This document shows positions 1-64,000 of a stretch of 64,000 nucleotides of DNA, piece after piece. This stretch comes from Planctomycetes bacterium syqfu (GTDB lineage Bacteria > Planctomycetota > Phycisphaerae > Phycisphaerales > Phycisphaeraceae), in assembly GCA_020974905.1 (NCBI GenBank), contig CP087563.1, positions 3,286,001 to 3,350,000 on the forward strand, read 5' to 3'. Both the position numbers and the translations under genes were made by a program. The stretch's first letter is position 1. Every line of letters starts with the position of its first letter. Under the pieces are notes generated by a model. It ran no database searches. It was not told the origin of the DNA and saw only the letters and a program-made list of their open reading frames with translations.

Positions 1-418
1 AACTGTAGGGATTGGTACGCGGCTTGAACGCACCACCACGCAGGGCATGTCCGCCAGCAGCACGCACGGCCTTGGCGCTGGTGATGATTTGTTCTTCACT
101 TTCAACCGAGCAGGGCCCCGCGATCACGGGTACGTGCTGACCGCCAATGACACATTCGTCACTGATACGGATCACCGAACGCTCGGACTTGGTTTCGACA
201 GCTGAGAGTTTATACGGCGCAAGAATCGGTACGACGCGGTCCACGCCGGGCAGGTTCTCCAGAACCGTGCTGTCTTTCTTGCGGTCATCGCCAATGACGG
301 CGACGACGGTCAGTTCGCTACCTTGAATTGGATGGTCTGTGAGTCCCATTTCTCGGATCAACTCCTTCACGTGGTTGATCTGATCCTCGGTCGCGCTGGC
401 TTTCATGACTACGATCAT
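1..418 (-). CDS. aroF: 3-deoxy-7-phosphoheptulonate (DAHP) synthase, 5' part
   Basis: First enzyme of the shikimate pathway, condensing PEP and erythrose 4-phosphate. Only the first 139 codons are in the window; the gene runs off the left edge. Residues 1-72 form the N-terminal ferredoxin-like regulatory domain known from Thermotoga/Bacillus-type DAHP synthases, where it senses aromatic end products. The catalytic barrel begins with the family motif GPCSVES (101-107), followed by RGGAFKPRTNPYS (127-139). The start is the ATG at 416-418, preceded by a good AGGAG; a second in-frame ATG lies four codons on. Upstream lies a leader peptide plus terminator (attenuator), so the gene appears to be controlled both allosterically and by attenuation. 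The assignment is firm; the symbol is generic for this enzyme. Confidence 0.93.
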   Translation of the reverse strand, partial: MIVVMKASATEDQINHVKELIREMGLTDHPIQGSELTVVAVIGDDRKKDSTVLENLPGVDRVVPILAPYKLSAVETKSERSVIRISDECVIGGQHVPVIAGPCSVESEEQIITSAKAVRAAGGHALRGGAFKPRTNPYS

Positions 419-473
419 GACTTGTCTCCTAAGTCGGTGTTTTCAAACGGTGGCGGGTGAATGCCGTATAAAA

Positions 474-504
474 CAAAAAAACCCCGACGGTGTCCGCGTC
501 GGGG
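474..504 (-). terminator. Attenuator terminator in the aroF leader
   Basis: On the minus strand an 8-bp stem (CCCCGACG, 504-497; CGTCGGGG, 489-482) is followed by a run of seven T. It lies between the leader peptide and the DAHP synthase start codon, so it would stop transcription before the gene. Its 5' arm and loop (504-494) can pair instead with leader bases 553-544 (CCGCG-A-GGGG against CCCC-GA-CGCGG, nine base pairs), which would destroy the terminator. Confidence 0.82.
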
Positions 505-533
505 TCAGATTCTTGGTTCAATGCTTTATTGAT

Positions 534-608
534 TTAGAACGAGCCCCTCGCGGTATGTCCGCTGGTAAACCAGAAATAACCAAAAAAGCCGTAGGTGCTG
601 TTCTTCAT
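534..608 (-). CDS. Aromatic-rich attenuator leader peptide (24 aa)
   Basis: Tiny reading frame upstream of the DAHP synthase gene, same strand. Codons 6-14 read YGFFGYFWF: seven of nine are Tyr, Phe or Trp, far above chance and matched to the pathway of the downstream enzyme. It starts with ATG at 608, about four bases after the expected transcription start, so the mRNA would be nearly leaderless; no Shine-Dalgarno is visible. The stop (TAA at 534-536) lies 30 bases before a rho-independent terminator. The expected role is to measure charged aromatic tRNAs by ribosome stalling. This is inferred from the sequence by analogy with trp/phe leader peptides and has not been shown. Confidence 0.85.
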   Translation of the reverse strand: MKNSTYGFFGYFWFTSGHTARGSF

Positions 609-618
609 AGCGGGGATA

Positions 619-647
619 AGTATTACGAGATACTGTGAACTTGTCAA
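619..647 (-). promoter_or_regulatory. Promoter of the aroF leader
   Basis: Minus strand TTGACA (647-642), 17-base spacer, AATACT (624-619). Transcription would begin near 612, only about four bases before the leader-peptide ATG. Confidence 0.65.
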
Positions 648-773
648 GTGTGATGTTTTGATTATAAACCCCAAACGTCCGATGACGAAGTATTTTTGAA
701 TTTTGTTGTGGTTCTGTTTTTGATATTCAGCTGCATGGCTTGCGACTCGCGTTATCAGAACACGGCGGGAAAG

Positions 774-798
774 CGCATCGCAAGCGACGCGGCTAAAT
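774..798. repeat. Short palindromic repeat, copy 1
   Basis: Near-palindrome CGCATCGCAAGCGACGCGG followed by CTAAAT, just before ubiX. A second copy differing at one base lies at 42769-42793. It behaves like a small REP element; no function is visible. Confidence 0.6.
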
Positions 799-812
799 AC
801 TACAATACGCAG

Positions 813-1412
813 ATGTCTGAACCCAATCGCATCATTGTCGGAATCAGCGGTGCCAGTGGCGCGCTTTATTCTCAACGGCTGGTTCGCTGTCTGCTGGCAG
901 CGGGAACGCAGGTCCATCTTGTGGTCTCACCTTTGGGCCAACGTCTGCTTCATGATGAGTTGGGTTACGAGTCACTGGACCTTGAGCAGCTTGCAGGCGA
1001 CGAAGATGTCAACGGCATTACGCTGCATCAATATCGCGATGTCGGGGCGTCCATTGCCAGCGGGTCTTTTCAGACCAGGGGGATGGTGATCTGCCCGTGT
1101 TCGAGTAACTCGCTGTCTGCCGTTGCCACCGGTGCGTCGAACAATCTCATGCATCGTGCTGCACAGGTGGTTCTCAAGGAACGGCGTCGGTTGATTCTGC
1201 TTCATCGCGAGATGCCGTTGTCGTTGGTGGACATTCGGAACATGCAAGCAGCCACCGAAGGCGGTGCGATCATCGCGCCCGCCAATCCGGGTTTTTACCT
1301 CATGCCACAGTCCCTTGATGACATCGTTGACTTTGTGGTTGCGCGACTTCTGGATTTACTTCAAGTCGAACATACGCTCGGTCAACGCTGGAAGGAAGAA
1401 TCCCCGTCTTGA
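813..1412 (+). CDS. ubiX: Flavin prenyltransferase UbiX
   Basis: Makes prenylated FMN, the cofactor of UbiD-type decarboxylases. With the start at 813 the protein is 199 residues, the normal UbiX length. An upstream in-frame start at 696 would add 39 residues encoded by AT-rich DNA and a palindromic repeat and is unlikely. Visible motifs are GISGASG near the N terminus (flavin-phosphate loop), CPCSSNSLSAVATG in the middle, REMPLS, and ANPGFY near the C terminus. The stop overlaps the TTG start of the ubiA-like gene by four bases (TTGA), indicating translational coupling. The pairing with a UbiA-type prenyltransferase suggests menaquinone synthesis by the futalosine route; this is inference from context. 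Confidence 0.92.
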   Translation: MSEPNRIIVGISGASGALYSQRLVRCLLAAGTQVHLVVSPLGQRLLHDELGYESLDLEQLAGDEDVNGITLHQYRDVGASIASGSFQTRGMVICPCSSNSLSAVATGASNNLMHRAAQVVLKERRRLILLHREMPLSLVDIRNMQAATEGGAIIAPANPGFYLMPQSLDDIVDFVVARLLDLLQVEHTLGQRWKEESPS

Positions 1413-2332
1413 ATACTGCCTCCGACCAACCCGCCCCGCCATCCAAACTTTTGACCCTGGCAAGTGACATCAAACTCAGTCACTCGATCTTCGCCCTGCC
1501 GTTTGCGGTGTTGGGTGCTTATCTTGCAGCAGCGGACAAAGGACAATTGCTGCATGAGGATTGGGTGAGTCTGCTGTTGATTCTGCTGTGCATGTTTTTC
1601 GCGCGCACCGTTGCGATGACGATCAATCGGTTAGCCGATCACAAGATCGACATCCTCAACCCACGGACCAAAGGTCGGGCGATTCCCAGTGGTCGGCTGA
1701 GTTTCAGTTATGTGATGCTGGTGACGATTCTGTGCAGCGTCTGCTTTGTCCTCAGTGCAAGCGGGTTCTGGTTTTTGCGAGAGAATTTTTGGCCGGTGCT
1801 GCTCAGCCCCATCGTGTTGATCTGGCTCTCAGCGTATAGCTTCATGAAAAGATTCACTGCGTTGTGCCACATTTTCCTGGGCTCGGCACTGGCGATCAGT
1901 CCACTGGCAGCAGGCATTGCCATCAACCCTGAGTCCATTGGTCACCCCACGCTGTGGCTGCTTGCAGGCATGGTGCTCTGCTGGGTCGCAGGCTTTGATG
2001 TGATCTACGCGTTGCAGGATGAAGAACCGGATGTCGAACACGGCATCCACTCCATCCCCTCGACCTTCGGCACGAAAAAGTCCCTGTGGATCAGCCGCAC
2101 GCTCCACGTCATCTGCCTCTCGTGTCTGTACCTGTTCTGGAAAAGCACCGATCACCTTGGCCTGGTCTTCTCCTTTGGCATCGGTATCGTCGCACTGCTG
2201 CTCATGGCCGAACACCTGCTCGTCCGCGATCCAAACACCGGCAAAATCAACATGGCCTTCTTCACCGTCAACGGCTGCATCAGCGTCCTGCTGGGCGTGC
2301 TGGGCATCGTGGATGTGATCCGCAGTGTGTGA
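1409..2332 (+). CDS. ubiA: UbiA-family prenyltransferase (MqnP/UbiA-like)
   Basis: Membrane-bound aromatic prenyltransferase, 307 residues, many hydrophobic segments. The first Asp-rich site is NRLADHKIDILNPRT (residues 73-87) and the second is YALQDEEPD with GIHSIP nearby (about 199-216), the two Mg-diphosphate binding motifs of the family. The start is a TTG overlapping the ubiX stop. The neighbouring ubiX and the putative planctomycete host favour a menaquinone role (MqnP-like) over ubiquinone, but substrate cannot be read from sequence. Confidence 0.88.
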   Translation: MNTASDQPAPPSKLLTLASDIKLSHSIFALPFAVLGAYLAAADKGQLLHEDWVSLLLILLCMFFARTVAMTINRLADHKIDILNPRTKGRAIPSGRLSFSYVMLVTILCSVCFVLSASGFWFLRENFWPVLLSPIVLIWLSAYSFMKRFTALCHIFLGSALAISPLAAGIAINPESIGHPTLWLLAGMVLCWVAGFDVIYALQDEEPDVEHGIHSIPSTFGTKKSLWISRTLHVICLSCLYLFWKSTDHLGLVFSFGIGIVALLLMAEHLLVRDPNTGKINMAFFTVNGCISVLLGVLGIVDVIRSV

Positions 2333-2373
2333 GTTGATCCGCCTGAAATCTGTTTAATCAAACTCACGCAAAA

Positions 2374-2450
2374 GCCGTGTCCCTCCCGGGGCACGGGTTG
2401 ATATCGCACCGTCTTCAAGGCAACCCGCGACCCGGGAGGGTCACGGGTTT
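2374..2450. repeat. Pair of REP-like hairpins
   Basis: Two related hairpins in tandem: CCGTGTCCC/GGGGCACGG (2375-2397) and AACCCGCGACCC/GGGTCACGGGTT (2422-2449). A close relative (AACCCGTGACT stem) lies at 20596-20623. No poly-T follows, so they look like repeats rather than terminators. Confidence 0.6.
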
Positions 2451-2496
2451 GATGCGAAGTTGTACACGTTGTTTTCCATGCATCTACACAAACAAA

Positions 2497-2534
2497 AAAA
2501 CCGATGCACCATGGTTTGATGATGCATCGGTTTT
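2497..2534. terminator. Bidirectional terminator between ubiA and ahcY
   Basis: Stem CCGATGCA (2501-2508) with TGCATCGG (2523-2530), flanked by A-run on the left and TTTTGTTTTT on the right, placed between two convergent genes. Confidence 0.8.
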
Positions 2535-2628
2535 GTTTTTGATATTTGGTTTTTCAAGGCATGCCGCGGGTCTGAAGCCCCACGGCTTTAGTTGATGTGG
2601 GGTCCGTTATTGGAAACTTCCGGAGGGA

Positions 2629-4122
<1,494 letters not shown>

Positions 4123-4191
4123 GTTGACTCCTAATGTTTAGCGGTTTTATTTTCCGTTTTAAGTAACTGTGTTTGTAAGTCGAATCACATA

Positions 4192-5148
4192 TCAATCCGG
4201 GACGATGCCGGTAGCCAGAAACAAGGCTGGCCCCTTTGCGTCGGGTTCGGGGGGCAGTTCAAAAAGTCGTATGTCGGCAAATCCTGCGGCCTGCATCATC
4301 TTTTGAATCTGGACAGTCTGGTAACCCATGTTCTGCTGGCCCATCTTGCGTCGGAAGTCTTCCTGGTCATGCAGGAGAATGTCGACGATGACCGCCTTGC
4401 CACCGGGCTTGAGAATGCGTTTGGTCTGAGCGATGACGTCTGCGGGTTGCGTGAGATAAGTCAGGACCAGCGTGAGTAATGCTGCATCACAGGATTGATC
4501 CTCAATGGGGATGGCAAGCAGGTCGCCGCGCTTCAGTTGCACATTGTCATACCCGGCAAGTCGCTGCTTGGCGGCCTTGAGCATGGCCTGTGATTCGTCG
4601 ATGCCGATAACCTGCGCAACCGTCTGGGCAAGGGTCGAACAGATATGACCGGTGCCACAACCAAGGTCCGCGACAGTCCAGTGTGATGGGAGCAGCGCGA
4701 TTTGTGCCATGGACTCGAACGTGTTGCCGTAGAGTTCGTGGCGGAGTTGATCCCAGTCGTTGGCAGAGTTGGCGAAAAAGGCCTGCGTGTCCGCATGCCG
4801 CGCTTGAAGTCGGGCTTTGAGTCGCAGTTCGTCCTGATGTAGCGCCGGCCATTCGTCGGTCTGTTCGCGGGCGAGTAACCAGAGCTTGCGCATGGTCGGA
4901 TCGAGTTCATCCAGGAGCATGCGATAGAGGTTGTTGGTCCCCTGCCGTTGGGCGTGACACCAGTTTTGCGAACTGAGAATTTTGAGGTGTCGGCTGACGG
5001 TGGATTGGGGCAACTGCATGATTTCGCAGAGATCCATCACGTTAAGTTCCTGCTGCTCAAGCAAACGCAACAGCCGGATGCGCGTGGCATCGGCGAGGCT
5101 GTCCATCCAGCCGAGCAAAGGCAGAGATTGTGTGGTGGTCTTGGCCAT
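4192..5148 (-). CDS. ArsR-family regulator fused to SAM methyltransferase (SahR-like)
   Basis: 318 residues. Residues about 10-85 form an ArsR-type winged helix (LADATRIRLLRLLEQ; STVSRHLKIL recognition helix). Residues about 130-318 form a class I methyltransferase with motif I DLGCGTG (about 161-167). No metal-binding ArsR cysteine motif is seen. Known biology: the ArsR-family regulator SahR senses S-adenosylhomocysteine and controls ahcY and methionine genes in Proteobacteria, some versions carrying a methyltransferase-like domain. Here the gene sits directly upstream of ahcY, same strand, so the same role is likely, with the methyltransferase domain acting as SAM/SAH sensor. This is inference from architecture and position. 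Confidence 0.87.
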   Translation of the reverse strand: MAKTTTQSLPLLGWMDSLADATRIRLLRLLEQQELNVMDLCEIMQLPQSTVSRHLKILSSQNWCHAQRQGTNNLYRMLLDELDPTMRKLWLLAREQTDEWPALHQDELRLKARLQARHADTQAFFANSANDWDQLRHELYGNTFESMAQIALLPSHWTVADLGCGTGHICSTLAQTVAQVIGIDESQAMLKAAKQRLAGYDNVQLKRGDLLAIPIEDQSCDAALLTLVLTYLTQPADVIAQTKRILKPGGKAVIVDILLHDQEDFRRKMGQQNMGYQTVQIQKMMQAAGFADIRLFELPPEPDAKGPALFLATGIVPD

Positions 5149-5153
5149 ACAAT

Positions 5154-5175
5154 TATCCGTAAATCCGGATTAAAT
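5154..5175. promoter_or_regulatory. Candidate operator of the ArsR-type regulator
   Basis: Perfect 10-bp palindrome AATCCGGATT (5162-5171), preceded by a half-copy ATCCGT, just upstream of the regulator start codon. Its position fits autoregulation of the regulator-ahcY unit; only the symmetry is directly seen. Confidence 0.4.
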
Positions 5176-5327
5176 GATATTTCCAAGTTCACCAATTGTC
5201 AATCATCAATTGTCCCTACCTGCTCATCCGACAAAGTTGCCTCTTTGGTCTAATCACGATAGATTGGTTTTTTCTGTGTTCCCTACGCAGACAGATGTTT
5301 TGAATTCTAAAGAAAATCGAGCAAATC

Positions 5328-6581
5328 ATGGCAGATTTTAAACCAGTCGTCAGTGCTACCGTGGGTTTAGGCGGTTATGGCCAAACCTATCTCAACTTTT
5401 TTAACAAAGATGTCGAAACCGGCATCAATGCCGCCAAGCTGGCTTACGCGATGAGTTCGGACCTCTCGCGTCACCAGAAGGTCTGCGATGAACTCTCGGC
5501 CAAGGGCGTGAAGCTTTTCGAATCCTACGATGAACTGCTTAAGCAGGACGACCTTGAAGCCGTCTGGCTGCCGGTTCCGATTGACCTGCATCGTGAGTAC
5601 ACCGAAAAGGCTTTGGCAGCAGGCAAAGCGGTCATGTGCGAAAAGCCCGTGGCCGGCTGCATTGATGACATTGATGCAATGATCGCCGCCCGTGACAAAT
5701 ACAACCTGCCGGTCGCCATTGGTTACCAGGACGTGTACTGTGCATCGACATTGCCTTTGAAGCGTCGGATTCTCGATGGTGAATTTGGTGACATTGAAAA
5801 CGTGACGCTTTACGCCTGCTGGCCGCGTGACAACCAATACTACGGCCGCGCCTCCTGGGCCGGTGCCTATCAGCGCAACGGCATCTGGGTCATGGACTCA
5901 CCTGCCAACAACGCCTTGTCTCACTTCATCAACATCATGATGTTCCTGCTGGGTCCGGACCTGAACACCTCAGCAACCCCTGTGAAAGTCGAAGCCGAAC
6001 TCTATCGTGCAAACGACATTGAAAACTTCGACACCATCAGCTGTCGCGTCACCCTTGAGTCCGGCGTCACCTGTCTGATCAACATGACCCATGCCTGCGA
6101 AGAAGCCTTCAACCCCTACACCGTTTTCAACGGCACCAAGGGTAAGCTCATCCGCACGGTCCATTACTACCAGACCGAAACCGACAAGGGCATCATTCGC
6201 ACCGACCGCAACAGTGGTGATCACCCTGTCTGGGAACACATGGCTGAACGCTTCGGCAAACTCGTCCGCGGTCAGGATGACGACCAGATTGGTCTGGCAA
6301 CCCTGGAAACCTCGCGTGTGCCGGTTGCCATCGTCAATGCATGTTCCGAAGCCTCCGAAGTTGCCAACGTGCCTGCTGAGATCATCCGCACCGTGAACCT
6401 TCCCGGCGAGAAGACCGTCAAGTGCATCCCCGGCATCGAAGACGCCTTCCGTCGCTCAGCCAACGAAGGCAAGCTCCTCAGCGAACTGGGTTGCTTCGAC
6501 TGGACGCAGAAGCCCGGCACATTCAACATGGCCAACTACTTCCACTTTGCCGGTCCCAAGGGTGCTGCCATCACCCCGTGA
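5328..6581 (+). CDS. Gfo/Idh/MocA-family oxidoreductase
   Basis: NAD(P)-dependent sugar or sugar-acid dehydrogenase family, 417 residues. N-terminal Rossmann fold with VGLGGYG (12-18) and the family motif EKP (105-107); the C-terminal half matches the usual alpha/beta dimerisation domain. No signal peptide is visible, so it is probably cytosolic. It stands alone, divergent from the ArsR regulator, and ends in a strong terminator. Substrate unknown. Confidence 0.85.
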   Translation: MADFKPVVSATVGLGGYGQTYLNFFNKDVETGINAAKLAYAMSSDLSRHQKVCDELSAKGVKLFESYDELLKQDDLEAVWLPVPIDLHREYTEKALAAGKAVMCEKPVAGCIDDIDAMIAARDKYNLPVAIGYQDVYCASTLPLKRRILDGEFGDIENVTLYACWPRDNQYYGRASWAGAYQRNGIWVMDSPANNALSHFINIMMFLLGPDLNTSATPVKVEAELYRANDIENFDTISCRVTLESGVTCLINMTHACEEAFNPYTVFNGTKGKLIRTVHYYQTETDKGIIRTDRNSGDHPVWEHMAERFGKLVRGQDDDQIGLATLETSRVPVAIVNACSEASEVANVPAEIIRTVNLPGEKTVKCIPGIEDAFRRSANEGKLLSELGCFDWTQKPGTFNMANYFHFAGPKGAAITP

Positions 6582-6622
6582 TCACCACTGCGGTTTAGCC
6601 GCTGACAATATCAAAAATCAAT

Positions 6623-6660
6623 AACCGCCTGTGACCTCAAAATCACAGGCGGTTTTGTTT
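6623..6660 (+). terminator. Terminator after the Gfo/Idh/MocA gene
   Basis: 12-bp stem AACCGCCTGTGA (6623-6634) with TCACAGGCGGTT (6643-6654), followed by TTGTTTT. Confidence 0.85.
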
Positions 6661-6702
6661 TGGGTGACAATGAATCTGTACCGTTGATTAACCATCACGC
6701 AT

Positions 6703-6787
6703 CGTCATTCCCACGCAGGCCCGAATCCAGTGGCAAACAGTAGACGCTTGCAGATATCACTAGACTCCCGCCTGCGTAGGAGTGACG
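6703..6787. repeat. Family A hairpin repeat, copy 1
   Basis: About 85 bp with inverted ends of the type GTCATTCCCGCGCAGGCGGG...AATCCAGTGG and the reverse complement on the right. This copy is the most diverged of six in the window (see 7981, 9785, 13147, 14941, 20365). Together with a few unremarkable bases it fills the gap from 6661 to 6929. Confidence 0.75.
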
Positions 6788-6929
6788 GAAAAAAATTTGT
6801 GTTCAATGCACAAGGCTGGATGATTGATATCGATTCATTCCCAATCAACACAAAACGCCAGATGAGACGAAGTCGAATCTGACGGATCATCCACCTTGAC
6901 TTTCCCACCAATCCTGATTCAATGCACAT

Positions 6930-7808
6930 ATGCCCCACCGATTTGTTCTAACCTTCACACTGATCCTCATCACGATACTCACCGGCTGTGAAACCGAGCA
7001 GCATGTGATCCGTGATACATGGGGGGATTTTGAGCGATCCGTCAAAGGCGAACGCACGCAATACTCTGAGCGTGAGACCGAACAATCCAAACGCATGGCC
7101 GGTCGCTTCACGCAACGCGGCACCGTCGAAAACGATAACCCCGGCGATCCCCTTCGCCCAGCGTCACAGGAATTCTGGGCGATCCGGCTGGCATCCTTTG
7201 CAGGACTCGATCAACAGAATCAAGCTCAGCAACTCATCGATGAACTCAATCGCATGAACGTCGATGATGTCTGGATGGCAGACGAAGACGGTTACACACA
7301 CGTGAACCGGGGCAAGTTCAACGATCCGACCAAACCTCAAGTCCAAAGCGCACTGCGACAATCACGTATGCTCAAAGTCGGTAACGACCGACCCTTCACC
7401 GCAGCCAGACTCGTTGCAGCAAGACCGGCAATGGAAGTCAGCTCCTCGGACATGGATCTCAAACGCTATCGCGATCAGGGACTCTACTCGCTGCAGGTCG
7501 CGGTCTACGATGACACGGCAGGCCCTAACTATCAGCAACTGGCGGAACAGGCTGCTGCCAATCTCCGGCAGGATGGTGATCAAGCATTTTTCTATCACGG
7601 CAAGTTCCGATCCATGATCACCGTCGGACTCTTCACCTACGATCAAGCATGGCTTAAACGCATGAATGTCGGCGACACCTATTCGCCACAGGTGCTCAAG
7701 CTGCAGGAAAAATATCCGTTTAACCTGTTTAACGGTCGCACCGTCATCGAAAAAGTCTCCGGCCAGAAAGTCCGCGAACAACCGTCATTTCTCGTGCAGG
7801 TCCGGTGA
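6930..7808 (+). CDS. Lipoprotein of unknown function, possible SPOR-like repeats
   Basis: 292 residues. Type II signal peptide: hydrophobic TLILITILTGC with lipobox LTGC, Cys at residue 19, so it should be anchored in a membrane. The mature part has two similar modules: FWAIRLASF...AQQLIDELN (about 76-100) and YSLQVAVY...YQQLAEQAAANLR (about 187-212), each resembling the strand-helix pattern of SPOR domains that bind septal peptidoglycan. The resemblance is visual and weak. No informative neighbours. Confidence 0.68.
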   Translation: MPHRFVLTFTLILITILTGCETEQHVIRDTWGDFERSVKGERTQYSERETEQSKRMAGRFTQRGTVENDNPGDPLRPASQEFWAIRLASFAGLDQQNQAQQLIDELNRMNVDDVWMADEDGYTHVNRGKFNDPTKPQVQSALRQSRMLKVGNDRPFTAARLVAARPAMEVSSSDMDLKRYRDQGLYSLQVAVYDDTAGPNYQQLAEQAAANLRQDGDQAFFYHGKFRSMITVGLFTYDQAWLKRMNVGDTYSPQVLKLQEKYPFNLFNGRTVIEKVSGQKVREQPSFLVQVR

Positions 7809-7859
7809 TGTCAACACATCACGTCATAGCATCATTGATTCAGAATCACGTCTAGTTGA

Positions 7860-7881
7860 GCACCGGATGTTAATCCGGTGC
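7860..7881. repeat. Perfect small hairpin
   Basis: Stem GCACCGGAT (7860-7868), loop GTTA, stem ATCCGGTGC (7873-7881). No T-run follows, so it resembles a REP hairpin more than a terminator. The rest of 7809-8183 holds repeat A2 and otherwise nothing recognisable. Confidence 0.5.
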
Positions 7882-7980
7882 AAGTGATGTCAATTCAAAA
7901 CCTGCGCCGTATTGACATGCTGTACTCAATGAAGCCAGAGATAACAAGAGATTGATATTGCAGAAAAAGTGTGTTTCATC

Positions 7981-8063
7981 GTCACTCCCGCGCAGGCGGG
8001 AGTCCAGTGAGAACTGCAAGCGTCAACTGTATGCCACTGGATTCCCGCCTGCGCGGGAATGAT
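7981..8063. repeat. Family A hairpin repeat, copy 2
   Basis: Left arm GTCACTCCCGCGCAGGCGGG followed by AGTCCAGTG; right arm CCACTGGATTCCCGCCTGCG followed by CGGGAATGATG. The arms are nearly perfect inverted copies around a 25-30 base centre containing GCAAGCGTC. Confidence 0.85.
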
Positions 8064-8183
8064 GGACATAAGCAACGACATCATTGAGCAACCGAAAAGA
8101 TACACTTGAATCAGATAATGAATGGGTTGCCAGTTTGGACAGAGTTACGTCAGAATGTGAGTTGATGGTTCTGCAATTTCACA

Positions 8184-8951
8184 TCACTTCGTCATGACTT
8201 CAGCCATCACACCGTTGCCGTGGATGGTGAGTTTGTTGACCGAGACGGTCAGCTTGTCGTTGACGCTGTGGGGAAATTTCAGGTCCACTTTTTCACCCTG
8301 TTTAAGGCGGGTGACAAAGCGTTTGAAATCTTTGTCGTTGACCAATTTGGTTGTCCACGTTGCAGGAAGTGAGCCAGTACGTAATTCAACCAGATGCACC
8401 AATGCCTTACCCGGCTCGGTGATGGTGATGTTAAACACGCAGGAGACAATCGCATCGAGCTGGCCTTTTTTGAACCGGAACGCGGTGACGATGCGACCGC
8501 CTTCAGTGTGCATCATCACATCGCTGATCTCCGAGGGGAGCTTGATATTCTGGTTGGCTGCCCAACTTTCAAGACGGCGATCCAGCCAGGCGTTGATCTG
8601 ATGCGTGGTGAGATTGATCTGCTGAACCAGCACACCATCCTTATCCTGGATCACGCGACTGATACCTTCCTGTGCCGTCGTGGTTTGAGAAGAACTCTCC
8701 GAGAGATTCGAATAACCGGGCATCAGGGCCATAAAATTCAGGACAACGTTTTCCGTCTCCCATGCCAATTGGTCGACATCCTGCGGGTCGGTTTGATCCA
8801 GATACTTTTGATTCTCAGCCCAATACTTCGGCGGCTTCTGGAACTGGTAATAGGCCAACCCCAGCCCGGCGGTCACCACGGCAGTGAGTATCACAAGGCC
8901 ATAAGCAACAAAGCGTCGGACGCGCTTCTGACGATTCTTTTTGGTGTCCAT
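8184..8951 (-). CDS. Single-pass membrane protein of unknown function
   Basis: 255 residues. A basic N terminus (KKNRQKRVRR) precedes one membrane helix (about 15-35), so the bulk should face the periplasm. The remainder is soluble, mixed in character, with no motif I recognise. It lies 17 bases downstream of the TPR-like gene on the same strand and is probably co-transcribed with it. Confidence 0.7.
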   Translation of the reverse strand: MDTKKNRQKRVRRFVAYGLVILTAVVTAGLGLAYYQFQKPPKYWAENQKYLDQTDPQDVDQLAWETENVVLNFMALMPGYSNLSESSSQTTTAQEGISRVIQDKDGVLVQQINLTTHQINAWLDRRLESWAANQNIKLPSEISDVMMHTEGGRIVTAFRFKKGQLDAIVSCVFNITITEPGKALVHLVELRTGSLPATWTTKLVNDKDFKRFVTRLKQGEKVDLKFPHSVNDKLTVSVNKLTIHGNGVMAEVMTK

Positions 8952-8968
8952 TACCCCACCCGCCCCAA

Positions 8969-9673
8969 TTATCGCACCATGGCATTGGCGGCTTTGGCCA
9001 ACTGCTGATGCAGAATTTCGTGATCAGAGACTGCATGAAGCGATGCCAACAGCGCATCGACTCGTTTTACAGTATCGTCCTTTGGCTCAATGGTCTTCAG
9101 TGCCTGATCTCCCAGTTTTTCCAACACATCCAAAAACCAGTCACCCGGAGTCGGCCACGGGCTCTCAGCAATATCGGACCACTGACCGGGCTCAAGGGTC
9201 TTGTGCTGCCAATCCTCGGGCGGTGCGGGATAGGTGATGGTGAGAATCGGCTGGATGGCACTGTGTACCGTCCATTGAGATTTGGTGACGCTGGCAGCAA
9301 GCACCAGCAGGTGACGTGGGTTTTTGCGGATATTCTGCATCAATCGCAAAGCGTTGGCAGCCGCATCCTTGCCAGTGAAAACCACACAGCCACTATCAAG
9401 TTCAAGTAACTCTGTAAGCGATTCAGTCCCCAGGTGATCCGTCCCCAGAACGACATGCCCCTCCGCAGCGATCATCCGACGTTGGCGCCGGCATTCCTGC
9501 AAAGGCAACGTGATCCGTGCAAGGTATCCCCAGAGTTTTCGTTCGCGGGCCTGCTTCAGTGCCTGCTCACAAAGCTTCTCGGCTTCGAGATATTGCATTT
9601 TGACCAGCAGCAGACTGGCCTGATCCATGAGTTGGTCAAGATCTTGTGTTGACATATTGGTATTGTACGACAT
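8969..9673 (-). CDS. TPR-like protein of unknown function
   Basis: Residues 1-60 look like one or two TPR helical hairpins (LLLVKMQYLEAEKLCEQALKQARE); the rest is unrecognised. Three in-frame starts are possible (9703, 9673, 9655). The longest adds a segment encoded by a T-run and is unlikely; none has a good ribosome binding site. No signal peptide is evident, so probably cytosolic. Likely operon partner of the membrane protein downstream. Confidence 0.6.
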   Translation of the reverse strand: MSYNTNMSTQDLDQLMDQASLLLVKMQYLEAEKLCEQALKQARERKLWGYLARITLPLQECRRQRRMIAAEGHVVLGTDHLGTESLTELLELDSGCVVFTGKDAAANALRLMQNIRKNPRHLLVLAASVTKSQWTVHSAIQPILTITYPAPPEDWQHKTLEPGQWSDIAESPWPTPGDWFLDVLEKLGDQALKTIEPKDDTVKRVDALLASLHAVSDHEILHQQLAKAANAMVR

Positions 9674-9784
9674 TGGACAAACGATGAAAAAAAACGCGCC
9701 CATCAGGCGAGCCGCGTTGTGTCAACGCGGGATTGAGCGAAGCTCAAAATCTTAAAGCGTTGCAAACAATTAATCTCCCCCCTC

Positions 9785-9876
9785 CGTCACTCCCGCGCAG
9801 GCGGGAGTCCAGTGAGAACTGCAAGCGTCACCAGAATGCCACTGGATTCCCGCATTCCGGGGGCGCGGGAATGACG
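9785..9876. repeat. Family A hairpin repeat, copy 3
   Basis: Same arms as copy 2; the right arm contains an extra CATTCCGGGGG segment, making it slightly longer. It occupies the middle of the 9704-10011 gap. Confidence 0.85.
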
Positions 9877-9956
9877 AAATCAGAGACGCAATGGAGAATA
9901 ATGATTTGAACGGCTCTAGCTCGCCATTTCATCACACATCGCTGGAACCAAAAGAC

Positions 9957-9979
9957 AACCGCCGCGACATGCGGCGGTT
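9957..9979 (-). terminator. Terminator after aspartate kinase
   Basis: Stem AACCGCCGC (9957-9965) with GCGGCGGTT (9971-9979). On the minus strand it is followed by GTCTTTT, a moderate U-tract. Confidence 0.65.
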
Positions 9980-10011
9980 CGTCTGAAGTTTTTTTTCTCA
10001 ATGACGCCGTT

Positions 10012-11328
10012 TTAACCGACAAACTCAGCGTAAATCGCCTTGATGGCATTTTCAAAGTCATCGCCTTCGACACCGACGATGATATTCATTTCGCTGGAGC
10101 CCTGATCGATCATGCGCACGTTGACCTTGGCTTTACCCAGTGCACCAAAGAGGCGACCGCTGATGCCGACGATGTGATTCATCCCACGACCGACGGTGGC
10201 GATCAACGCCATGTTTTCGTAGATCGAAATGCTGTCGGGCTTGCAGGCATGGTTGATGTCCTTGATCACGTCATCGAGCTTGCCTTCGAGTTGGCTGTTG
10301 GCAACGACGACGCTGGTCGTGTCAATGCCTGAGGGCATGTGTTCGTAACTGATCTGGTGATCTTCGAGCACTTCCAGCAAGCGGCGACCGAAACCGACTT
10401 CGGAGTTCATCAAAGCTTTTTCGACATAGATGACGGTGAAGTCTTTGCGACCTGCAATGCCGGTGATGCTTTCGAGTTTACCGCTGGTGTCGGCGTCGGA
10501 GATGATCATCGTGCCAGCATCATCCGGCGCGTTGGTGTTACGGATGTTAATCGGGATACCGGCCTTGCGGACGGGGAAAATGGCTTCCTCGTGCATGACC
10601 GAAGCGCCCATGTATGCCAATTCACGCAGTTCCTTGTAGGTGATGGTGGCAATGGTCATGGGGTTATCCACGATGCGCGGGTCGGTCTTGAGCAGGCCGG
10701 ACACGTCGGTCCAGTTTTCGTAGACATCGGCACCGGCGGCACGGGCGACAATCGCGCCGGTGATATCTGAACCACCGCGTGAGAAAGTCTTGATCGTGCC
10801 ATCAGGCATCGCGCCGAAGAAACCGGGGACCACAGCGTTGCCGACTTCAGCAAGCTTCTTGCTCAGCACGTCCTGGGTCTTCTCCGAATCGAACTTGCCC
10901 TTGCTGTCAAAGAAAATCACCTCAGCCGGATCAACAAACGCAAAGCCCAACGCTGCAGCGACAATCGGCCCGTTGAGAAACTCACCGCGGCTGGCAGCAT
11001 AGTCTGCAGATGCACCCGCTGCGATATCCGCTTTGACCTTCTCCAGATGCTCGGTCATGTCCAGATCAAGACCCAGTTCAGCGACAATGCCTTTGTACCG
11101 ATTGCAGATCAGTTCAAAAACATCATTAAAGGCGATGCCCTGCTGAGCGTGGGCGTGACAGAGATACAGCAGATCGGTGATCTTCTGGTCTTCCTTGTTG
11201 CGTTTACCAGGAGCAGACGGGACGACGAATTTGCGGTCACTGTCGGCCTTGACAATGGCAACGGCCTTAGCGATCTGGCTGGCATCAGCCAACGAGGAAC
11301 CACCAAACTTACAGACTTTGATACCCAT
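10012..11328 (-). CDS. lysC: Aspartate kinase
   Basis: Phosphorylates aspartate, first step to lysine, threonine and methionine. 438 residues. Starts MGIKVCKFGGSS, the nucleotide-binding signature, and ends in two ACT-like domains (about 300-438) expected to bind lysine or threonine for feedback control. Start supported by AAGGAAG nine bases upstream. Monofunctional: no homoserine dehydrogenase domain. No lysine riboswitch is recognisable upstream; the upstream gap is filled by a repeat. Confidence 0.95.
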   Translation of the reverse strand: MGIKVCKFGGSSLADASQIAKAVAIVKADSDRKFVVPSAPGKRNKEDQKITDLLYLCHAHAQQGIAFNDVFELICNRYKGIVAELGLDLDMTEHLEKVKADIAAGASADYAASRGEFLNGPIVAAALGFAFVDPAEVIFFDSKGKFDSEKTQDVLSKKLAEVGNAVVPGFFGAMPDGTIKTFSRGGSDITGAIVARAAGADVYENWTDVSGLLKTDPRIVDNPMTIATITYKELRELAYMGASVMHEEAIFPVRKAGIPINIRNTNAPDDAGTMIISDADTSGKLESITGIAGRKDFTVIYVEKALMNSEVGFGRRLLEVLEDHQISYEHMPSGIDTTSVVVANSQLEGKLDDVIKDINHACKPDSISIYENMALIATVGRGMNHIVGISGRLFGALGKAKVNVRMIDQGSSEMNIIVGVEGDDFENAIKAIYAEFVG

Positions 11329-11480
11329 GACAGGCTTCCTTCTCAGTTATGTGCGAAATTACGGGTAGAGGAACTACTTTACAGGCTCAGGGGCATGCGA
11401 TGCAAACGCGTCGGTTGTCGGGAGATGACGAAGCGGACTGCAGGGATGACTTCACCTTACCTGCATCTACGGACGCTGAT

Positions 11481-11639
11481 TATTTAACGCGAAGGCACGA
11501 AGGCGCGAAGGATAAGGCATCCAATCCATTGACTCTCATCCAAGAGATGGCCATTTCGTTTCGTTTTGAATCAAGAAACAAATGCTTATTGTCTTGTCTT
11601 CGTGTCCTTCGTGCTCTTCGCGCCTTCGCGTTAAATAGC
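11481..11639. repeat. Family C inverted repeat (CGAAGG-type)
   Basis: Left arm TTAACGCGAAGGCACGAAGG..., right arm CTTCGTGCTCTTCGCGCCTTCGCGTTAA, nearly complementary, about 90 bases apart. This accounts for most of the 11329-11692 gap. Confidence 0.75.
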
Positions 11640-11692
11640 TGACTCACCGTCATGCGAAAAGAGCTAAAACACTGAAAAACAAAGCGACAAAC

Positions 11693-13093
11693 TCAATCAA
11701 CCGGTCGCTTGATCAGTTGCAGGTCCCATGCCACCGCGATGAGCACTGGCACCCAGGTGACCGCCCATACCCAGATCGGGACTTCCCAGTTTTGTTGATG
11801 TCCGAGCACTTCGTAACTCACGACAATCGTCAGTGACAGCACCCACAACCCCATCGAAGAACACAGCGGGAAGAAGGCCAACGCCCAGAGCAGGTACCAG
11901 GGGTAGACCGTGCTGGAACACAGTAGTGATGCAAAGAGGTAAATGCAGGATGTCTCGATGAGCGTGCAGCGTTTGCGCATGGCGGTGATGAGGATGTACA
12001 TCAGGAATCCGCCTGCGATCCAGCGGGCCTGCTGTGCGTCGGGGGTGATCTGCATGGTCAAGCCGTGGATCAGACTGTTAAACTGCCAACCCTCGACGAA
12101 GGTCGAGCCGGTCTCCAGCAAGCGCGCGATCCCGCCGGGCATGTTCACAAAGGGTAAGTACAACGCCAACCCTGCCAGCACCGCACCGAAAGTCGCGTGA
12201 ACCAACGCTGCCTTGGAACACATCACCTTGCGGTCCGGGCTGCAGGCAACAGGTGTCTTAAACAACTCCCAAACCAAAGGCAGAATCAACGGGAAGACGA
12301 TCGGCTTGACCGCGACGGACATCGCAAAACAGACGCCTGCAAAGAACATGTCCAGTCGCCTGCTTCGTCGCATCACAAAACAGATGCAGGCCAGGAGCAT
12401 GGCAATGCCGATGACATCCTGATGCCCCGTCGCTGCCACCTCGCTGATCACCAACGGATGCCAGGCATAGCAAAGGGACCACCAGACACTACGTTGTAGT
12501 CGAACCAGTTCCATGATGATCAGTGCGATGACCGCCAGATCAAAAAGCACAAAGCCAAGTCGGAAGGTGACGTCACCGAGTTGGTCGAACTGACTCATTG
12601 CCAACGCCGCAAAGACCCACTGGCTGGTAGGTTGGTAGATCGTCACCAGGTCCGGGTGATTGATCTGTCGGGTGACCTGGTCTTGCACCGCCAACTCAGC
12701 GGGGGCGACACGGTAGGGATTGTCCCCACTGGCTAATGTCTGCCCATCATGGATGTACCGCCAGATATCGTCGGAGAGTTGAGGCGATGCAGCAAAGACG
12801 GCAAACAGCCGGAGAATGATCGCGACAGCAAAGATCAGGATCACATTCTGCTTGACCGTGGGCATCACCATCCGCTTGGACAGCGTCACCACCAGCAGCG
12901 TCAGACTCCCCCATACAACCAGATACCCGGGAAAGTAAAACCGCAACAACGACGCGAGATTCCCCGCTGAATCCGGGCGCGTGATCAACAGCATCGGCAG
13001 GAGAATCACAAACAACGTGCAGCACACCGCAGCCAACATCACCGTAAAGGCGACCGGCTGACGACGCTGAAATAGGAGCATGCGAAAGATCAT
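11693..13093 (-). CDS. GT-C fold glycosyltransferase (mannosyltransferase-like)
   Basis: Polytopic membrane protein, about 466 residues from the start at 13093, with about ten or more hydrophobic segments. The first periplasmic loop carries DDIWRYIHDGQTLASGDNPYR, typical of polyprenol-phosphate-mannose dependent GT-C enzymes (GT87/MptA-like), so it likely transfers a sugar outside the inner membrane. A longer open frame reaches 13204, but its first 37 codons are encoded by repeat A4 and are probably not native. A further in-frame ATG lies at 13081. Acceptor unknown. Confidence 0.78.
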   Translation of the reverse strand: MIFRMLLFQRRQPVAFTVMLAAVCCTLFVILLPMLLITRPDSAGNLASLLRFYFPGYLVVWGSLTLLVVTLSKRMVMPTVKQNVILIFAVAIILRLFAVFAASPQLSDDIWRYIHDGQTLASGDNPYRVAPAELAVQDQVTRQINHPDLVTIYQPTSQWVFAALAMSQFDQLGDVTFRLGFVLFDLAVIALIIMELVRLQRSVWWSLCYAWHPLVISEVAATGHQDVIGIAMLLACICFVMRRSRRLDMFFAGVCFAMSVAVKPIVFPLILPLVWELFKTPVACSPDRKVMCSKAALVHATFGAVLAGLALYLPFVNMPGGIARLLETGSTFVEGWQFNSLIHGLTMQITPDAQQARWIAGGFLMYILITAMRKRCTLIETSCIYLFASLLCSSTVYPWYLLWALAFFPLCSSMGLWVLSLTIVVSYEVLGHQQNWEVPIWVWAVTWVPVLIAVAWDLQLIKRPVD

Positions 13094-13146
13094 GTGACAG
13101 ATTGTAGAGCAAAATGCGTCTGGATTCGCCGCGAGAAATGATGTTT

Positions 13147-13231
13147 CGTCATTCCCGCGCAGGCGGGAATCCAGTGGCATGCAGTCGACGCATGCAGGTA
13201 CCACCTGACTCCCGCCTGCGCGAAAGTGACA
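13147..13231. repeat. Family A hairpin repeat, copy 4
   Basis: Arms CGTCATTCCCGCGCAGGCGG...AATCCAGTGG and CTGACTCCCGCCTGCGCGAA...AGTGAC. It lies directly upstream of the glycosyltransferase and is open in its reading frame. Confidence 0.85.
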
Positions 13232-13314
13232 GAGAGAGTTGATGCAGACTACGCGACAGAATCAAACGATTGACTTGAATAAGTTTCATGCGACCCGTCA
13301 GATTCAACTTCGTC

Positions 13315-14040
13315 TCATCTGGCGGCTTGGGATTGTTGGTGTTCATGCAGTGTGTTCTGAAACTGCCTGACCAACTCATCTTTGACCTGCTGCATACTCG
13401 GGCAATTTTCGCCGAGGCATTGCTTTAAGCTGGTGACCGACCGATCCGCGATGCCACAGGGGACAATGCAGTCAAAATGACTCATGTCCGGGTCGATGTT
13501 CAACGCCAGACCGTGGAGGCTGATCCCCCGTTTGACGCGGACGCCCATCGCGCAGATTTTCTCCATCGGTTCCCCCGGAAGTGCCCCGTCAACGCGATGG
13601 ACCCAGACGCCGGTCTTACCTGACTCACGCTTGCCAGTGATGTTGAAGGTTGCCAGCGTCCGGATAACCACTTCTTCGAGCAGTCGCATGTAGGAACTGA
13701 CGGTGAGACCAAAAGGTTTGAAACGAACGATGGGGTAGGCGACAAGTTGTCCCGGGCCGTGGTAGGTGATGTCGCCACCACGATTGGTTGGCTGCACATC
13801 AATGCCTAACTCCGTCAATTTTTCATGATCCGCCAGCAGGTGTCCAGGCACGGATTTGCGGTGGCTGAGCGTGATGACGGGCGTATGCTCAACGAGTAAA
13901 AGTTCGCCAACTCCTTGTGAATTCAGGAGATTCTCGTGTGTCTGACATTGGACCTGCCAGGCTTGGTCATAGGGCAATAGTCCCAGATCGGTCACTTGAA
14001 TTGATTGATTTTCCAACAGCAGTGTCCCTTCAAGTGGCAA
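13315..14040 (-). CDS. lipB: Octanoyltransferase LipB
   Basis: Transfers octanoyl from acyl carrier protein to lipoyl domains, first step of lipoate synthesis; cytosolic. 241 residues. Family motifs: RGGDITYHGPGQLVAYP in the middle; KICAMGVRVKRGISLHGLALN containing the catalytic lysine; FDCIVPCGI with the acyl-accepting cysteine. The start is TTG at 14040. Divergent from lpxA with 58 bases between. No lipA is nearby. Confidence 0.95.
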   Translation of the reverse strand: MPLEGTLLLENQSIQVTDLGLLPYDQAWQVQCQTHENLLNSQGVGELLLVEHTPVITLSHRKSVPGHLLADHEKLTELGIDVQPTNRGGDITYHGPGQLVAYPIVRFKPFGLTVSSYMRLLEEVVIRTLATFNITGKRESGKTGVWVHRVDGALPGEPMEKICAMGVRVKRGISLHGLALNIDPDMSHFDCIVPCGIADRSVTSLKQCLGENCPSMQQVKDELVRQFQNTLHEHQQSQAAR

Positions 14041-14098
14041 GCTTTGGCGTATTTCCTATCATATCTGCTGGTTAGCGATTGATGAGGACCGTTACGCT

Positions 14099-14911
14099 TT
14101 GGCACATATTCATCCCACCAGCATCGTCGACGAACAAGCCAAGTTGGCTCCAGACGTCGAAGTCGGCCCATTCTGCGTGATTCAGGGCAATGTTACCCTG
14201 GGCGCAGGTTGCCGGCTTGTCAGCCATGTTCATCTCAAAGGCCCCATGGTGGTCGGCGAGAACAATCTCTTCTACCCGCAGGTCTGCATGGGGTTTAGCC
14301 CCCAGTCCCGACGGGAAGATCCTGCATCGGTTAAAGCAGGTATCAAGATTGGCAACGACAATCTCTTCCGCGAAGGCGTGACCATTCACCGCGCCTCGGC
14401 AGAGATTCCCACCACTGTGGGTAACGATAACTACCTGATGGCATTTTCGCATCTGGGGCATGATGTGATTGTGGGTAATCAATGTACGATTGCCAACGCT
14501 GCCCTGATTGCCGGCCACGTCATCATTGACGACAAGGTCAACATCGGCGGGACCGGTGCGGTCCATCAGTTCTGTCGCGTCGGCCGCATGTCCATGATCT
14601 CAGGCACCATGGGCATCACCCGTGACCTGCCCCCGTTTATCATGGTCCACCAGCCCATCGGCCAGGTGTCGCTGAATCTCATCGGTCTGCGCCGTAATGG
14701 GTACAGCCAACACATCCATGCCATCAAACGTGCGTTCCGGATTCTCTTCCGCGAACGTCATACCAACCCCGTTGCTGTCAAGCTCATCCGCGAACAATGC
14801 GGTGATGATCCGCTGGCCATGGAAATGGCGGACTTCGTCGATCAATCCCAACGCGGCATCGTGCCCTCGGCATTGAAGCATGTGAAGTTTGAAGACAACG
14901 ATTCGGATTAG
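14099..14911 (+). CDS. lpxA: Acyl-ACP--UDP-N-acetylglucosamine O-acyltransferase LpxA
   Basis: First step of lipid A synthesis, cytosolic trimer. 270 residues, normal length. N-terminal left-handed beta-helix from hexapeptide repeats (HIHPTSIVDEQAKLAPDVEVGPFCVI...), catalytic His in AFSHLGHDVIVGN (about 124), and the helical C-terminal domain. The start is TTG at 14099 with GAGG nine bases upstream. Presence of lipid A synthesis agrees with a diderm envelope. Other lpx genes are not in the window. Confidence 0.93.
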   Translation: MAHIHPTSIVDEQAKLAPDVEVGPFCVIQGNVTLGAGCRLVSHVHLKGPMVVGENNLFYPQVCMGFSPQSRREDPASVKAGIKIGNDNLFREGVTIHRASAEIPTTVGNDNYLMAFSHLGHDVIVGNQCTIANAALIAGHVIIDDKVNIGGTGAVHQFCRVGRMSMISGTMGITRDLPPFIMVHQPIGQVSLNLIGLRRNGYSQHIHAIKRAFRILFRERHTNPVAVKLIREQCGDDPLAMEMADFVDQSQRGIVPSALKHVKFEDNDSD

Positions 14912-14940
14912 AGAAGTTCAAAGAATCAATCTGCACCTTC

Positions 14941-15031
14941 CGTCACTCCCGCGCAGGCGGGAGTCCAGTGGAACTTGCAAGCTTCAACAGAATGCCACTG
15001 GATTCACGACTTCCGGGGCGTGGGAATGACG
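14941..15031. repeat. Family A hairpin repeat, copy 5
   Basis: Left arm CGTCACTCCCGCGCAGGCGG; right arm altered to GATTCACGACTTCCGGGGCG before TGGGAATGACG, so this hairpin is imperfect. Confidence 0.8.
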
Positions 15032-15103
15032 AAAACGAGAGATCGCATGGCGATTGATTGTTTGACTGTCACGCCTGATTGATACCTTTACACAAATAAC
15101 AAA

Positions 15104-15140
15104 AAAACCGTCGAACGAGTCATCCTCATTCGACGGTTTT
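15104..15140. terminator. Bidirectional terminator between lpxA and 15162 gene
   Basis: 12-bp stem AAAACCGTCGAA (15104-15115) with TTCGACGGTTTT (15129-15140), with A and T runs on both sides, between convergent genes. Confidence 0.88.
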
Positions 15141-15161
15141 TCTTTGTGCCAACCTTGTTTG

Positions 15162-15932
15162 TTAACTGGCCAGGGACAGCTTGGGACTATCGCCGGTGTC
15201 CTGCCCATCGCCGGGTTCATTCTCATCCATCTCATCAGAACTCAGGCGTTTGTTGTTGAGCTGAAGCATGCGGCAGACCTGATAGGCACGCCAGATTTGT
15301 CGGGGGTACTGCGTGACCGGTGTGATGCGGTTGAGTTCATACACCAGCAACCAGTTACTCCCGCCTTCGGTCCAGACGATGTCGTTGCGTGTGAAGTAAC
15401 TCACCGCTTTGGGATTGAACTGAAGTCCGGTGCCAAACTCGTTGAGTCCCATCAGGCGATGTCTTGCAGAGAAGGCTTTCTGTACTTTTTCATTCTTACC
15501 CACGGTGATGGGTTTGACGCCGTCCCAGTATTTCAGGGGATTGGATCGCGACTTGTCACGGGGATTGGTGGCAAAGCGACAGATACCGGTGCGTCTGAGT
15601 TCAAACGCGAAAACCGTCTGGCAGAACTGCCGGCCTTCAGCCATGAACTCGTAATCGAAGATGTGCATTTCGACATCGCGATAATGCCCTGCCACGATGT
15701 TGGAGAGCTTCCGATCCGTGCCGGTCATCATCAGCGGATAGTTGTTATTGAGTTTGCGGGGCAGGCGGACGGACTCGGGGGAATACTCCATATCCAACTG
15801 CTTGGCCATTTTGGTCAGTCGCCTTGGACGCGCCCAACGACTGGCACGCCAGATGAAAAACACGCCGACACCGATGGCGAGGATAAACAGGTCTGAGACG
15901 ATCGTCACCATCATTTCGTACAAGTAGGGCAT
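15162..15932 (-). CDS. Membrane-anchored protein of unknown function
   Basis: 256 residues. One N-terminal membrane segment (about 8-28, LFILAIGVGVFFIWRA), then a basic stretch RWARPRRLTKMAKQLD, so the soluble part is probably cytosolic. Residues 45-200 form a mixed fold with no known motif to my eye, with an acidic tail (EMDENEPGDGQD). Proteins of this appearance, one helix followed by a roughly 200-residue soluble domain, recur in planctomycetes. Isolated gene. Confidence 0.65.
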   Translation of the reverse strand: MPYLYEMMVTIVSDLFILAIGVGVFFIWRASRWARPRRLTKMAKQLDMEYSPESVRLPRKLNNNYPLMMTGTDRKLSNIVAGHYRDVEMHIFDYEFMAEGRQFCQTVFAFELRRTGICRFATNPRDKSRSNPLKYWDGVKPITVGKNEKVQKAFSARHRLMGLNEFGTGLQFNPKAVSYFTRNDIVWTEGGSNWLLVYELNRITPVTQYPRQIWRAYQVCRMLQLNNKRLSSDEMDENEPGDGQDTGDSPKLSLAS

Positions 15933-16110
15933 CGGCGCTCCTTTGAGTCAATCAAAAAGCTTGCCCGGAACCTAAGTAAAACTATCGAAACATTAGCGCG
16001 AGAATCCAAGTTCCTTTCGCAGAAAAATAGTATTCCGTGCGATATCCACATTAAGCTATGCCGATCATGCGGATTACCCAGGTTATCCAGACGTCATCAA
16101 GCCACATAAA

Positions 16111-16146
16111 AAAAACACGGCAGCGAATCGAGGTCCGCTGCCGTGT
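16111..16146 (-). terminator. Terminator after purB
   Basis: 11-bp stem ACACGGCAGCG (16115-16125) with CGCTGCCGTGT (16136-16146); on the minus strand it is followed by a run of T. Confidence 0.88.
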
Positions 16147-16173
16147 TCTGGTTTGTGTGATGTGTATTGGGTT

Positions 16174-17613
16174 TTAAACCTTCAATTGGGGTGTGTAAGT
16201 CAATTGATCCGCGTACTTACTGGCAATCGGATCAACGACGGCAGCGACGAATTCATCGACTTGCTGCGGTGCACGTCCGACGAACTGCGATGGATCGAGC
16301 ACGGCATCCAGATCGATACCCTTGAACGCTTCTTCATCACGGATGCGTTGAAGCAAATCGTTGGGTTTACCCTCTGCCTTAACCTGTTGGGCAGCGTCCT
16401 GGGAATGCTTGCGGATGATCTCGTGGACTTCCTGACGGTCTGCACCATTTTGCTGGACCGCTGCCATGAGAATGTTTTCCGTTGCCATGAAGGGCAATTC
16501 GCTTGCCAGGTTGTTTTCGACAGTCTTCTCGTAGACCACCATGCCGTTGGTGACGTTGATCATCAGGTCCAGCACACCGTCAAGCGCCAGGAACGGTTCG
16601 GGCAGAGTCAGGCGGCGTGTGGAGGAGTCATCAAGCGTGCGTTCCATCCACTGTTCACTTGCCATGGTGAAGGGAATCTGGGTTTGGCCGATGACGAAAC
16701 GTGAGAGACCGCAGATACGTTCGCAGCGCATCGGGTTGCGCTTGTATGCCATGGCTGAGGAACCGATCTGGTTCTTCTCAAACGGTTCTTCCATTTCCTT
16801 ACGGTTGGCCAGCAGGCGGATGTCGGTGGCAAACTTCATACAGCCGGCAGCAACCGACGCCAGTGTCGAAGCAACCAGTCCGTCAAGCAGACGCGGGTAG
16901 GTTTGGCCGGTGACGGCAAAGCGCTTATTCACATCCCAACCCATTTTTTCGGTGACGAGTTTGTCGAGCTTTTCGACCTTGGCATGATCACCGTCGAAGA
17001 GTGCCAGGAACGAAGCCTGTGTGCCGGTGGTGCCTTTGACGCCACGGAAGCGCAGCATGTCGATGCGGTGTTCGACTTCTTCCAATGCAATGGCCAAATC
17101 CTGCGCCCAAAGCGTGGCACGTTTACCGACCGTGGTCGGCTGAGCCGGTTGGAAGTGCGTAAAACCAAGCGTCGGCAACTCGCGGTACTGCTGAGCAAAG
17201 CGACCCAGTGCGACAATGGTGGTGGCGAGTTTGCCAGCAACAAGCTGGAGCGCATCACGAATGAGTAGCAGTTCGGTGTTGCAGTTGACGAACTGGCTGG
17301 TGGCACCAAGGTGGATGATCGGGCGGGCATCAGGAGCCACATCACCCAAAGCATGCACATGGGCCATCACGTCATGGCGGAGTTTCTTTTCGTAACCCGC
17401 AGCATTTTCAAAGTCGATATCGTCCAGATGTTCAGCCAATTGGTCGACCTGTTCTTTGGAAATCGGCAGGCCCAATTCGTGCTCAGAGAGCGCCAAAGCA
17501 TGCCAAAGTCGACGCCATGTGCTGAATTTTCGCTGCGGGGACCAGATTGCCTGCATCGCAGCCGAGGCGTTACGCGTAGCCAATGGGGATTCGTAGGTAT
17601 TGTGATTGGTCAT
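16174..17613 (-). CDS. purB: Adenylosuccinate lyase
   Basis: Two steps of purine synthesis (SAICAR to AICAR; adenylosuccinate to AMP). 479 residues, fumarase/aspartase superfamily. THFQPAQPTT (152-161) carries the catalytic His region and GSSAMAYKRNPMRCERI (284-300) is the superfamily signature. Monocistronic with its own terminator; a family B repeat lies upstream. Confidence 0.96.
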   Translation of the reverse strand: MTNHNTYESPLATRNASAAMQAIWSPQRKFSTWRRLWHALALSEHELGLPISKEQVDQLAEHLDDIDFENAAGYEKKLRHDVMAHVHALGDVAPDARPIIHLGATSQFVNCNTELLLIRDALQLVAGKLATTIVALGRFAQQYRELPTLGFTHFQPAQPTTVGKRATLWAQDLAIALEEVEHRIDMLRFRGVKGTTGTQASFLALFDGDHAKVEKLDKLVTEKMGWDVNKRFAVTGQTYPRLLDGLVASTLASVAAGCMKFATDIRLLANRKEMEEPFEKNQIGSSAMAYKRNPMRCERICGLSRFVIGQTQIPFTMASEQWMERTLDDSSTRRLTLPEPFLALDGVLDLMINVTNGMVVYEKTVENNLASELPFMATENILMAAVQQNGADRQEVHEIIRKHSQDAAQQVKAEGKPNDLLQRIRDEEAFKGIDLDAVLDPSQFVGRAPQQVDEFVAAVVDPIASKYADQLTYTPQLKV

Positions 17614-17666
17614 ATGGTGTTATCCTGTTAAGGCCGGTTTTACCGAGTCGGTCATGGTAACATGAA

Positions 17667-17827
17667 AGGGAATCAGGGACTAGCCACTAGCGACCAGGGA
17701 CTAGGGTTGGAACCTGAAAGTTTTAATTGAAATTGAGGAATCGTACGGATTAGCGAGCAGGAACAGGAACACCGGGAAAGGCTCATTTCTTTCTCTAGTC
17801 CCTAGTCCCTAATCCCTGGTCCCTGCC
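17667..17827. repeat. Family B inverted repeat (GGGACTAG-type), copy 1
   Basis: Left arm with tandem AGGGACTAG units (17674-17706), right arm CTAGTCCCTAGTCCCTAATC... (17795-17827). The right arm ends one base before the ATG of the ECF sigma gene, leaving no Shine-Dalgarno. Confidence 0.8.
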
Positions 17828-17828
17828 C

Positions 17829-18458
17829 ATGTCACACGAAGATGACAAGTTGGCCCAACTTGCCTGCCGGGGAAACCATACGGCCCTGACGGAGCTTCTG
17901 GAGCGTTTTGAGGACCGCGTTTACAGCGTGTGCTATCGCATGACGCATCATCCCGACGATGCGCTGGACTGCGCCCAGTCGACGATGCTCAAGATCATCC
18001 AGAACATCACCAAGTTCCAGGCCAACGCTGCCATTGGAACGTGGATCTACCGCATTGCCGTCAACGAGTCGCTTTCACACTTGCGTAAAAGCAAAGTCCG
18101 TAAGGCAGCCTCGCTGGATCAGCCCATTTCTAACAATTCACAAAGCCAGCGACCGACAACACTTGGGGCCAATCTCACGGATACTCGGGAACTTTCCCCC
18201 GATCAGCACGTCCAAAAGAAAGAGACCATGCGACTGCTGAGGCAGGCCATGAAGGAACTGGACCCCGATCACCGTAGCGTGCTGGTGCTCCGCGACACGC
18301 AGGGTCTGGACTATCAGCAGATCGGCGAAATTCTGGAGCTACCCGGTGGCACGGTCAAAAGTCGTCTGTTTCGAGCACGACTGGCCTTGCGCGAAAAAAT
18401 GCTCGAACTCGAATCTGACACATCAACCTCAAGCAGCAAAGGACAGGTCCTGTCATGA
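17829..18458 (+). CDS. ECF RNA polymerase sigma factor
   Basis: 209 residues. Sigma region 2 (about 20-90: LLERFEDRVYSVCYRMTHHPDDALDCAQSTMLKI) and region 4 (about 140-195: MKELDPDHRSVLVLRDTQGLDYQQIGEILELPGGTVKSRLFRARLALRE). A long variable linker (about 96-135) joins them. Its stop overlaps the next start by four bases (ATGA), so sigma and anti-sigma-like protein are translationally coupled. The start codon abuts a family B repeat. Target genes unknown; the nearby secretion operon is a possibility only by position. Confidence 0.92.
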   Translation: MSHEDDKLAQLACRGNHTALTELLERFEDRVYSVCYRMTHHPDDALDCAQSTMLKIIQNITKFQANAAIGTWIYRIAVNESLSHLRKSKVRKAASLDQPISNNSQSQRPTTLGANLTDTRELSPDQHVQKKETMRLLRQAMKELDPDHRSVLVLRDTQGLDYQQIGEILELPGGTVKSRLFRARLALREKMLELESDTSTSSSKGQVLS

Positions 18459-20314
18459 CAACTGACAACTACGACGACAACCTGATCCTCGGCTACATCG
18501 AGGATGAACTCACCGCAGACCAAAAGGCGGCATTCGAGCAGACTCTCGCAGCGGACCCACGGTTAGCAAGCCTGGTCAAAAGCATGAAACAGGATCGGGA
18601 CATGCTCAGCGATCTGGATCAGGTCACCGCGCCGATGGAGCTGGGTGACTACGTCTCAGCTCAACTCGAACGGCAAATGCTCCTGGGACCCCTGCCCCAA
18701 CGGCGAAAGCCCAACCCCGCAGTGCGATCCACACCCCAGGCAAGAAGCCACGCACGCACCATGCGCATCTTTGCCTACGGGTCACTGGCTGCCATGTTCA
18801 TGGTCATCATCGGCTTGATGGTCAACCACACCGGCACGCAGTCCCTGATCCATCGCACCGAACAAATGGCCTTCGAATCACAAATCAGTAAACAGCAACC
18901 GGCCGTGGCCATGGACATGAATCAGGCGGATCGGCAACCCGATGCCATCGACCGACTGCTGGCTGAACCCATCGTCCTGCCACAAGCCAAGACCGAGTTG
19001 AGAACGCTCCCCCCGGAAGTCCTGGAAGCCCCGGAAGCCCCGGAAATTTCGACAGCACCCATGCCTGAGACACTCGCACGCAACATGCCAACCGACACGC
19101 GCGAAACCTCTGCCGTCGGTGGCATCGCCAAATTGGATTGGGATGAGTCGGGTGCGGATCATGCCAACGCCACATCAGGCCGAGGTGTCACAACCGAGTC
19201 CTCCGTGGTGGCTGATCAACCGGTCGTTGCCATGAGTGTGCCCAAGGCCGTTGCGCGTAGCAGAGGCAGTGAACCTGCAGCCGCCGTACGCAGTTCCACG
19301 CCCGCGATGTCCACCGCACCAGAGTCCGACGGAGTGATGTCCGGCTTTGTTGCTGCCCCTCCAGCTTCAGCACCGTCACCTGCTGTTGAGGAACTCAAGA
19401 AAAACTCACCCACCATGTCCCGATTGGCAATGGGTGACGATGAGTTGTATGACAAAAAAGACAAGTCCTACTTGGACGACACAGCCCCCAGCATCACCAA
19501 TATGATCACGGGCGATTTCGCTGAAATGAATAACAGCAGCCAACCGGTTGATTCTCAGCCCCTCGCCGCCACCAGTCCGGCATCGCCTGAAAAAACCAAG
19601 ACAACAACGGATGTCGCGGTGGTCATTCCCGAGTCGTCACCGCTTCCCCCATTGGTTGCGGATACCGACCCAACCAGCAATCAGTTGGTCACCCCGTCAC
19701 GCACCAGACTCTCCGGTGGCACAACAGCCCCTATCATGCCGTCCGCCAAACCACTGCCACGTCGGCTGCGTGATGTCGCGGGGGTGCGTTCGATGACGAT
19801 CATGCCTCAAGACAATGCTAATGTGACGACGTCCAACTCAATCACACAAACCCCGCCGGTGTGCATTATCCAATCGCATCAACCGCAGCAGACCGTGATT
19901 CAGATCACGCAATGGGCACTGCGAAACAAGGTCGAAATCATCACGCCGGTGACAAACGAATCTGAGCGTTCCAAGGAACGTCAACCCGTGGATCGCGACA
20001 AGGCAACACCTCAACCGGTGACCAAACCAGTTGCCGAACCCAAAGAGGATGCTGACCCGTTGCGTCAGGTGATCACGCTCAACATCCCAGCCAATCAGGT
20101 CCCGGTGCTCGTGCAGTGGCTCAATGGTCAGACCAGCCAATCCAACAACTGGATCGCGCCATTGCCCCAGGCCAACACCGCCAACGACGCCTATCAGCGA
20201 CTTCAGCAGGAAATGCCATTGGCGCCGACTCTCCCCCTGCTCAAACCTGACGAATCGATGCAGATCCAATTGATGGTCGTCCCCGACCCAAGACCGCAGA
20301 TACAGGGTCAGTGA
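18455..20314 (+). CDS. Large membrane anti-sigma-like protein
   Basis: 619 residues. The N-terminal 60 residues resemble an anti-sigma domain without zinc ligands (GYIEDELTADQKAAFEQTLAADPRLASLVKSM). One membrane helix follows (about 107-126, IFAYGSLAAMFMVIIGLMV). The rest, about 490 residues, is predicted periplasmic, rich in Pro, Ala, Thr and Ser, with a small ordered-looking C-terminal part (about 530-570). Translational overlap with the sigma gene supports the anti-sigma role. The long disordered sensor region is unusual for the class. Confidence 0.75.
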   Translation: MTTDNYDDNLILGYIEDELTADQKAAFEQTLAADPRLASLVKSMKQDRDMLSDLDQVTAPMELGDYVSAQLERQMLLGPLPQRRKPNPAVRSTPQARSHARTMRIFAYGSLAAMFMVIIGLMVNHTGTQSLIHRTEQMAFESQISKQQPAVAMDMNQADRQPDAIDRLLAEPIVLPQAKTELRTLPPEVLEAPEAPEISTAPMPETLARNMPTDTRETSAVGGIAKLDWDESGADHANATSGRGVTTESSVVADQPVVAMSVPKAVARSRGSEPAAAVRSSTPAMSTAPESDGVMSGFVAAPPASAPSPAVEELKKNSPTMSRLAMGDDELYDKKDKSYLDDTAPSITNMITGDFAEMNNSSQPVDSQPLAATSPASPEKTKTTTDVAVVIPESSPLPPLVADTDPTSNQLVTPSRTRLSGGTTAPIMPSAKPLPRRLRDVAGVRSMTIMPQDNANVTTSNSITQTPPVCIIQSHQPQQTVIQITQWALRNKVEIITPVTNESERSKERQPVDRDKATPQPVTKPVAEPKEDADPLRQVITLNIPANQVPVLVQWLNGQTSQSNNWIAPLPQANTANDAYQRLQQEMPLAPTLPLLKPDESMQIQLMVVPDPRPQIQGQ

Positions 20315-20364
20315 ATTTCAGATCAATACCGTTCAAGTAGCTCAAGAAAGCAAACCTAATACTC

Positions 20365-20449
20365 CGTCACTCCCGCGCAGGCGGGAGTCCAGTGGTATGT
20401 GCAAGCGTCTACAGAATGCCACTGGATTCCCGCCTGCGCGGGAATGACG
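20365..20449. repeat. Family A hairpin repeat, copy 6
   Basis: Best preserved copy: GTCACTCCCGCGCAGGCGGG...CCACTGGATTCCCGCCTGCG, arms nearly perfect. It lies in the 20315-20794 gap, which also holds an ATCTGTGT/TTCATCTGTGG tandem at about 20523-20550, a REP hairpin and the promoter region of the second sigma gene. Confidence 0.88.
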
Positions 20450-20595
20450 AAATGAAAAACGACCTGTCGATTCGTGTTTAAGCTGCCCTGAAGACTTTGA
20501 TCTGTTGTTACCTGTCTTGAACATCTGTGTGCATCTGTGTTCATCTGTGGTGAAAAATGTCTTGAGCGCGGGCGCGAACAACGGGAAGGCAAGGC

Positions 20596-20623
20596 AACCC
20601 GTGACTCAGGAGAGTCACGGGTT
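20596..20623. repeat. REP-like perfect hairpin
   Basis: Stem AACCCGTGACT with AGTCACGGGTT (11 bp). Same family as the hairpins at 2374-2450. Confidence 0.6.
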
Positions 20624-20671
20624 TGTCAGCGAATCCATCTCTCACAAAAATCATTTTTCTCATCACCAATC

Positions 20672-20700
20672 GGAAAAATCATGATTGCCATATAATGTCT
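20672..20700 (+). promoter_or_regulatory. Possible promoter of the second ECF unit
   Basis: GGAAAAA at 20672 and TATAATGTC at 20691-20699 upstream of the sigma gene. The TATAAT is perfect, but no housekeeping -35 is present; the GGAA...GTC spacing is loosely ECF-like, suggesting autoregulation. Tentative. Confidence 0.35.
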
Positions 20701-20794
20701 CTGTTAAACGACCTACGTGCCTTGGATCAATTTCCCGTAAAAAAATTTCATGTCTCGGGAAGTTTTTGCCCCTTTGCAGGAACAGTAGTCACAG

Positions 20795-21505
20795 ATGAGG
20801 ACGGATCAGTTGGACAGTCTGGGTGCTGGTGATCCAGACGACCCACAGGAGCAGTTGCTGGCAAAAGTCGCAGCAGGCAATGCTGTGGCGTTTGAGCAAC
20901 TGGTCCATCTTCATGCGGATCGACTCTACGCATTGGCTTACGTCATGCTCAAGAATCGGGCCGACGCTGAGGATGCGGTTCAGGAAACGTTCCTGGCTGT
21001 GTTTGAAAGTGCATCAAAGTTCCAAGGCAATGCAACGGTCAAGACATGGATCACACGCATACTCATCAAACGCATCGCCCGCATCCGGCGCAAGAACAAA
21101 TGGGGCAGGCTCCTGTTTGTCTCACGCCAGCCGGTGATGGATGCGATGCCTGCGAGCAATCGCACCGAGCATACCGAGATCCAGATCGACACCTTGCAGG
21201 CCATTGCCAAACTCCCGCCGGAGTTTGCCAGCGTGGTCATGCTGCGGGAGATTCAGGGCTTGAGCTATGCCCAGATTGCCGACGTCCTGGACCTGCCACG
21301 TGGCACGGTCGAGTCCCGGCTGCATCGCGGTAGAGCGTTACTCAAGGACACCTTGGCTGACTACTTCCCCCCCGGAAGTCACCCCCGGCCCCCGGAAGCA
21401 CCCCCACCGCGAAAAGTCGCCAGGCCGCCTGATGAAAGTGACAAGCCTGAACCTGCCTTGGACCACGAAACTGAAACAGACTCCGACAAAGGAGTGACTT
21501 CATGA
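20795..21505 (+). CDS. ECF RNA polymerase sigma factor (second)
   Basis: 236 residues. Region 2 about 35-100 (AFEQLVHLHADRLYALAYVMLKNRADAEDAVQETFLAVFESASKF) and region 4 about 130-185 (IAKLPPEFASVVMLREIQGLSYAQIADVLDLPRGTVESRLHRGRALLKD). A Pro-rich acidic tail of about 45 residues follows. The stop overlaps the next gene by four bases. It resembles the RpoE-like group; target genes probably include the linked periplasmic proteins. Confidence 0.92.
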   Translation: MRTDQLDSLGAGDPDDPQEQLLAKVAAGNAVAFEQLVHLHADRLYALAYVMLKNRADAEDAVQETFLAVFESASKFQGNATVKTWITRILIKRIARIRRKNKWGRLLFVSRQPVMDAMPASNRTEHTEIQIDTLQAIAKLPPEFASVVMLREIQGLSYAQIADVLDLPRGTVESRLHRGRALLKDTLADYFPPGSHPRPPEAPPPRKVARPPDESDKPEPALDHETETDSDKGVTS

Positions 21506-21972
21506 AACTTGATATGAACCAACAACAACTCCTGGCACGCTACCACGATGGTCAAACCACCGATGCTGAGAATCAGCAGGTGCAGTCTTTGCTCGCTGGT
21601 AACCCCGATGGTCAGGAATATCTCAACCAGCTAAGCCAACTCAGTCAGTCGCTGCAATCTGCCTACACAATGCCACGTATCAGTGAAAAATTAGCGGATC
21701 GTCTGCGCGACATTCCCCATGCTGCACAGGAACATGCGATCACGCGATTGGCCGGTGGCTGGTCGTTGGCAGCTTCCATTCTCCTGCTCTTTAGCGCGTT
21801 GGCCATCTTCCAGTATCAAGCCAACACCACCATCGACTCGGATGCCTGGCAACTGGATCGCATGGCCATCGGTCAAGCCAGCAGCCAATACGGCGTGGAG
21901 TTGACGGACAACCATCGCGATCTGCAATTGGCCTCATTGCTCATCTCACAGGGCACGGAGGCATCACAATGA
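21502..21972 (+). CDS. Anti-sigma factor-like membrane protein
   Basis: 156 residues. Residues 1-60 look like a zinc-less anti-sigma domain (LLARYHDGQTTDAENQQVQSLLAGNPDGQEYLNQLSQ); one membrane helix at about 88-105 (LAASILLLFSALAIFQYQ). Overlaps both the sigma gene upstream and the Spy-like gene downstream by four bases, so all three are coupled. Confidence 0.78.
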   Translation: MKLDMNQQQLLARYHDGQTTDAENQQVQSLLAGNPDGQEYLNQLSQLSQSLQSAYTMPRISEKLADRLRDIPHAAQEHAITRLAGGWSLAASILLLFSALAIFQYQANTTIDSDAWQLDRMAIGQASSQYGVELTDNHRDLQLASLLISQGTEASQ

Positions 21973-22565
21973 AGAAGACGGCCATCATTCTTTCACTGGC
22001 ATTTGTGCTGGTCTTTGTCGCGGGTTTTGCAGTCGGCACCGTGTCACAGCAACGCAACAAACCGCCCAAGGACTTCGGCGCCTTTCTCGCTGAGAAGCTG
22101 GATTTGACTGCTGAGCAGCAGGCCCAGATGAAAGCCATCTGGTCCAACGCCATGAAGCGCGACACTTCCGGCCGAGATCAATACAAGCAATTGCGTGACC
22201 AACGTGATGCTGCGATCAACACGTTACTTGGCCCCAGCCAGATGACCGAGTACCAGGCGATCATGGACACCTATCGCGAACAGTTCAACAAACTCCGTCA
22301 ATCAAGGCGTGATGCCATCGACAAAGCCGTTGAACAGACACGCAAGATGCTCACCCCAAAACAGCTTGAAATTTACGACAAAATGCGACCCAACAAAGAC
22401 GGCTGGCGTAAGCCGCACTTTGATCATGGACCGGATCGCGGCCCCGGCGGTCATGGTGGCCACGGATCACATTCCCCCAAAGGCGCCCCGGGGGAAGCTG
22501 ATGCCAAGCAACCACCCTCGCCCCCGGATGCACCGGATGACTCGGATACCCCCGAGTCGGAATGA
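21969..22565 (+). CDS. Spy/CpxP-like periplasmic protein
   Basis: 198 residues. N-terminal helix (about 4-26) anchors or exports it. The core has LDLTAEQQAQMKAIWSNAMKR and LTPKQLEIYDKM, the LTxxQ-type repeats of Spy/CpxP/heavy-metal resistance proteins. The C terminus is rich in His, Gly and Pro (HFDHGPDRGPGGHGGHGSH), a possible metal-binding tail. Linkage to sigma/anti-sigma genes suggests an envelope-stress or metal-sensing role; that is inference. Confidence 0.72.
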   Translation: MKKTAIILSLAFVLVFVAGFAVGTVSQQRNKPPKDFGAFLAEKLDLTAEQQAQMKAIWSNAMKRDTSGRDQYKQLRDQRDAAINTLLGPSQMTEYQAIMDTYREQFNKLRQSRRDAIDKAVEQTRKMLTPKQLEIYDKMRPNKDGWRKPHFDHGPDRGPGGHGGHGSHSPKGAPGEADAKQPPSPPDAPDDSDTPESE

Positions 22566-22633
22566 CCGGACCGATGCCATGAAAACTGACCTTACCCCGT
22601 AACCAACCGCTCAGGTTCCAATGGAGAAAAACA

Positions 22634-23167
22634 ATGAGCAAATCCAAAATCACAGCCATGTCCCTTTGTGCCCTTTTGTGTGTATTGACTGCTGGCATCG
22701 GCCTGCAACTTCCCACTGCCACAGCACAGGAACGCAATGCCGGCCCCGGTGGCGGTGATCGCGAACAGATGCGTGCCCGTTGGCAACAGCGCATGGAAGA
22801 CCGCATGAAGGAAGCCTTGAAAGTCACCGATGAAGAATGGTCCGTCCTCCAACCCCGCATCAAGAAAGTCACTGATCTGCAACGCGAAAGCCGTGCGGGC
22901 ATGATGCGTGGCTGGGGCCGCCGTGGTCCGGATCGTGACAACGAGTCTGAACGTCAACTCAATCCCCTTCAACAGGCAGCCAAGGATTTGCAGACTGTCC
23001 TGGAAACCGAAGGTGCAACTTCCGACCAGATCAAAGCCAAGCTTGATGCATACCGTGCAGCCAAGACCGCTTCGGAAGCCGAGTTGAACAAAGCCCGTGC
23101 CGGTCTGCGTGAACTGCTGACCATCAACCAGGAAGCGCAACTCGTGATGATGGGCATCCTCGAATAA
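22634..23167 (+). CDS. Exported small helical protein, Spy-like
   Basis: 177 residues with a clear signal peptide (ITAMSLCALLCVLTAGIGLQLPTATAQ, cleavage after about residue 32). The mature part is helical and charged (MRARWQQRMEDRMKEALKVTDEEWSVLQPRIKKV), similar in style to the preceding protein but with a diverged LTxxQ motif. RBS GGAGAAAAACA precedes the start. Probably the last gene of the second ECF unit. Confidence 0.65.
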   Translation: MSKSKITAMSLCALLCVLTAGIGLQLPTATAQERNAGPGGGDREQMRARWQQRMEDRMKEALKVTDEEWSVLQPRIKKVTDLQRESRAGMMRGWGRRGPDRDNESERQLNPLQQAAKDLQTVLETEGATSDQIKAKLDAYRAAKTASEAELNKARAGLRELLTINQEAQLVMMGILE

Positions 23168-23259
23168 CAGACCCATACCTCAGGCAGACCATACCCCAAC
23201 CTGCCTGATATCCCCCGCCTCGGCCTCGGAAACGAGACCCGGGCGTTTGATTGAAAATG

Positions 23260-23355
23260 AGGGATTAGGGACTAGCGACTAGGGACTAGTTAACAAGGCA
23301 AAAAGCCCAAGTCGCAATTTCCCCCCTGGTCCCTGGTCCCTAGTCGCTAGTCCCT
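23260..23355. repeat. Family B inverted repeat, copy 2
   Basis: Left arm AGGGATTAGGGACTAGCGAC..., right arm CTGGTCCCTGGTCCCTAGTC...; its right end is ten bases before the gspE start codon. Confidence 0.8.
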
Positions 23356-23364
23356 GAGCTTTTC

Positions 23365-25098
23365 ATGCATCAGAAACTTCTCGAGCTGGTAAACCAGTGT
23401 CAACTGGATGAGTCCGCGGCCCGGCAGGTCAACGACCTGCTGGGCCAGGGGATTCCTTTGGACCGTGCCCTGCTCCAATCAGCGGTGCTCTCCGAATCCC
23501 AATGCGTTGAAAATTTCGGTGCATGGTTTGACCTGCCGACCACGGAACTGGCCAACTATCTCCCGGATAAACAACTGCTCAAAAAATGTCCGGCACGTGT
23601 CCTGCTGCAACACCAACTGCTACCCTTGGAAATTGTCAACGGCCAACTCCGCGTTGCCACCGCCTTCATCTCCAACCGGGCAGGCATGGACGAACTGCGT
23701 ATGGCAACGGGCATGACAGTCACCCCGGTCATCGCCCCACTCTCAGCCATCCAACGTTGTCTTAAAGCACACCTGGGGGTCGGTGCCGACACCGTCCAAT
23801 CATTGGTTGCTGACAAAGACGGTATTCAGGTCATTGACGATCAGGACAGCGATGATGATGTCGATCTGGCTGACGAAGCGGGCGACGCGTCGATTATCCG
23901 ACTGGTTAACCAACTGCTCTCCGAAGCCATCGAACGGCGTGCCACCGACGTACACATCGAACCCTTCGAAGAAGAACTCCGCGTGCGATACCGCATTGAC
24001 GGCGTGCTTCAGGAAGCCTCACTCCCCGCGGAAGTCAAACGCTTTCAGGCAGCGATCGTCTCACGACTCAAGATTCTCAGTCACATGGACATTGCTGAAA
24101 AGCGCGTGCCCCAGGACGGCCGTATCAAACTCAAAATCAATGAGCGCGAAATCGACGTGCGCGTGTCGGTGATCCCGATGCTCTATGGCGAAGCTGTCGT
24201 GCTGCGTTTACTTGACCGTTCATCCGCATTGCTGGGTCTGGAACAACTGGGGATTGCCCGAGACGATCAGGACAAACTCGACCGCATCCTTGCCCTGCCT
24301 CACGGTATTGTCCTCGTCACCGGCCCCACCGGTTCGGGGAAAACCACCACGCTTTATGCAGCACTGTCTCGGATCAACGATGTGGATCGCAAGATCATCA
24401 CCATCGAAGACCCCATCGAATACCAACTGCGTGGCATCAACCAGATTCAAGTCGCAACGCGTGCTGGACTCACCTTTGCCAAAGGTCTCCGCGCGATCCT
24501 GCGTCATGACCCTGACGTTGTTCTCATCGGCGAAATTCGTGACGGTGAAACCGCCCAGATTGCAGTCCAGGCCTCACTCACCGGCCACATGGTGTTCTCC
24601 ACATTGCACACCAATGACTCACCATCCGCCATCACGCGACTCATCGACATGGGTGTCGAACCTTATCTGGTCGCGTCATCCCTTGAAGCCGTCATGGCAC
24701 AGCGCCTGGTTCGCCGCATCTGTAAACACTGTAAAACGGCCTACGAACCCGACGATCGGCTAGCGATGGAGTTGGACCTGGGCATCAAGCTGCCCGAACA
24801 GCTTTACCGTGGCACGGGTTGCAGCCAATGTCAAAACACCGGCTACAGCGGTCGAACCGTCATCTGTGAAATGATGACCATCACCGGCAACATCCGCAGC
24901 CTGATTCTCGAACGCACCAGTGCTGACGTCATCCGACGCGAGACCACGCTGCAAGGCGCACGCAATCTCCGCGAAGATGGTTGGCGTCATGTCAACACCG
25001 GCACGACCACCATCGAGGAAGTGCTCCGCGTCACCAAAGATGAACGCAACGACTTTGCAAAAGCCCAAGTCCCCCCATCCAATCCTTCGGAGTCCTAA
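23365..25098 (+). CDS. gspE: Type II secretion ATPase GspE
   Basis: 577 residues. N-terminal MshEN-type domain (about 1-150), then the secretion ATPase core: Walker A GPTGSGKTT (about 320), Asp box around TIEDPIEYQLRG, Walker B LIGEIRDGETA, and a four-cysteine zinc site CKHC...CSQC near the C terminus. Drives pseudopilus assembly from the cytosolic face. First gene of an eleven-gene set, six bases ahead of gspF. A family B repeat adjoins its start. Confidence 0.95.
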   Translation: MHQKLLELVNQCQLDESAARQVNDLLGQGIPLDRALLQSAVLSESQCVENFGAWFDLPTTELANYLPDKQLLKKCPARVLLQHQLLPLEIVNGQLRVATAFISNRAGMDELRMATGMTVTPVIAPLSAIQRCLKAHLGVGADTVQSLVADKDGIQVIDDQDSDDDVDLADEAGDASIIRLVNQLLSEAIERRATDVHIEPFEEELRVRYRIDGVLQEASLPAEVKRFQAAIVSRLKILSHMDIAEKRVPQDGRIKLKINEREIDVRVSVIPMLYGEAVVLRLLDRSSALLGLEQLGIARDDQDKLDRILALPHGIVLVTGPTGSGKTTTLYAALSRINDVDRKIITIEDPIEYQLRGINQIQVATRAGLTFAKGLRAILRHDPDVVLIGEIRDGETAQIAVQASLTGHMVFSTLHTNDSPSAITRLIDMGVEPYLVASSLEAVMAQRLVRRICKHCKTAYEPDDRLAMELDLGIKLPEQLYRGTGCSQCQNTGYSGRTVICEMMTITGNIRSLILERTSADVIRRETTLQGARNLREDGWRHVNTGTTTIEEVLRVTKDERNDFAKAQVPPSNPSES

Positions 25099-25104
25099 GC
25101 CAAC

Positions 25105-26328
25105 ATGCAGACGTACGCATACAAAGCAACCGATGCCAAGGGCTCCATGACCGAAGGCTCGATTCAGGCAACCAACCGCAGTGCAGCGATGCAGCAACTC
25201 GGCGCATTGGGTTTAACCCCCATCGCGCTGGTTGATCCGTCGGACGTGCAAGGCAAAAAGGCTGCGGACTTCAAACCCAAAGCAGGCAGTCGCATCAGTA
25301 GCGCGGACCTCGAACGGTTCACGCGTGAGTTGGCCAACTTGCTCACCGCCGGTGTGCCGTTGAGTAAAGCTTTGCAGATCATCGTGCGTGAAAGTTCGCG
25401 CATGAACTCCAACCAACAGTTCCGCGCGATTCACGATGACGTGGTCGGCGGGATGTCGTTAGCTGATGCAATGGCACGTTGGCCGCGGTCATTTTCGGAT
25501 GTGTATGTTGCCATGGTGCATGCCGGTGAGACGGGTGGTTTTCTTGATGAAGTGCTCATCCAGATTGCAGAGTTGCGCAACCGCGAACAGGAACTTGTCG
25601 GACGCGTCAAAGGCGCACTGATTTACCCGGTGGTGCTTGCGACCGTTGCCAGTGGTGTGATGATTTTCCTGCTGACGTTTTTCATCCCGCGATTTACCAG
25701 CATTTTCGCGGACTTCGGCGGGCAACTGCCATGGCTGACGCGACAGATTGTGGCATTGAGTAACGGCTTACTCCAATACGGTTTGTTTTTACTCATCGGT
25801 ATCATGCTTGGGATCGTCGGTGTGCAACGTGCATGGAAAACAGACAGCGGTCGACGGATCATTGAAAACCTGATCCTCAAATTGCCCGGTGTCGGCAAGG
25901 TCATCGCTCAGCTTGCGATGGTGCGCTTCTGCCAAATGCTCGGGACGTTGCTTGGTGCCGGTGTGCCGTTGGTTAATTCGCTGAAGGTCGCCCGTAAAGC
26001 CATTGGCAATCAGACACTCTCCGATGCCGTGGACCAAAGCGTTGAACAGGTGCAGATGGGGACCGCTTTGGCGATGAGTTTAAAAACATGCCCGACCCTT
26101 TTCCCGCAATCGGTCATTGAAATGATCAGCGTGGCAGAGGAGTCCGGTCGCCTTGATAAAGAGTTGGTGCGTTTGTCCGAGACGTATCAGAAATTACTCG
26201 ACCGCTACCTGCGTATGCTCGTGTCCCTGATGGAGCCGTTAATGCTTCTGATCATGGGCGCGATCGTGGGCACCGTGGTCATCGGCATGCTCCTGCCGGT
26301 CTTCGAACTGCAGGACCTCGTTCAATAA
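25105..26328 (+). CDS. gspF: Type II secretion inner-membrane protein GspF
   Basis: 407 residues, two homologous GspF domains (about 70-195 and 275-395), each with FTRELANLLTAGVPLSKAL / RFCQMLGTLLGAGVPLVNSL, and three membrane helices (about 175, 225, 380). Platform protein of the secretion machine. Confidence 0.95.
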   Translation: MQTYAYKATDAKGSMTEGSIQATNRSAAMQQLGALGLTPIALVDPSDVQGKKAADFKPKAGSRISSADLERFTRELANLLTAGVPLSKALQIIVRESSRMNSNQQFRAIHDDVVGGMSLADAMARWPRSFSDVYVAMVHAGETGGFLDEVLIQIAELRNREQELVGRVKGALIYPVVLATVASGVMIFLLTFFIPRFTSIFADFGGQLPWLTRQIVALSNGLLQYGLFLLIGIMLGIVGVQRAWKTDSGRRIIENLILKLPGVGKVIAQLAMVRFCQMLGTLLGAGVPLVNSLKVARKAIGNQTLSDAVDQSVEQVQMGTALAMSLKTCPTLFPQSVIEMISVAEESGRLDKELVRLSETYQKLLDRYLRMLVSLMEPLMLLIMGAIVGTVVIGMLLPVFELQDLVQ

Positions 26329-26335
26329 CCAGATA

Positions 26336-26424
26336 AGGGATTAGGGACTAGCCACCAGGGACTAGTTCAAGGCATGAATCACAAGTGAAGCATCGGAATT
26401 CTGAACCCTAGTCCCTAGTCCCTT
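26336..26424. repeat. Family B inverted repeat, copy 3
   Basis: AGGGATTAGGGACTAG...(about 50 bases)...CTAGTCCCTAGTCCCTTG, lying inside the operon between gspF and gspG. Here a proper RBS (GAAAGG) separates it from the next start. Confidence 0.8.
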
Positions 26425-26450
26425 GCTTCACCCCGAAAGGTTTACCAGAC

Positions 26451-26897
26451 ATGAACTCACGTACCAAACTTTACGCACGCAATGCACGACGCGGCTTTTC
26501 TCTCATTGAACTGCTGCTCGTGCTGGTGATTCTGGCGACACTCACTGCCATCATCGCCCCGCGTTTTACATCACGTTCCAAGCAGGCACGTGTCACCGCT
26601 GCCAAGACGGATATCTCGCGTCTTGAGTTACTGCTTGACTCGTTTGAAATCGACACCGGTCGCCTGCCAACTTCCGACGAAGGCCTGGATGCCCTGCTTG
26701 AAGAACCGAGCAACGTCACCAATTGGCAAGGCCCATATCTCAAGAAAAACGCACTGCCCAAGGACCCGTGGGGCAATGCGTACATCTACGAATATCCCGG
26801 CAAAAACAACACGTCCAGCTATGACCTGTCTTCCTATGGCCCCGATGGCAAGCAAGGCGGTGATGACGACGTGACCAACTGGACTGAAGACGAGTAA
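26451..26897 (+). CDS. gspG: Major pseudopilin GspG
   Basis: 148 residues. Prepilin cleavage site RRG/FSLIELLLVLVILATL with Glu at +5. The C-terminal part has the GspG hallmarks LPTSDEGLDALL, GPYLKK, LPKDPWGNAYIYEYPG and a calcium-site-like loop GPDGKQGGDDDV. Forms the shaft of the pseudopilus. Confidence 0.96.
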   Translation: MNSRTKLYARNARRGFSLIELLLVLVILATLTAIIAPRFTSRSKQARVTAAKTDISRLELLLDSFEIDTGRLPTSDEGLDALLEEPSNVTNWQGPYLKKNALPKDPWGNAYIYEYPGKNNTSSYDLSSYGPDGKQGGDDDVTNWTEDE

Positions 26898-26960
26898 CCC
26901 CCCCCGGAAGTTTCCCGAAAGTCCCCCGGAAGTCCCCCGGCATTTTCACAAGTCAGATCA

Positions 26961-27584
26961 GTGATGAACCAAAGAGTCACAAAGACACAGAGAAAGACAC
27001 CAAACACACATTCAAACCATGCGTGTGGGTTGATCTCCCATGCTCTGTTCTCTGTGCCTTTGTGTCTCTTTGGTTCAAAAAAACGATCGCAACGTGCGTT
27101 CACGTTTTTCGAGTTGCTGGTCGTGTTGGTGATTCTGTCAACGGCATTGGGCATGCTGGCACCAAACCTGCGCAGATTTTTCTTTGCTCACCAGACACAC
27201 GAAAAAGCCCTGCATCTATTGGCACTCATGCGCCACGCTCGCAGTCAGGCCGTCACGCAAGGCATCACGCATCGCCTGGTGATCAACATCGATGACCGTG
27301 AGTACCTGCTCGAACAACGTGTTGATGGCAAGTATGTCAAGCTGGACAACTCACTGGGACAGACCTTCGATTGGCCTCAGACCATGGAGCTGACCTTCGA
27401 AGCGGACACCGAGCAAAACAGCCCGATTTACCTGTATTTCAGGCCCCAAGGCACGGTCACGCCGGGCAAGATCACGATTCACGGAGATGACGACGAGAAA
27501 GGCTATGTCCTGCGATCACTGACAAGCAGCGAACCTTACACCCTGAGCACCATCAAAGAAGACGACGACAGGAACCTGGACTAA
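26961..27584 (+). CDS. gspH: Minor pseudopilin GspH-like
   Basis: Up to 207 residues. The pilin helix is RAFTFFELLVVLVILSTALGM with Glu at +5, but the residue before the cleavage point is Ala instead of the usual Gly. A periplasmic domain typical of GspH/FimT follows (ALHLLALMRHARSQAVTQG). The N-terminal 40 or so codons come from a family D inverted repeat (26966-27077), so the true start may be downstream (for example a TTG near 27057), which would also give a normal short leader. Two bases before gspI. Confidence 0.82.
   Translation: MMNQRVTKTQRKTPNTHSNHACGLISHALFSVPLCLFGSKKRSQRAFTFFELLVVLVILSTALGMLAPNLRRFFFAHQTHEKALHLLALMRHARSQAVTQGITHRLVINIDDREYLLEQRVDGKYVKLDNSLGQTFDWPQTMELTFEADTEQNSPIYLYFRPQGTVTPGKITIHGDDDEKGYVLRSLTSSEPYTLSTIKEDDDRNLD
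26966..27077. repeat. Family D inverted repeat inside the gspH 5' end
   Basis: AACCAAAGAGTCACAAAGAC...ACAGAG on the left and CTCTGTGCCTTTGTGTCTCT...TTGGTT on the right, about 55 bases apart. Confidence 0.75.
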
Positions 27585-27586
27585 CC

Positions 27587-27988
27587 ATGCAACACCGTGA
27601 TGCACATTGCAATCACCGACATGGCTTCACGCTCATTGAGCTGCTTGCCACGCTGGTGCTTTGCGCGGTGGTCTTGCCGGTGGCATTGCAGGCGATTAGC
27701 ACATCGGTTCAGCTTGGTAGTGTCACGCGCGACAAACTCGTTGCATCGGAACTGGCGCAAAACAAGATGCGCGAAATTCTGGCAACCGAGTCATGGGCAG
27801 ACGGTGATGAATCCGGCGAGTTTGAAGACCAGCCACGCTTCACATGGGAATCATGGACTGAAGATTGGCAAGGCAGTGTCGTCAAAATCCTGCACGTTCA
27901 GATCAAATGGGACTATCGTGGCGATGAACGCACCCTCCAATTAGACACCCTGGTCTACAGCCAGGATGACCAGGAGAGTGCATCATGA
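27587..27988 (+). CDS. gspI: Minor pseudopilin GspI-like
   Basis: 133 residues. Prepilin site [26 protein letters not shown]; the following sequence (SELAQNKMREILA) matches the GspI pattern of residues after the helix. Overlaps gspJ by four bases. Confidence 0.88.
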   Translation: MQHRDAHCNHRHGFTLIELLATLVLCAVVLPVALQAISTSVQLGSVTRDKLVASELAQNKMREILATESWADGDESGEFEDQPRFTWESWTEDWQGSVVKILHVQIKWDYRGDERTLQLDTLVYSQDDQESAS

Positions 27989-28224
27989 CCAAACGCATCA
28001 GACACTGTAAAAACAGTGGTTTTTCGCTACTGGAACTTATGCTTGCCTTGGCGTTGATGGGCGCTTTGATCGGTTCACTGACTGCATCATTGACCGTTGC
28101 CTACAAAGCCCGCGCCCGGGTGGATGATGCGCTGGGCAGTTTGGTCCAACTGCAGAACACGCTTGATGAGATTCAAATGGAACTCGAATCAGCGCTCCCC
28201 CCGGCGAAGTCTTTGCAGGTGTGA
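27985..28224 (+). CDS. gspJ: Minor pseudopilin GspJ, N-terminal part (frame broken)
   Basis: 79 residues with a normal prepilin site NSG/FSLLELMLALALMGALIGSL and pilin helix, then a premature stop at 28222-28224. A GspJ of normal size (about 240 residues) results if translation moves to the -1 frame at the run of six C (28197-28202). The zero frame there reads C CCC CCG, a textbook slippery heptamer; after a shift the sequence continues LPPGEVFAGVMICDTD into the next frame. Either a one-base deletion (sequencing or real) or genuine slippage would explain it. Confidence 0.85.
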   Translation: MTKRIRHCKNSGFSLLELMLALALMGALIGSLTASLTVAYKARARVDDALGSLVQLQNTLDEIQMELESALPPAKSLQV

Positions 28225-28706
28225 TGATCTGTGACACCGATGACGATGCGCCGGTGAGTAACACACCTTACCTGGAGTGGTACAGCAATCATCCAATCGA
28301 GTTGCCCGCAGACACCGTTGTCAAAGGCGATATCCGTAAAGTGGCGTTGGCATTGACCACACGTGACGGCTACAAGCATCCCGTACTGGTCAAACGCACG
28401 ACCACAAACCTGCTTGCCACACAGGTCGTCGAACCCACCGAGCAGGTTCTTTGTCGTGATGTCCAATCGCTGACGATGCAGTTTTACGATGGCAGTGACT
28501 GGTACGACACATGGGATGGTTCGACAGCAGAAGACCCCCTGCCACTGCTTATTGAGATCACCATCAAGTTGCAATCGGATCATCCGGATGATGACCAGGT
28601 CCAGGAGGACGCACCCAGGATGACGCGCCTGTATCGCATCATCTCCACCACCGCGCAATCCAACGGCAGAGGTCTTGGCAACACAGGATCAGGAGGTGGA
28701 CGTTGA
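28221..28706 (+). CDS. gspJ: GspJ, C-terminal part (frame broken)
   Basis: 161 residues of periplasmic GspJ domain, without prepilin signal. The GTG at 28221 has no good Shine-Dalgarno and independent translation would give a protein with no membrane anchor, so this is best read as the second half of GspJ. Ends TTGA-overlapping gspK. Confidence 0.82.
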   Translation: MMICDTDDDAPVSNTPYLEWYSNHPIELPADTVVKGDIRKVALALTTRDGYKHPVLVKRTTTNLLATQVVEPTEQVLCRDVQSLTMQFYDGSDWYDTWDGSTAEDPLPLLIEITIKLQSDHPDDDQVQEDAPRMTRLYRIISTTAQSNGRGLGNTGSGGGR

Positions 28707-30073
28707 AACCAACACACACATCCACCAACCATTGCATCCGCAGCCCCCGTAACCGGGGCACGATTCTCATTGTCACCATCTGGATCATCACCCTGCTGGC
28801 AGGCATGGCATTGGTGTTTGCACACACGATGCGCATCGAGGAAAGAGCCAACGGCAATCGCATCTATCAAACCCAATCTCGCGAGTTGGCAAACGGCGCC
28901 ATCGCCTATGCCCAGGCAGCTGCAACACAGGCCATCGACACCGAATTGGCCCAAGATCCACAGGCTGTCGGAGATGACTGGATCGTCCTCATCACACCCG
29001 ATGAAGAACAGGATGACCGGGCAAGCTATGGCATGATTGACGAAGCGGGCAAAGTCAACATCAATACCGCAACACAAGAGATGCTCGAAAAACTCCCGGG
29101 CATGACCGAAGAGTTGGCAGCAGCATTGATTGACTGGCGCGACGGTAACTCAGACGTCACCACCAATGGCGCTGAAGACGAATACTACCTGCTGCTTGAT
29201 GAACCTTATACCGCCAAGAATGGTGCCCTGGAGTCAATCGACGAACTGCAATTGGTCAAGGGTTTCACGCGACAGATCATTTACGGTGAAGACACCAATC
29301 GCAACGGCGTACTCGATGCCAACGAAAATGACGGTGATGAATCCGAACCGCCGGACAACGCAGACGGCACGCTTGATCCGGGCATCTTCCCATATGTCAC
29401 CGTCCATTCCATCCAGTCCAATCAGAATGACAACGGTCAGAACAAGCCCAACATCAACAACACCAATCTCAATGCCGTCTCCACGGTGTTGCAGGAAGAG
29501 CTTGATGCCGGCCGTCACGCCATTGTCATGAACAACATCCGAAACAACCGCCCGTTTACCAATCTCATCGACTTTTACTACAAATCGCAGATGACACTCG
29601 AAGAGTTCGACAAGGTGTCCGACAAACTCTCGCAATCCAACGGCGAAAACGTCAGAGGGAAAATCAATATCAACTCAGCATCCAAGAAAGTGCTCATGTG
29701 CTTACCACAACTTGAAGAAGCGGATGTCGATACGCTGATTAGTTACCGCAGTTCCAAGAGCCAGGAGGAACTGACATCCATCGGCTGGGTCACCGAAGCG
29801 TTCGGTGAAGACGGCCGGGAGAAAGCCATCGCCATCGGTGGCGTGATTACCACGCAATCCAATCAATATGCGTTTGACGCGCTGGTAATCCGTGCCAAGG
29901 GACGCAGCTACGCACGACGTTACATTGTCATCGACACCCGTGAAGGTGCCCTGGTTCGATCAAGCCAGGACATCACGCACTTGGGTTGGCCTTTGAATCA
30001 CAAGGTGTTGACGACGTTAAAGACCGAAGATGATGATCCGGAAGAAATACTCAGTGACGAAAGTCTCAAATAA
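28703..30073 (+). CDS. gspK: Minor pseudopilin GspK
   Basis: 456 residues. N-terminal NRGTILIVTIWIITLLAGMALVF lacks the +5 Glu, as in known GspK tip proteins. Helix-hairpin-helix-like motifs around VNINTATQEMLEKLPGM and INSASKKVLMCLPQL. A calcium EF-hand-like loop DTNRNGVLDANEND near residue 200. The TTG start follows a perfect AGGAGGTGG. Caps the pseudopilus with GspI and GspJ. Confidence 0.92.
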   Translation: MKPTHTSTNHCIRSPRNRGTILIVTIWIITLLAGMALVFAHTMRIEERANGNRIYQTQSRELANGAIAYAQAAATQAIDTELAQDPQAVGDDWIVLITPDEEQDDRASYGMIDEAGKVNINTATQEMLEKLPGMTEELAAALIDWRDGNSDVTTNGAEDEYYLLLDEPYTAKNGALESIDELQLVKGFTRQIIYGEDTNRNGVLDANENDGDESEPPDNADGTLDPGIFPYVTVHSIQSNQNDNGQNKPNINNTNLNAVSTVLQEELDAGRHAIVMNNIRNNRPFTNLIDFYYKSQMTLEEFDKVSDKLSQSNGENVRGKININSASKKVLMCLPQLEEADVDTLISYRSSKSQEELTSIGWVTEAFGEDGREKAIAIGGVITTQSNQYAFDALVIRAKGRSYARRYIVIDTREGALVRSSQDITHLGWPLNHKVLTTLKTEDDDPEEILSDESLK

Positions 30074-31536
30074 TGCAGCTTAAACGTACCAGTCGAATCG
30101 TCCTGAGCTTAACAGGACAAAGTATCCGCTATGCCAGGGTGCATCGTGCGGGTCAGAACGTACAGGTTTCCGACCAGAAGGTTCTGCCTTTTGACTTTGC
30201 TTCCTTCTGGTCAGCACCATTGACCGTGGACAATGCGTTATCGCAATTGCTCAAAGCCAATGGGATCACCAGGAACAAAGTCATCATCGGCGTGCCTGCC
30301 CAGTGGTGTCTGTTTGATGAATTGCGTTTACCCAAGCTTGATCAGGCGTCACTCAAAAGTGCTGTCGGACTTCAGGCAGAGCAGCGGTACAACCGATCGG
30401 ACCGCGCGTTTACCTGTGACTACATGCCCCCTGTTGCGGATGAAGACATGTGGTCGGTGACGTTGGGCGCGATGGCAGCGTCCCATGTCGCAGCACTGCA
30501 ATTCGCGTTGGAACAGGTGCATCTGAAAGTCCATGCCATCATCCCCACGTCGGTGTTACTGCATGATCTTTACCAGACCGATGCGTCCAAACGCTGGCAA
30601 TACACGGCATGGCTGCGAAACGACCAGGTGGAACTCTTCTGCTGGAACCAGAAAAAATTCGCTGGCATGAACCTGCTCTCCGTCAGTTCGGATCATCTCA
30701 ATGGTGATCTGCATCAGCATCTGTATGACACCGTGCGTCAGCAGATCATGCAGGACGAACTCATCCACGCAGTCGATGCACAAAACCAGAACGTCCAACT
30801 CTTCTGGGATCACGAACATGATTGTGATGCCCAGTGGTTTAGCAAACCCACCGACGCACGGCGTTGGCAGATTCATGACAAACCCAATGCAGGCCGCGGT
30901 GCAACGCGCGTGGGTAATGATCTGATTGCCCTTGGGCAGTTGGTTCTCAGCGAAGATACACCGACGCTCGACTTTGCAGACTCCCGCTTACATCAGAAGC
31001 AAACACAGACCACGCATCCATGGCGAAATCGATTGATCCTTATCGGCTCGTTAATCGTCGTGCTCGTGGGTCTGCTGGGCTATGACCTGTATTCCCTGAA
31101 TAAACAGGTCTCCGAACTCAACACGCAGATCAGTGAACTCGAAGACGGCACGGACCGTGCAGGCTCGATCATCAAGCTTGTGCAGCGTGCAGAGAATTGG
31201 TTCTCCACCGAACCGGTGTATCTGAACTGCCAGCGCAGCATCAGCCGTGCGTTTGGTTCAACCGAACACATCTGGGCATCGAACCTGTCATTAAGGCCGG
31301 ACATGATGGGTTTGATGAACGGCTATGCTCATTCCAAAGATCACATCGTCCAGTTGATTGATCGCATGAAAAACCAGCCGGACCTCTCGCAGATCAAACT
31401 GCTTTACATGCGTGATTCCAATGCCAGAAACGATACGGAAATCGCCTACGCCATCTCGTTTGTCTACGAGCCAGCCAAAGCAATGGCCACGCCCGGTGAG
31501 ACTCAGGCAACGGAGAATGCTGGAGGTGAACAATGA
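30073..31536 (+). CDS. gspL: GspL/PilM-PilN-like inner-membrane protein
   Basis: 487 residues. Actin-like PilM/GspL domain in about the first 200 residues (KLDQASLKSAVGLQAEQ), a membrane helix at about 318-340 (LILIGSLIVVLVGLLGYDLYSL), then a PilN-like coiled-coil and ferredoxin-like part. It combines what type IV pili split into PilM and PilN. Overlaps gspK and gspM. Confidence 0.85.
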   Translation: MQLKRTSRIVLSLTGQSIRYARVHRAGQNVQVSDQKVLPFDFASFWSAPLTVDNALSQLLKANGITRNKVIIGVPAQWCLFDELRLPKLDQASLKSAVGLQAEQRYNRSDRAFTCDYMPPVADEDMWSVTLGAMAASHVAALQFALEQVHLKVHAIIPTSVLLHDLYQTDASKRWQYTAWLRNDQVELFCWNQKKFAGMNLLSVSSDHLNGDLHQHLYDTVRQQIMQDELIHAVDAQNQNVQLFWDHEHDCDAQWFSKPTDARRWQIHDKPNAGRGATRVGNDLIALGQLVLSEDTPTLDFADSRLHQKQTQTTHPWRNRLILIGSLIVVLVGLLGYDLYSLNKQVSELNTQISELEDGTDRAGSIIKLVQRAENWFSTEPVYLNCQRSISRAFGSTEHIWASNLSLRPDMMGLMNGYAHSKDHIVQLIDRMKNQPDLSQIKLLYMRDSNARNDTEIAYAISFVYEPAKAMATPGETQATENAGGEQ

Positions 31537-32081
31537 ATCTCAACCCACGTGAAAAATGGATTCTCGTCACCACGTTAACCGTGCTGGGCATCTTCCTGCT
31601 CGACCGGTTGGTGATCTCGCGCGTGCTTGATTACCGCGACAGTCTGGTCAGTGATGTGCAGAGTCTTTCGGATGATCTATCGCGTGATATTCACCTGATC
31701 AAACAAGGCAAGCAGCAGCAAAAGCGTTGGAAGAACATGATGACCATCGGTCTTCCCAATAGCGCCTCCGAAGCCGAATCGCGCACGCTTGATGCGATCA
31801 ATCAATGGGCTTCGGATACGAAGGTGGACCTGCTGTCGGTCAAGCCGGAGTATCGCCGCAGCGATGAATTACTGGTGCCCGTGGTGTTTCGTGTCACCGC
31901 CAATGGTTCAATGAAAGCCATCGCCAAGTTCATCTGGAAAGTGGAGACCGCCGACATTCCCGTTTGCGTGGACACCTTGCAGATCAATGCCCGCGACAAG
32001 AAAAACAAGGATGAGCTTTCCATGCAGATGGGCGTCAGTGCCTTGTATCGCAAGTCCGACAGCAAGGAGGTGTCGCGATGA
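31533..32081 (+). CDS. gspM: GspM/PilO-like protein
   Basis: 182 residues: N-terminal membrane helix (about 8-28, WILVTTLTVLGIFLLDRLVIS), coiled-coil (about 30-65), and a ferredoxin-like C-terminal domain. Overlaps both neighbours by four bases. Confidence 0.8.
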   Translation: MNLNPREKWILVTTLTVLGIFLLDRLVISRVLDYRDSLVSDVQSLSDDLSRDIHLIKQGKQQQKRWKNMMTIGLPNSASEAESRTLDAINQWASDTKVDLLSVKPEYRRSDELLVPVVFRVTANGSMKAIAKFIWKVETADIPVCVDTLQINARDKKNKDELSMQMGVSALYRKSDSKEVSR

Positions 32082-32698
32082 AACAAGTCCTCACCGGATG
32101 CTTGATGTTTGTCATGCTGTTTAGCTCTACCAATGTCTTCGGGCAAACCAGTGACAACAAATCCAAAGACAAATCGACCAAGCCGTCATTCGCTGATTAC
32201 CAGGTTGTGGTGGACACCAACATTTTCATCCGTCGCAAACCGGTCCCTAAGCGTACAACGCAAAATGAAGCCCAGACACCCACGACAGCAGCGCCCCCGC
32301 CAGTTGCCCCCGTCAACAAGTATCTGCTCTGTGGCATCATCATTGAAAACGATGACCGTTTCACAGCCATGATCGAAGACGCCCTGACGCATACGCTTCA
32401 GAGTCTACATATCGGTGACAAGGTCAATGTCTTTGAGATCACCTCGATGACCATCTCCAGCGTGGTCCTGAGTCTGCCTGATGGGCGTAGCGCGGAACTG
32501 TTCATCGGCCAATCCATTGATGCCAACGGCAACCTGCTGCAGTCCGGCTGGATCCCCACCGCCAAGTCTGCTGCACCATCAACCGACTCAGGGCAATCGT
32601 CTGACTCTGAGAAAGACACGGCCCAACCCACCAACGAAAAAGAACTTTCCATCCTCGAAAAACTGCGTCGCCGACGCGAGAGTCAACTCAACAAGTAA
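32078..32698 (+). CDS. gspC: GspC/PilP-like periplasmic protein
   Basis: 206 residues. Signal peptide or anchor (about 1-23), Pro/Thr-rich linker (about 58-77), then a beta-rich homology-region domain (YLLCGIIIENDDRFTAMIEDALTHTLQSLHIGDKV), as in GspC HR and PilP, expected to touch the secretin. No PDZ domain. Directly upstream of gspD. Confidence 0.78.
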   Translation: MKQVLTGCLMFVMLFSSTNVFGQTSDNKSKDKSTKPSFADYQVVVDTNIFIRRKPVPKRTTQNEAQTPTTAAPPPVAPVNKYLLCGIIIENDDRFTAMIEDALTHTLQSLHIGDKVNVFEITSMTISSVVLSLPDGRSAELFIGQSIDANGNLLQSGWIPTAKSAAPSTDSGQSSDSEKDTAQPTNEKELSILEKLRRRRESQLNK

Positions 32699-32710
32699 GG
32701 ATCAACCTTC

Positions 32711-35044
32711 ATGCACGGCAATTCCTCTTCAACACCATCTGTTTTCCGGCTCTTGTCGCGTTATGGTCTGCTTGCGCTTTGCTGCATGACGATGACCTTT
32801 ACGCCATCGCTCATCGCACAGGACATGCCCGACGACGCACCACCACCGCCAGAGGAAATGGCACCACCGCCGGATGATGGTCACGATGGCCAACCTGGCC
32901 AAGCACCAGTAAATGCTGAAGCAGCTTCCCAGCAACCTGCAACGCCGAGCAATCTCCCGCAGTCGACCATCAAGAAAGTCAAAACGCTGGATGTCCCCCA
33001 GACCATCAGCCCGACGACCAATGGCAACGGGATCACGCCTGAAAAAGTCGAATCCATCCGGATGAACTTTGAAAATGCGCCACTCAATGCCGTGCTCCAA
33101 CACCTCTCACGCACCGCCGGGTTTGTCGTCATCAAGGAAGTGGATGTCGAAGGCACCATCTCCGTCATTGCTCACCAACCCCTGACCGTCGACGAAGCGG
33201 TGATGCTACTCAACACCATGCTCAAGCAGCACGGTGTGACCGCGTTGCGTAACGAGCGTATTCTCACCATCGTCTCACTGACCGATGCCAAGAAGCGATA
33301 CATCCCCGTCAAAGCCGGCGCCAACCCGGACAACATCTCTAGAACCGATGAAGTGATCACGCAGGTGATTCCACTGCGATACACCGACGCAACCAAACTC
33401 AAGGATGACCTGACGCCACTGTTACCCGAGTATGCTGTGATGTCCGCCAATCAGGCAAGTAACTCACTGATCCTCACGGACACTTCGTCCAACGTCAAAC
33501 GTATCGTGCAGATCGTCAAGGAACTGGACCAATACGTCTCAGGTACGACCAGTGTCCGCGTCTTCCCATTGCAATATGCCGACGCCAGCAATGTCGCGCG
33601 CATCGTCAAGGAAGTCTTTGAAACTGACAGTTCAAGCAGCCGCAACAACCAGAACAACAACCGTTGGCAACGTTTCTTCCGCGGACCGCGTGGCGGGCAA
33701 CAACAGCAGCAAAACGAAGGTCAATCCAATATCACCACGACTGTGCGGGCATCAGCAGATACGGAAACCAACACCGTCGCTGTCAGCGGTCCGGCGGATA
33801 CGCTTGATGTGGTGGCCCAGGTGATCACGCAACTGGATTCCAACCCGACACAGCAACAGGAAGTCTTCATTTATCCCTTGAAAAACGGCACCGCCAACAC
33901 GTTGGCCACACGACTGACCAACCTCTTCAAGGACTCAACCACATCCAACAATCGGAACAACAATCGAAACAACCGTAACCAAGCCAACAGCCAAACCGAA
34001 TCCTCAGCCACAGACCTCAAGGGAGAAGTCACCGTCGTGGCGGATAATGACACCAATTCATTGATGGTCATGACCTCTGCGAAAAACTATGATCGCGTGA
34101 AAAAGATCATCGACGATCTGGATCGCCCGATCCCGCAAGTACTCATCAAAGTCCTTGTCGCTGAAGTCACACATGACGGCGAAGTCGATCTGGGTGTTGA
34201 GTTCTCAGGCCTGAATATTCGCGACAGTGGCAATGGTTTTGAGATCGGCACCGACTTTGGGGTGGCCTCAGCGACCGACGGCTTCAAGTTCTCGCTGATT
34301 GAAACCAATCTCAATGCTGCGATTCATGCTCTGGAAACCGTGGGTAAACTTGATGTCCTCTCGCGACCTTACATCCTGACATCGGACAATAAAAAAGCGA
34401 CCATCACCGTTGGTGAAGAAGTGCCTTTCATCCGCGACTCACGCACGACGGATCAGGGCAGCACGATCAACACCATCGAATACGAAGACATCGGCATCAT
34501 TCTCAACGTCACCCCGCACATCAATCCCGATGGCCTGGTGATCATGGATGTCGCGCCAGAGATTTCCACGCTGACAGGTAACACCGTACCGATCTCTGAA
34601 ACGGTGGACGCCCCGACGTTTGCCAAGCGTTCAGCTTCCAGCCGTGTTGCCATCCAGAACGGTCAGACCATCGTCATCGGTGGCCTGGTGCAGGACCGCA
34701 AAACCAGCACGGTCAACAAGGTTCCAATACTTGGCGATATCCCCCTGGTTGGCGAACTTTTCAAACGGACCCAGGACAGCAAGTCCAAAACCGAGTTGCT
34801 GATCTTCATCACCCCGCATGTGGCTGATCAACCGGGCCTTCTCCAGGCGATCTCCAAGTCCGAGGAAGCAAGCCAGGAAATCGTCAAGGAGGCCATGGAA
34901 GGCAAACTCTATCAACGCCATCTTGAACGCATGGGCACAGAAGGCAACACACAACCCAAGCCCGATTCAACCAACAGAACATTTGAAGTCGAAGTCGAAT
35001 CCAATTCGGATTCAAATGCGACACGCAGCAAACGCTTCCGTTAA
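32711..35044 (+). CDS. gspD: Type II secretion secretin GspD
   Basis: 777 residues. Signal peptide ending near LIAQ, Pro-rich N terminus, N0 domain (about 115-190), several N1-type domains (TQVIPLRYTDATKLKDDLTPLL; VRVFPLQYADASNVARIVKEVF; VFIYPLKNGTANTLATRLTNLF) with Asn/Gln-rich inserts, then the secretin pore (VLIKVLVAEVTHD ... GQTIVIGGLVQDRKTSTVNKVPILGDIPLVGELFK ... ELLIFITPHV). Last gene of the operon, followed by a terminator. Confidence 0.96.
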   Translation: MHGNSSSTPSVFRLLSRYGLLALCCMTMTFTPSLIAQDMPDDAPPPPEEMAPPPDDGHDGQPGQAPVNAEAASQQPATPSNLPQSTIKKVKTLDVPQTISPTTNGNGITPEKVESIRMNFENAPLNAVLQHLSRTAGFVVIKEVDVEGTISVIAHQPLTVDEAVMLLNTMLKQHGVTALRNERILTIVSLTDAKKRYIPVKAGANPDNISRTDEVITQVIPLRYTDATKLKDDLTPLLPEYAVMSANQASNSLILTDTSSNVKRIVQIVKELDQYVSGTTSVRVFPLQYADASNVARIVKEVFETDSSSSRNNQNNNRWQRFFRGPRGGQQQQQNEGQSNITTTVRASADTETNTVAVSGPADTLDVVAQVITQLDSNPTQQQEVFIYPLKNGTANTLATRLTNLFKDSTTSNNRNNNRNNRNQANSQTESSATDLKGEVTVVADNDTNSLMVMTSAKNYDRVKKIIDDLDRPIPQVLIKVLVAEVTHDGEVDLGVEFSGLNIRDSGNGFEIGTDFGVASATDGFKFSLIETNLNAAIHALETVGKLDVLSRPYILTSDNKKATITVGEEVPFIRDSRTTDQGSTINTIEYEDIGIILNVTPHINPDGLVIMDVAPEISTLTGNTVPISETVDAPTFAKRSASSRVAIQNGQTIVIGGLVQDRKTSTVNKVPILGDIPLVGELFKRTQDSKSKTELLIFITPHVADQPGLLQAISKSEEASQEIVKEAMEGKLYQRHLERMGTEGNTQPKPDSTNRTFEVEVESNSDSNATRSKRFR

Positions 35045-35070
35045 ACACGACAATATCAGATCAATCAAAC

Positions 35071-35104
35071 AAAAAACCGCAGCCTGGATGGGTTGCGGTT
35101 TTTT
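35071..35104 (+). terminator. Terminator after gspD
   Basis: Stem AAAACCGCA/TGCGGTTTT with flanking A and T runs; also suits the convergent gene on the minus strand. Confidence 0.85.
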
Positions 35105-35122
35105 GTTTGGATACAGTCGATG

Positions 35123-37135
35123 TCATTGTTGTTGCATCAAGGTGAGGATGGCAAAACCTGTGATCGGCGCGTCAAGCTTGAACGTGATCCCGCCAGCTTC
35201 ATGATGCTCAGCAGTCAAGTCACGTTGCGTTGGTTGATGCTCCGTGCTGTATTCAATCAAACGGGCCGTGGTGGATGAATCCCAATTCACAGACAGATTT
35301 GGCAAGTGTAAAGAACCAATACTCAAGGCATGCTGTTTCTGTGGAGCAATGACCATGAAACACTGCATCGTCTGTTGCGATTGACTGGGAAGAAGCAGGT
35401 AAACCTTGCCTTGCTCATCAGGCAAGTCAAGGACCGACATTTTCAATGGTATGTCACCCAGAATGTCACCGAGTTGATCAATGGCAATGTCGGCTTTCCC
35501 GCCGGGTTTGGGCTTGCTTGTCCCCCACCAGCAAATTCGGGTTTGCTGGCGATTGAGTTGATAGTTGGCAGCCCATTGCAAAAAGCGCATCCCGCGCATG
35601 AGAATCGTTGCAGTACCGCGACCGCGACGTCCATGTGACTCGGTCACCCAAATGCCTTTGACATGACCTGGTTGGAAATAGTCCGCATGGTACTGGCCGA
35701 GTGTTTTGTCATATGGATCACTTGCCACCGGGTAATGCACGCAGATGATGTCCACGAAATCGAGAATACGTTTACCTGCAAGACTTGGCGCATGCGTGCC
35801 AGTGATCTTATGTTTCAGGACACGATCCAACCAGGCGCGCGCTTTGGAGTTGTAACTATTGCCCAGTGATCCACAGACAATCGGCAGGCGCTTGGGATCA
35901 CCATAGACATCCTGCCCCACGCGACGCATCACTTCGATTGCTGGTGCAAGCACATATTCTGCATAGGCGTCGGCTTTTTCAGGTTGATTGGAAAACGCCC
36001 AGCGACTCCTGCCTGCTTTGACCTTGGCCTTGTCATCAAACAAGTCCAGATGCAGACCGTTGATCTCGTTGCCCCACTGCCAGAACACGTGATCTGCAGC
36101 ATATTGTCGATCCCATTCACAGGTCAGGCGAATCGTCCAGTAAGCAAGGTTCTTATCGAGTTTGAGACTTTGTTTGTCGATCAACCGAATCGGTCCCTGA
36201 TAAATCGCATCCAACCCATCGGCTTTAAGGCGGGGTAGAAGTAACTTGAAATTGGACGTCTCCAGACGACTTTGCCGGCCGATGTCCTGTAAATCCAAGC
36301 GGATTGTTTGTTCATCAAAAGGCCCGGTACGCTGCGTTGCATCCTTGCGATACTTCCCATCTCCCGGTGGTCCCAGATGCGGTGAACCATAACCGCGTAC
36401 GGTTGACCAACCTTGCCCCGGTGTTCGTGTGGTGTAATGAATGCCCATGTACTGCTTCCAGGACGATGGCAGATCAAGCCACTTGGCATTGGAAGTATCC
36501 AGGGTGATATCCGTGAAGCGTTGGGCAGCCAACTGAACCTCATTGGGTGTGACCCACTGCATCTGCGAAACCGTCAAGGGGCCACGCGTCACATCAATCT
36601 GCAAGGTTAGATTGGGGTCATCCCATTTTGCCTGCGTTTGGATGAGTGTTTCATCACCGAGTTTAAGTTCAATGTGTTTGGATTGATCGTTGAAACCCAA
36701 AGACCATTGTAATTCGGCACCGAGGTCTTCAAAGACCGACTCCCATTGTTTGACGGTTTTACCCAGTTGGGCAGTGAGTTTGGCAGGTGTGATGCGAACG
36801 ACCATCGGCTGATCATCACTGTCGGTCATGCCATGAAGCTGGACAATGAACATGCCAGCCTTTTCATTGGCATCAGGTTGCAACATTGACCAACGCAGTG
36901 TCCCCCATGCGGTGACAGGTGTTTTGTACCGCGCGGAGATCGGATGCTTGGCTGAGGATCGTAAAAACCATGTTGGCTGACCATCAACCTTCTTGATCTT
37001 GCTGGCAAAACGTTTGGCGGTCACGTCCCATGCATTGGCATCAGCCAACAAGTCTTCGACTGATTGCCTGCTCTGAGCCAATCCGGGAAGAGACAACCAA
37101 CCAACGAACAACATCATCATCAGATATCGCAACAA
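35123..37135 (-). CDS. Secreted glycoside hydrolase, clan A-like
   Basis: 670 residues with a signal peptide (MLRYLMMMLFVGWLSLPGLAQ). Residues about 50-210 look like an extra beta-rich domain. The C-terminal half resembles a (beta/alpha)8 retaining glycosidase: FWQWGNEING (likely acid/base Glu after Asn, as in clan GH-A) and GIWVTESHGRRGRG (likely nucleophile Glu). Shares several blocks with the next gene (YYLAPA-/YVLAPAIE, VYGDP, HAPSLAG, RGRG), so the two are paralogues. Substrate unknown; the family cannot be fixed by eye. Confidence 0.72.
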   Translation of the reverse strand: MLRYLMMMLFVGWLSLPGLAQSRQSVEDLLADANAWDVTAKRFASKIKKVDGQPTWFLRSSAKHPISARYKTPVTAWGTLRWSMLQPDANEKAGMFIVQLHGMTDSDDQPMVVRITPAKLTAQLGKTVKQWESVFEDLGAELQWSLGFNDQSKHIELKLGDETLIQTQAKWDDPNLTLQIDVTRGPLTVSQMQWVTPNEVQLAAQRFTDITLDTSNAKWLDLPSSWKQYMGIHYTTRTPGQGWSTVRGYGSPHLGPPGDGKYRKDATQRTGPFDEQTIRLDLQDIGRQSRLETSNFKLLLPRLKADGLDAIYQGPIRLIDKQSLKLDKNLAYWTIRLTCEWDRQYAADHVFWQWGNEINGLHLDLFDDKAKVKAGRSRWAFSNQPEKADAYAEYVLAPAIEVMRRVGQDVYGDPKRLPIVCGSLGNSYNSKARAWLDRVLKHKITGTHAPSLAGKRILDFVDIICVHYPVASDPYDKTLGQYHADYFQPGHVKGIWVTESHGRRGRGTATILMRGMRFLQWAANYQLNRQQTRICWWGTSKPKPGGKADIAIDQLGDILGDIPLKMSVLDLPDEQGKVYLLLPSQSQQTMQCFMVIAPQKQHALSIGSLHLPNLSVNWDSSTTARLIEYSTEHQPTQRDLTAEHHEAGGITFKLDAPITGFAILTLMQQQ

Positions 37136-37186
37136 GTTGGACCATCCTTTTTCATCTTTAACGGTTTAACGTACCAGCAGATTGTT

Positions 37187-38836
37187 TCATGCACCGGGTT
37201 GCTTGATCGTGAGCAGAAAGATCGCAGAGTCGCGGATATCCATTTCCCATAACGGGTCCAAACGAATCATCAGTTCACCATCGTGTTTCTCGATGATCGG
37301 CTCAACCGTGCGGTTTTCCTTGCCCATGGTCAAGACATGACATTGCAATTGTATCTGTGTGTTTTGATCGATCTTCAAACCGGGCTTGATACGGACACCG
37401 CTGATCGCTGCCTGTGATGTGAAATAGGGGTGGGTATGGATGGCATAACGTACTTCGTTGGGACTCACATCCGCTCGCAATGCGACCCACTGCGCATCAG
37501 CACGTGTCTCGGGAATGATCTGATCCCGGGCGTTTTGCAGCGGATGGTCTGCCAGAAACGGGCCGAGAATTTTCAAAGCGCCTCGGCCATCGGTGACTTC
37601 GCCGTAATGCTTAAGGCCATCACCCCAAAAAAACACCCGCGGTTTTGCGGTTTGAGGCCAGTTGTTTGAAAGCACAAATTCAAGCCATTTGAAACTGACC
37701 AAAGCAACACAGTAATCGCCACGACCACGCCAGCCCAACTCTTCGGTGCTCCAGAAGTCGTTGACTTTGCCACTGGCAATCCACTTGTCATAAATACCCT
37801 GGAGCAGATCGCGTTTACCAATACCATAATGAATCACCACCGCATCGATCACATCAGTGACTTTCATACCTGCAAGGGAAGGGGCATGTTCCCCAGAGAT
37901 GGTACTGCCTAAAACCAAATCCAGATACTGCTGATTCTCGGGTTTGAGAATCCCTGAAACCGAGCCCATGATAATCTTGACGCGCTGTGGATCGCCGTAA
38001 ACATCCTTGGCTGCTTTGCGCAAAGCTTCGACGGCTGGCGCCAGGTAGTACTCCACATAATCATGGGCGTGGCCCGGATGTCCACGGACATGTTCCCCTT
38101 CAGTCAGGTCCCGCATGGCAAAACGATGAGACGAATTGATCTCGTTGCCAATCTCCCAGTAGATGGTGTTCTTGCGGTTGGCCAAGTCACCGGTATTAAA
38201 CCGAACATAAGACGCATAGAAAGTGTCCTTGAGGTAGGCCCCCTTCTTTGCCATCATGTACTGAACGGGATTGTCCCATCGATGTTGAAGCACATTGACC
38301 TGTCCTGCCACAAACGCCAGATCAATCCCAGCGGCATCAGCCTGCTTGATCGCTTCAATAAAGTCGGTTTTGATCGGCCACTTCTTACCCGGCTTGGGAA
38401 TCTGGTTGATCCGCTTTTGAACCTTGGCTGCTTTTTTACGAACCCGGGCATCAAGTGCATCCGCATCATACGATTTGAGATTTTCTTCCAATGTCTCCTC
38501 GTATGCATCGAAATTCACATCTCCGACCGTCACCGTCCTGGCTTCGAAGACATAATAGCGTGGCTCCCCGCTGAAGTGACCGATGGTTGGCTTGACGTCC
38601 GTGGGCTTAAGCGCGGAGACATCGGGCTTGAATGCCACATTGGGATGCCTTGGCCAGCCGCGTGAGATCCCCAGACGACACTCCGAATCAAGTCGGTAAT
38701 GTGTCCCGACGGTGCCTTGCCATGTTATCGCTGGACGATTCTGGGCGTTTGCCATCAAATTACAAGTCCAGAGGATCAGCCCTCCACACAGGACGTTCAA
38801 GACCGTTTTGTTTTGCATCATCACTCGTTTTTCCAT
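37187..38836 (-). CDS. Secreted glycoside hydrolase, clan A-like (paralogue)
   Basis: 549 residues. Signal peptide TVLNVLCGGLILWTCNLMANAQ. Key sites: IYWEIGNEINSS (acid/base Glu) and DFWSTEELGWRGRG (nucleophile Glu). Same operon as the 670-residue paralogue, 51 bases upstream of it. In-frame ATGs at 38821 and 38818 are also possible starts. Divergent from a GntR/LacI regulator that probably controls both; a GTATT-N4-AATAC inverted repeat lies 13 bases upstream of the start. Confidence 0.75.
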   Translation of the reverse strand: MEKRVMMQNKTVLNVLCGGLILWTCNLMANAQNRPAITWQGTVGTHYRLDSECRLGISRGWPRHPNVAFKPDVSALKPTDVKPTIGHFSGEPRYYVFEARTVTVGDVNFDAYEETLEENLKSYDADALDARVRKKAAKVQKRINQIPKPGKKWPIKTDFIEAIKQADAAGIDLAFVAGQVNVLQHRWDNPVQYMMAKKGAYLKDTFYASYVRFNTGDLANRKNTIYWEIGNEINSSHRFAMRDLTEGEHVRGHPGHAHDYVEYYLAPAVEALRKAAKDVYGDPQRVKIIMGSVSGILKPENQQYLDLVLGSTISGEHAPSLAGMKVTDVIDAVVIHYGIGKRDLLQGIYDKWIASGKVNDFWSTEELGWRGRGDYCVALVSFKWLEFVLSNNWPQTAKPRVFFWGDGLKHYGEVTDGRGALKILGPFLADHPLQNARDQIIPETRADAQWVALRADVSPNEVRYAIHTHPYFTSQAAISGVRIKPGLKIDQNTQIQLQCHVLTMGKENRTVEPIIEKHDGELMIRLDPLWEMDIRDSAIFLLTIKQPGA

Positions 38837-38849
38837 CAGTTACCGTATC

Positions 38850-38863
38850 GTATTTTTCAATAC
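38850..38863. promoter_or_regulatory. Candidate operator upstream of the glycoside hydrolase operon
   Basis: GTATT-TTTC-AATAC. The same half-sites, without spacer (GTATTAATAC), occur at the regulator promoter at 39032-39041. The rest of 38864-39009 is AT-rich with no gene. Confidence 0.4.
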
Positions 38864-39009
38864 ACATATGATCAACTGTACTCTGACAACAAGGAAGGTC
38901 AAACCGACCATTTAATTCACCATCTCTTTTTTATTAAATAAATAATTATAAAATTTAAACTTATGATACTAAATAATTTTTACAAGCAACCATCAATTTT
39001 TTTCACCTC

Positions 39010-39041
39010 TTGACATCGCACCCAGCAATGCGTATTAATAC
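39010..39041 (+). promoter_or_regulatory. Promoter and palindrome of the GntR/LacI regulator (leaderless)
   Basis: TTGACA (39010-39015), 17-base spacer, TATTAA (39033-39038). The expected transcription start coincides with the ATG at 39045, so the mRNA should be leaderless. The palindrome GTATTAATAC (39032-39041) covers the -10 box and would suit autorepression. Confidence 0.6.
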
Positions 39042-39044
39042 ATC

Positions 39045-40130
39045 ATGACAAGTGCTTTCACCCGAGATCGGCTGAGCAACCCCAAATATGCTCAACTCGC
39101 CCGTCGCCTGGGCTTGAAAATCGGGAAAATGTCCAATGGCGACCTCCTGCCATCCATTCGCCAGCTCATGCAGGAGTTTGATGCCAGTCAGGCCACGATC
39201 TATGCCGCTTTGGAGTTACTCAAGCGTCAGGGAGCCGTGGACCACGAACCGGGGGTTGGCATGCGGGTTGCCGTTCAGTCGTCTCTGGATCACGCCGGTC
39301 CTGCCAGAATTCTTCTCCGCCTGGCGCATCGCTCAAGCACATTTCACCAACAGTTACTCGAAGAAGTCTTCGCCCAGGCACAGTCCTTAAACCTGCGATT
39401 CATGGTTGAACCGCTGGATGCCCATCTCCCATCCAATGAGACGGCTGACGCCACGCTGGTCATCCCCGGTTCCACGGACTTAAGCCCGATGATGCTTGCC
39501 GACTGGGCCAACAACAAACCCATGGTGGTACTGGATCGCGACCTGCGCGGCGTGGGGATTGACTCGGTGTGCTCTGACAATTACCAGGGCGGGATTCTCG
39601 CAGCAAGACATTTACTGGGAATGGGACACAAACACATCGCGGTCCTCAACCACCGGCCGGACTCCATCAACCCCCACGACCGAATCAATGGCTTTACCCA
39701 GGAAATTCACAACACTGCCCCCGACGTCACGATTCAATATCTCAAGGCTGACCACCCGCTCAACAGTGACGAAATTTATCCCTTCGTTCGCAAACACTGG
39801 GCAGACTGCAAGCAGGCAACTGCCCTGTTCACCACAACACGCACCACAGCCCTGGCGGCTTTGCGTGCCTTTCAGGAACTGGGCATCAGTGTGCCCGACG
39901 ACGTGAGCCTGATGGGTTACGATGATCTGGGGGCCAATGTCTATTGCAACCCGCCATTGACAACGATTGATCAGCAGCTATCAAAACTTGCCAAGGCCGC
40001 TTGCCAGATTCTCGCTCATCGCCTGCAGCTTCCAACACAAGCTTCATCACAGCACTCCGTACAGTGCTCGCAAATCATCCCCGTGAGTCTGAATGTCCGC
40101 CGTTCCACATCAACTCCCGTAAGCCATTGA
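39045..40130 (+). CDS. GntR-type HTH with LacI-type sensor domain regulator
   Basis: 361 residues. GntR winged helix at about 15-75 (LLPSIRQLMQEFDASQATIYAALELLKRQGAVDHEPGVGMRV), then a periplasmic-binding-like sugar sensor (about 85-355: GHKHIAVLNHRPDS...R..GF; ALAALRAFQELGISVPDDVSLMGYDDL; LTTIDQ). Such hybrids usually sense a sugar and repress catabolic genes. Divergent from two secreted glycosidases, its likely targets. Confidence 0.87.
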   Translation: MTSAFTRDRLSNPKYAQLARRLGLKIGKMSNGDLLPSIRQLMQEFDASQATIYAALELLKRQGAVDHEPGVGMRVAVQSSLDHAGPARILLRLAHRSSTFHQQLLEEVFAQAQSLNLRFMVEPLDAHLPSNETADATLVIPGSTDLSPMMLADWANNKPMVVLDRDLRGVGIDSVCSDNYQGGILAARHLLGMGHKHIAVLNHRPDSINPHDRINGFTQEIHNTAPDVTIQYLKADHPLNSDEIYPFVRKHWADCKQATALFTTTRTTALAALRAFQELGISVPDDVSLMGYDDLGANVYCNPPLTTIDQQLSKLAKAACQILAHRLQLPTQASSQHSVQCSQIIPVSLNVRRSTSTPVSH

Positions 40131-40154
40131 TCCGACCAACGACAGGAGTCCGAC

Positions 40155-40910
40155 ATGTTCAAGTTCAGCCGACAAGCTACGAGGACAGGCTTCACGCTTA
40201 TCGAGTTGTTGGTGGTGATCGCGATTGTCAGCCTGTTGATTGCAGTCCTTCTACCTGCTTTGCAAATGGCACGCGAATCAGGACGCAATGTGCAATGCCT
40301 CAACAATCTCCGGCAAGTCAGTATCGGCTTTAATGCCTATCGCACCATCGACCATGATGCACGCCTGATCCTTGCCAAGTCCTCTGGCAATACTGTCATC
40401 TACACCGGCGGTACCTGGTATGCCATGGGACAACTTTTCAAACTCCAGTTGATCACCGGGAGAATGGGATACTGCCCGTCAAGCCAGATCACACTGAGCA
40501 ACTACATCGACTCCGACGGCTGGAAAAATCCCACGAGCACCCTCCGTTCACACTACGCAACACGCCGTGGTGGCGAGACAGGAGGATGGGCTGATGCGTA
40601 TGTGATTCGCCAAACGGATGACCGAAGCTACATTGACCTGATCCACAAAACCCCCTCAGGACTGACGCTTTACACTGATCGCAACCTTTGCTGGTATGAC
40701 GGCACCAGTGGTGTTGATGGCACCAATGTCGTGCTCGAACACATGAAAGACAACTCCGGCAATGCTGTCTACGAAGACGGGCACGCTGAAGTCTGGTCAC
40801 GCAATCGTATCATTGATGAAGGCGCCAAAGTCCATGGCATCACTCCCGGACGCTACTACAAAGACACACGCATCGCAGGCTTTGACCGACACCCCGCAAG
40901 GGATTGGTAA
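40155..40910 (+). CDS. Prepilin-type N-terminal domain protein (planctomycete type)
   Basis: 251 residues. Prepilin site [35 protein letters not shown], followed by CLNNLRQ, typical of the large planctomycete families of DUF1559-like pseudopilins. The C terminus has a DG motif ([11 protein letters not shown]) like the H-X9-DG signature. Twenty-four bases after the regulator gene, RBS CAGGAG, possibly same transcript; it could be exported by the T2SS nearby. Role unknown. Confidence 0.8.
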
Positions 40911-41065
40911 TACTTCATCACATGTCATGCGCATCATCTGGAACAAATCAAAAAATTGAACTGCTCGAATACAGGACGAATGATCTTTTTGAAGGAATCG
41001 TTTTTATTATCACTGCACGATACCGCGTAGCAGTTGATAAACGCCGCAAACTTACGGAAGATTGC

Positions 41066-42631
41066 TTAGCACACGAACACAATCGACAGTTCACGCTTAA
41101 ACGTCTTGGCAAAGGCTTTGATCTGGGTGTTGACCGCCATCTCTTCCAACGGGCAGGACTCGGATGTGCTGACGGTGAGTTTGACTTTGCTTTTTCCCTT
41201 GGTCACAAACACCACGCCGGTGACGATGGCTTTGTGCGTGCGGTCCAGACTCTCAGCTAAACGCAGTAACATGCAAAGCTGTTTGACGATCATGCGATGC
41301 TGTTTACTCAACGCTGCATAGTTTGGATGCTTTTTCTTCTTGGGGTAAGGCTTTTTGTGAAACTGAGCGATGTTGGCAATGAGTTCCACTTCCAAGTCAT
41401 CAAAGCCGAGCAACTCTGCATTACGGATCAGGTAATACGCATGCGCTCCGTGACCGCTGTAGGAGATGAACTTGCCAATGTCATGGAGCATCGCAGCGTG
41501 TTCGAGCAATTCACGCATCCAATCGTCTGCCTTGATCAGTTTTGATTTGACGGCTGAGTCATAGAGTTTGAGTGACAAATCAGTGATGTGCTGAGCGTGT
41601 TCTTCATTGAACCGACAGACGCGGCCTAAGCGCATCACCGATTCACGTCGGTAATTGTGATCCTTTTCACTTTGCTCATCATCCAGTGAATGCAGGTAAT
41701 CCACGAGCAAACCATCACGCAGACCACGGTCGGAGATGCTGATGGGGACATCGCCGATCTCATCGAGAATGCACTCAAAAATCGCAGCACCGCCGACGAT
41801 GATGTCAGCCCGTCGGGCGTTGAGTGCAGGCAGATTGATGCGCTCCTGCTGACTGAGTGCAAGGATTTGACGGATGGCCAGGCGGACTTGTGCAGCAGTG
41901 ACGCGATCGTCTTTGCCTACCGGTTGGTCAGCGTTGAGTCGGTGAGCCAATTCCACCAATACCTGAATGGTACCCGACGAACCGATGACACGTGTGAATG
42001 GGAATTGCTTGAGTTTGGAGAGTGTGCGGATGGCTTCGTTGCGGACCCCTGCCTTGATTTTTTCGAACTGTTTTTCGGAAACCGGGCCGGTGTCTTTGGG
42101 ATCGCAGAACTGGTTGGTCATACGGATGGCACCAACTTTGACCGAGCGCATGAACAGATGCTGCTGCTGATTGCCAATGATCATTTCGGTCGAGCCACCG
42201 CCGATGTCCACGAGCAGTGCGTTGTCGGAGTTATCGAGTTTGGCTTCGCTGATCACGCCCATGTAAATGAGTCGGGCTTCCTCCATGCCGGAGATGACAT
42301 GGATGTCGATACCGAGGGTTTCCTGAAAACGCTGGACGAGTTCATCACGGTTGGTTGCTTCACGTGTTGCGGAGGTGGCAACGGCACGGAACTCGGTCGC
42401 GCCCAGTGTCTTTGCCATCTCCACGAACTGGTGTCCAACGGTCAATGCGCGTTGGATGGCCTCTTCGGTGATGCGGCCTGCCTGGAACTCACCTTCGCCA
42501 AGTCGGATGGATTCTTTCTGGTCGGTGAGGGTGACATAGGAACCGTCGGACTCAATGCGGCAGAGGAGCATGCGCATGGAGTTGGTGCCGATATCGAAAA
42601 AAGCGACGGTGGTCGCGGGGGTGTCTGCCAT
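41066..42631 (-). CDS. ppx: Ppx/GppA-family phosphatase with HD domain
   Basis: 521 residues. Actin-like ASKHA fold: FFDIGTNSMRMLLCRI (10-25) and LLVDIGGGSTEMI (about 139-151), with the conserved GSSGTIQVL; C-terminal HD-type helical domain with HAAMLHDIGKFISYSGH. Degrades polyphosphate or (p)ppGpp; the two activities cannot be separated by eye. Confidence 0.9.
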   Translation of the reverse strand: MADTPATTVAFFDIGTNSMRMLLCRIESDGSYVTLTDQKESIRLGEGEFQAGRITEEAIQRALTVGHQFVEMAKTLGATEFRAVATSATREATNRDELVQRFQETLGIDIHVISGMEEARLIYMGVISEAKLDNSDNALLVDIGGGSTEMIIGNQQQHLFMRSVKVGAIRMTNQFCDPKDTGPVSEKQFEKIKAGVRNEAIRTLSKLKQFPFTRVIGSSGTIQVLVELAHRLNADQPVGKDDRVTAAQVRLAIRQILALSQQERINLPALNARRADIIVGGAAIFECILDEIGDVPISISDRGLRDGLLVDYLHSLDDEQSEKDHNYRRESVMRLGRVCRFNEEHAQHITDLSLKLYDSAVKSKLIKADDWMRELLEHAAMLHDIGKFISYSGHGAHAYYLIRNAELLGFDDLEVELIANIAQFHKKPYPKKKKHPNYAALSKQHRMIVKQLCMLLRLAESLDRTHKAIVTGVVFVTKGKSKVKLTVSTSESCPLEEMAVNTQIKAFAKTFKRELSIVFVC

Positions 42632-42768
42632 GTGAAATACGCCTTTATGCAGGACACAAAGTTACAGGCGTATGGTAGCAGGTTTGGGGTGCGTGATGGT
42701 TTTTTGAGATGTGTTGCAGGTGTTGATCAAATGGCTTGAACAACAGAAACAAACACCCAACATACAAA

Positions 42769-42793
42769 CGCATCGCAAGCGATGCGGCTAAAT
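42769..42793. repeat. Short palindromic repeat, copy 2
   Basis: CGCATCGCAAGCGATGCGG followed by CTAAAT; 24 of 25 bases equal to 774-798. Perfect dyad GCATCGC-AA-GCGATGC... in this copy. It lies between ppx and hpnH. Confidence 0.65.
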
Positions 42794-42809
42794 GAAACCG
42801 AATTTGTTT

Positions 42810-43919
42810 TTACGCGGCACCGGCTTCAACGACGGGGAGCGAGACTTTCTTTTCGGTGTCCTGCTTGATCTCGTCGAGTTGCTGTTGGGCGGCAGGGTTG
42901 GCGTAGCTGTTGAAGATCATGGCTTTGACCGTGCCCCACATCCCGCCGAAGGTGCTGAAGGTAAGATCGACGGCGGTGGGTTCGTGACCACAGTGAACCA
43001 TGCACTGCTGGCAGGCAGGATTACCCGAAGCGCGGCCGTAGCTTTCCCAGTCGGTTTCGTCCATGAGTTCACGGAACGAATCGACATAGCCTTCCTGAAG
43101 CAGGTAACAGGGCTTCTGCCAACCGAACAGGTTGTATGTCGGATTGCCCCAGGGCAGACAGTTAAAGTCACGCTTGCCCATGAGGTATTCGAGGAAGAGC
43201 GGGGATTGGTTAAACAGCCAACGCTTCTTGCGATTGGAGAAGATGAGCTTGAACATGTCCGTGGTCTTCTTGCGTTCGGTCATGAAGCTTTTCTGGTCCG
43301 GCGCTTTGGGGTACGCATAGCCGGGACTGACCATCATGCCTTCGACGCCAAGGTCCATCATGTCATCAAAGAACTTGCGGACGGAGTTGGGGTCTGCACC
43401 TTCGAACAAGGTGGTGTTGGTGGTGACACGGAAGCCTTTGGTCACCGCTTGACGGATGGCCTCTGCTGCGACGTCGTAGACACCTTCCTTGCAGACTGCA
43501 AAGTCGTGGTGTTCCTGTTCGCCGTCCATGTGGATGGAGAAGGTCAGGTACTTGCTGGGCTTGAAGCGGTCGAGGTGTTGCTTGAGCAGGATGGCATTGG
43601 TGCAGAGGTAGACATACTTCTTGCGCGCAACCAGACCGTCGACGATTTCGTGAATGTCGGGATGGAGCAGTGGCTCACCGCCGGGGATGGAGACCATGGG
43701 CGTGCCACATTCTTCGACTGCATCAAAACACTGCTGCGGAGTGAGGTGTTTTTTGAGAATGTGTGCTGGGTACTGGACCTTGCCACACCCGGCACAGGCC
43801 AGGTTACAACGGAACAGCGGTTCGAGCATCAATACCAGCGGGTAGCGTTTGCGGCGTGCGAGCTTCTGCTTGAGCACGTAGGTGGCAACGGTCCACATCT
43901 GGGATACGGGTACGCCCAT
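42810..43919 (-). CDS. hpnH: Adenosyl-hopene transferase HpnH (radical SAM)
   Basis: Adds the adenosyl group of SAM to diploptene, first step of side-chain hopanoids. 369 residues. Radical SAM cluster CNLACAGC (38-45, CxxxCxxC), SIPGGEPLLHPDI, and a C-terminal domain with extra cysteines (CLPWGN, CQQCMVHCGHEP). Implies hopanoid synthesis, although no other hpn gene is in the window. Confidence 0.93.
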   Translation of the reverse strand: MGVPVSQMWTVATYVLKQKLARRKRYPLVLMLEPLFRCNLACAGCGKVQYPAHILKKHLTPQQCFDAVEECGTPMVSIPGGEPLLHPDIHEIVDGLVARKKYVYLCTNAILLKQHLDRFKPSKYLTFSIHMDGEQEHHDFAVCKEGVYDVAAEAIRQAVTKGFRVTTNTTLFEGADPNSVRKFFDDMMDLGVEGMMVSPGYAYPKAPDQKSFMTERKKTTDMFKLIFSNRKKRWLFNQSPLFLEYLMGKRDFNCLPWGNPTYNLFGWQKPCYLLQEGYVDSFRELMDETDWESYGRASGNPACQQCMVHCGHEPTAVDLTFSTFGGMWGTVKAMIFNSYANPAAQQQLDEIKQDTEKKVSLPVVEAGAA

Positions 43920-44073
43920 GGGCTAACTCTCTTTACGTCTTAAGTCTCACACTATCAGGCGGTTGATAGCATGTGCCTGCGATCGAGGTGACACGAAGCC
44001 GACTTATCGGTCGCGGGACAGACACAAATGTTAGTTCAAATCGCTAAAACTTCAAGCATTCTCTGAAACCCAG

Positions 44074-44102
44074 TTGCCAGACGTTTAATCTGATGGTAAG
44101 AT
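44074..44102 (+). promoter_or_regulatory. Promoter of tRNA-Pro
   Basis: TTGCCA (44074-44079), 17-base spacer, TAAGAT (44097-44102); start expected near 44109, ten bases before the tRNA. Confidence 0.6.
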
Positions 44103-44118
44103 TTTGGGCTCAAATCAA

Positions 44119-44192
44119 CGGGGCGTAGCGCAGCTTGGTAGCGCGCCATACTGGGGGTGTGGAGGTCGCAGGTTCAAATCCTGTCGCCCCGA
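44119..44192 (+). tRNA. tRNA-Pro (GGG)
   Basis: Acceptor stem CGGGGCG (44119-44125) with CGCCCCG (44185-44191), discriminator A; D arm GCGC-AGCTTGGTA-GCGC; anticodon stem CCATA/TGTGG with loop CTGGGGG, anticodon GGG; T arm GCAGG-TTCAAAT-CCTGT. CCA is not encoded. Its 3' end is shared with the last codons of the element's serine recombinase on the opposite strand, marking it as the integration site. Confidence 0.95.
44174..44192. mobile_element. Left attachment region of the integrated element
   Basis: The recombinase reading frame ends inside the tRNA-Pro 3' part (stop at 44174-44176). No second copy of the tRNA end appears to the right within the window, so the other junction lies beyond 64000 and the exact att core cannot be defined here. 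The element therefore spans at least 44193-64000. Confidence 0.65.
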
Positions 44193-45673
44193 CTTGTTAG
44201 AACAGGAAGCCGTTCAGTCAAAAAACTGAACGGCTTTCTTTTTTCTATACAAAGACTTATATCACTCAAAGTCCGGTTCAAAGATATCGCTCGCAGGATG
44301 CGCTGTTTTCCGGCCTTCTTTGAACCGTGCCAGATCTCGGCAGCCTGTTGCGTGAAGTCGAATACCTTTTTGGCTGAGTCCCTGCTTGTCGATTCCATGT
44401 CCCTGCAAGCAGCGATGCCCTTTTCGACCTCTGCAATCTGGCCTTGCAGGGACACAGATTTGTCTTGATATGTCCCTGCATCGAGGTGCCCTTCCAGATA
44501 CAGGGACAACAATCGGGCGTTCTGTTTTTCTAATTCCACTTTCTTGCGACCCAATACACGCTTCTGATGGTTCTGATCGTTTCGCAATCGGCCAAACTCC
44601 GCATCCATCACTTCGCTGAACCACTCACGCAGTTCCGGCGTAGGCAGACGCATGGATTCGAGTTGCTCGACGATGGCGTTCTCCAAGTCCGCTTCTTTCC
44701 AACGAACGCGTGGATGGTCGTCGGCTCGACGGTTGTTGGCACAGCGGTAGTAGTTGTGAATTCGCACTGTGCCATCGTTGAGTTTTCGGCGGATGCGTTC
44801 GCCGGTGATCATGCTGCCACAGTGTTCGCAGACAAACAGGCCATTGGCGTAGGTGTGTGACATGCGTTTAAGTCGGCGGTTCTTGCCTTTGAGTATGTCG
44901 CGACAGAGTTGGAAGGTGCGACGATCTACCAAGGGTTGATGCTTGCCTGGATAGATTTCACCTTTCCAAACGATGTCGCCGACGTAGAATCGATTGGCCA
45001 AGATGTAGGAGATGCTGCCTGGCGTCATGCGTGGGCAACTGGGACGGAAGATGTAACCTTCCTTGTGAAGCTGTTCGCCGATCATGTCGAAGGTCATGCC
45101 ACTTTGCGAATACAACTGAAAAATGCGCATCACCAACTTGGCACGTTCGGGATGCGGCTTGATCGGTTCGTTGCGGTCGTCAGAATTCTTGTAGCCATAC
45201 GGCACACCGCATGGCATCCAGCCTTGGCGTATTTTTTCTTCCTGGCCTTTGCGCACTTCCTGTCGCAGGTTGTCGCTGTAGTACTGGCTGATGGCAGCCA
45301 TGACGTTGAAGCTCAACGCACCTGCTGCACCGGGGCCGAACTCGTTATCGACAAAAGCCATCTTCACACCCGTCGTGTCTTCGAGTTCCTGCATGCGGAC
45401 CGCATCGCGCATGTTGCGACAGATGCGATCCAGCTTGTGTGCCAGAATAGCCCCAATATTAAGGCGTTTTGCGTTCTTCTTGACCCATTGATACATCTCG
45501 TTGAATGTCGCACGTTCTGCCCCGCGTCGAGCGGATTCGGCTACGACAAACTCACGCAGGATGTTCCAACCTTCACGATCAGCCTTGTCGCGATTGATGC
45601 GAATTTGTGCATCCAAAGAATAACCTTCGCTTTGCTCGCGTGAGGACACGCGTGCCCATACCACAATATTCAT
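44174..45673 (-). CDS. Large serine recombinase (integrase)
   Basis: 499 residues. N-terminal resolvase/invertase domain (VVWARVSSREQSEGYSLDAQ, catalytic Ser 10 or 11; AHKLDRICRNMRD), recombinase domain (GVPYGYK...GSISYILANRFYVGDIVWKGEIY), zinc ribbon with CEHCG and YRCANN, and a C-terminal coiled-coil (about 375-430). Carries out integration and excision of the element. The last ten or so residues are encoded by the tRNA-Pro gene and its flank, so the C terminus changes with integration state. Overlaps the next gene upstream by four bases. Confidence 0.92.
   Translation of the reverse strand: MNIVVWARVSSREQSEGYSLDAQIRINRDKADREGWNILREFVVAESARRGAERATFNEMYQWVKKNAKRLNIGAILAHKLDRICRNMRDAVRMQELEDTTGVKMAFVDNEFGPGAAGALSFNVMAAISQYYSDNLRQEVRKGQEEKIRQGWMPCGVPYGYKNSDDRNEPIKPHPERAKLVMRIFQLYSQSGMTFDMIGEQLHKEGYIFRPSCPRMTPGSISYILANRFYVGDIVWKGEIYPGKHQPLVDRRTFQLCRDILKGKNRRLKRMSHTYANGLFVCEHCGSMITGERIRRKLNDGTVRIHNYYRCANNRRADDHPRVRWKEADLENAIVEQLESMRLPTPELREWFSEVMDAEFGRLRNDQNHQKRVLGRKKVELEKQNARLLSLYLEGHLDAGTYQDKSVSLQGQIAEVEKGIAACRDMESTSRDSAKKVFDFTQQAAEIWHGSKKAGKQRILRAISLNRTLSDISLCIEKRKPFSFLTERLPVLTSRGDRI
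44207..44242 (+). terminator. tRNA-Pro terminator inside the recombinase 3' coding region
   Basis: 11-bp stem AAGCCGTTCAG (44207-44217) with CTGAACGGCTT (44226-44236) followed by TCTTTTTTC, 15 bases after the tRNA. On the other strand it encodes part of the recombinase C terminus. Confidence 0.85.
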
Positions 45674-46029
45674 TCGTCAGAATCTCCTTCCGTGCCGGCC
45701 AGGTAAAACGCCAACGCAATCTGTTGCACGTTGAACAAAATCTCCATGGCTTCCTCTCGATCTACTTCTCTGCCAAGGTAATCGCCCCACGCTTCCTGCG
45801 TTCGAGCAATCAAATCCTCCGTCATCCACCGAGTTTCCAATGCCCCCGCCCCCGGAAGCCCCGGAATGTCTGAAAGATCTTTGGACTTTTCGGAACGTAA
45901 ACTTCCGGGGGCGGGGCTTCCGGGGGTGTCACATTGAGCCTCAAGGTTCAAAGAATGTCCAGTCAGTTCTGGCGAATGTGGGGTAAATCTTTGAACCGGC
46001 GTTTGGGAACGCTGTACAACCTGATTCAT
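45670..46029 (-). CDS. Small protein of unknown function, element-encoded
   Basis: 119 residues. The N-terminal half is low-complexity (Pro, Ser, Gly; encoded partly by CCCCCGGAAG repeats); the C-terminal 50 residues are helical and acidic (EDLIARTQEAWGDYLGREVDREEAMEILFNVQQIALAFYLA). Overlaps the recombinase and the sigma-like gene by four bases each, so the three form one operon. It could be a recombination directionality or accessory factor by position; no motif supports this. Confidence 0.6.
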   Translation of the reverse strand: MNQVVQRSQTPVQRFTPHSPELTGHSLNLEAQCDTPGSPAPGSLRSEKSKDLSDIPGLPGAGALETRWMTEDLIARTQEAWGDYLGREVDREEAMEILFNVQQIALAFYLAGTEGDSDE

Positions 46030-46568
46030 TTCAACAACTCCCCATTCACATCCACTGCATCAAAACATGCCTTGATTCGCTGCATTGCCCTATTGATGGT
46101 TTTCCATTCGCATTCATACATGCCAGCAATTTCGTTGCAGTTGTAGCCTTGGGACAACAGGAACGCGATGTCCTTCTCAAAGTCCGGCAACTTCTCCGTG
46201 GCCGTCTGCACATCCATCGTCACAGGCATGAGCATTTCGCTGGACGGCTCTTCGCCATGGAACGTGCCATCCTCGTGAACCCCCAGTTGGCGAAGCACCT
46301 TCTCATATCGCTTGCGGTAACGGCAGCGTTTCCGCATCAAGTCCAGCAAATGTTGATTGATGACGGCATACAGAACCGTCAATTCCGTCGCTCCATTGGC
46401 CTTTGCAGGGACAAATTCAAAGGACCAAATCACCATGGCAGCTTCCTGCATCATGTCCCCCCAATCACGTTTTGGGAACCGCATCGCCTTGATCCGGCTC
46501 AAGGCCAATCGCATCTTCCATGGTTCAAAAACCCCTTCGTACAACGCCAACAACTTTTCCTCTGTCAT
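46026..46568 (-). CDS. Sigma-70-like regulator of the element
   Basis: 180 residues from the ATG at 46568, which has AGAGG before it (a longer frame reaches 46634). The middle resembles sigma region 2 (RDWGDMMQEAAMVIWSFEFVPAKANGATELTVLYAVINQHLLDLMRKRCRYRKRYEK). The end is a region 4-type helix-turn-helix (DIAFLLSQGYNCNEIAGMYECEWKTINRAMQRIKACF). Likely a phage-type sigma factor or activator; it may recognise the 24-bp sequence at 46792 and 63769. Transcribed with the recombinase. Confidence 0.72.
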   Translation of the reverse strand: MTEEKLLALYEGVFEPWKMRLALSRIKAMRFPKRDWGDMMQEAAMVIWSFEFVPAKANGATELTVLYAVINQHLLDLMRKRCRYRKRYEKVLRQLGVHEDGTFHGEEPSSEMLMPVTMDVQTATEKLPDFEKDIAFLLSQGYNCNEIAGMYECEWKTINRAMQRIKACFDAVDVNGELLK

Positions 46569-46656
46569 GCCTTTTCCTCTTGAAAAACAGGCTTTTCGCA
46601 TTTGCCCAGACGCTCTGGGCCATCTGTTTTTCATGATCGTGGCACCACCGGGGACA

Positions 46657-46753
46657 TGTCTGTAGAGATGGACCTGTCAGCGAACAGACATATGTCAGAC
46701 AACCTGTCACTAAGCCTGTCAGGGCTTGCAGGGACATGTCACTAAACCTGTCA
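46657..46753. promoter_or_regulatory. Array of TGTCA repeats (operator or iteron-like)
   Basis: TGTC(A/T) units begin at 46657, 46675, 46693, 46705, 46717, 46737 and 46749, spaced 18, 18, 12, 12, 20 and 12 bases, all in one direction, mostly as CCTGTCA or ATGTCA. They fill the gap between the divergent sigma-like and early genes. Confidence 0.65.
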
Positions 46754-46791
46754 GGAAGGTGATTTCATGTCCCTGCATCCCAAAATCGCCC

Positions 46792-46815
46792 CTCTGCGGC
46801 AAATAACAGTTATGG
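46792..46815 (+). promoter_or_regulatory. 24-bp conserved element, copy 1
   Basis: CTCTGCGGCAAATAAC then AGTTATGG. Contains the dyad ATAAC-A-GTTAT. It lies 44 bases upstream of the first early gene; a copy differing only at the centre base lies at 63769-63792 upstream of the last gene in the window. Confidence 0.7.
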
Positions 46816-46858
46816 GCGGACGTGGTGTGCCGCACGACTGCAACACGAGGAGACTGAT

Positions 46859-47680
46859 ATGACGAAAATATTCGATGAGTTGAACATTGACCTGAGCATG
46901 CTGGGTACGGAACCGGCTGACGAATACCACGCCAAAGCAAAGCAATATTTGTCGAGTCATCAACTGATCGACTTCATGACCTGCCCATGGCTTTACCGCA
47001 AGAAACAATTGGCATTGATACAAGCCAAGGAAACCGAAGCCTATCTGCTCGGGCGTGCTGCACACTGCCGAATTCTGGAAGGCCGTGATGCATATGAATC
47101 CCAATTCGCAATAGGCGGCCCGATCAATCCCAAAACGAAAAAGCCCTTCGGCAAAGAATCCCAAGCCTTCCAGAATTGGGTTCAGGCACAAGGCAAACCC
47201 GGCATCCACTTCGACGACATCGACAAGATTGAGAACCTGGCCAGTGGCGTGAGCATGAACAGTGAAGCTGTGGACTTACTGCTCTATGGGCGTGCTGAAG
47301 GGGTGGTTCGTGTGAATCGTTGGGATGTCGATTGTCAGATTCGCATCGACTGGCTACATCCGCACCGCGGCATTGTGGACTTAAAAACGTGCAAGGATTT
47401 GTCGGCGTTCCAGTGGGATGCTCGCAAGTATCGCTACATCAACCAGCTTGCCTTTTACCAATCGGTGTTGTGCGAACAGATCGGTGAACTGGTGCCGGTG
47501 TACATCGTGGCTGTGGAGAAGAAGGAACCTTACCGTTGCGGCGTCTGGCGTGTCAGTGAAGATTCTTTGGACGACGCTGCCAACGAGAACGAAGCAGCGA
47601 TTGAGCGGTTGAAAACATGTCAGAAGACTGATCATTGGCCCACCGGCTACGAATCCATCCGCACCCTCACCGCCGCCTAA
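46859..47680 (+). CDS. PD-(D/E)XK nuclease, RecE/DUF3799-like
   Basis: 273 residues. N-terminal SSHQLIDFMTCPWLYRKKQ with LLGRAAHCRILEG, then QIRIDWLHPHRGIVDLKTCKDLSAFQWDARKYRYINQLAFYQSVL: the D...D-x-K core and QxxxY motif of exonuclease VIII-like phage enzymes. Likely 5'-3' DNA exonuclease working with the ATPase and ssDNA-binding protein downstream. RBS GAGGAG. Confidence 0.87.
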   Translation: MTKIFDELNIDLSMLGTEPADEYHAKAKQYLSSHQLIDFMTCPWLYRKKQLALIQAKETEAYLLGRAAHCRILEGRDAYESQFAIGGPINPKTKKPFGKESQAFQNWVQAQGKPGIHFDDIDKIENLASGVSMNSEAVDLLLYGRAEGVVRVNRWDVDCQIRIDWLHPHRGIVDLKTCKDLSAFQWDARKYRYINQLAFYQSVLCEQIGELVPVYIVAVEKKEPYRCGVWRVSEDSLDDAANENEAAIERLKTCQKTDHWPTGYESIRTLTAA

Positions 47681-47727
47681 CCCCCCCGGAAGTTTTTCCG
47701 GAATTGTCCTCTTACATTTCATCGCCT

Positions 47728-47771
47728 ACCCCCGGAAGTCCAGAAAGTTGCCCTTCATGACTTCCGGGGGT
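47728..47771. repeat. CCCCCGGAAGTC hairpin
   Basis: ACCCCCGGAAGTC (47728-47740) with GACTTCCGGGGGT (47759-47771), 13 bp, 18-base loop, between two early genes. No T-run. Confidence 0.65.
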
Positions 47772-47818
47772 TCGGAGCAGGCGACTTGTTTTACTCATCA
47801 TATACAGGAAATTGATTT

Positions 47819-48622
47819 ATGTCCCTACTGCAACAGATCCATACTGGTAAACGTCAATCCCCACCGCGCATCGTGCTGTATGGCACCGAAGGTATCGGTA
47901 AATCCACGACGGCATCGCAAGCACCAAATCCCATTTTCATCCAAACCGAAGACGGCCTGGACCAGATCGATTGTGCGAGTTTTCCGCTGGCCACGACATT
48001 TGACGATGTCATCAACGCCATCGACTCATTGATCAAAGACGAACACGAATATCAAAGCGTTGTCGTCGATTCACTCGACTGGCTCGAACGCTTGATCTGG
48101 GATCGACTCTGCAAGGATTACGGCGTCAACAGCATCGAGAAAGTCGACGGCGGTTATGCGCGGGGTTACACGCATGCTCTGACACTGTGGCGTATGCTGC
48201 TCTCCGGCCTTGACGCGCTGCGTACAAGACGCGGTATGTGCATCATCCTGTTGGCCCATTCCAAGGTCGAAACGTTCTCTGATCCTGAAGTCGGTGCGTA
48301 TGACCGTTTTTCCCCGCGCTTGCATAAACATGCCAATGCCGTGATCACCGAGTGGGCCGATGCAGTGTTGTTTGCCACACGCAAGATCATCACCAAAACC
48401 GAGGACGCCGGCTTCAATCGCAATCGCACCTTGGCATCTGGCTTAGGCAAAGATGGTGGCGAACGCGTGATGCGATGTGTGGGTAGTCCAGCCTGCATCG
48501 CAAAGAATCGTTACGGCTTGCCGACGGAATTACCGCTGTCCTGGTACGCCTTGATGGATGCCATGACACAGACCGATACCCCTACATCCAATCAAACAAC
48601 CAATCTCAAACTCAAGCATTAA
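47819..48622 (+). CDS. Sak4-like RecA-fold ATPase (AAA_24)
   Basis: 267 residues. Walker A GTEGIGKST (about 23-31), Walker B VVVDSLDWLERLIW, and ATP-sensor part CIILLAHSKVETF. Phage Sak4-type single-strand annealing proteins have this size and order and usually sit beside a DUF669 ssDNA-binding protein, as here. Likely DNA recombination or replication restart. Confidence 0.83.
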   Translation: MSLLQQIHTGKRQSPPRIVLYGTEGIGKSTTASQAPNPIFIQTEDGLDQIDCASFPLATTFDDVINAIDSLIKDEHEYQSVVVDSLDWLERLIWDRLCKDYGVNSIEKVDGGYARGYTHALTLWRMLLSGLDALRTRRGMCIILLAHSKVETFSDPEVGAYDRFSPRLHKHANAVITEWADAVLFATRKIITKTEDAGFNRNRTLASGLGKDGGERVMRCVGSPACIAKNRYGLPTELPLSWYALMDAMTQTDTPTSNQTTNLKLKH

Positions 48623-48681
48623 CCCTTAAAAACAAGCATTTTTGTCAATAACCATTTCCCAACTAATGGAGCAATATCCCT

Positions 48682-49161
48682 ATGGCTAATCTTAATGGCT
48701 TTAACGCAAACGACGTCGAACCCAACAGTTCATTCGAACCGATCCCGGCTGGCAAGTACCTGGCAGCGATCACTGCTTCGGAAACCAAGCAAACAAAATC
48801 CGGGAACGGTAGCTACCTTGAACTTACCTTCAGCATTCTGGATGGTGACTACAAAGGCAGGCAACTCTGGTCACGCTTGAACCTGGAAAACCCCAATGCC
48901 ACTGCCGTGAAAATCGCACAGGGTGATCTGTCAGCCATCTGCCGCGCGGTCAATGTCATGAAACCCAATGACAGTGTCGACCTGCACAACTTGCCGTTGG
49001 TGATCAACGTCAAACTCAAAAAACGGCCTGAAACAGGTGATTTGAGCAACGAGGTCAAAGGTTACGAACCGAAGACCAATCAGACTGTAAGCAGTCCAAG
49101 CGACACATCCACTGCACAACCCCAACAGACTTCGGGCAACACGCCGCCCTGGAAACGCTAA
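48682..49161 (+). CDS. DUF669-like ssDNA-binding protein
   Basis: 159 residues. FEPIPAGKYLAAITASETKQTKSGNGSYLELTFSILDGDYKGRQLWSRLNL is the DUF669 core (OB-like); a disordered tail ends TPPWKR. Follows the Sak4-like gene, the usual arrangement. Confidence 0.83.
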   Translation: MANLNGFNANDVEPNSSFEPIPAGKYLAAITASETKQTKSGNGSYLELTFSILDGDYKGRQLWSRLNLENPNATAVKIAQGDLSAICRAVNVMKPNDSVDLHNLPLVINVKLKKRPETGDLSNEVKGYEPKTNQTVSSPSDTSTAQPQQTSGNTPPWKR

Positions 49162-49172
49162 GGGGGTGGCAC

Positions 49173-49586
49173 ATGGAATTAGTCTTACCTTACCCCCCAT
49201 CCGTCAATCACTACTGGCGACACTTCAAAGGGCGAACACTCATCAGTCGTGGTGGTCGCGCATATCGCCAGCAAGTGATGACACAGTGCCAGGGCATGGG
49301 CGGCCAACCCCCGCGGGACGGTCGCCTTGCCTTGGCAATGGACGCCTTCCCACCGGATCGTCGGCGACGCGATCTGGACAACATCCAGAAAGCTGCTCTG
49401 GATTCGATGCAACATGCCGGAATTTACTGCGATGATTCGCAGATAGATTTACTCATTTCACAACGCAAATTACCCATCCCCGGTGGCCAACTCATCGTGC
49501 GAATCCATGAGTACCCATTTCATCGTTGCCCGTTATGTGGCAGCTCAATGCCCAGCCTTGAAAGTAATCATCTTTATGACAACTGA
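49173..49586 (+). CDS. RusA-like Holliday junction resolvase
   Basis: 137 residues. PPSVNHYWRHF near the N terminus and PPDRRRRDLDNIQKAALDSMQHAGIYCDDSQID with the catalytic acidic residues of RusA. Resolves recombination intermediates. Overlaps the next gene by 11 bases. The C-terminal CPLCG is unusual for RusA and could be a zinc half-site. Confidence 0.88.
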   Translation: MELVLPYPPSVNHYWRHFKGRTLISRGGRAYRQQVMTQCQGMGGQPPRDGRLALAMDAFPPDRRRRDLDNIQKAALDSMQHAGIYCDDSQIDLLISQRKLPIPGGQLIVRIHEYPFHRCPLCGSSMPSLESNHLYDN

Positions 49587-50310
49587 AACCCCAACACTCA
49601 AACTCGAACAGATTCGCATTGATGGTGGCACGCAACCGCGTGTTGCCATCGATGAGCAAGTGGTGGCCGACTATGCCGAACTCTACGGTTCGGGATTCAA
49701 TCTGCCACCGGTGACCGTTTTTTTTGACGGCGTGAATTATTGGCTGGCTGATGGCTTTCATCGCTATTGGGCCAACAAGAAGATCGATTGCGAATATGTC
49801 TTTGCCGACATTCGCCAGGGCACGCAACGTGATGCCATTCTGTACTCAGTTGGTGCCAATGCCACCCATGGGTTACGTCGAACCAATGCCGACAAACTCA
49901 AGGCTGTGCTGACAATGTTGGAAGATGAAGAATGGTCTCAATATTCGGATCGAGAAATCGCAAAGCAGTGTCAAGTGTCACAACCAACAGTCACCCGGCA
50001 CCGAACCTCACTGATACATTGTATCAGTGAGGAATCAACTTCTCAGTCTCGTAACTACAAGACAAAGCATGGCACAGTCGCTCGAATGAAAACGGGCAAT
50101 ATCAACCGCAAACCCCGTGCCCGTAGTTCCAACACACTTCATCCGATTCGTCAATCACGCCCCGCATTAGCTCAAACCAATCTCAATCTCCCGCATGATC
50201 CAACCTATGGTGCCCGCGCGATCGTCTCGGCCATGGGTGCGGATTATGCCCATCAACTACTCGCATCCTTAAACCAATATCTCCAGGAACAGAAAGAAAG
50301 CGCTGCATGA
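49576..50310 (+). CDS. ParB/sulfiredoxin-fold protein with HTH
   Basis: 244 residues from the ATG at 49576. ParB N-type domain (LKLEQIRIDGGTQPRVAIDEQVVADYAELYGSGFNLPPVTVFFDGVNYWLADGFHRYWANKK) and a helix-turn-helix (YSDREIAKQCQVSQPTVTRHR). Lacks the GERRxR box of segregation ParB; similar proteins act as phage regulators. A 25-bp palindrome lies in the coding sequence just after the HTH (50007-50031). Confidence 0.77.
   Translation: MTTETPTLKLEQIRIDGGTQPRVAIDEQVVADYAELYGSGFNLPPVTVFFDGVNYWLADGFHRYWANKKIDCEYVFADIRQGTQRDAILYSVGANATHGLRRTNADKLKAVLTMLEDEEWSQYSDREIAKQCQVSQPTVTRHRTSLIHCISEESTSQSRNYKTKHGTVARMKTGNINRKPRARSSNTLHPIRQSRPALAQTNLNLPHDPTYGARAIVSAMGADYAHQLLASLNQYLQEQKESAA
50007..50031. repeat. 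25-bp palindrome, copy 1 (inside ParB-like gene)
   Basis: CTCACTGATAC-ATT-GTATCAGTGAG, 11-bp perfect stem. 24 of 25 bases match 57384-57408. Confidence 0.8.
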
Positions 50311-51140
50311 TCACAACTCAAAAACTCCAAACAACGAAGAATGTTCCCGTCGTCGAGCGCATCAACGTGACACCTGATATGGCACTGCGCTGGCTCGAAA
50401 CCACCAACACCAATAATCGCAAAGTCTCCGAAAAACATGTCCATCGCCTGGCACGTGACATGACCGATGGCAAGTGGCGACTGACTCATGTAGGTATTGC
50501 CTTTGATCCCAATGGCACCTTGCTTGATGGTCAGCATCGTCTGTGGGCGATCACCATGTCCGGCATAACTGTGGAAATGTATGTCTGGCGCAATGTCCCC
50601 CCGGAAGTGATGATGGCCATCGATTGTGGCAAGACCCGCTCGATGGCAGACATTCTTAATATCGCAGGTGAAAACGGCGATGTGAACAATCACCACCTGG
50701 CCATTCTTCGCAGCATGCTCGGTGGTTTTGGTAATCCGCCGAGTCTGTCTCCATCTGAAACTTCTGAACTGTTGCGTATTCATCATGACGCGATTGAATT
50801 TGCCATGGAGCATTTGCCTGTCGTTGCATTTGCTCGGGGCTTGTGCACTGCCACCACACGGTCAGTTATTGCGCGGGCAACCTATTCGGTGGACCATGCC
50901 ATGCTCAGGGATTTTTGTCGCAAGCTGGCCACCGGCATTGTGACATCAAACCATGAAAGCGTCATCGTTCAACTGCGGCAATACCTGATCACCAGTCGCG
51001 GCACATCATATTGCCAACGTGCACAACGCTATGGCAAGGTCGAACGCGTATTGGCTGCCTGGCTCAAGGGTGAAAATCCCAGTCGCATTTATCCAGCCTC
51101 CGTCGAGCAGTACCCATTGCCCGAGGAGGTGAACGATTGA
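50307..51140 (+). CDS. ParB-like protein of unknown function
   Basis: 277 residues. INVTPDMALRWLETTNTNNRKVSEKHVHRLARDMTDGKW...GTLLDGQHRLWAITMSG is a ParB-like fold with DGQHRL in place of GERR. The rest is helical. Related proteins are common in phages and plasmids; function not known. Overlaps both neighbours; strong GAGGAGG at its end serves the helicase. Confidence 0.7.
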   Translation: MITTQKLQTTKNVPVVERINVTPDMALRWLETTNTNNRKVSEKHVHRLARDMTDGKWRLTHVGIAFDPNGTLLDGQHRLWAITMSGITVEMYVWRNVPPEVMMAIDCGKTRSMADILNIAGENGDVNNHHLAILRSMLGGFGNPPSLSPSETSELLRIHHDAIEFAMEHLPVVAFARGLCTATTRSVIARATYSVDHAMLRDFCRKLATGIVTSNHESVIVQLRQYLITSRGTSYCQRAQRYGKVERVLAAWLKGENPSRIYPASVEQYPLPEEVND

Positions 51141-52897
51141 TACAGGCTTGTGAACAACAACCTGTGATTCAACTGCGCCCGTATCAGGCTGAAGCGGTTA
51201 ATGCTGTGTATGAGCATCTGCGTTGTCGGGATGACAATCCATGTGTGGTGCTGCCAACCGCTGCGGGGAAGACCGCTTGCCTGGGGGCGATCTGCCGAGA
51301 TGCTGTCCAGAAATGGGATGGCCGTGTTCTGATCCTTGCGCATGTCAAGGAGTTGATTGAACAGGCCGTGGACAAGCTGCACATCATGGCACCCGATCTG
51401 TGGCACCAGATCGGGTGCTACTCGGCGGGGCTCAAGAGTCGAGACACGGATCACGCCATCATCGTGGCTGGGATTCAAAGTGTCTATCGACGCGCGGCGG
51501 AGTTGGATGCTTTTGACATCATTCTGGTTGACGAAGCACACATGATTCCAACGGGCGGTTCCGGTGGCGAAGGAATGTATCGACAATTCTTAGCTGATGC
51601 CAAGGTGGTTAATCCCAACGTTCGACTCATTGGCTTGACGGCCACGCCGTATCGCATGACCAGTGGAACGATTTGTGGCCCAGCTCCCGATCACCTGTTG
51701 AATCACGTGTGTTACGAAGTAGGTGTTCGTGAGTTGATTGCTCAGGGATATCTCTGTCCGCTTGTCACCAAGGCTGGGCGTCGTAAAGCAGACACGTCCA
51801 ACTTGCATATCCGCGGTGGTGAATTCATCGCTGGTGAAGTCGAAGCCTTGATGGACGACGATGGCCTTGTCCACTCGGCCTGCCACGAAATCCTTGAGCA
51901 AACATGTGATCGTCATTCGGTGTTGATCTTCGCAGCCAGCGTCAAGCATGCCTTACATGTACAACGCATTCTGGAGGAACTGGGACACCAATGTGGATTC
52001 GTCTGTGGTGAAACCTTGCCCTTTGAGCGTGACAAGACGCTCAGCGATTTTAAGAATGGCGATCTGAAATATCTGGTCAATGTCAATGTGCTGACGACAG
52101 GTTTTGATGCACCCAACATTGATTGTGTTGTTCTCTTGCGTCCGACCAATTCACCCGGTTTGTTCTATCAGTCAGTGGGACGCGGCTTCCGCTTGCATCC
52201 TGATAAAACCAATTGTCTTGTGCTGGACTTTGGCGGCAACATCCTGCGCCATGGCCCAGTCGATGCATTGCAGATCAAGGATAAAACTGATGGTCGCAGT
52301 GGTGAAGCACCAGTCAAGGAATGTCCCAGCTGCCAAGCATTGATCCATGCGTCTTACAGCGTGTGTCCGGATTGTGGCCATGAATTCCCGCCACCTGAGC
52401 GCGAAAAACATGACGGCAGTGCGTCAACGGCGGGTGTGTTGACGGGCCAGGTCACGGAGACCGATTACGACGTGTCGTCCGTGTACTACAGCATCCACAC
52501 CAAACGTGGCGCATCGCCCGATCATCCGAAAACCCTACGTGTCGATTACTGCTGCGGGTTTAACGAATACCACAGTGAATGGATATGCGTAGCGCACCCC
52601 AAGGGCAGCTACGCATGGCAAAAAGCCAGCACATGGTGGCAGGCCCGATCCAATGAACCCATGCCCGACACGGTGGAACAGGCTGTCGAGTTAGCTGAAA
52701 ACGGTGCGTTGGCCCAACCGTTGTCCATCACCGTGCGATCCGTCACCGGTGAAAAATTCGACCGCATTACCAATTACGAATTGGGGTCAATCCCACCACG
52801 CATCGATGGCAGCGATGAACGTGAACCTGCGGCCAACCAAGTGTCACCCGATCAACCGTGGACTCAATGGCCTGACGACGATGACATCCCTTTTTGA
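51137..52897 (+). CDS. DEAD/DEAH-box helicase
   Basis: 586 residues. Superfamily 2: Q/motif I LPTAAGKT (about 36-43), motif II VDEAH, motif III TATPYRM, motif V/VI LTTGFDAPNIDC and QSVGRGFR. C-terminal zinc ribbon CPSCQ...CPDCG, then a tail of about 160 residues. Resembles phage replication helicases of the SSL2/type III restriction group. TTG start behind GAGGAGG. Confidence 0.92.
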   Translation: MIQACEQQPVIQLRPYQAEAVNAVYEHLRCRDDNPCVVLPTAAGKTACLGAICRDAVQKWDGRVLILAHVKELIEQAVDKLHIMAPDLWHQIGCYSAGLKSRDTDHAIIVAGIQSVYRRAAELDAFDIILVDEAHMIPTGGSGGEGMYRQFLADAKVVNPNVRLIGLTATPYRMTSGTICGPAPDHLLNHVCYEVGVRELIAQGYLCPLVTKAGRRKADTSNLHIRGGEFIAGEVEALMDDDGLVHSACHEILEQTCDRHSVLIFAASVKHALHVQRILEELGHQCGFVCGETLPFERDKTLSDFKNGDLKYLVNVNVLTTGFDAPNIDCVVLLRPTNSPGLFYQSVGRGFRLHPDKTNCLVLDFGGNILRHGPVDALQIKDKTDGRSGEAPVKECPSCQALIHASYSVCPDCGHEFPPPEREKHDGSASTAGVLTGQVTETDYDVSSVYYSIHTKRGASPDHPKTLRVDYCCGFNEYHSEWICVAHPKGSYAWQKASTWWQARSNEPMPDTVEQAVELAENGALAQPLSITVRSVTGEKFDRITNYELGSIPPRIDGSDEREPAANQVSPDQPWTQWPDDDDIPF

Positions 52898-52908
52898 AAG
52901 TTTAGACA

Positions 52909-54054
52909 ATGACAACAACTTCTGTTGAACTCAATCCAGCAATGATTGATGCCTCATTGAGTGTTACCATCGACGATGAATTCCAAAGTCTGATTCCACC
53001 ATTAACAGAGGAAGAACTCACTGGCTTGGAAGAGAATCTGTTGCGCGACGGTTGCATCGATCCGTTGATCGTATGGGCTGAGCAATGCATTTTGCTGGAT
53101 GGCCACAATCGTAAGTCCATCTGTGATCGGTATGGCATCGATTATGAATTGCATACGGTCAGTCTTCCAGATCGTGCTGCAGCATCCGATTGGATCGACA
53201 AGCATCAACTTGGCCGACGCAATCTCTCACCTGAGCAGATGAGTCTTCTTCGTGGGCGGCGATACAACCGTGTGAAATTATCGCGTGGTGGTGACCGACG
53301 TAGCGAAATTTCAAAGGCTCAAAATGAGCCTTTGAAATCTGCCCAAAAACTAGCAGAAGAACACGGTGTTTCACGAGCCACGATCAAACGTGATGGCCAA
53401 TTCGCAGATGCAGTGGATCGACTTGATCTCCAGCGTGAAATCACAGGTGGCAAAATCAAACCGGCCAAACAAGAGGTCGTGAAGGCAGCACGTTCCCTGC
53501 CTGAGCATCCAACGCCATCGCAAATCCAGCAAGCACGCGACTCGGTCACCAAACCTCACGTCGCCAACAACACCGGCGATAACGAATGGTACACCCCAGC
53601 GCAGTACATCGAACGTGCAACGGATGTCATGGAGGGGATCGATCTTGATCCGGCATCCAGCGTAGCAGCCAACAAGGTCGTCGGTGCAACGCATATTTTC
53701 ACAGCTGAAGATGATGGCTTACAAAAAAACTGGCGTGGCCGGGTATTCATGAACCCACCATACGCTCAGCCGTTGATCCAGCAGTTCTGCGAAAAACTTG
53801 TCCAAGAGTACAAGGCAGGTAATGTCACGCAGGCCATCGTTCTGGTCAACAACGCTACGGAAACCCGTTGGTTTCAAGCATTATTGTCTGTCGCCTCGGC
53901 AGTGTGTTTTCCCGCTGGTCGCGTTCGCTTCTGGCATCCGGATAAAACCTCGATGCCATTGCAGGGACAGGCGGTCTTATATCTGGGCAACCACGTGAGC
54001 AATTTCACATCTGCTTTCAAGGATATGGGGAGTATGTGCCATGTCACCAGGTAA
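52909..54054 (+). CDS. ParB domain fused to phage Dam-type adenine methyltransferase
   Basis: 381 residues. N-terminal ParB-like domain (about 25-80, GLEENLLRDGCIDPLIVWAEQCILLDGHNRKSICDRYGID), HTH region (about 140-160, SAQKLAEEHGVSRATIKRD), then a DNA N6-adenine methyltransferase of the phage Dam type: NEWYTPAQYIERATDVMEGIDLDPAS and MNPPYAQP. A 14-bp perfect palindrome lies in the linker region (53308-53338). May mark element DNA or regulate. Confidence 0.87.
   Translation: MTTTSVELNPAMIDASLSVTIDDEFQSLIPPLTEEELTGLEENLLRDGCIDPLIVWAEQCILLDGHNRKSICDRYGIDYELHTVSLPDRAAASDWIDKHQLGRRNLSPEQMSLLRGRRYNRVKLSRGGDRRSEISKAQNEPLKSAQKLAEEHGVSRATIKRDGQFADAVDRLDLQREITGGKIKPAKQEVVKAARSLPEHPTPSQIQQARDSVTKPHVANNTGDNEWYTPAQYIERATDVMEGIDLDPASSVAANKVVGATHIFTAEDDGLQKNWRGRVFMNPPYAQPLIQQFCEKLVQEYKAGNVTQAIVLVNNATETRWFQALLSVASAVCFPAGRVRFWHPDKTSMPLQGQAVLYLGNHVSNFTSAFKDMGSMCHVTR
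53308..53338. repeat. Perfect inverted repeat inside the ParB-Dam gene
   Basis: ATTTCAAAGGCTCA-AAA-TGAGCCTTTGAAAT, 14-bp stem, three-base loop, in the linker between ParB and HTH parts. Confidence 0.7.
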
Positions 54055-54475
54055 CGGTTTCAATCCCATGCTCTGGAACTGTGATCGGCAGGGCTGTTTT
54101 AATCTTAAGAAACGTCCCAAGATCGAAATGTTTGCCGACTGTCTGCCGGGCCGGATCGCATTTAGCGATATCGATGCCGTCACGGAAATCTGTGGCAACC
54201 TGTTATTCCTGGAATGGAAGGAACACCAAGGCATCTGCAAAGGTCAAGAGATTTTGTTTAAGCAGATGACCAGATTGGGCCCAGCCAGTGTGTTGATCAT
54301 TGAAGGCAATGCGGAATTGATGACGGTTGAGAGTCTCCGCTTCGTTTGGAACGGAAAGATATCACCACCCGAACCAGCCGACCTTGATGTATTGCGACGA
54401 CAGATCACTGGCTGGAAGGATTGGGCCTTAAAGAATCCAGCCCGGCTTCGTAAACAGGAATTACCATGCAACTGA
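54041..54475 (+). CDS. Small PD-(D/E)XK nuclease-like protein
   Basis: 144 residues. GRIAFSDIDAVTEICGNLLFLEWKEHQG followed by QMTRLGPASVLIIEG fits the D...ExK core of small phage nucleases. Overlaps the ParB-Dam gene (14 bases) and the Prim-Pol gene (10 bases). Two Cys near the N terminus (WNCDRQGC). Nuclease role is inferred from the motif. Confidence 0.62.
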   Translation: MSPGNGFNPMLWNCDRQGCFNLKKRPKIEMFADCLPGRIAFSDIDAVTEICGNLLFLEWKEHQGICKGQEILFKQMTRLGPASVLIIEGNAELMTVESLRFVWNGKISPPEPADLDVLRRQITGWKDWALKNPARLRKQELPCN

Positions 54476-56100
54476 CTGATGGACATTTAAACAAGCTGGC
54501 TCAAGACTATCTGGATGCCGGTTTGTGTGTTTTGCCTGCGATCCGCATGGAAAAACGTCCGGCCATCGGTAAGTGGAAGCAGTTTCAGCAACGCATCCCC
54601 ACATCTGCTGAGTTGTCCTCCTGGTCGTGGAACGATGGGCTGTGCATTATCTGCGGCAAGGTATCCGGCAACCTGGAGATCATCGATTTCGATGGCGGCG
54701 GCGAGTTGTTGCCTGCATGGTTGAAGGCGATTCCCGCCGATCTCCGCAATCGCTTGGTGATCGAATCGACACCTTCCGGGGGCAGCCATGTGATCTATCA
54801 ATGTGATGTACCGATCAGTGGTAATCTCAAATTGGCCCAGCGTAAAACCGACGACACGGTTCATACCTTGATCGAAACGCGCGGTGAAGGTGGGCTGTTC
54901 CTGTGTGCCCCGACGCATGCCTATGAACTTACGCAAGGTGATATCGCCAATCTGCCTATTCTCACGGAGACTGAGCGTGACGTACTACTGGAAGCAGCTT
55001 GGCAACTCAACGAGTATGTGTCCGAAGCAGCTACCACAGGTGCGAATGTCAGTCGCACATCGGCGAACAATTCAGACATGTACGAATTGTCTTCGCACAA
55101 TGGCCAATGTGCGTCGGACCATTCGCACAATACGACATGGAGAACCGATAGACCGGGTGATGATTTCAACAAGCGTGGTGATGTGCGTGAATGGTTGCTG
55201 AAGCACGATTGGGTGTTGGATCAACCCGGTGAAAACGAGCGTTGGCGTCGGCCCGGTAAATCCGTCAACCATTCGGCGACACTTAAAAACGGCGTGTTTT
55301 CCGTCTTCTCAACCAACGCGCATCCGTTTGAAGCTCAGAAATATTATTCACCATTCCATGTCTACACGCTCCTGGAACATAGCGGTGATTTCTCCGCTGC
55401 GGCACGGGCACTAAGCGAACTTGGCTTTGGTAGTGACGGACAGAGCAATGCCGATGTCGATATCTCAGGCATTGTCTGCCAAGGCAAACATGATCGCGAC
55501 GATGATGAGGATACTTCTTTGCGTCAAAAGATCATTGACCCTGGCCCGTTTCCTGAAGATCTGCTCACCGTGCCTGGATTCGTCGGTGATGTGGTGGATT
55601 ACACCTTGCAGAACGCTCATCGCTATCAACCCGTTCTAGCACTGGCTGGCGCCATTATGCTTCAGGCAGTCTTGGCTGCACGCAAAGTGCGCGATGAACG
55701 TGGCAATCGCACCAATCTTTACATCATCGGCATTGCGCTCTCCAGTGCTGGTAAGGATAAACCACGTGAAGTCAACGACACCATTCTCGAACAGGCTGAC
55801 GTAGACCTGTTGGGTAACGAAGAAGTGACCAGCGATGCTGCAATACTCACCGCGCTGGAAACACGTCCGGCGATTCTGTTTCAGTTCGACGAGTTTGGAC
55901 GTTACCTGCGGACCATGGGTGATCCACGCACATCGCCCAATATCTATAGTGCCATCACCACCTTCATGCGATTGTTCACCAATGCGAATCGCACCTACCG
56001 TGGCAAAGGTTATGCCGATGCCAAACGCAATAAAAGTATTGTCCAACCCTGCGCTGTATCTATGGCACCAGTACACCACGTGCCATGTATGAAAGCCTGA
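54466..56100 (+). CDS. Primase-polymerase/DUF3987-like replication protein, N-terminal part (frameshifted)
   Basis: 544 residues. N-terminal Prim-Pol domain (about 1-190: CVLPAIRMEKRPAIGKWKQFQQRIPT; IIDFDGGGE; STPSGGSHVIYQ), a linker, then a DUF3987-like helicase-type domain (SSAGKDKPREVNDTI as Walker A-like; ILFQFDEFGRYLRTM as Walker B-like). The frame fails near 56058: after QPCAV the zero frame gives a short unrelated tail, while the -1 frame reads YGTSTPRAMYESLTKEGIEDGF, joining smoothly to the next entry. Intact length would be about 765. Confidence 0.82.
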   Translation: MQLTDGHLNKLAQDYLDAGLCVLPAIRMEKRPAIGKWKQFQQRIPTSAELSSWSWNDGLCIICGKVSGNLEIIDFDGGGELLPAWLKAIPADLRNRLVIESTPSGGSHVIYQCDVPISGNLKLAQRKTDDTVHTLIETRGEGGLFLCAPTHAYELTQGDIANLPILTETERDVLLEAAWQLNEYVSEAATTGANVSRTSANNSDMYELSSHNGQCASDHSHNTTWRTDRPGDDFNKRGDVREWLLKHDWVLDQPGENERWRRPGKSVNHSATLKNGVFSVFSTNAHPFEAQKYYSPFHVYTLLEHSGDFSAAARALSELGFGSDGQSNADVDISGIVCQGKHDRDDDEDTSLRQKIIDPGPFPEDLLTVPGFVGDVVDYTLQNAHRYQPVLALAGAIMLQAVLAARKVRDERGNRTNLYIIGIALSSAGKDKPREVNDTILEQADVDLLGNEEVTSDAAILTALETRPAILFQFDEFGRYLRTMGDPRTSPNIYSAITTFMRLFTNANRTYRGKGYADAKRNKSIVQPCAVSMAPVHHVPCMKA

Positions 56101-56750
56101 CGAAGGAAGGTATCGAAGATGGCTTTGTCGGACGCCTGCTCTTTTTTGAAACCCTGACGCGGCCATCGCGTGAACGTCGTAAAGCCACTGATCCTCCGGA
56201 ACGCCTGATTGAAACCGCACGTTGGTGGAAACATTTTTCACCGACTGGTGGCAATATTGAATCCGTCTACCCCAAGCCACGGATCATCGAAAGCACCGAT
56301 GATGCCGATGCAATTTTTGACGACTTGGCTCAGCGGTCCGATGTGCAGATGGCCCATGATGAAAGCTATGCACCAATCTGGGGACGTGCTGAGGAAAAAG
56401 CATGTCGCCTGGCATTGATCTATGCATGTAGTTGCTGCAAGGAAAATCCTGTCATTGATGCAGACGCCGCGCAATGGGCATGCCGCGTCTCCGAGTACAC
56501 CACACAACGCACCGTTTTCATTGCCAGCCAATGGATCGCTGAAGGCCTTTTTGATGCCAAGCAGAAGAAGGTGTTACGCGCGATCCGTGAGGCTGGCACG
56601 ATCTCACAGGGTGATTTATGTCATCGGACGCAGTACTTAACACCCAAGGATCGCAACGAAATTTTAGAGAACCTGCGGTTAACCGGCTTGATCCGTTGCA
56701 AGCCCGTTGAAACGCGTGGTCGACCCCGTACTGAGTATGAAGCCATTTAG
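56085..56750 (+). CDS. Prim-Pol/DUF3987-like replication protein, C-terminal part (frameshifted)
   Basis: 221 residues continuing the preceding protein: remaining helicase part and a C-terminal winged helix (VLRAIREAGTISQGDLCHRTQYLTPKDRNEILENLRLTGLI). The ATG at 56085 is internal to the conserved segment and has no Shine-Dalgarno, so separate translation is unlikely. One missing base between 56057 and 56061 would explain the break. Confidence 0.78.
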   Translation: MYESLTKEGIEDGFVGRLLFFETLTRPSRERRKATDPPERLIETARWWKHFSPTGGNIESVYPKPRIIESTDDADAIFDDLAQRSDVQMAHDESYAPIWGRAEEKACRLALIYACSCCKENPVIDADAAQWACRVSEYTTQRTVFIASQWIAEGLFDAKQKKVLRAIREAGTISQGDLCHRTQYLTPKDRNEILENLRLTGLIRCKPVETRGRPRTEYEAI

Positions 56751-56753
56751 TGT

Positions 56754-57003
56754 CAAGTGCTTTGAAAGAAGGTCAACGTATGAAAAAAGGTTTTCTATTT
56801 AACATGATGCAAAAAGATAGTTTACAAACGTGCCGACCCTTTTTTCTTTTTTCAATCCCTGTTAGAGACCCAGAAAGGAAAAGTGCAGATCGCAATAGGG
56901 TTGGAAAAAAGAAAAAAGGGTCAGGAAGAATGTAAGTATATATATTTTTATTATTTATATACATACCTTTTTTCACTTCTTTGACCTTCTTTCAAACCAC
57001 TTG
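56754..57003. repeat. Nested inverted-repeat structure after the early operon
   Basis: Outer arms CAAGTG-N-TTTGAAAGAAGGTCAA (56755-56776) with TTGACCTTCTTTCAAA-N-CACTTG (56981-57002); next TGAAAAAAGGT (56781-56791) with ACCTTTTTTCA (56965-56975); inner perfect 19-bp arms GACCCTTTTTTCTTTTTTC (56835-56853) and GAAAAAAGAAAAAAGGGTC (56904-56922). This fills the gap 56751-57080 and may act as a terminator or be a MITE-like insertion. Confidence 0.75.
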
Positions 57004-57080
57004 GCAAAAATGTCATGATCCATTAACACCCCTTGTCGTCCCTCGTTGGGATATGAATCAATCTATGTAAAGGATTTTTT

Positions 57081-57332
57081 ATGAGTGAACCGTGCTGTTT
57101 TAATTGTGTCTGTTTTGTACCTGTTCGACAGGAGCATGACGAGAATATGGACCAGGAACAGGTGAATCCGATTCCTGGTATCTGTCGTTACTATCCACCT
57201 GCGCCCTGTCCCATGGGCAGGGATGATAAATTATTTCGGGATGCAACGTGGCCCATCGTGGTTTCTTCTGATTGGTGTAGTTACCACAGATCCGGCTCAC
57301 ATAGACAACCTATGAATGGGCCTCTCTACTAA
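57081..57332 (+). CDS. Small cysteine-rich protein of unknown function
   Basis: 83 residues. CCFNCVCFVPVRQ at the N terminus and GICRYYPPAPCP in the middle, with a later WCSYH; the spaced cysteines could bind zinc or a metal cluster. RBS AAAGGA. Proteins of this pattern occur in phages of diverse bacteria; role unknown. Confidence 0.6.
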   Translation: MSEPCCFNCVCFVPVRQEHDENMDQEQVNPIPGICRYYPPAPCPMGRDDKLFRDATWPIVVSSDWCSYHRSGSHRQPMNGPLY

Positions 57333-57348
57333 ACCGTGTAATCCACGC

Positions 57349-57438
57349 ATCTGCGCCAATGACGCAGATAAGGAACTGTATGTCTCACTGATAAATTGTA
57401 TCAGTGAGGGAATTCCCATCTGCGTCTTAGACGCAGAT
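57349..57438. promoter_or_regulatory. Cluster of three palindromes upstream of the methyltransferase gene
   Basis: ATCTGCG-N7-CGCAGAT (57349-57369); CTCACTGATA-AATTG-TATCAGTGAG (57384-57408); ATCTGCGTC-TTA-GACGCAGAT (57418-57438). The outer two share arms, so arm 2 can also pair with arm 3 around the central hairpin. The central palindrome is copy 2 of the one at 50007. Confidence 0.72.
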
Positions 57439-57500
57439 AGAACGGTGGGGAATTGGACCGCTGTTGCAAAGCCAATACGCCATCAAGCATGCTCGCCACA

Positions 57501-57643
57501 CATCGCCACACGTTGGCCCTTGTGGCGTTCGGGCTAAGGCGCCGCCCGATACCACTAAAGCCGAGGTCAGCCACAGGGGCCAACGTGGGCCGACCAGGCA
57601 TGGTTCCTTCCCGGCAACCACCTTTGTGATGTCGCGGGAACCA
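57501..57643 (+). ncRNA. Candidate structured RNA or folded DNA region
   Basis: Non-coding stretch with a long stem CACGTTGGCCCTTGTGGC (57509-57526) and GCCACAGGGGCCAACGTG (57570-57587), one mismatch, enclosing CGGGC...GCCCG, followed by GGTTCC-TT-CCCG...CGGGAACC (57602-57642). No reading frame with a plausible start fits. RNA versus DNA function cannot be decided from one sequence. Confidence 0.4.
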
Positions 57644-57720
57644 GCCACGTTATTAGACAGACTTGCCGAAAAACGCGCGCAAAATTTTTAAGCAAAAAAC
57701 ACTATTTTTAAAGGGATATT

Positions 57721-59091
57721 ATGACGGCAACTCAGGACATCGTCACTTCCAATTTCAAAGTTGAGCTTCGCAACATCGAGGATGTCAAGCCCTACGAACG
57801 CAACCCACGTCTGAATGACAAGGCAGTGGATGCCGTGGCTGCATCGTTGTCGGAGTTTGGGTTCCGGCAGCCCATCGTCATTGACGAAGACGGTGTGATC
57901 ATCGCTGGCCACACGCGATGGAAGGCTGCCAAGAAGCTGGGCCTGGCCAAGGTGCCCGTGCATGTCGCCACCGATCTATCGCCCGATCAGGTTCGTGCGT
58001 ATCGCCTGGCTGACAACCGCACAGGTGAAATCGCCGAGTGGGATTTGTCGATCCTGCCTATTGAACTCAACGAACTGCGCGAGGGTGGATTCGACATGGA
58101 CATTTTGTCCTTCGACGAAGAGGAATTGGGTAAGCTCATGACCGAAGCCCAAGGCGTGTCGGAAGGCTTGACTGATCCTGATTCCATCCCTGAACCACCG
58201 GATGAAGCAACTACACAAAAGGGTGATATTTGGATACTTGGTAACCATCGTTTGATGTGTGGCGACAGCAGTTCGGAGGAAGATTTGGACCGTCTGTTGG
58301 ATGGCGCAACCATTGATCTTCTAGCGTGTGATCCCCCCTATAATGTGAGAGTTGAACCGCGCAGTAGCACGGCCATCGCTGCCGGACTCAGCTCCTTTGG
58401 TGACAAGAAAACCCAACTCCATCACCAAGGTTTCGACAAAGCACGCGGTGCCACCGACGGGAAAAAGGCCAAGCAAAAAATGCGAGCCAAGGATCGCCCC
58501 TTGGCAAACGATTTTGTGAGTGACGAAGACTTTGACAGAATGCTCCTTGCCTGGTTTGCCAACGCGTCGCGCGTGATGAAGCCTGGGTCTTCGGCGTACA
58601 TCTGGGGAGGCTATGCCAACCTGGCCAACTATCCAGCGCCGATCAAGGCTGCAGGACTCTACTTCAGCCAGTGCGTCATCTGGGACAAACAGCATCCAGT
58701 CCTTACGCGCAAAGACTTTATGGGAGCATTCGAGATTTGCTTTTACGCTTGGAAGGAAGGCGCGGGCCATCAGTTCTATGGTCCTAACAATGCTACAGAC
58801 TTGTGGCATGTAAAAAAGGTGAACCCACAGGCCATGGTGCATTTGACGGAGAAACCCGTCGAATTAGCTGTTCGCTGCATCCAATACTCGTCCAAACCTG
58901 GCGACAACGTCCTGGATCTGTTCGGTGGCAGCGGTTCTACTCTCATGGGTTGTGAGCAGACCGGACGTCACGCCTTCCTGATGGAAATCGATCCGCTATA
59001 CGCAGATGTCATTGTCAAACGGTGGGAGGAGTTTAGCGGCAAGAAAGCCAAACGAATTGCCGCCAAACAGTCGCCCGACTCAAAAGCCTGA
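57721..59091 (+). CDS. ParB domain fused to beta-class DNA methyltransferase (N4/N6)
   Basis: 456 residues. ParB-like domain at about 15-95 (VKPYERNPRLNDKAVDAVAASLSEFGFRQPIVIDEDGVIIAGHTRWKAAKKLG), then the methyltransferase: catalytic DPPYNV (about 204) ahead of the SAM motif DLFGGSGSTLMGCEQTGR (about 400), the beta-class order. Common in phages; modifies adenine or cytosine, perhaps protecting phage DNA. No cognate restriction gene is seen. RBS AAAGGGA. Confidence 0.93.
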   Translation: MTATQDIVTSNFKVELRNIEDVKPYERNPRLNDKAVDAVAASLSEFGFRQPIVIDEDGVIIAGHTRWKAAKKLGLAKVPVHVATDLSPDQVRAYRLADNRTGEIAEWDLSILPIELNELREGGFDMDILSFDEEELGKLMTEAQGVSEGLTDPDSIPEPPDEATTQKGDIWILGNHRLMCGDSSSEEDLDRLLDGATIDLLACDPPYNVRVEPRSSTAIAAGLSSFGDKKTQLHHQGFDKARGATDGKKAKQKMRAKDRPLANDFVSDEDFDRMLLAWFANASRVMKPGSSAYIWGGYANLANYPAPIKAAGLYFSQCVIWDKQHPVLTRKDFMGAFEICFYAWKEGAGHQFYGPNNATDLWHVKKVNPQAMVHLTEKPVELAVRCIQYSSKPGDNVLDLFGGSGSTLMGCEQTGRHAFLMEIDPLYADVIVKRWEEFSGKKAKRIAAKQSPDSKA

Positions 59092-59190
59092 CAACACAAT
59101 CAGCGAACAAACGCATCAATACTCCATTGATGATCTACTCATTATATCGGCAGGTTTCCAACCTCCAATATCGATTCACAAAAAGTTCAC

Positions 59191-59217
59191 GAAAAAACCC
59201 CGAGGGATGCCGGGGGT
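59191..59217 (-). terminator. Terminator of the small minus-strand gene block
   Basis: On the minus strand, ACCCCCG pairs with CGGGGT (59217-59211 with 59202-59197) and TTTTTTC follows. Confidence 0.65.
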
Positions 59218-59239
59218 AGAAAGTGGTGTTGATATGCAG

Positions 59240-59596
59240 TCAGTGATTTTCTGCGCATTGAGCCAAATGCATGAATTCGATCATGGCATCTTCATACACA
59301 ATGTCCGATACCGGGAAGGTGCGGCGGCGTCGGGTTTCGACGCATCCTCGCTCCTTTATGAATGCCATCGCCACGTTGACCTGTGTGTAAGGTGCATCGA
59401 CGGCATGGACGATTTGCTCAAGTGTGGTCCCGCCTGCGGCATGGTCTTCGATGGCGTAGGCGACTTCTCGGAAAACGTCGCGCGTGCATCGGTGGACGTA
59501 GTTGCGATCCGGTTGATGCGCGAAGGTGACACGCATCTCCAAGTGATCGTCTTGCACGCAGAAGGTCACATCACGCTGGCGTTTGCTGCGTGGCAC
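59240..59596 (-). CDS. Small protein with possible winged helix
   Basis: 118 residues. The middle (DHAAGGTTLEQIVHAVDAPYTQVNVAMAFIKERGCVETRRRRTF) has the length and pattern of a winged helix-turn-helix. Last gene of the minus-strand block; four bases after the HARE-HTH gene. Function unknown. Confidence 0.58.
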   Translation of the reverse strand: MPRSKRQRDVTFCVQDDHLEMRVTFAHQPDRNYVHRCTRDVFREVAYAIEDHAAGGTTLEQIVHAVDAPYTQVNVAMAFIKERGCVETRRRRTFPVSDIVYEDAMIEFMHLAQCAENH

Positions 59597-59599
59597 GGT

Positions 59600-60148
59600 T
59601 CAAGACTCCTTCTTATTTGCGGTGTATTGGCCACGTTCGGCTTTGGCGAATCGGCTGTCCTTGCCCTTGGTTTTGATCTCCCGGGTGATGGCTGCATGAA
59701 GTGTGTTGGCTGGGGTCAGTCCCTTGCCTGGTTGCCAAAGCTTCATCTTGATGGCCTGTTCAACGATGTCTTTGCATCGCAATGGTTCCTGATTGTCTTG
59801 GGCCAGAATATGAGCCGCTGCGTCGATCAGACTCATGGGCTTGTCACCGTCCTGGTTGCCACCTGTAGCCATAGGTTTACCTGTGTCGTGTTTGGGAATG
59901 ACCTTGGTATCTGTTGTCGCCTTGGTTTGTTTGGCCTTGGGGTTGGCCGTATTGGCGACTTGTTTGTCGTCAGCAGCTTTTCGGTGAATCCGTTGGGCAG
60001 AGCGGATTGTGATCTGCTTGCCTGTTTTGATCGTCTTGCCAAACCAGCCCTTGCCCGATGGGTGATTTTCGGTGATCTGCACCGGGACCAGTTTGCCTGC
60101 AAGGCCGACGAGGTATGTGACGCCGAGTTGGATGTCTTCTTGTTTCAT
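59600..60148 (-). CDS. HB1/HARE-HTH domain protein
   Basis: 182 residues from the ATG at 60148 (AAGGA upstream; a longer frame reaches 60178). N-terminal 55 residues may form a small beta domain (VTYLVGLAGKLVPVQI), then a basic Lys/Thr-rich linker, then a HARE-HTH fold (MSLIDAAAHILAQDNQEPLRCKDIVEQAIKMKLW...TPANTLHAAITREIKTKGKDSRFAKAERGQYTA). HARE-HTH is thought to read DNA modification and occurs in restriction enzymes and chromatin proteins; here two methyltransferases are encoded by the same element. Confidence 0.75.
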   Translation of the reverse strand: MKQEDIQLGVTYLVGLAGKLVPVQITENHPSGKGWFGKTIKTGKQITIRSAQRIHRKAADDKQVANTANPKAKQTKATTDTKVIPKHDTGKPMATGGNQDGDKPMSLIDAAAHILAQDNQEPLRCKDIVEQAIKMKLWQPGKGLTPANTLHAAITREIKTKGKDSRFAKAERGQYTANKKES

Positions 60149-60184
60149 GATTTTGTCCTTGTGGTAATGGGTAAACAAAAATGC

Positions 60185-60433
60185 TCAGCGACTTTCGTTG
60201 AGCAGGTCTTCGATTTCATGTTGTTTGCTGTGCGAGAGCGAGGCGAGTGCCTCTATCAGTTGTCTTTTGAGGCACTCAAGATCGCCTGCCATCCCGAAGT
60301 TTCCTGGTTGGCCTTTGGCGTTGATGCGGTGCTTTTCCAGTTCGAGTTCCAGCCAGAGCATGAGGCTTGTGATGTCTTTGCGGTGTTGGGCGTAGATGGC
60401 ATGGGCAGTTTGTTTTTTGTGCTTGGTGGTCAT
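60185..60433 (-). CDS. Small helical protein of unknown function
   Basis: 82 residues, helical throughout (TSLMLWLELELEKHRINAKGQPGNFGMAGDLECLKRQLIEALASLSHSKQHEIEDLL), no known motif. Nine bases after the upstream gene; part of the minus-strand block. Confidence 0.6.
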   Translation of the reverse strand: MTTKHKKQTAHAIYAQHRKDITSLMLWLELELEKHRINAKGQPGNFGMAGDLECLKRQLIEALASLSHSKQHEIEDLLNESR

Positions 60434-60442
60434 GTTGTTTCC

Positions 60443-60703
60443 TCAAATTCCGATGTCGCTTATACAGAGCAGCGCGTTGTAATAACAGGATGCTTCTTCC
60501 ATGGTTCCTTCGTAGCCGTCGAGTATTTGTTGCAGGAAGGCAGCCATCGAGAAGAGTTCGTCTTCGTCGTCTGCTTTCACCCAATGGGTGCCTTCTTTGT
60601 CGGGTTGCAGAATTTCAACTTCGATTTGCTTGGCTTCATGGGGGCGTTTGATGATAACGAAGATGCCTGTTTGTCCGGCAAATTCAATTCTTGTGATTTG
60701 CAT
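60443..60703 (-). CDS. Small acidic protein of unknown function
   Basis: 86 residues from the ATG at 60703, chosen for AGGAG ten bases upstream (open frame to 60757). Beta-rich start (MQITRIEFAGQTGIFVIIKR) then an acidic helix. Unknown. Confidence 0.6.
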   Translation of the reverse strand: MQITRIEFAGQTGIFVIIKRPHEAKQIEVEILQPDKEGTHWVKADDEDELFSMAAFLQQILDGYEGTMEEASCYYNALLCISDIGI

Positions 60704-60728
60704 GTGTTTGTATCTCCTATGCGAGGGG

Positions 60729-60923
60729 TTACTGGTTTGCCTTACGCCCAGCCTCAAAGGCTGCTTCCAACGCTTCTTTGATGCTCCAGACCGCGATGTC
60801 GTGGAAGTCCAAAGAATCGCTTTTGCGTGTCTGCAAGGTGTCGATACGCAAAATGCGTTGGGCGATTTCGTTAACCGTTGCGTCCTTGTATGCCTGTTTA
60901 CATTTGGTGGTTTTCTTGGCCAT
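60729..60923 (-). CDS. DUF6900-like small protein
   Basis: 64 residues from the ATG at 60923 (AAAGGAACC upstream; the open frame to 61043 is probably not used). VNEIAQRILRIDTLQTRKSDSLDFHDIAVWSIKEALEAAFEAGR matches my memory of a small phage/plasmid domain (DUF6900) of unknown function. First gene of the minus-strand block. Confidence 0.62.
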   Translation of the reverse strand: MAKKTTKCKQAYKDATVNEIAQRILRIDTLQTRKSDSLDFHDIAVWSIKEALEAAFEAGRKANQ

Positions 60924-61072
60924 TGCGTTGGTTCCTTTCATGCTCGCGTGACAGACACATTGAGCCATCATTCGAGACGGATTACAAGGCAACAATGCGA
61001 CATTTACCCTTATTTTTAAGGCTTTTTTTAATTCTGATGACACAAGCTACAGATCGTCCAAAAACATTGAGA

Positions 61073-61258
61073 ATGACGGCAATGACGGTGCCACAGGCTG
61101 CGCAGATTCTGTCCAAAGCATTCAATCGCAGGCTCGATGAAGAGCAGATTCAGCAAGTGGTTGATGACGGCCAGCTGCTTCGTGCCGATGGCACCTTCAG
61201 CCTGATCGACTACGTCGCGTTCCTGGCTAGACCTGAGGTGGAGGCCGACGATGAGTAA
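61073..61258 (+). CDS. Small DNA-binding-like protein upstream of terminase
   Basis: About 61 residues from 61073; starts at 61037 or 61082 are also possible and none has a strong RBS. TVPQAAQILSKAFNRRLDEEQIQQVVDDGQLLRADGTFSLIDYVAFL looks like a small helix-turn-helix. Position directly before the large terminase (eight-base overlap) suggests a small-terminase-type or accessory role, though it is short for TerS. Confidence 0.55.
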   Translation: MTAMTVPQAAQILSKAFNRRLDEEQIQQVVDDGQLLRADGTFSLIDYVAFLARPEVEADDE

Positions 61259-63536
61259 GAAGTCATTCAACCCACGCCAACTCCGGCCGGCCGATCTGTT
61301 GCGGATTGTTAACGCGGTTGATATGTCTAACGTAGACTCATTGACAGAATTTCAATTGCGTCGTCATCGCAACCGCGCCGGTTACAGCATCAGCGATCCA
61401 TCCAATCCACAGACGGTGGATCTGTTCCGGTATGCAGCATGGTTGACGTTGGAATATGCCAAGCCCAAGTCCGGCCCGTTGAGTTATGAAGAGCAGAAGG
61501 CTCGCAAGGCTGAACGTGCAGCAGAAGCCGTACGATCAGCCCAAGACATCGGTGAAATTCCAGCAGTCGTTAATCCTGATCGAAAAGCTCAAGCAATCGC
61601 ATCTTTCCGTGGGTTCTGTGAAACCTATTTTGCTGAAGTGTTCTATTTACAGTGGTCCGACGACCACCTTCGTGTAATTGAGAAGATCGAGAAAGCCGTG
61701 CGCACCGGCGGTTTGTTTGCGATGGCAATGCCTCGCGGAAGTGGCAAGACAGTTTGTTGCCAAACAGCGGTGTTATGGGCGGCTCTGATCGGTGCATCAC
61801 CATTTATCTGCTTGGTGGCTGCGAGTGCAGAACGCGCTCGGGACCTACTGGAAAATATCAAAATATGGTTGGAGACCAATCCGCTATTGCATGAAGATTT
61901 TCCAGAGGTCACGTATCCCATTCGTTGCCTTGAGCGGATTACCAATCGTCAGAAGGGGCAGAAGTATCAGGGAGTTCCCACGCGTATTGATTGGTCGTCG
62001 GATCGTGTGGTGCTACCGGTGATCGAAGGCAGTCTGTCGTCGGGCATTGTTATTTCATCCAGTGGCATGAAGGGTAGTGATATCCGTGGGCAGAACTATG
62101 CCCGGGCCGATGGGCAGGTGGTGCGTCCACAATTGGTGTTGGTCGACGATCCGCAGACGACCGAGTCCGCATGGTCACCCTCACAATCACAACGACGTGA
62201 AGCCATCCTGGCAGGCGATGTGTTGGGCATGGCCGGGCCGGGGAAGAAGATCGCAGGGCTGATGGCCTGCACGGTAATCCGGCCTGGGGATATGGCTGAC
62301 AACATTCTGGATCGTGACAAACATCCCGAGTGGCAAGGTGAACGCACGAAGATGGTCTACTCTTTTCCCGATGCCAATGCGGAGAAGCTCTGGGCCAAGT
62401 ATGCTGAGATTCGTGCTGACAGTTTGAGGAACGATGGGGACGGTTCACAGGCCACCGAGTTTTATCGCGATAACAGAGACGCCATGAACACTGGCAGTAT
62501 CGTCGCATGGCCTGAGCGTTACAACGAAGATGAACTATCAGCCTTGCAGCACGCGATGAATCTGCGTCTGCGTGATGAAGCAGCGTTCTTTGCTGAATAT
62601 CAGAATGAACCGATCATCGAATCCGTCGGTGAAGAGATGCTGACTGCCGATGCCATTGCCGCCAAAACCAATGGCCACCTTCGGAATGTGATCCCCCAAG
62701 CGTGCAACCACCTAACGATGTTCATCGACGTACAGCAAAAAGTTCTGTTCTGGATGCTCTGCGGCTGGGAGGAGAATTTTACCGGCTACATCGTGGATTA
62801 CGGCACATGGCCAGAGCAGAAACGAGCCTACTACACGCTACGTGATATCCGATCAACGATCAGTCGTGCTGCACCAGGCGCTGGGCTTGAAGGCCAGATC
62901 TATGCGGGACTCGACATCCTTACCGCTGAAAAACTTGCCGCAACGTATCACAGGGACGACGGTGCCGAGATGCGCATCGACCGATGCTTGATCGATGCCA
63001 ACTGGGGCCAGTCCACCGACGTGGTGTATCAGTTCTGCCGACAAAGCCAACATGCAGGATTTCTCTTGCCTAGTCACGGTCGCTATGTCGGCGCATCCAG
63101 CATTCCGTTTAGCGAATACAAACGCAAGCGTGGAGATCGCGTCGGTCTACATTGGCGCATCCCTAACACCGTAGGCAAGCGTCAGGTGCGTCATGCCTTG
63201 ATTGATACTAATTACTGGAAGACCTTCGTGCATGCACGTCTATCAGTATCGATGGGTGATCCAGGTTGCTTGTCCCTATACGGGCATGATGAAAAATCGC
63301 ATCGACTCATCGCTGATCATCTGACAGCAGAATACCGCGTTAAATCTCAAGCCCAAGGCCGTACCGTTGATGAGTGGAAACTCCGTGCCACGCGCCCTGA
63401 CAACCACTGGCTGGACTGTCTCGTCGGTTGTGCAGTAGCAGCATCGATTCAAGGCGTCTCGCTTCCAGGTCTTGAATCGCGTACCACTCAATCCCGCCCA
63501 CGCATGAAACTTTCAGAAATACAAAGGGGACGATGA
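61251..63536 (+). CDS. Phage terminase large subunit
   Basis: 761 residues, packaging motor. N-terminal extension of about 115 residues, then the ATPase: Walker A MPRGSGKT (160-167), Walker B LVLVDDPQTTES. The C-terminal nuclease-type part has FIDVQQKVLFWMLCGWEENFTGYIVDYGTW and CLIDANWGQSTDVVYQF, similar to GpA-like large subunits. Proves that this element carries head-packaging genes. Overlaps the next small gene by four bases. Confidence 0.9.
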   Translation: MSKKSFNPRQLRPADLLRIVNAVDMSNVDSLTEFQLRRHRNRAGYSISDPSNPQTVDLFRYAAWLTLEYAKPKSGPLSYEEQKARKAERAAEAVRSAQDIGEIPAVVNPDRKAQAIASFRGFCETYFAEVFYLQWSDDHLRVIEKIEKAVRTGGLFAMAMPRGSGKTVCCQTAVLWAALIGASPFICLVAASAERARDLLENIKIWLETNPLLHEDFPEVTYPIRCLERITNRQKGQKYQGVPTRIDWSSDRVVLPVIEGSLSSGIVISSSGMKGSDIRGQNYARADGQVVRPQLVLVDDPQTTESAWSPSQSQRREAILAGDVLGMAGPGKKIAGLMACTVIRPGDMADNILDRDKHPEWQGERTKMVYSFPDANAEKLWAKYAEIRADSLRNDGDGSQATEFYRDNRDAMNTGSIVAWPERYNEDELSALQHAMNLRLRDEAAFFAEYQNEPIIESVGEEMLTADAIAAKTNGHLRNVIPQACNHLTMFIDVQQKVLFWMLCGWEENFTGYIVDYGTWPEQKRAYYTLRDIRSTISRAAPGAGLEGQIYAGLDILTAEKLAATYHRDDGAEMRIDRCLIDANWGQSTDVVYQFCRQSQHAGFLLPSHGRYVGASSIPFSEYKRKRGDRVGLHWRIPNTVGKRQVRHALIDTNYWKTFVHARLSVSMGDPGCLSLYGHDEKSHRLIADHLTAEYRVKSQAQGRTVDEWKLRATRPDNHWLDCLVGCAVAASIQGVSLPGLESRTTQSRPRMKLSEIQRGR

Positions 63537-63709
63537 TAAACACTGTCGTTAAAACTACCGAACGCCAAACCGGCCTATCCTGCCCCAAGTGTGGCTGTCG
63601 TGATTTACGGGCTTATTACACCCGCGCCAAGATCAATTACATCTTGCGTAAAAGGATTTGCAGGCATTGCAACCACGAAATTCTGACGCGTGAACGTATC
63701 GAAAACTAA
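63533..63709 (+). CDS. Small zinc-ribbon protein
   Basis: 58 residues, ATGA overlap with the terminase stop. CPKCGCRDLRAYYTRAKINYILRKRICRHCNHE gives two CxxC knuckles, a zinc ribbon. Similar tiny proteins follow terminase genes in phages. Function unknown. Confidence 0.7.
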   Translation: MINTVVKTTERQTGLSCPKCGCRDLRAYYTRAKINYILRKRICRHCNHEILTRERIEN

Positions 63710-63768
63710 ATTGTTCCAGTATTGGAACGAACTTCATTTTCTCCTGTAAGGACTGTCCAAAAACAACG

Positions 63769-63792
63769 CTCTGCGGCAAATAACTGTTATGG
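63769..63792 (+). promoter_or_regulatory. 24-bp conserved element, copy 2
   Basis: CTCTGCGGCAAATAAC then TGTTATGG; only the centre base differs from 46792-46815. It lies 36 bases upstream of the last gene, so it probably drives virion genes. Confidence 0.7.
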
Positions 63793-63828
63793 AGGCGATG
63801 CGAATGACAGCATCGAAGTCGCAGAACA

Positions 63829-64000
63829 ATGACAGACTCACTTGAAAACAACATCGAAGAAAACGCATCTGCACCGGCCGAAGTGTCGGTTGACGGTCAG
63901 CACGTCAAGCAGCATTCACTCAAAGACCAGATTGCAGTGGATCGTTACCTGGCATCGAAGAAGGCTGCTCAGTCTAAGGGACTGGGCGTGAAGATTTTCA
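63829..64000 (+). CDS. Phage protein of unknown function, 5' part
   Basis: First 57 codons; runs off the right edge. Begins MTDSLENNIEENASAPAEVSV and continues HVKQHSLKDQIAVDRYLASKKAAQSKGLGVKIF. Its position after the terminase suggests a small virion-assembly protein. A GGAGG lies about 35 bases upstream and better suits a short overlapping frame from 63798, so translation might be coupled to that. Confidence 0.6.
   Translation, partial: MTDSLENNIEENASAPAEVSVDGQHVKQHSLKDQIAVDRYLASKKAAQSKGLGVKIF

Follow-up and report, generated by a model that had tools for sequence, protein, structure and literature searches.

The gspJ gene of a type II secretion operon is split in the stretch of DNA analysed here (the window, 64,000 nucleotides at 3,286,001-3,350,000 in a single contig of 7,376,598 bases, in a genome designated G000), and it is very probably the recent loss of one C, in the cell or in the assembly, and not an evolved slippage switch, that splits it. 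The split is a singleton frameshift in a homopolymer, an ordinary event.

In the window's gspJ, the prepilin leader with its N-methylation motif and the body of GspJ lie in different frames. The upstream part (27985..28224, forward strand) is an ORF of 79 amino acids that contains the prepilin leader, the N-methylation motif (PF07963, 28.1 bits against a cut-off of 21.2) and the start of the body, and that ends at a premature TGA at 28222-28224. The downstream part (28204..28706, forward strand) is in the -1 frame and carries the T2SSJ domain (PF11612, 35.7 bits against a cut-off of 28); this frame is open through the slippery site up to 28706, with no extra stop before the normal one at 28704-28706. 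The NCBIfam model TIGR01711 scores 17.3 bits on gspJ, under its cut-off of 64.85, and the intact protein of the closest relative, at 20.9 bits, is likewise under it. At the junction lies a run of six C (28197..28202, forward strand), with a T before it at 28196 and a G after it at 28203, and in the zero frame the run and the G read C CCC CCG (28197..28203, forward strand), a formal -1 slippery site ahead of a zero-frame stop with the -1 frame open. A preliminary description of this DNA had claimed a gspJ split at a -1 slippery site with the -1 frame continuing as GspJ, and this is confirmed by the ORFs and by the PF07963 and PF11612 matches to left and right. The heptamer had also been placed in the correct frame, but its quoted start at 28196 is one base off, and the stop said to follow it does so at a distance of 18 bases rather than 20. 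At this stop, the sequence TGATG (28222..28226, forward strand) overlaps the zero-frame TGA with a Met codon of the -1 frame. A search for a second gspJ copy in the window's genome returned one DNA match and one PF11612 match only.

Three genomes of the same genus were available (G001, G002 and G003), and gspJ was found in G001 and G003. In the closest relative, G001 (88.8% DNA identity over 9,494 columns), the equivalent place holds seven C and gspJ is one open frame of 261 codons from stop to stop, in which the Met codon of TGATG is an internal residue (GVMICD). In the case of G003, SALPPGEVFAG is encoded via TTG CCG CCT GGC, without a C run, in one frame of 240 codons, and for G002, which is 78% complete, the PF11612 profile search gave no gspJ match. 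As a refutation, the preliminary description had named seven C in the reads, or close relatives free of any slippery heptamer, and this applies in part; seven C are present in G001, where the in-frame run is itself a C_CCC_CCC heptamer, and a site without any slippery heptamer is found in G003 but not in G001. Among named genome records, genes closely related to the right half of gspJ are found in the MAGs PAIY01 (Phycisphaeraceae bacterium NAT22) and DLCK01 (Phycisphaerales bacterium UBA7800).

On a broader scale, PF11612 matches occur in 32 of 61 genomes (G000 counted), with 24 genomes over the curated cut-off at 25 places. The frame was read at one place per genome in these 24, the second place of G044 being left out, and 23 of them have an N-methylation-like motif upstream of the GspJ domain and in one open frame with it (22 by pattern, G022 by eye). 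The lone exception is G000, whose open frame with PF11612, at 178 amino acids, is shorter than that of any other of the 25 places over the cut-off, where the next shortest has 229. None of the other 23 genomes that pass the PF11612 cut-off, each read at one place, shows a frame break at the same site. By parsimony, an in-frame gspJ is ancestral, and the break is private to the G000 assembly among the genomes read.

The genes around gspJ run in the order gspE, F, G, H, I, J, K, L, M, a gene in the C position, and D, and only gspJ is not open. On the forward strand these are gspE, the secretion ATPase (23365..25098; PF00437), gspF (25105..26328; PF00482), gspG, the major pseudopilin (26451..26897; PF08334), gspH (26961..27584, start codon uncertain; PF12019 and PF07963 over the cut-off), gspI (27587..27988; PF07963 over the cut-off, PF02501 and TIGR01707 below it), gspK (28703..30073; PF21687 and PF03934 over the cut-off), a gspL-like gene (30073..31536; PF12693 and TIGR01709 matches, both below the cut-off), gspM (31533..32081; PF10741 over the cut-off) and gspD, the secretin (32711..35044; PF00263). 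No Pfam family matches the gene in the gspC position (32078-32698) at the thresholds applied. The start of gspH (26961-27086) lies inside an inverted repeat, with AACCAAAGAGTCACAAAGACACAGAG at 26967 and its near-complement at 27050; this sequence has 16 matches with at most 5 mismatches in 2.064 Mb, both gspH copies counted. Because the residues preceding the gspH prepilin motif are read from the inverted repeat in both G000 and G001, the gspH start may derive from an inserted element, or may be misplaced; the leader of G003 is partly similar.

Selection was measured on either side of the break. Against G001, dN/dS is 0.050 to the left of the site (71 codons) and 0.107 to the right (167 codons), and ten other operon genes range from 0.018 (gspF) to 0.171 (the gene in the C position), with gspK compared over just 378 codons. 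The same comparison with G003 gives 0.065 (60 codons) and 0.070 (159 codons); with dS near 2, close to saturation, these figures are a rough guide only. The gene in the gspC position has the highest dN/dS among the operon genes compared, with 0.191 against G003. Signs of an old pseudogene, namely relaxed selection and more stops past the break, were sought in gspJ and are absent, the right part giving the 0.107 noted above. These comparisons indicate that the right part of gspJ has been kept under purifying selection through nearly all of the divergence. Since purifying selection is still visible past the break, the base loss would be very recent, or absent from the cell, or else the GspJ protein may still be made. 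The earlier argument that an intact operon speaks against decay agrees with the selection seen on both halves of gspJ; this points to a break that is recent or only apparent, and not to one in use.

As for where the base is missing, a real, recent deletion of one C has close to an even chance of being correct, a homopolymer error of the assembly comes only slightly lower, and the two are about equally likely. Nothing observed speaks against the shortening of the run as such. The alignment of G000 with G001 spans 122,327 bases, which come from 750,657 bases of G001 and are not a random sample, many contigs having been chosen for matching the window and some only via dispersed repeats. A further 800,000 bases of G000 yielded no extra aligned DNA, so that the frameshift rate is still based on these 122,327 bases. 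Examination of 214 gaps with a length not divisible by three left a single isolated frameshift with coding-like DNA (codon-like substitution) on both sides, which is that of gspJ; where a second such gap lay within 60 columns, the gap was taken as compensated or non-coding and not counted, part of these being looked over without resolving them one by one. A looser threshold added one weak case outside the window, in which G001 lacks a base next to an A6 run and one side shows only 3 mismatches.

The lengths of homopolymers in the two genomes were also compared. Aligned A/T runs agree in 50 of 56 cases, and the changes from G001 to G000 go both ways (six to seven twice, seven to six twice, nine to eight once, and seven to four once). 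Five aligned G/C runs are seven bases long in G001, and in G000 two of these are shorter, two equal and one longer; C runs of up to ten are present in the G000 assembly. In intergenic DNA, G/C runs of at least seven number 18 against 48 of length six in G000, and 13 against 30 in G001 (p 0.83), counts that speak against general shortening by the assembler. The longer runs are rarer in G000 inside ORFs (26 vs 204, and 26 vs 85 in G001; p 0.006) and in all DNA of a first 1.264 Mb (26 vs 148, and 39 vs 115 in G001; p 0.026), which would fit shortening or simply different genes, the G/C-run samples of the two genomes not being the same genes. Many broken genes in G000 were sought through ORFs of at least 60 amino acids, which are alike in length in the two genomes (mean 336 amino acids in G000 and 332 in G001); by this measure, and with one clear isolated coding frameshift in the aligned bases, an assembly rich in homopolymer errors is not seen. 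C-rich intergenic stretches at 21370-21410 and 26895-26945 are built from CCCCCGGAAGT-like units, and their run lengths differ between G000 and G001.

The window also contains a dispersed palindromic repeat of the GTCATTCCCGCGCAGGCGGGAATCCA type with a core of about 85 bases, in six copies (6702-6790, 7979-8062, 9752-9918, 13144-13233, 14908-15065 and 20365-20454). Folded as DNA, the copy at 7979 is far better than its shuffles (z -8.31). In a BLAST search of 2.064 Mb, the six window copies matched 53 bins, each of 150 bases, and copies are present in many contigs of G001 and G003.

The preliminary description had offered three options for the split, of which assembly error and a real one-base loss fit the evidence and programmed slippage does not. 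Under the last of these, the level of full-length GspJ would be set by programmed -1 frameshifting at the C CCC CCG site, and the layout of the site would fit such a mechanism: the frame of the heptamer is correct, a zero-frame stop follows closely, and the -1 product would keep the LPPG of the relatives. In addition, one paper (PMC4066793) places C_CC.C_CC.G among 18 motifs with more than 0.10% frameshifting in E. coli without a stimulator, although the same paper gives CCN second codons as weaker shifters on average than AAN and UUN. Background frameshifting in its constructs is about 0.04-0.11%. A hairpin at 28213-28234, about ten bases downstream of the heptamer, appears in one minimum-energy fold, but is missing from the centroid of that fold and from the 80-base fold, and RNA folding downstream is no better than that of shuffles, with z values, from folds without pseudoknots, of -0.60 (80 bases downstream), -0.53 (with flanks) and -0.09 (from the fourth base past the heptamer). 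By eye, the one upstream candidate for a Shine-Dalgarno-like stimulator is a weak GGAA at 28179-28182. The split is also absent in relatives, motif and body lying in one frame in 23 of 23 other genomes, and because it is chiefly this missing conservation that counts, programmed slippage is given a very slight probability, which the hairpin and the GGAA leave unchanged. The heptamer, moreover, arises automatically once one C is lost: as a matter of arithmetic, CTC CCC CCC GGC minus one C gives the zero-frame C CCC CCG, and a -1 shift then restores the ancestral residues. Thus the 'perfect' slippery site is not independent evidence. Heptamers of the form X_XXY_YYZ are common, occurring in frame 45 times in 49 non-overlapping window ORFs of at least 150 amino acids, two of them C_CCC_CCG, where the ORFs are mechanical ones and not verified genes, and the gspJ site is excluded, its ORF being too short. 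In 2.064 Mb, 1,355 ORFs hold 1,607 such heptamers, of which 12 are C_CCC_CCG. One tRNA-Pro gene, with anticodon GGG, was found in the same 2.064 Mb, which are part of the genome. C_CCC_CCC is one of the heptamers named as efficient in E. coli (PMC4066793), and the intact gspJ of G001 thus carries a better heptamer than the six-C gene.

The six-C allele might be fixed in the species, with the cell living on trace full-length GspJ from unstimulated -1 slippage on C CCC CCG; such trace production from a six-C gene is plausible, yet the reading as a whole is very unlikely. If true, a newborn slippage site would tune a low-copy pseudopilin, and one mutation would turn an ordinary gene into a recoded one, starting from an in-frame C_CCC_CCC as in G001. 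There is likewise only a very small chance that the C tract is phase-variable, the population toggling gspJ on and off by gain or loss of C. Homopolymers are mutable, and the same place has seven C in G001 and six in G000, but a contingency tract of six or seven C would be a short one, G003 is without the tract, and G/C runs of at least six anywhere in the frame are found in only six of the 24 frames read (those of G000, G001, G009, G020, G022 and G026), with one assembly of the species to compare. Finally, the overlap of stop and ATG at 28222-28226 would permit a restart, such that two proteins are made from overlapping genes and the halves work separately. The Met codon of this overlap is internal in the intact G001 gene, however, the right half alone lacks a match to the prepilin N-methylation motif and should therefore not be handled as a pseudopilin, and the split occurs in 0 of the 23 other genomes read, leaving this reading with an almost negligible probability.

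The preferred reading, recent loss of one C, would account for the split as follows. An ancestral gspJ would have encoded an in-frame Leu-Pro-Pro-Gly stretch, with seven C in the closest relative, that now reads six C in G000, and the missing base would lead translation into a short out-of-frame tail ending at the TGA at 28222. The gene would have been intact and under selection until very recently, and its loss of a base would represent either slipped-strand deletion in a mutable homopolymer or an assembly homopolymer error, with the slippery heptamer as a by-product of the C loss rather than a signal shaped by evolution. Should the loss be real, the main product would be a 79-residue GspJ stub, perhaps with a trace of full-length GspJ through unstimulated slippage, and the type II secretion system of the strain is probably impaired, as the genome is without a second PF11612 match. 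What the sequences show directly is the six C of G000, the seven C or missing run of the intact relatives, selection on both halves, and a genome with no other PF11612 match, whereas the time and place of the base loss and a low level of slippage are inferred. The case also carries a caution, namely that when an in-frame homopolymer of seven loses one base, a formally perfect -1 heptamer results that restores the ancestral protein. Because such a loss creates a slippery site by itself, the site is not evidence of programming unless it is shared by relatives.

Of the systems known to resemble this one, programmed -1 frameshifting of the IS3-family type at X_XXY_YYZ (PMC4066793) shares with gspJ the heptamer form and the frame relation; gspJ differs in having no split in relatives, no convincing stimulator and a weaker heptamer class. 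Intrinsic frameshift suppression in E. coli rpoB (PMC7022156) is similar in that a one-base indel may be overcome by slippage on proline CCC. For rpoB, DNA and cDNA both prove a one-base insertion, +1 slippage at CCC-AGG suppresses it, and peptides demonstrate the product, whereas gspJ would need a -1 shift and its full-length product is hypothetical; rpoB is a precedent for a frameshifted gene that works via CCC slippage, in the +1 direction. Also alike are the singleton frameshifted bacterial genes of the GeneTack survey (PMC3711429), which occur like gspJ in one genome only, have a frame change confirmed by intact homologues, and show no conserved site. Nothing of substance sets gspJ apart from them. 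The expectation stated in the survey is that singletons validated by homologues are sequencing errors and not genuine indels, and in the case of gspJ the fact that the base is missing from a C run raises the prior for mutation and for error.
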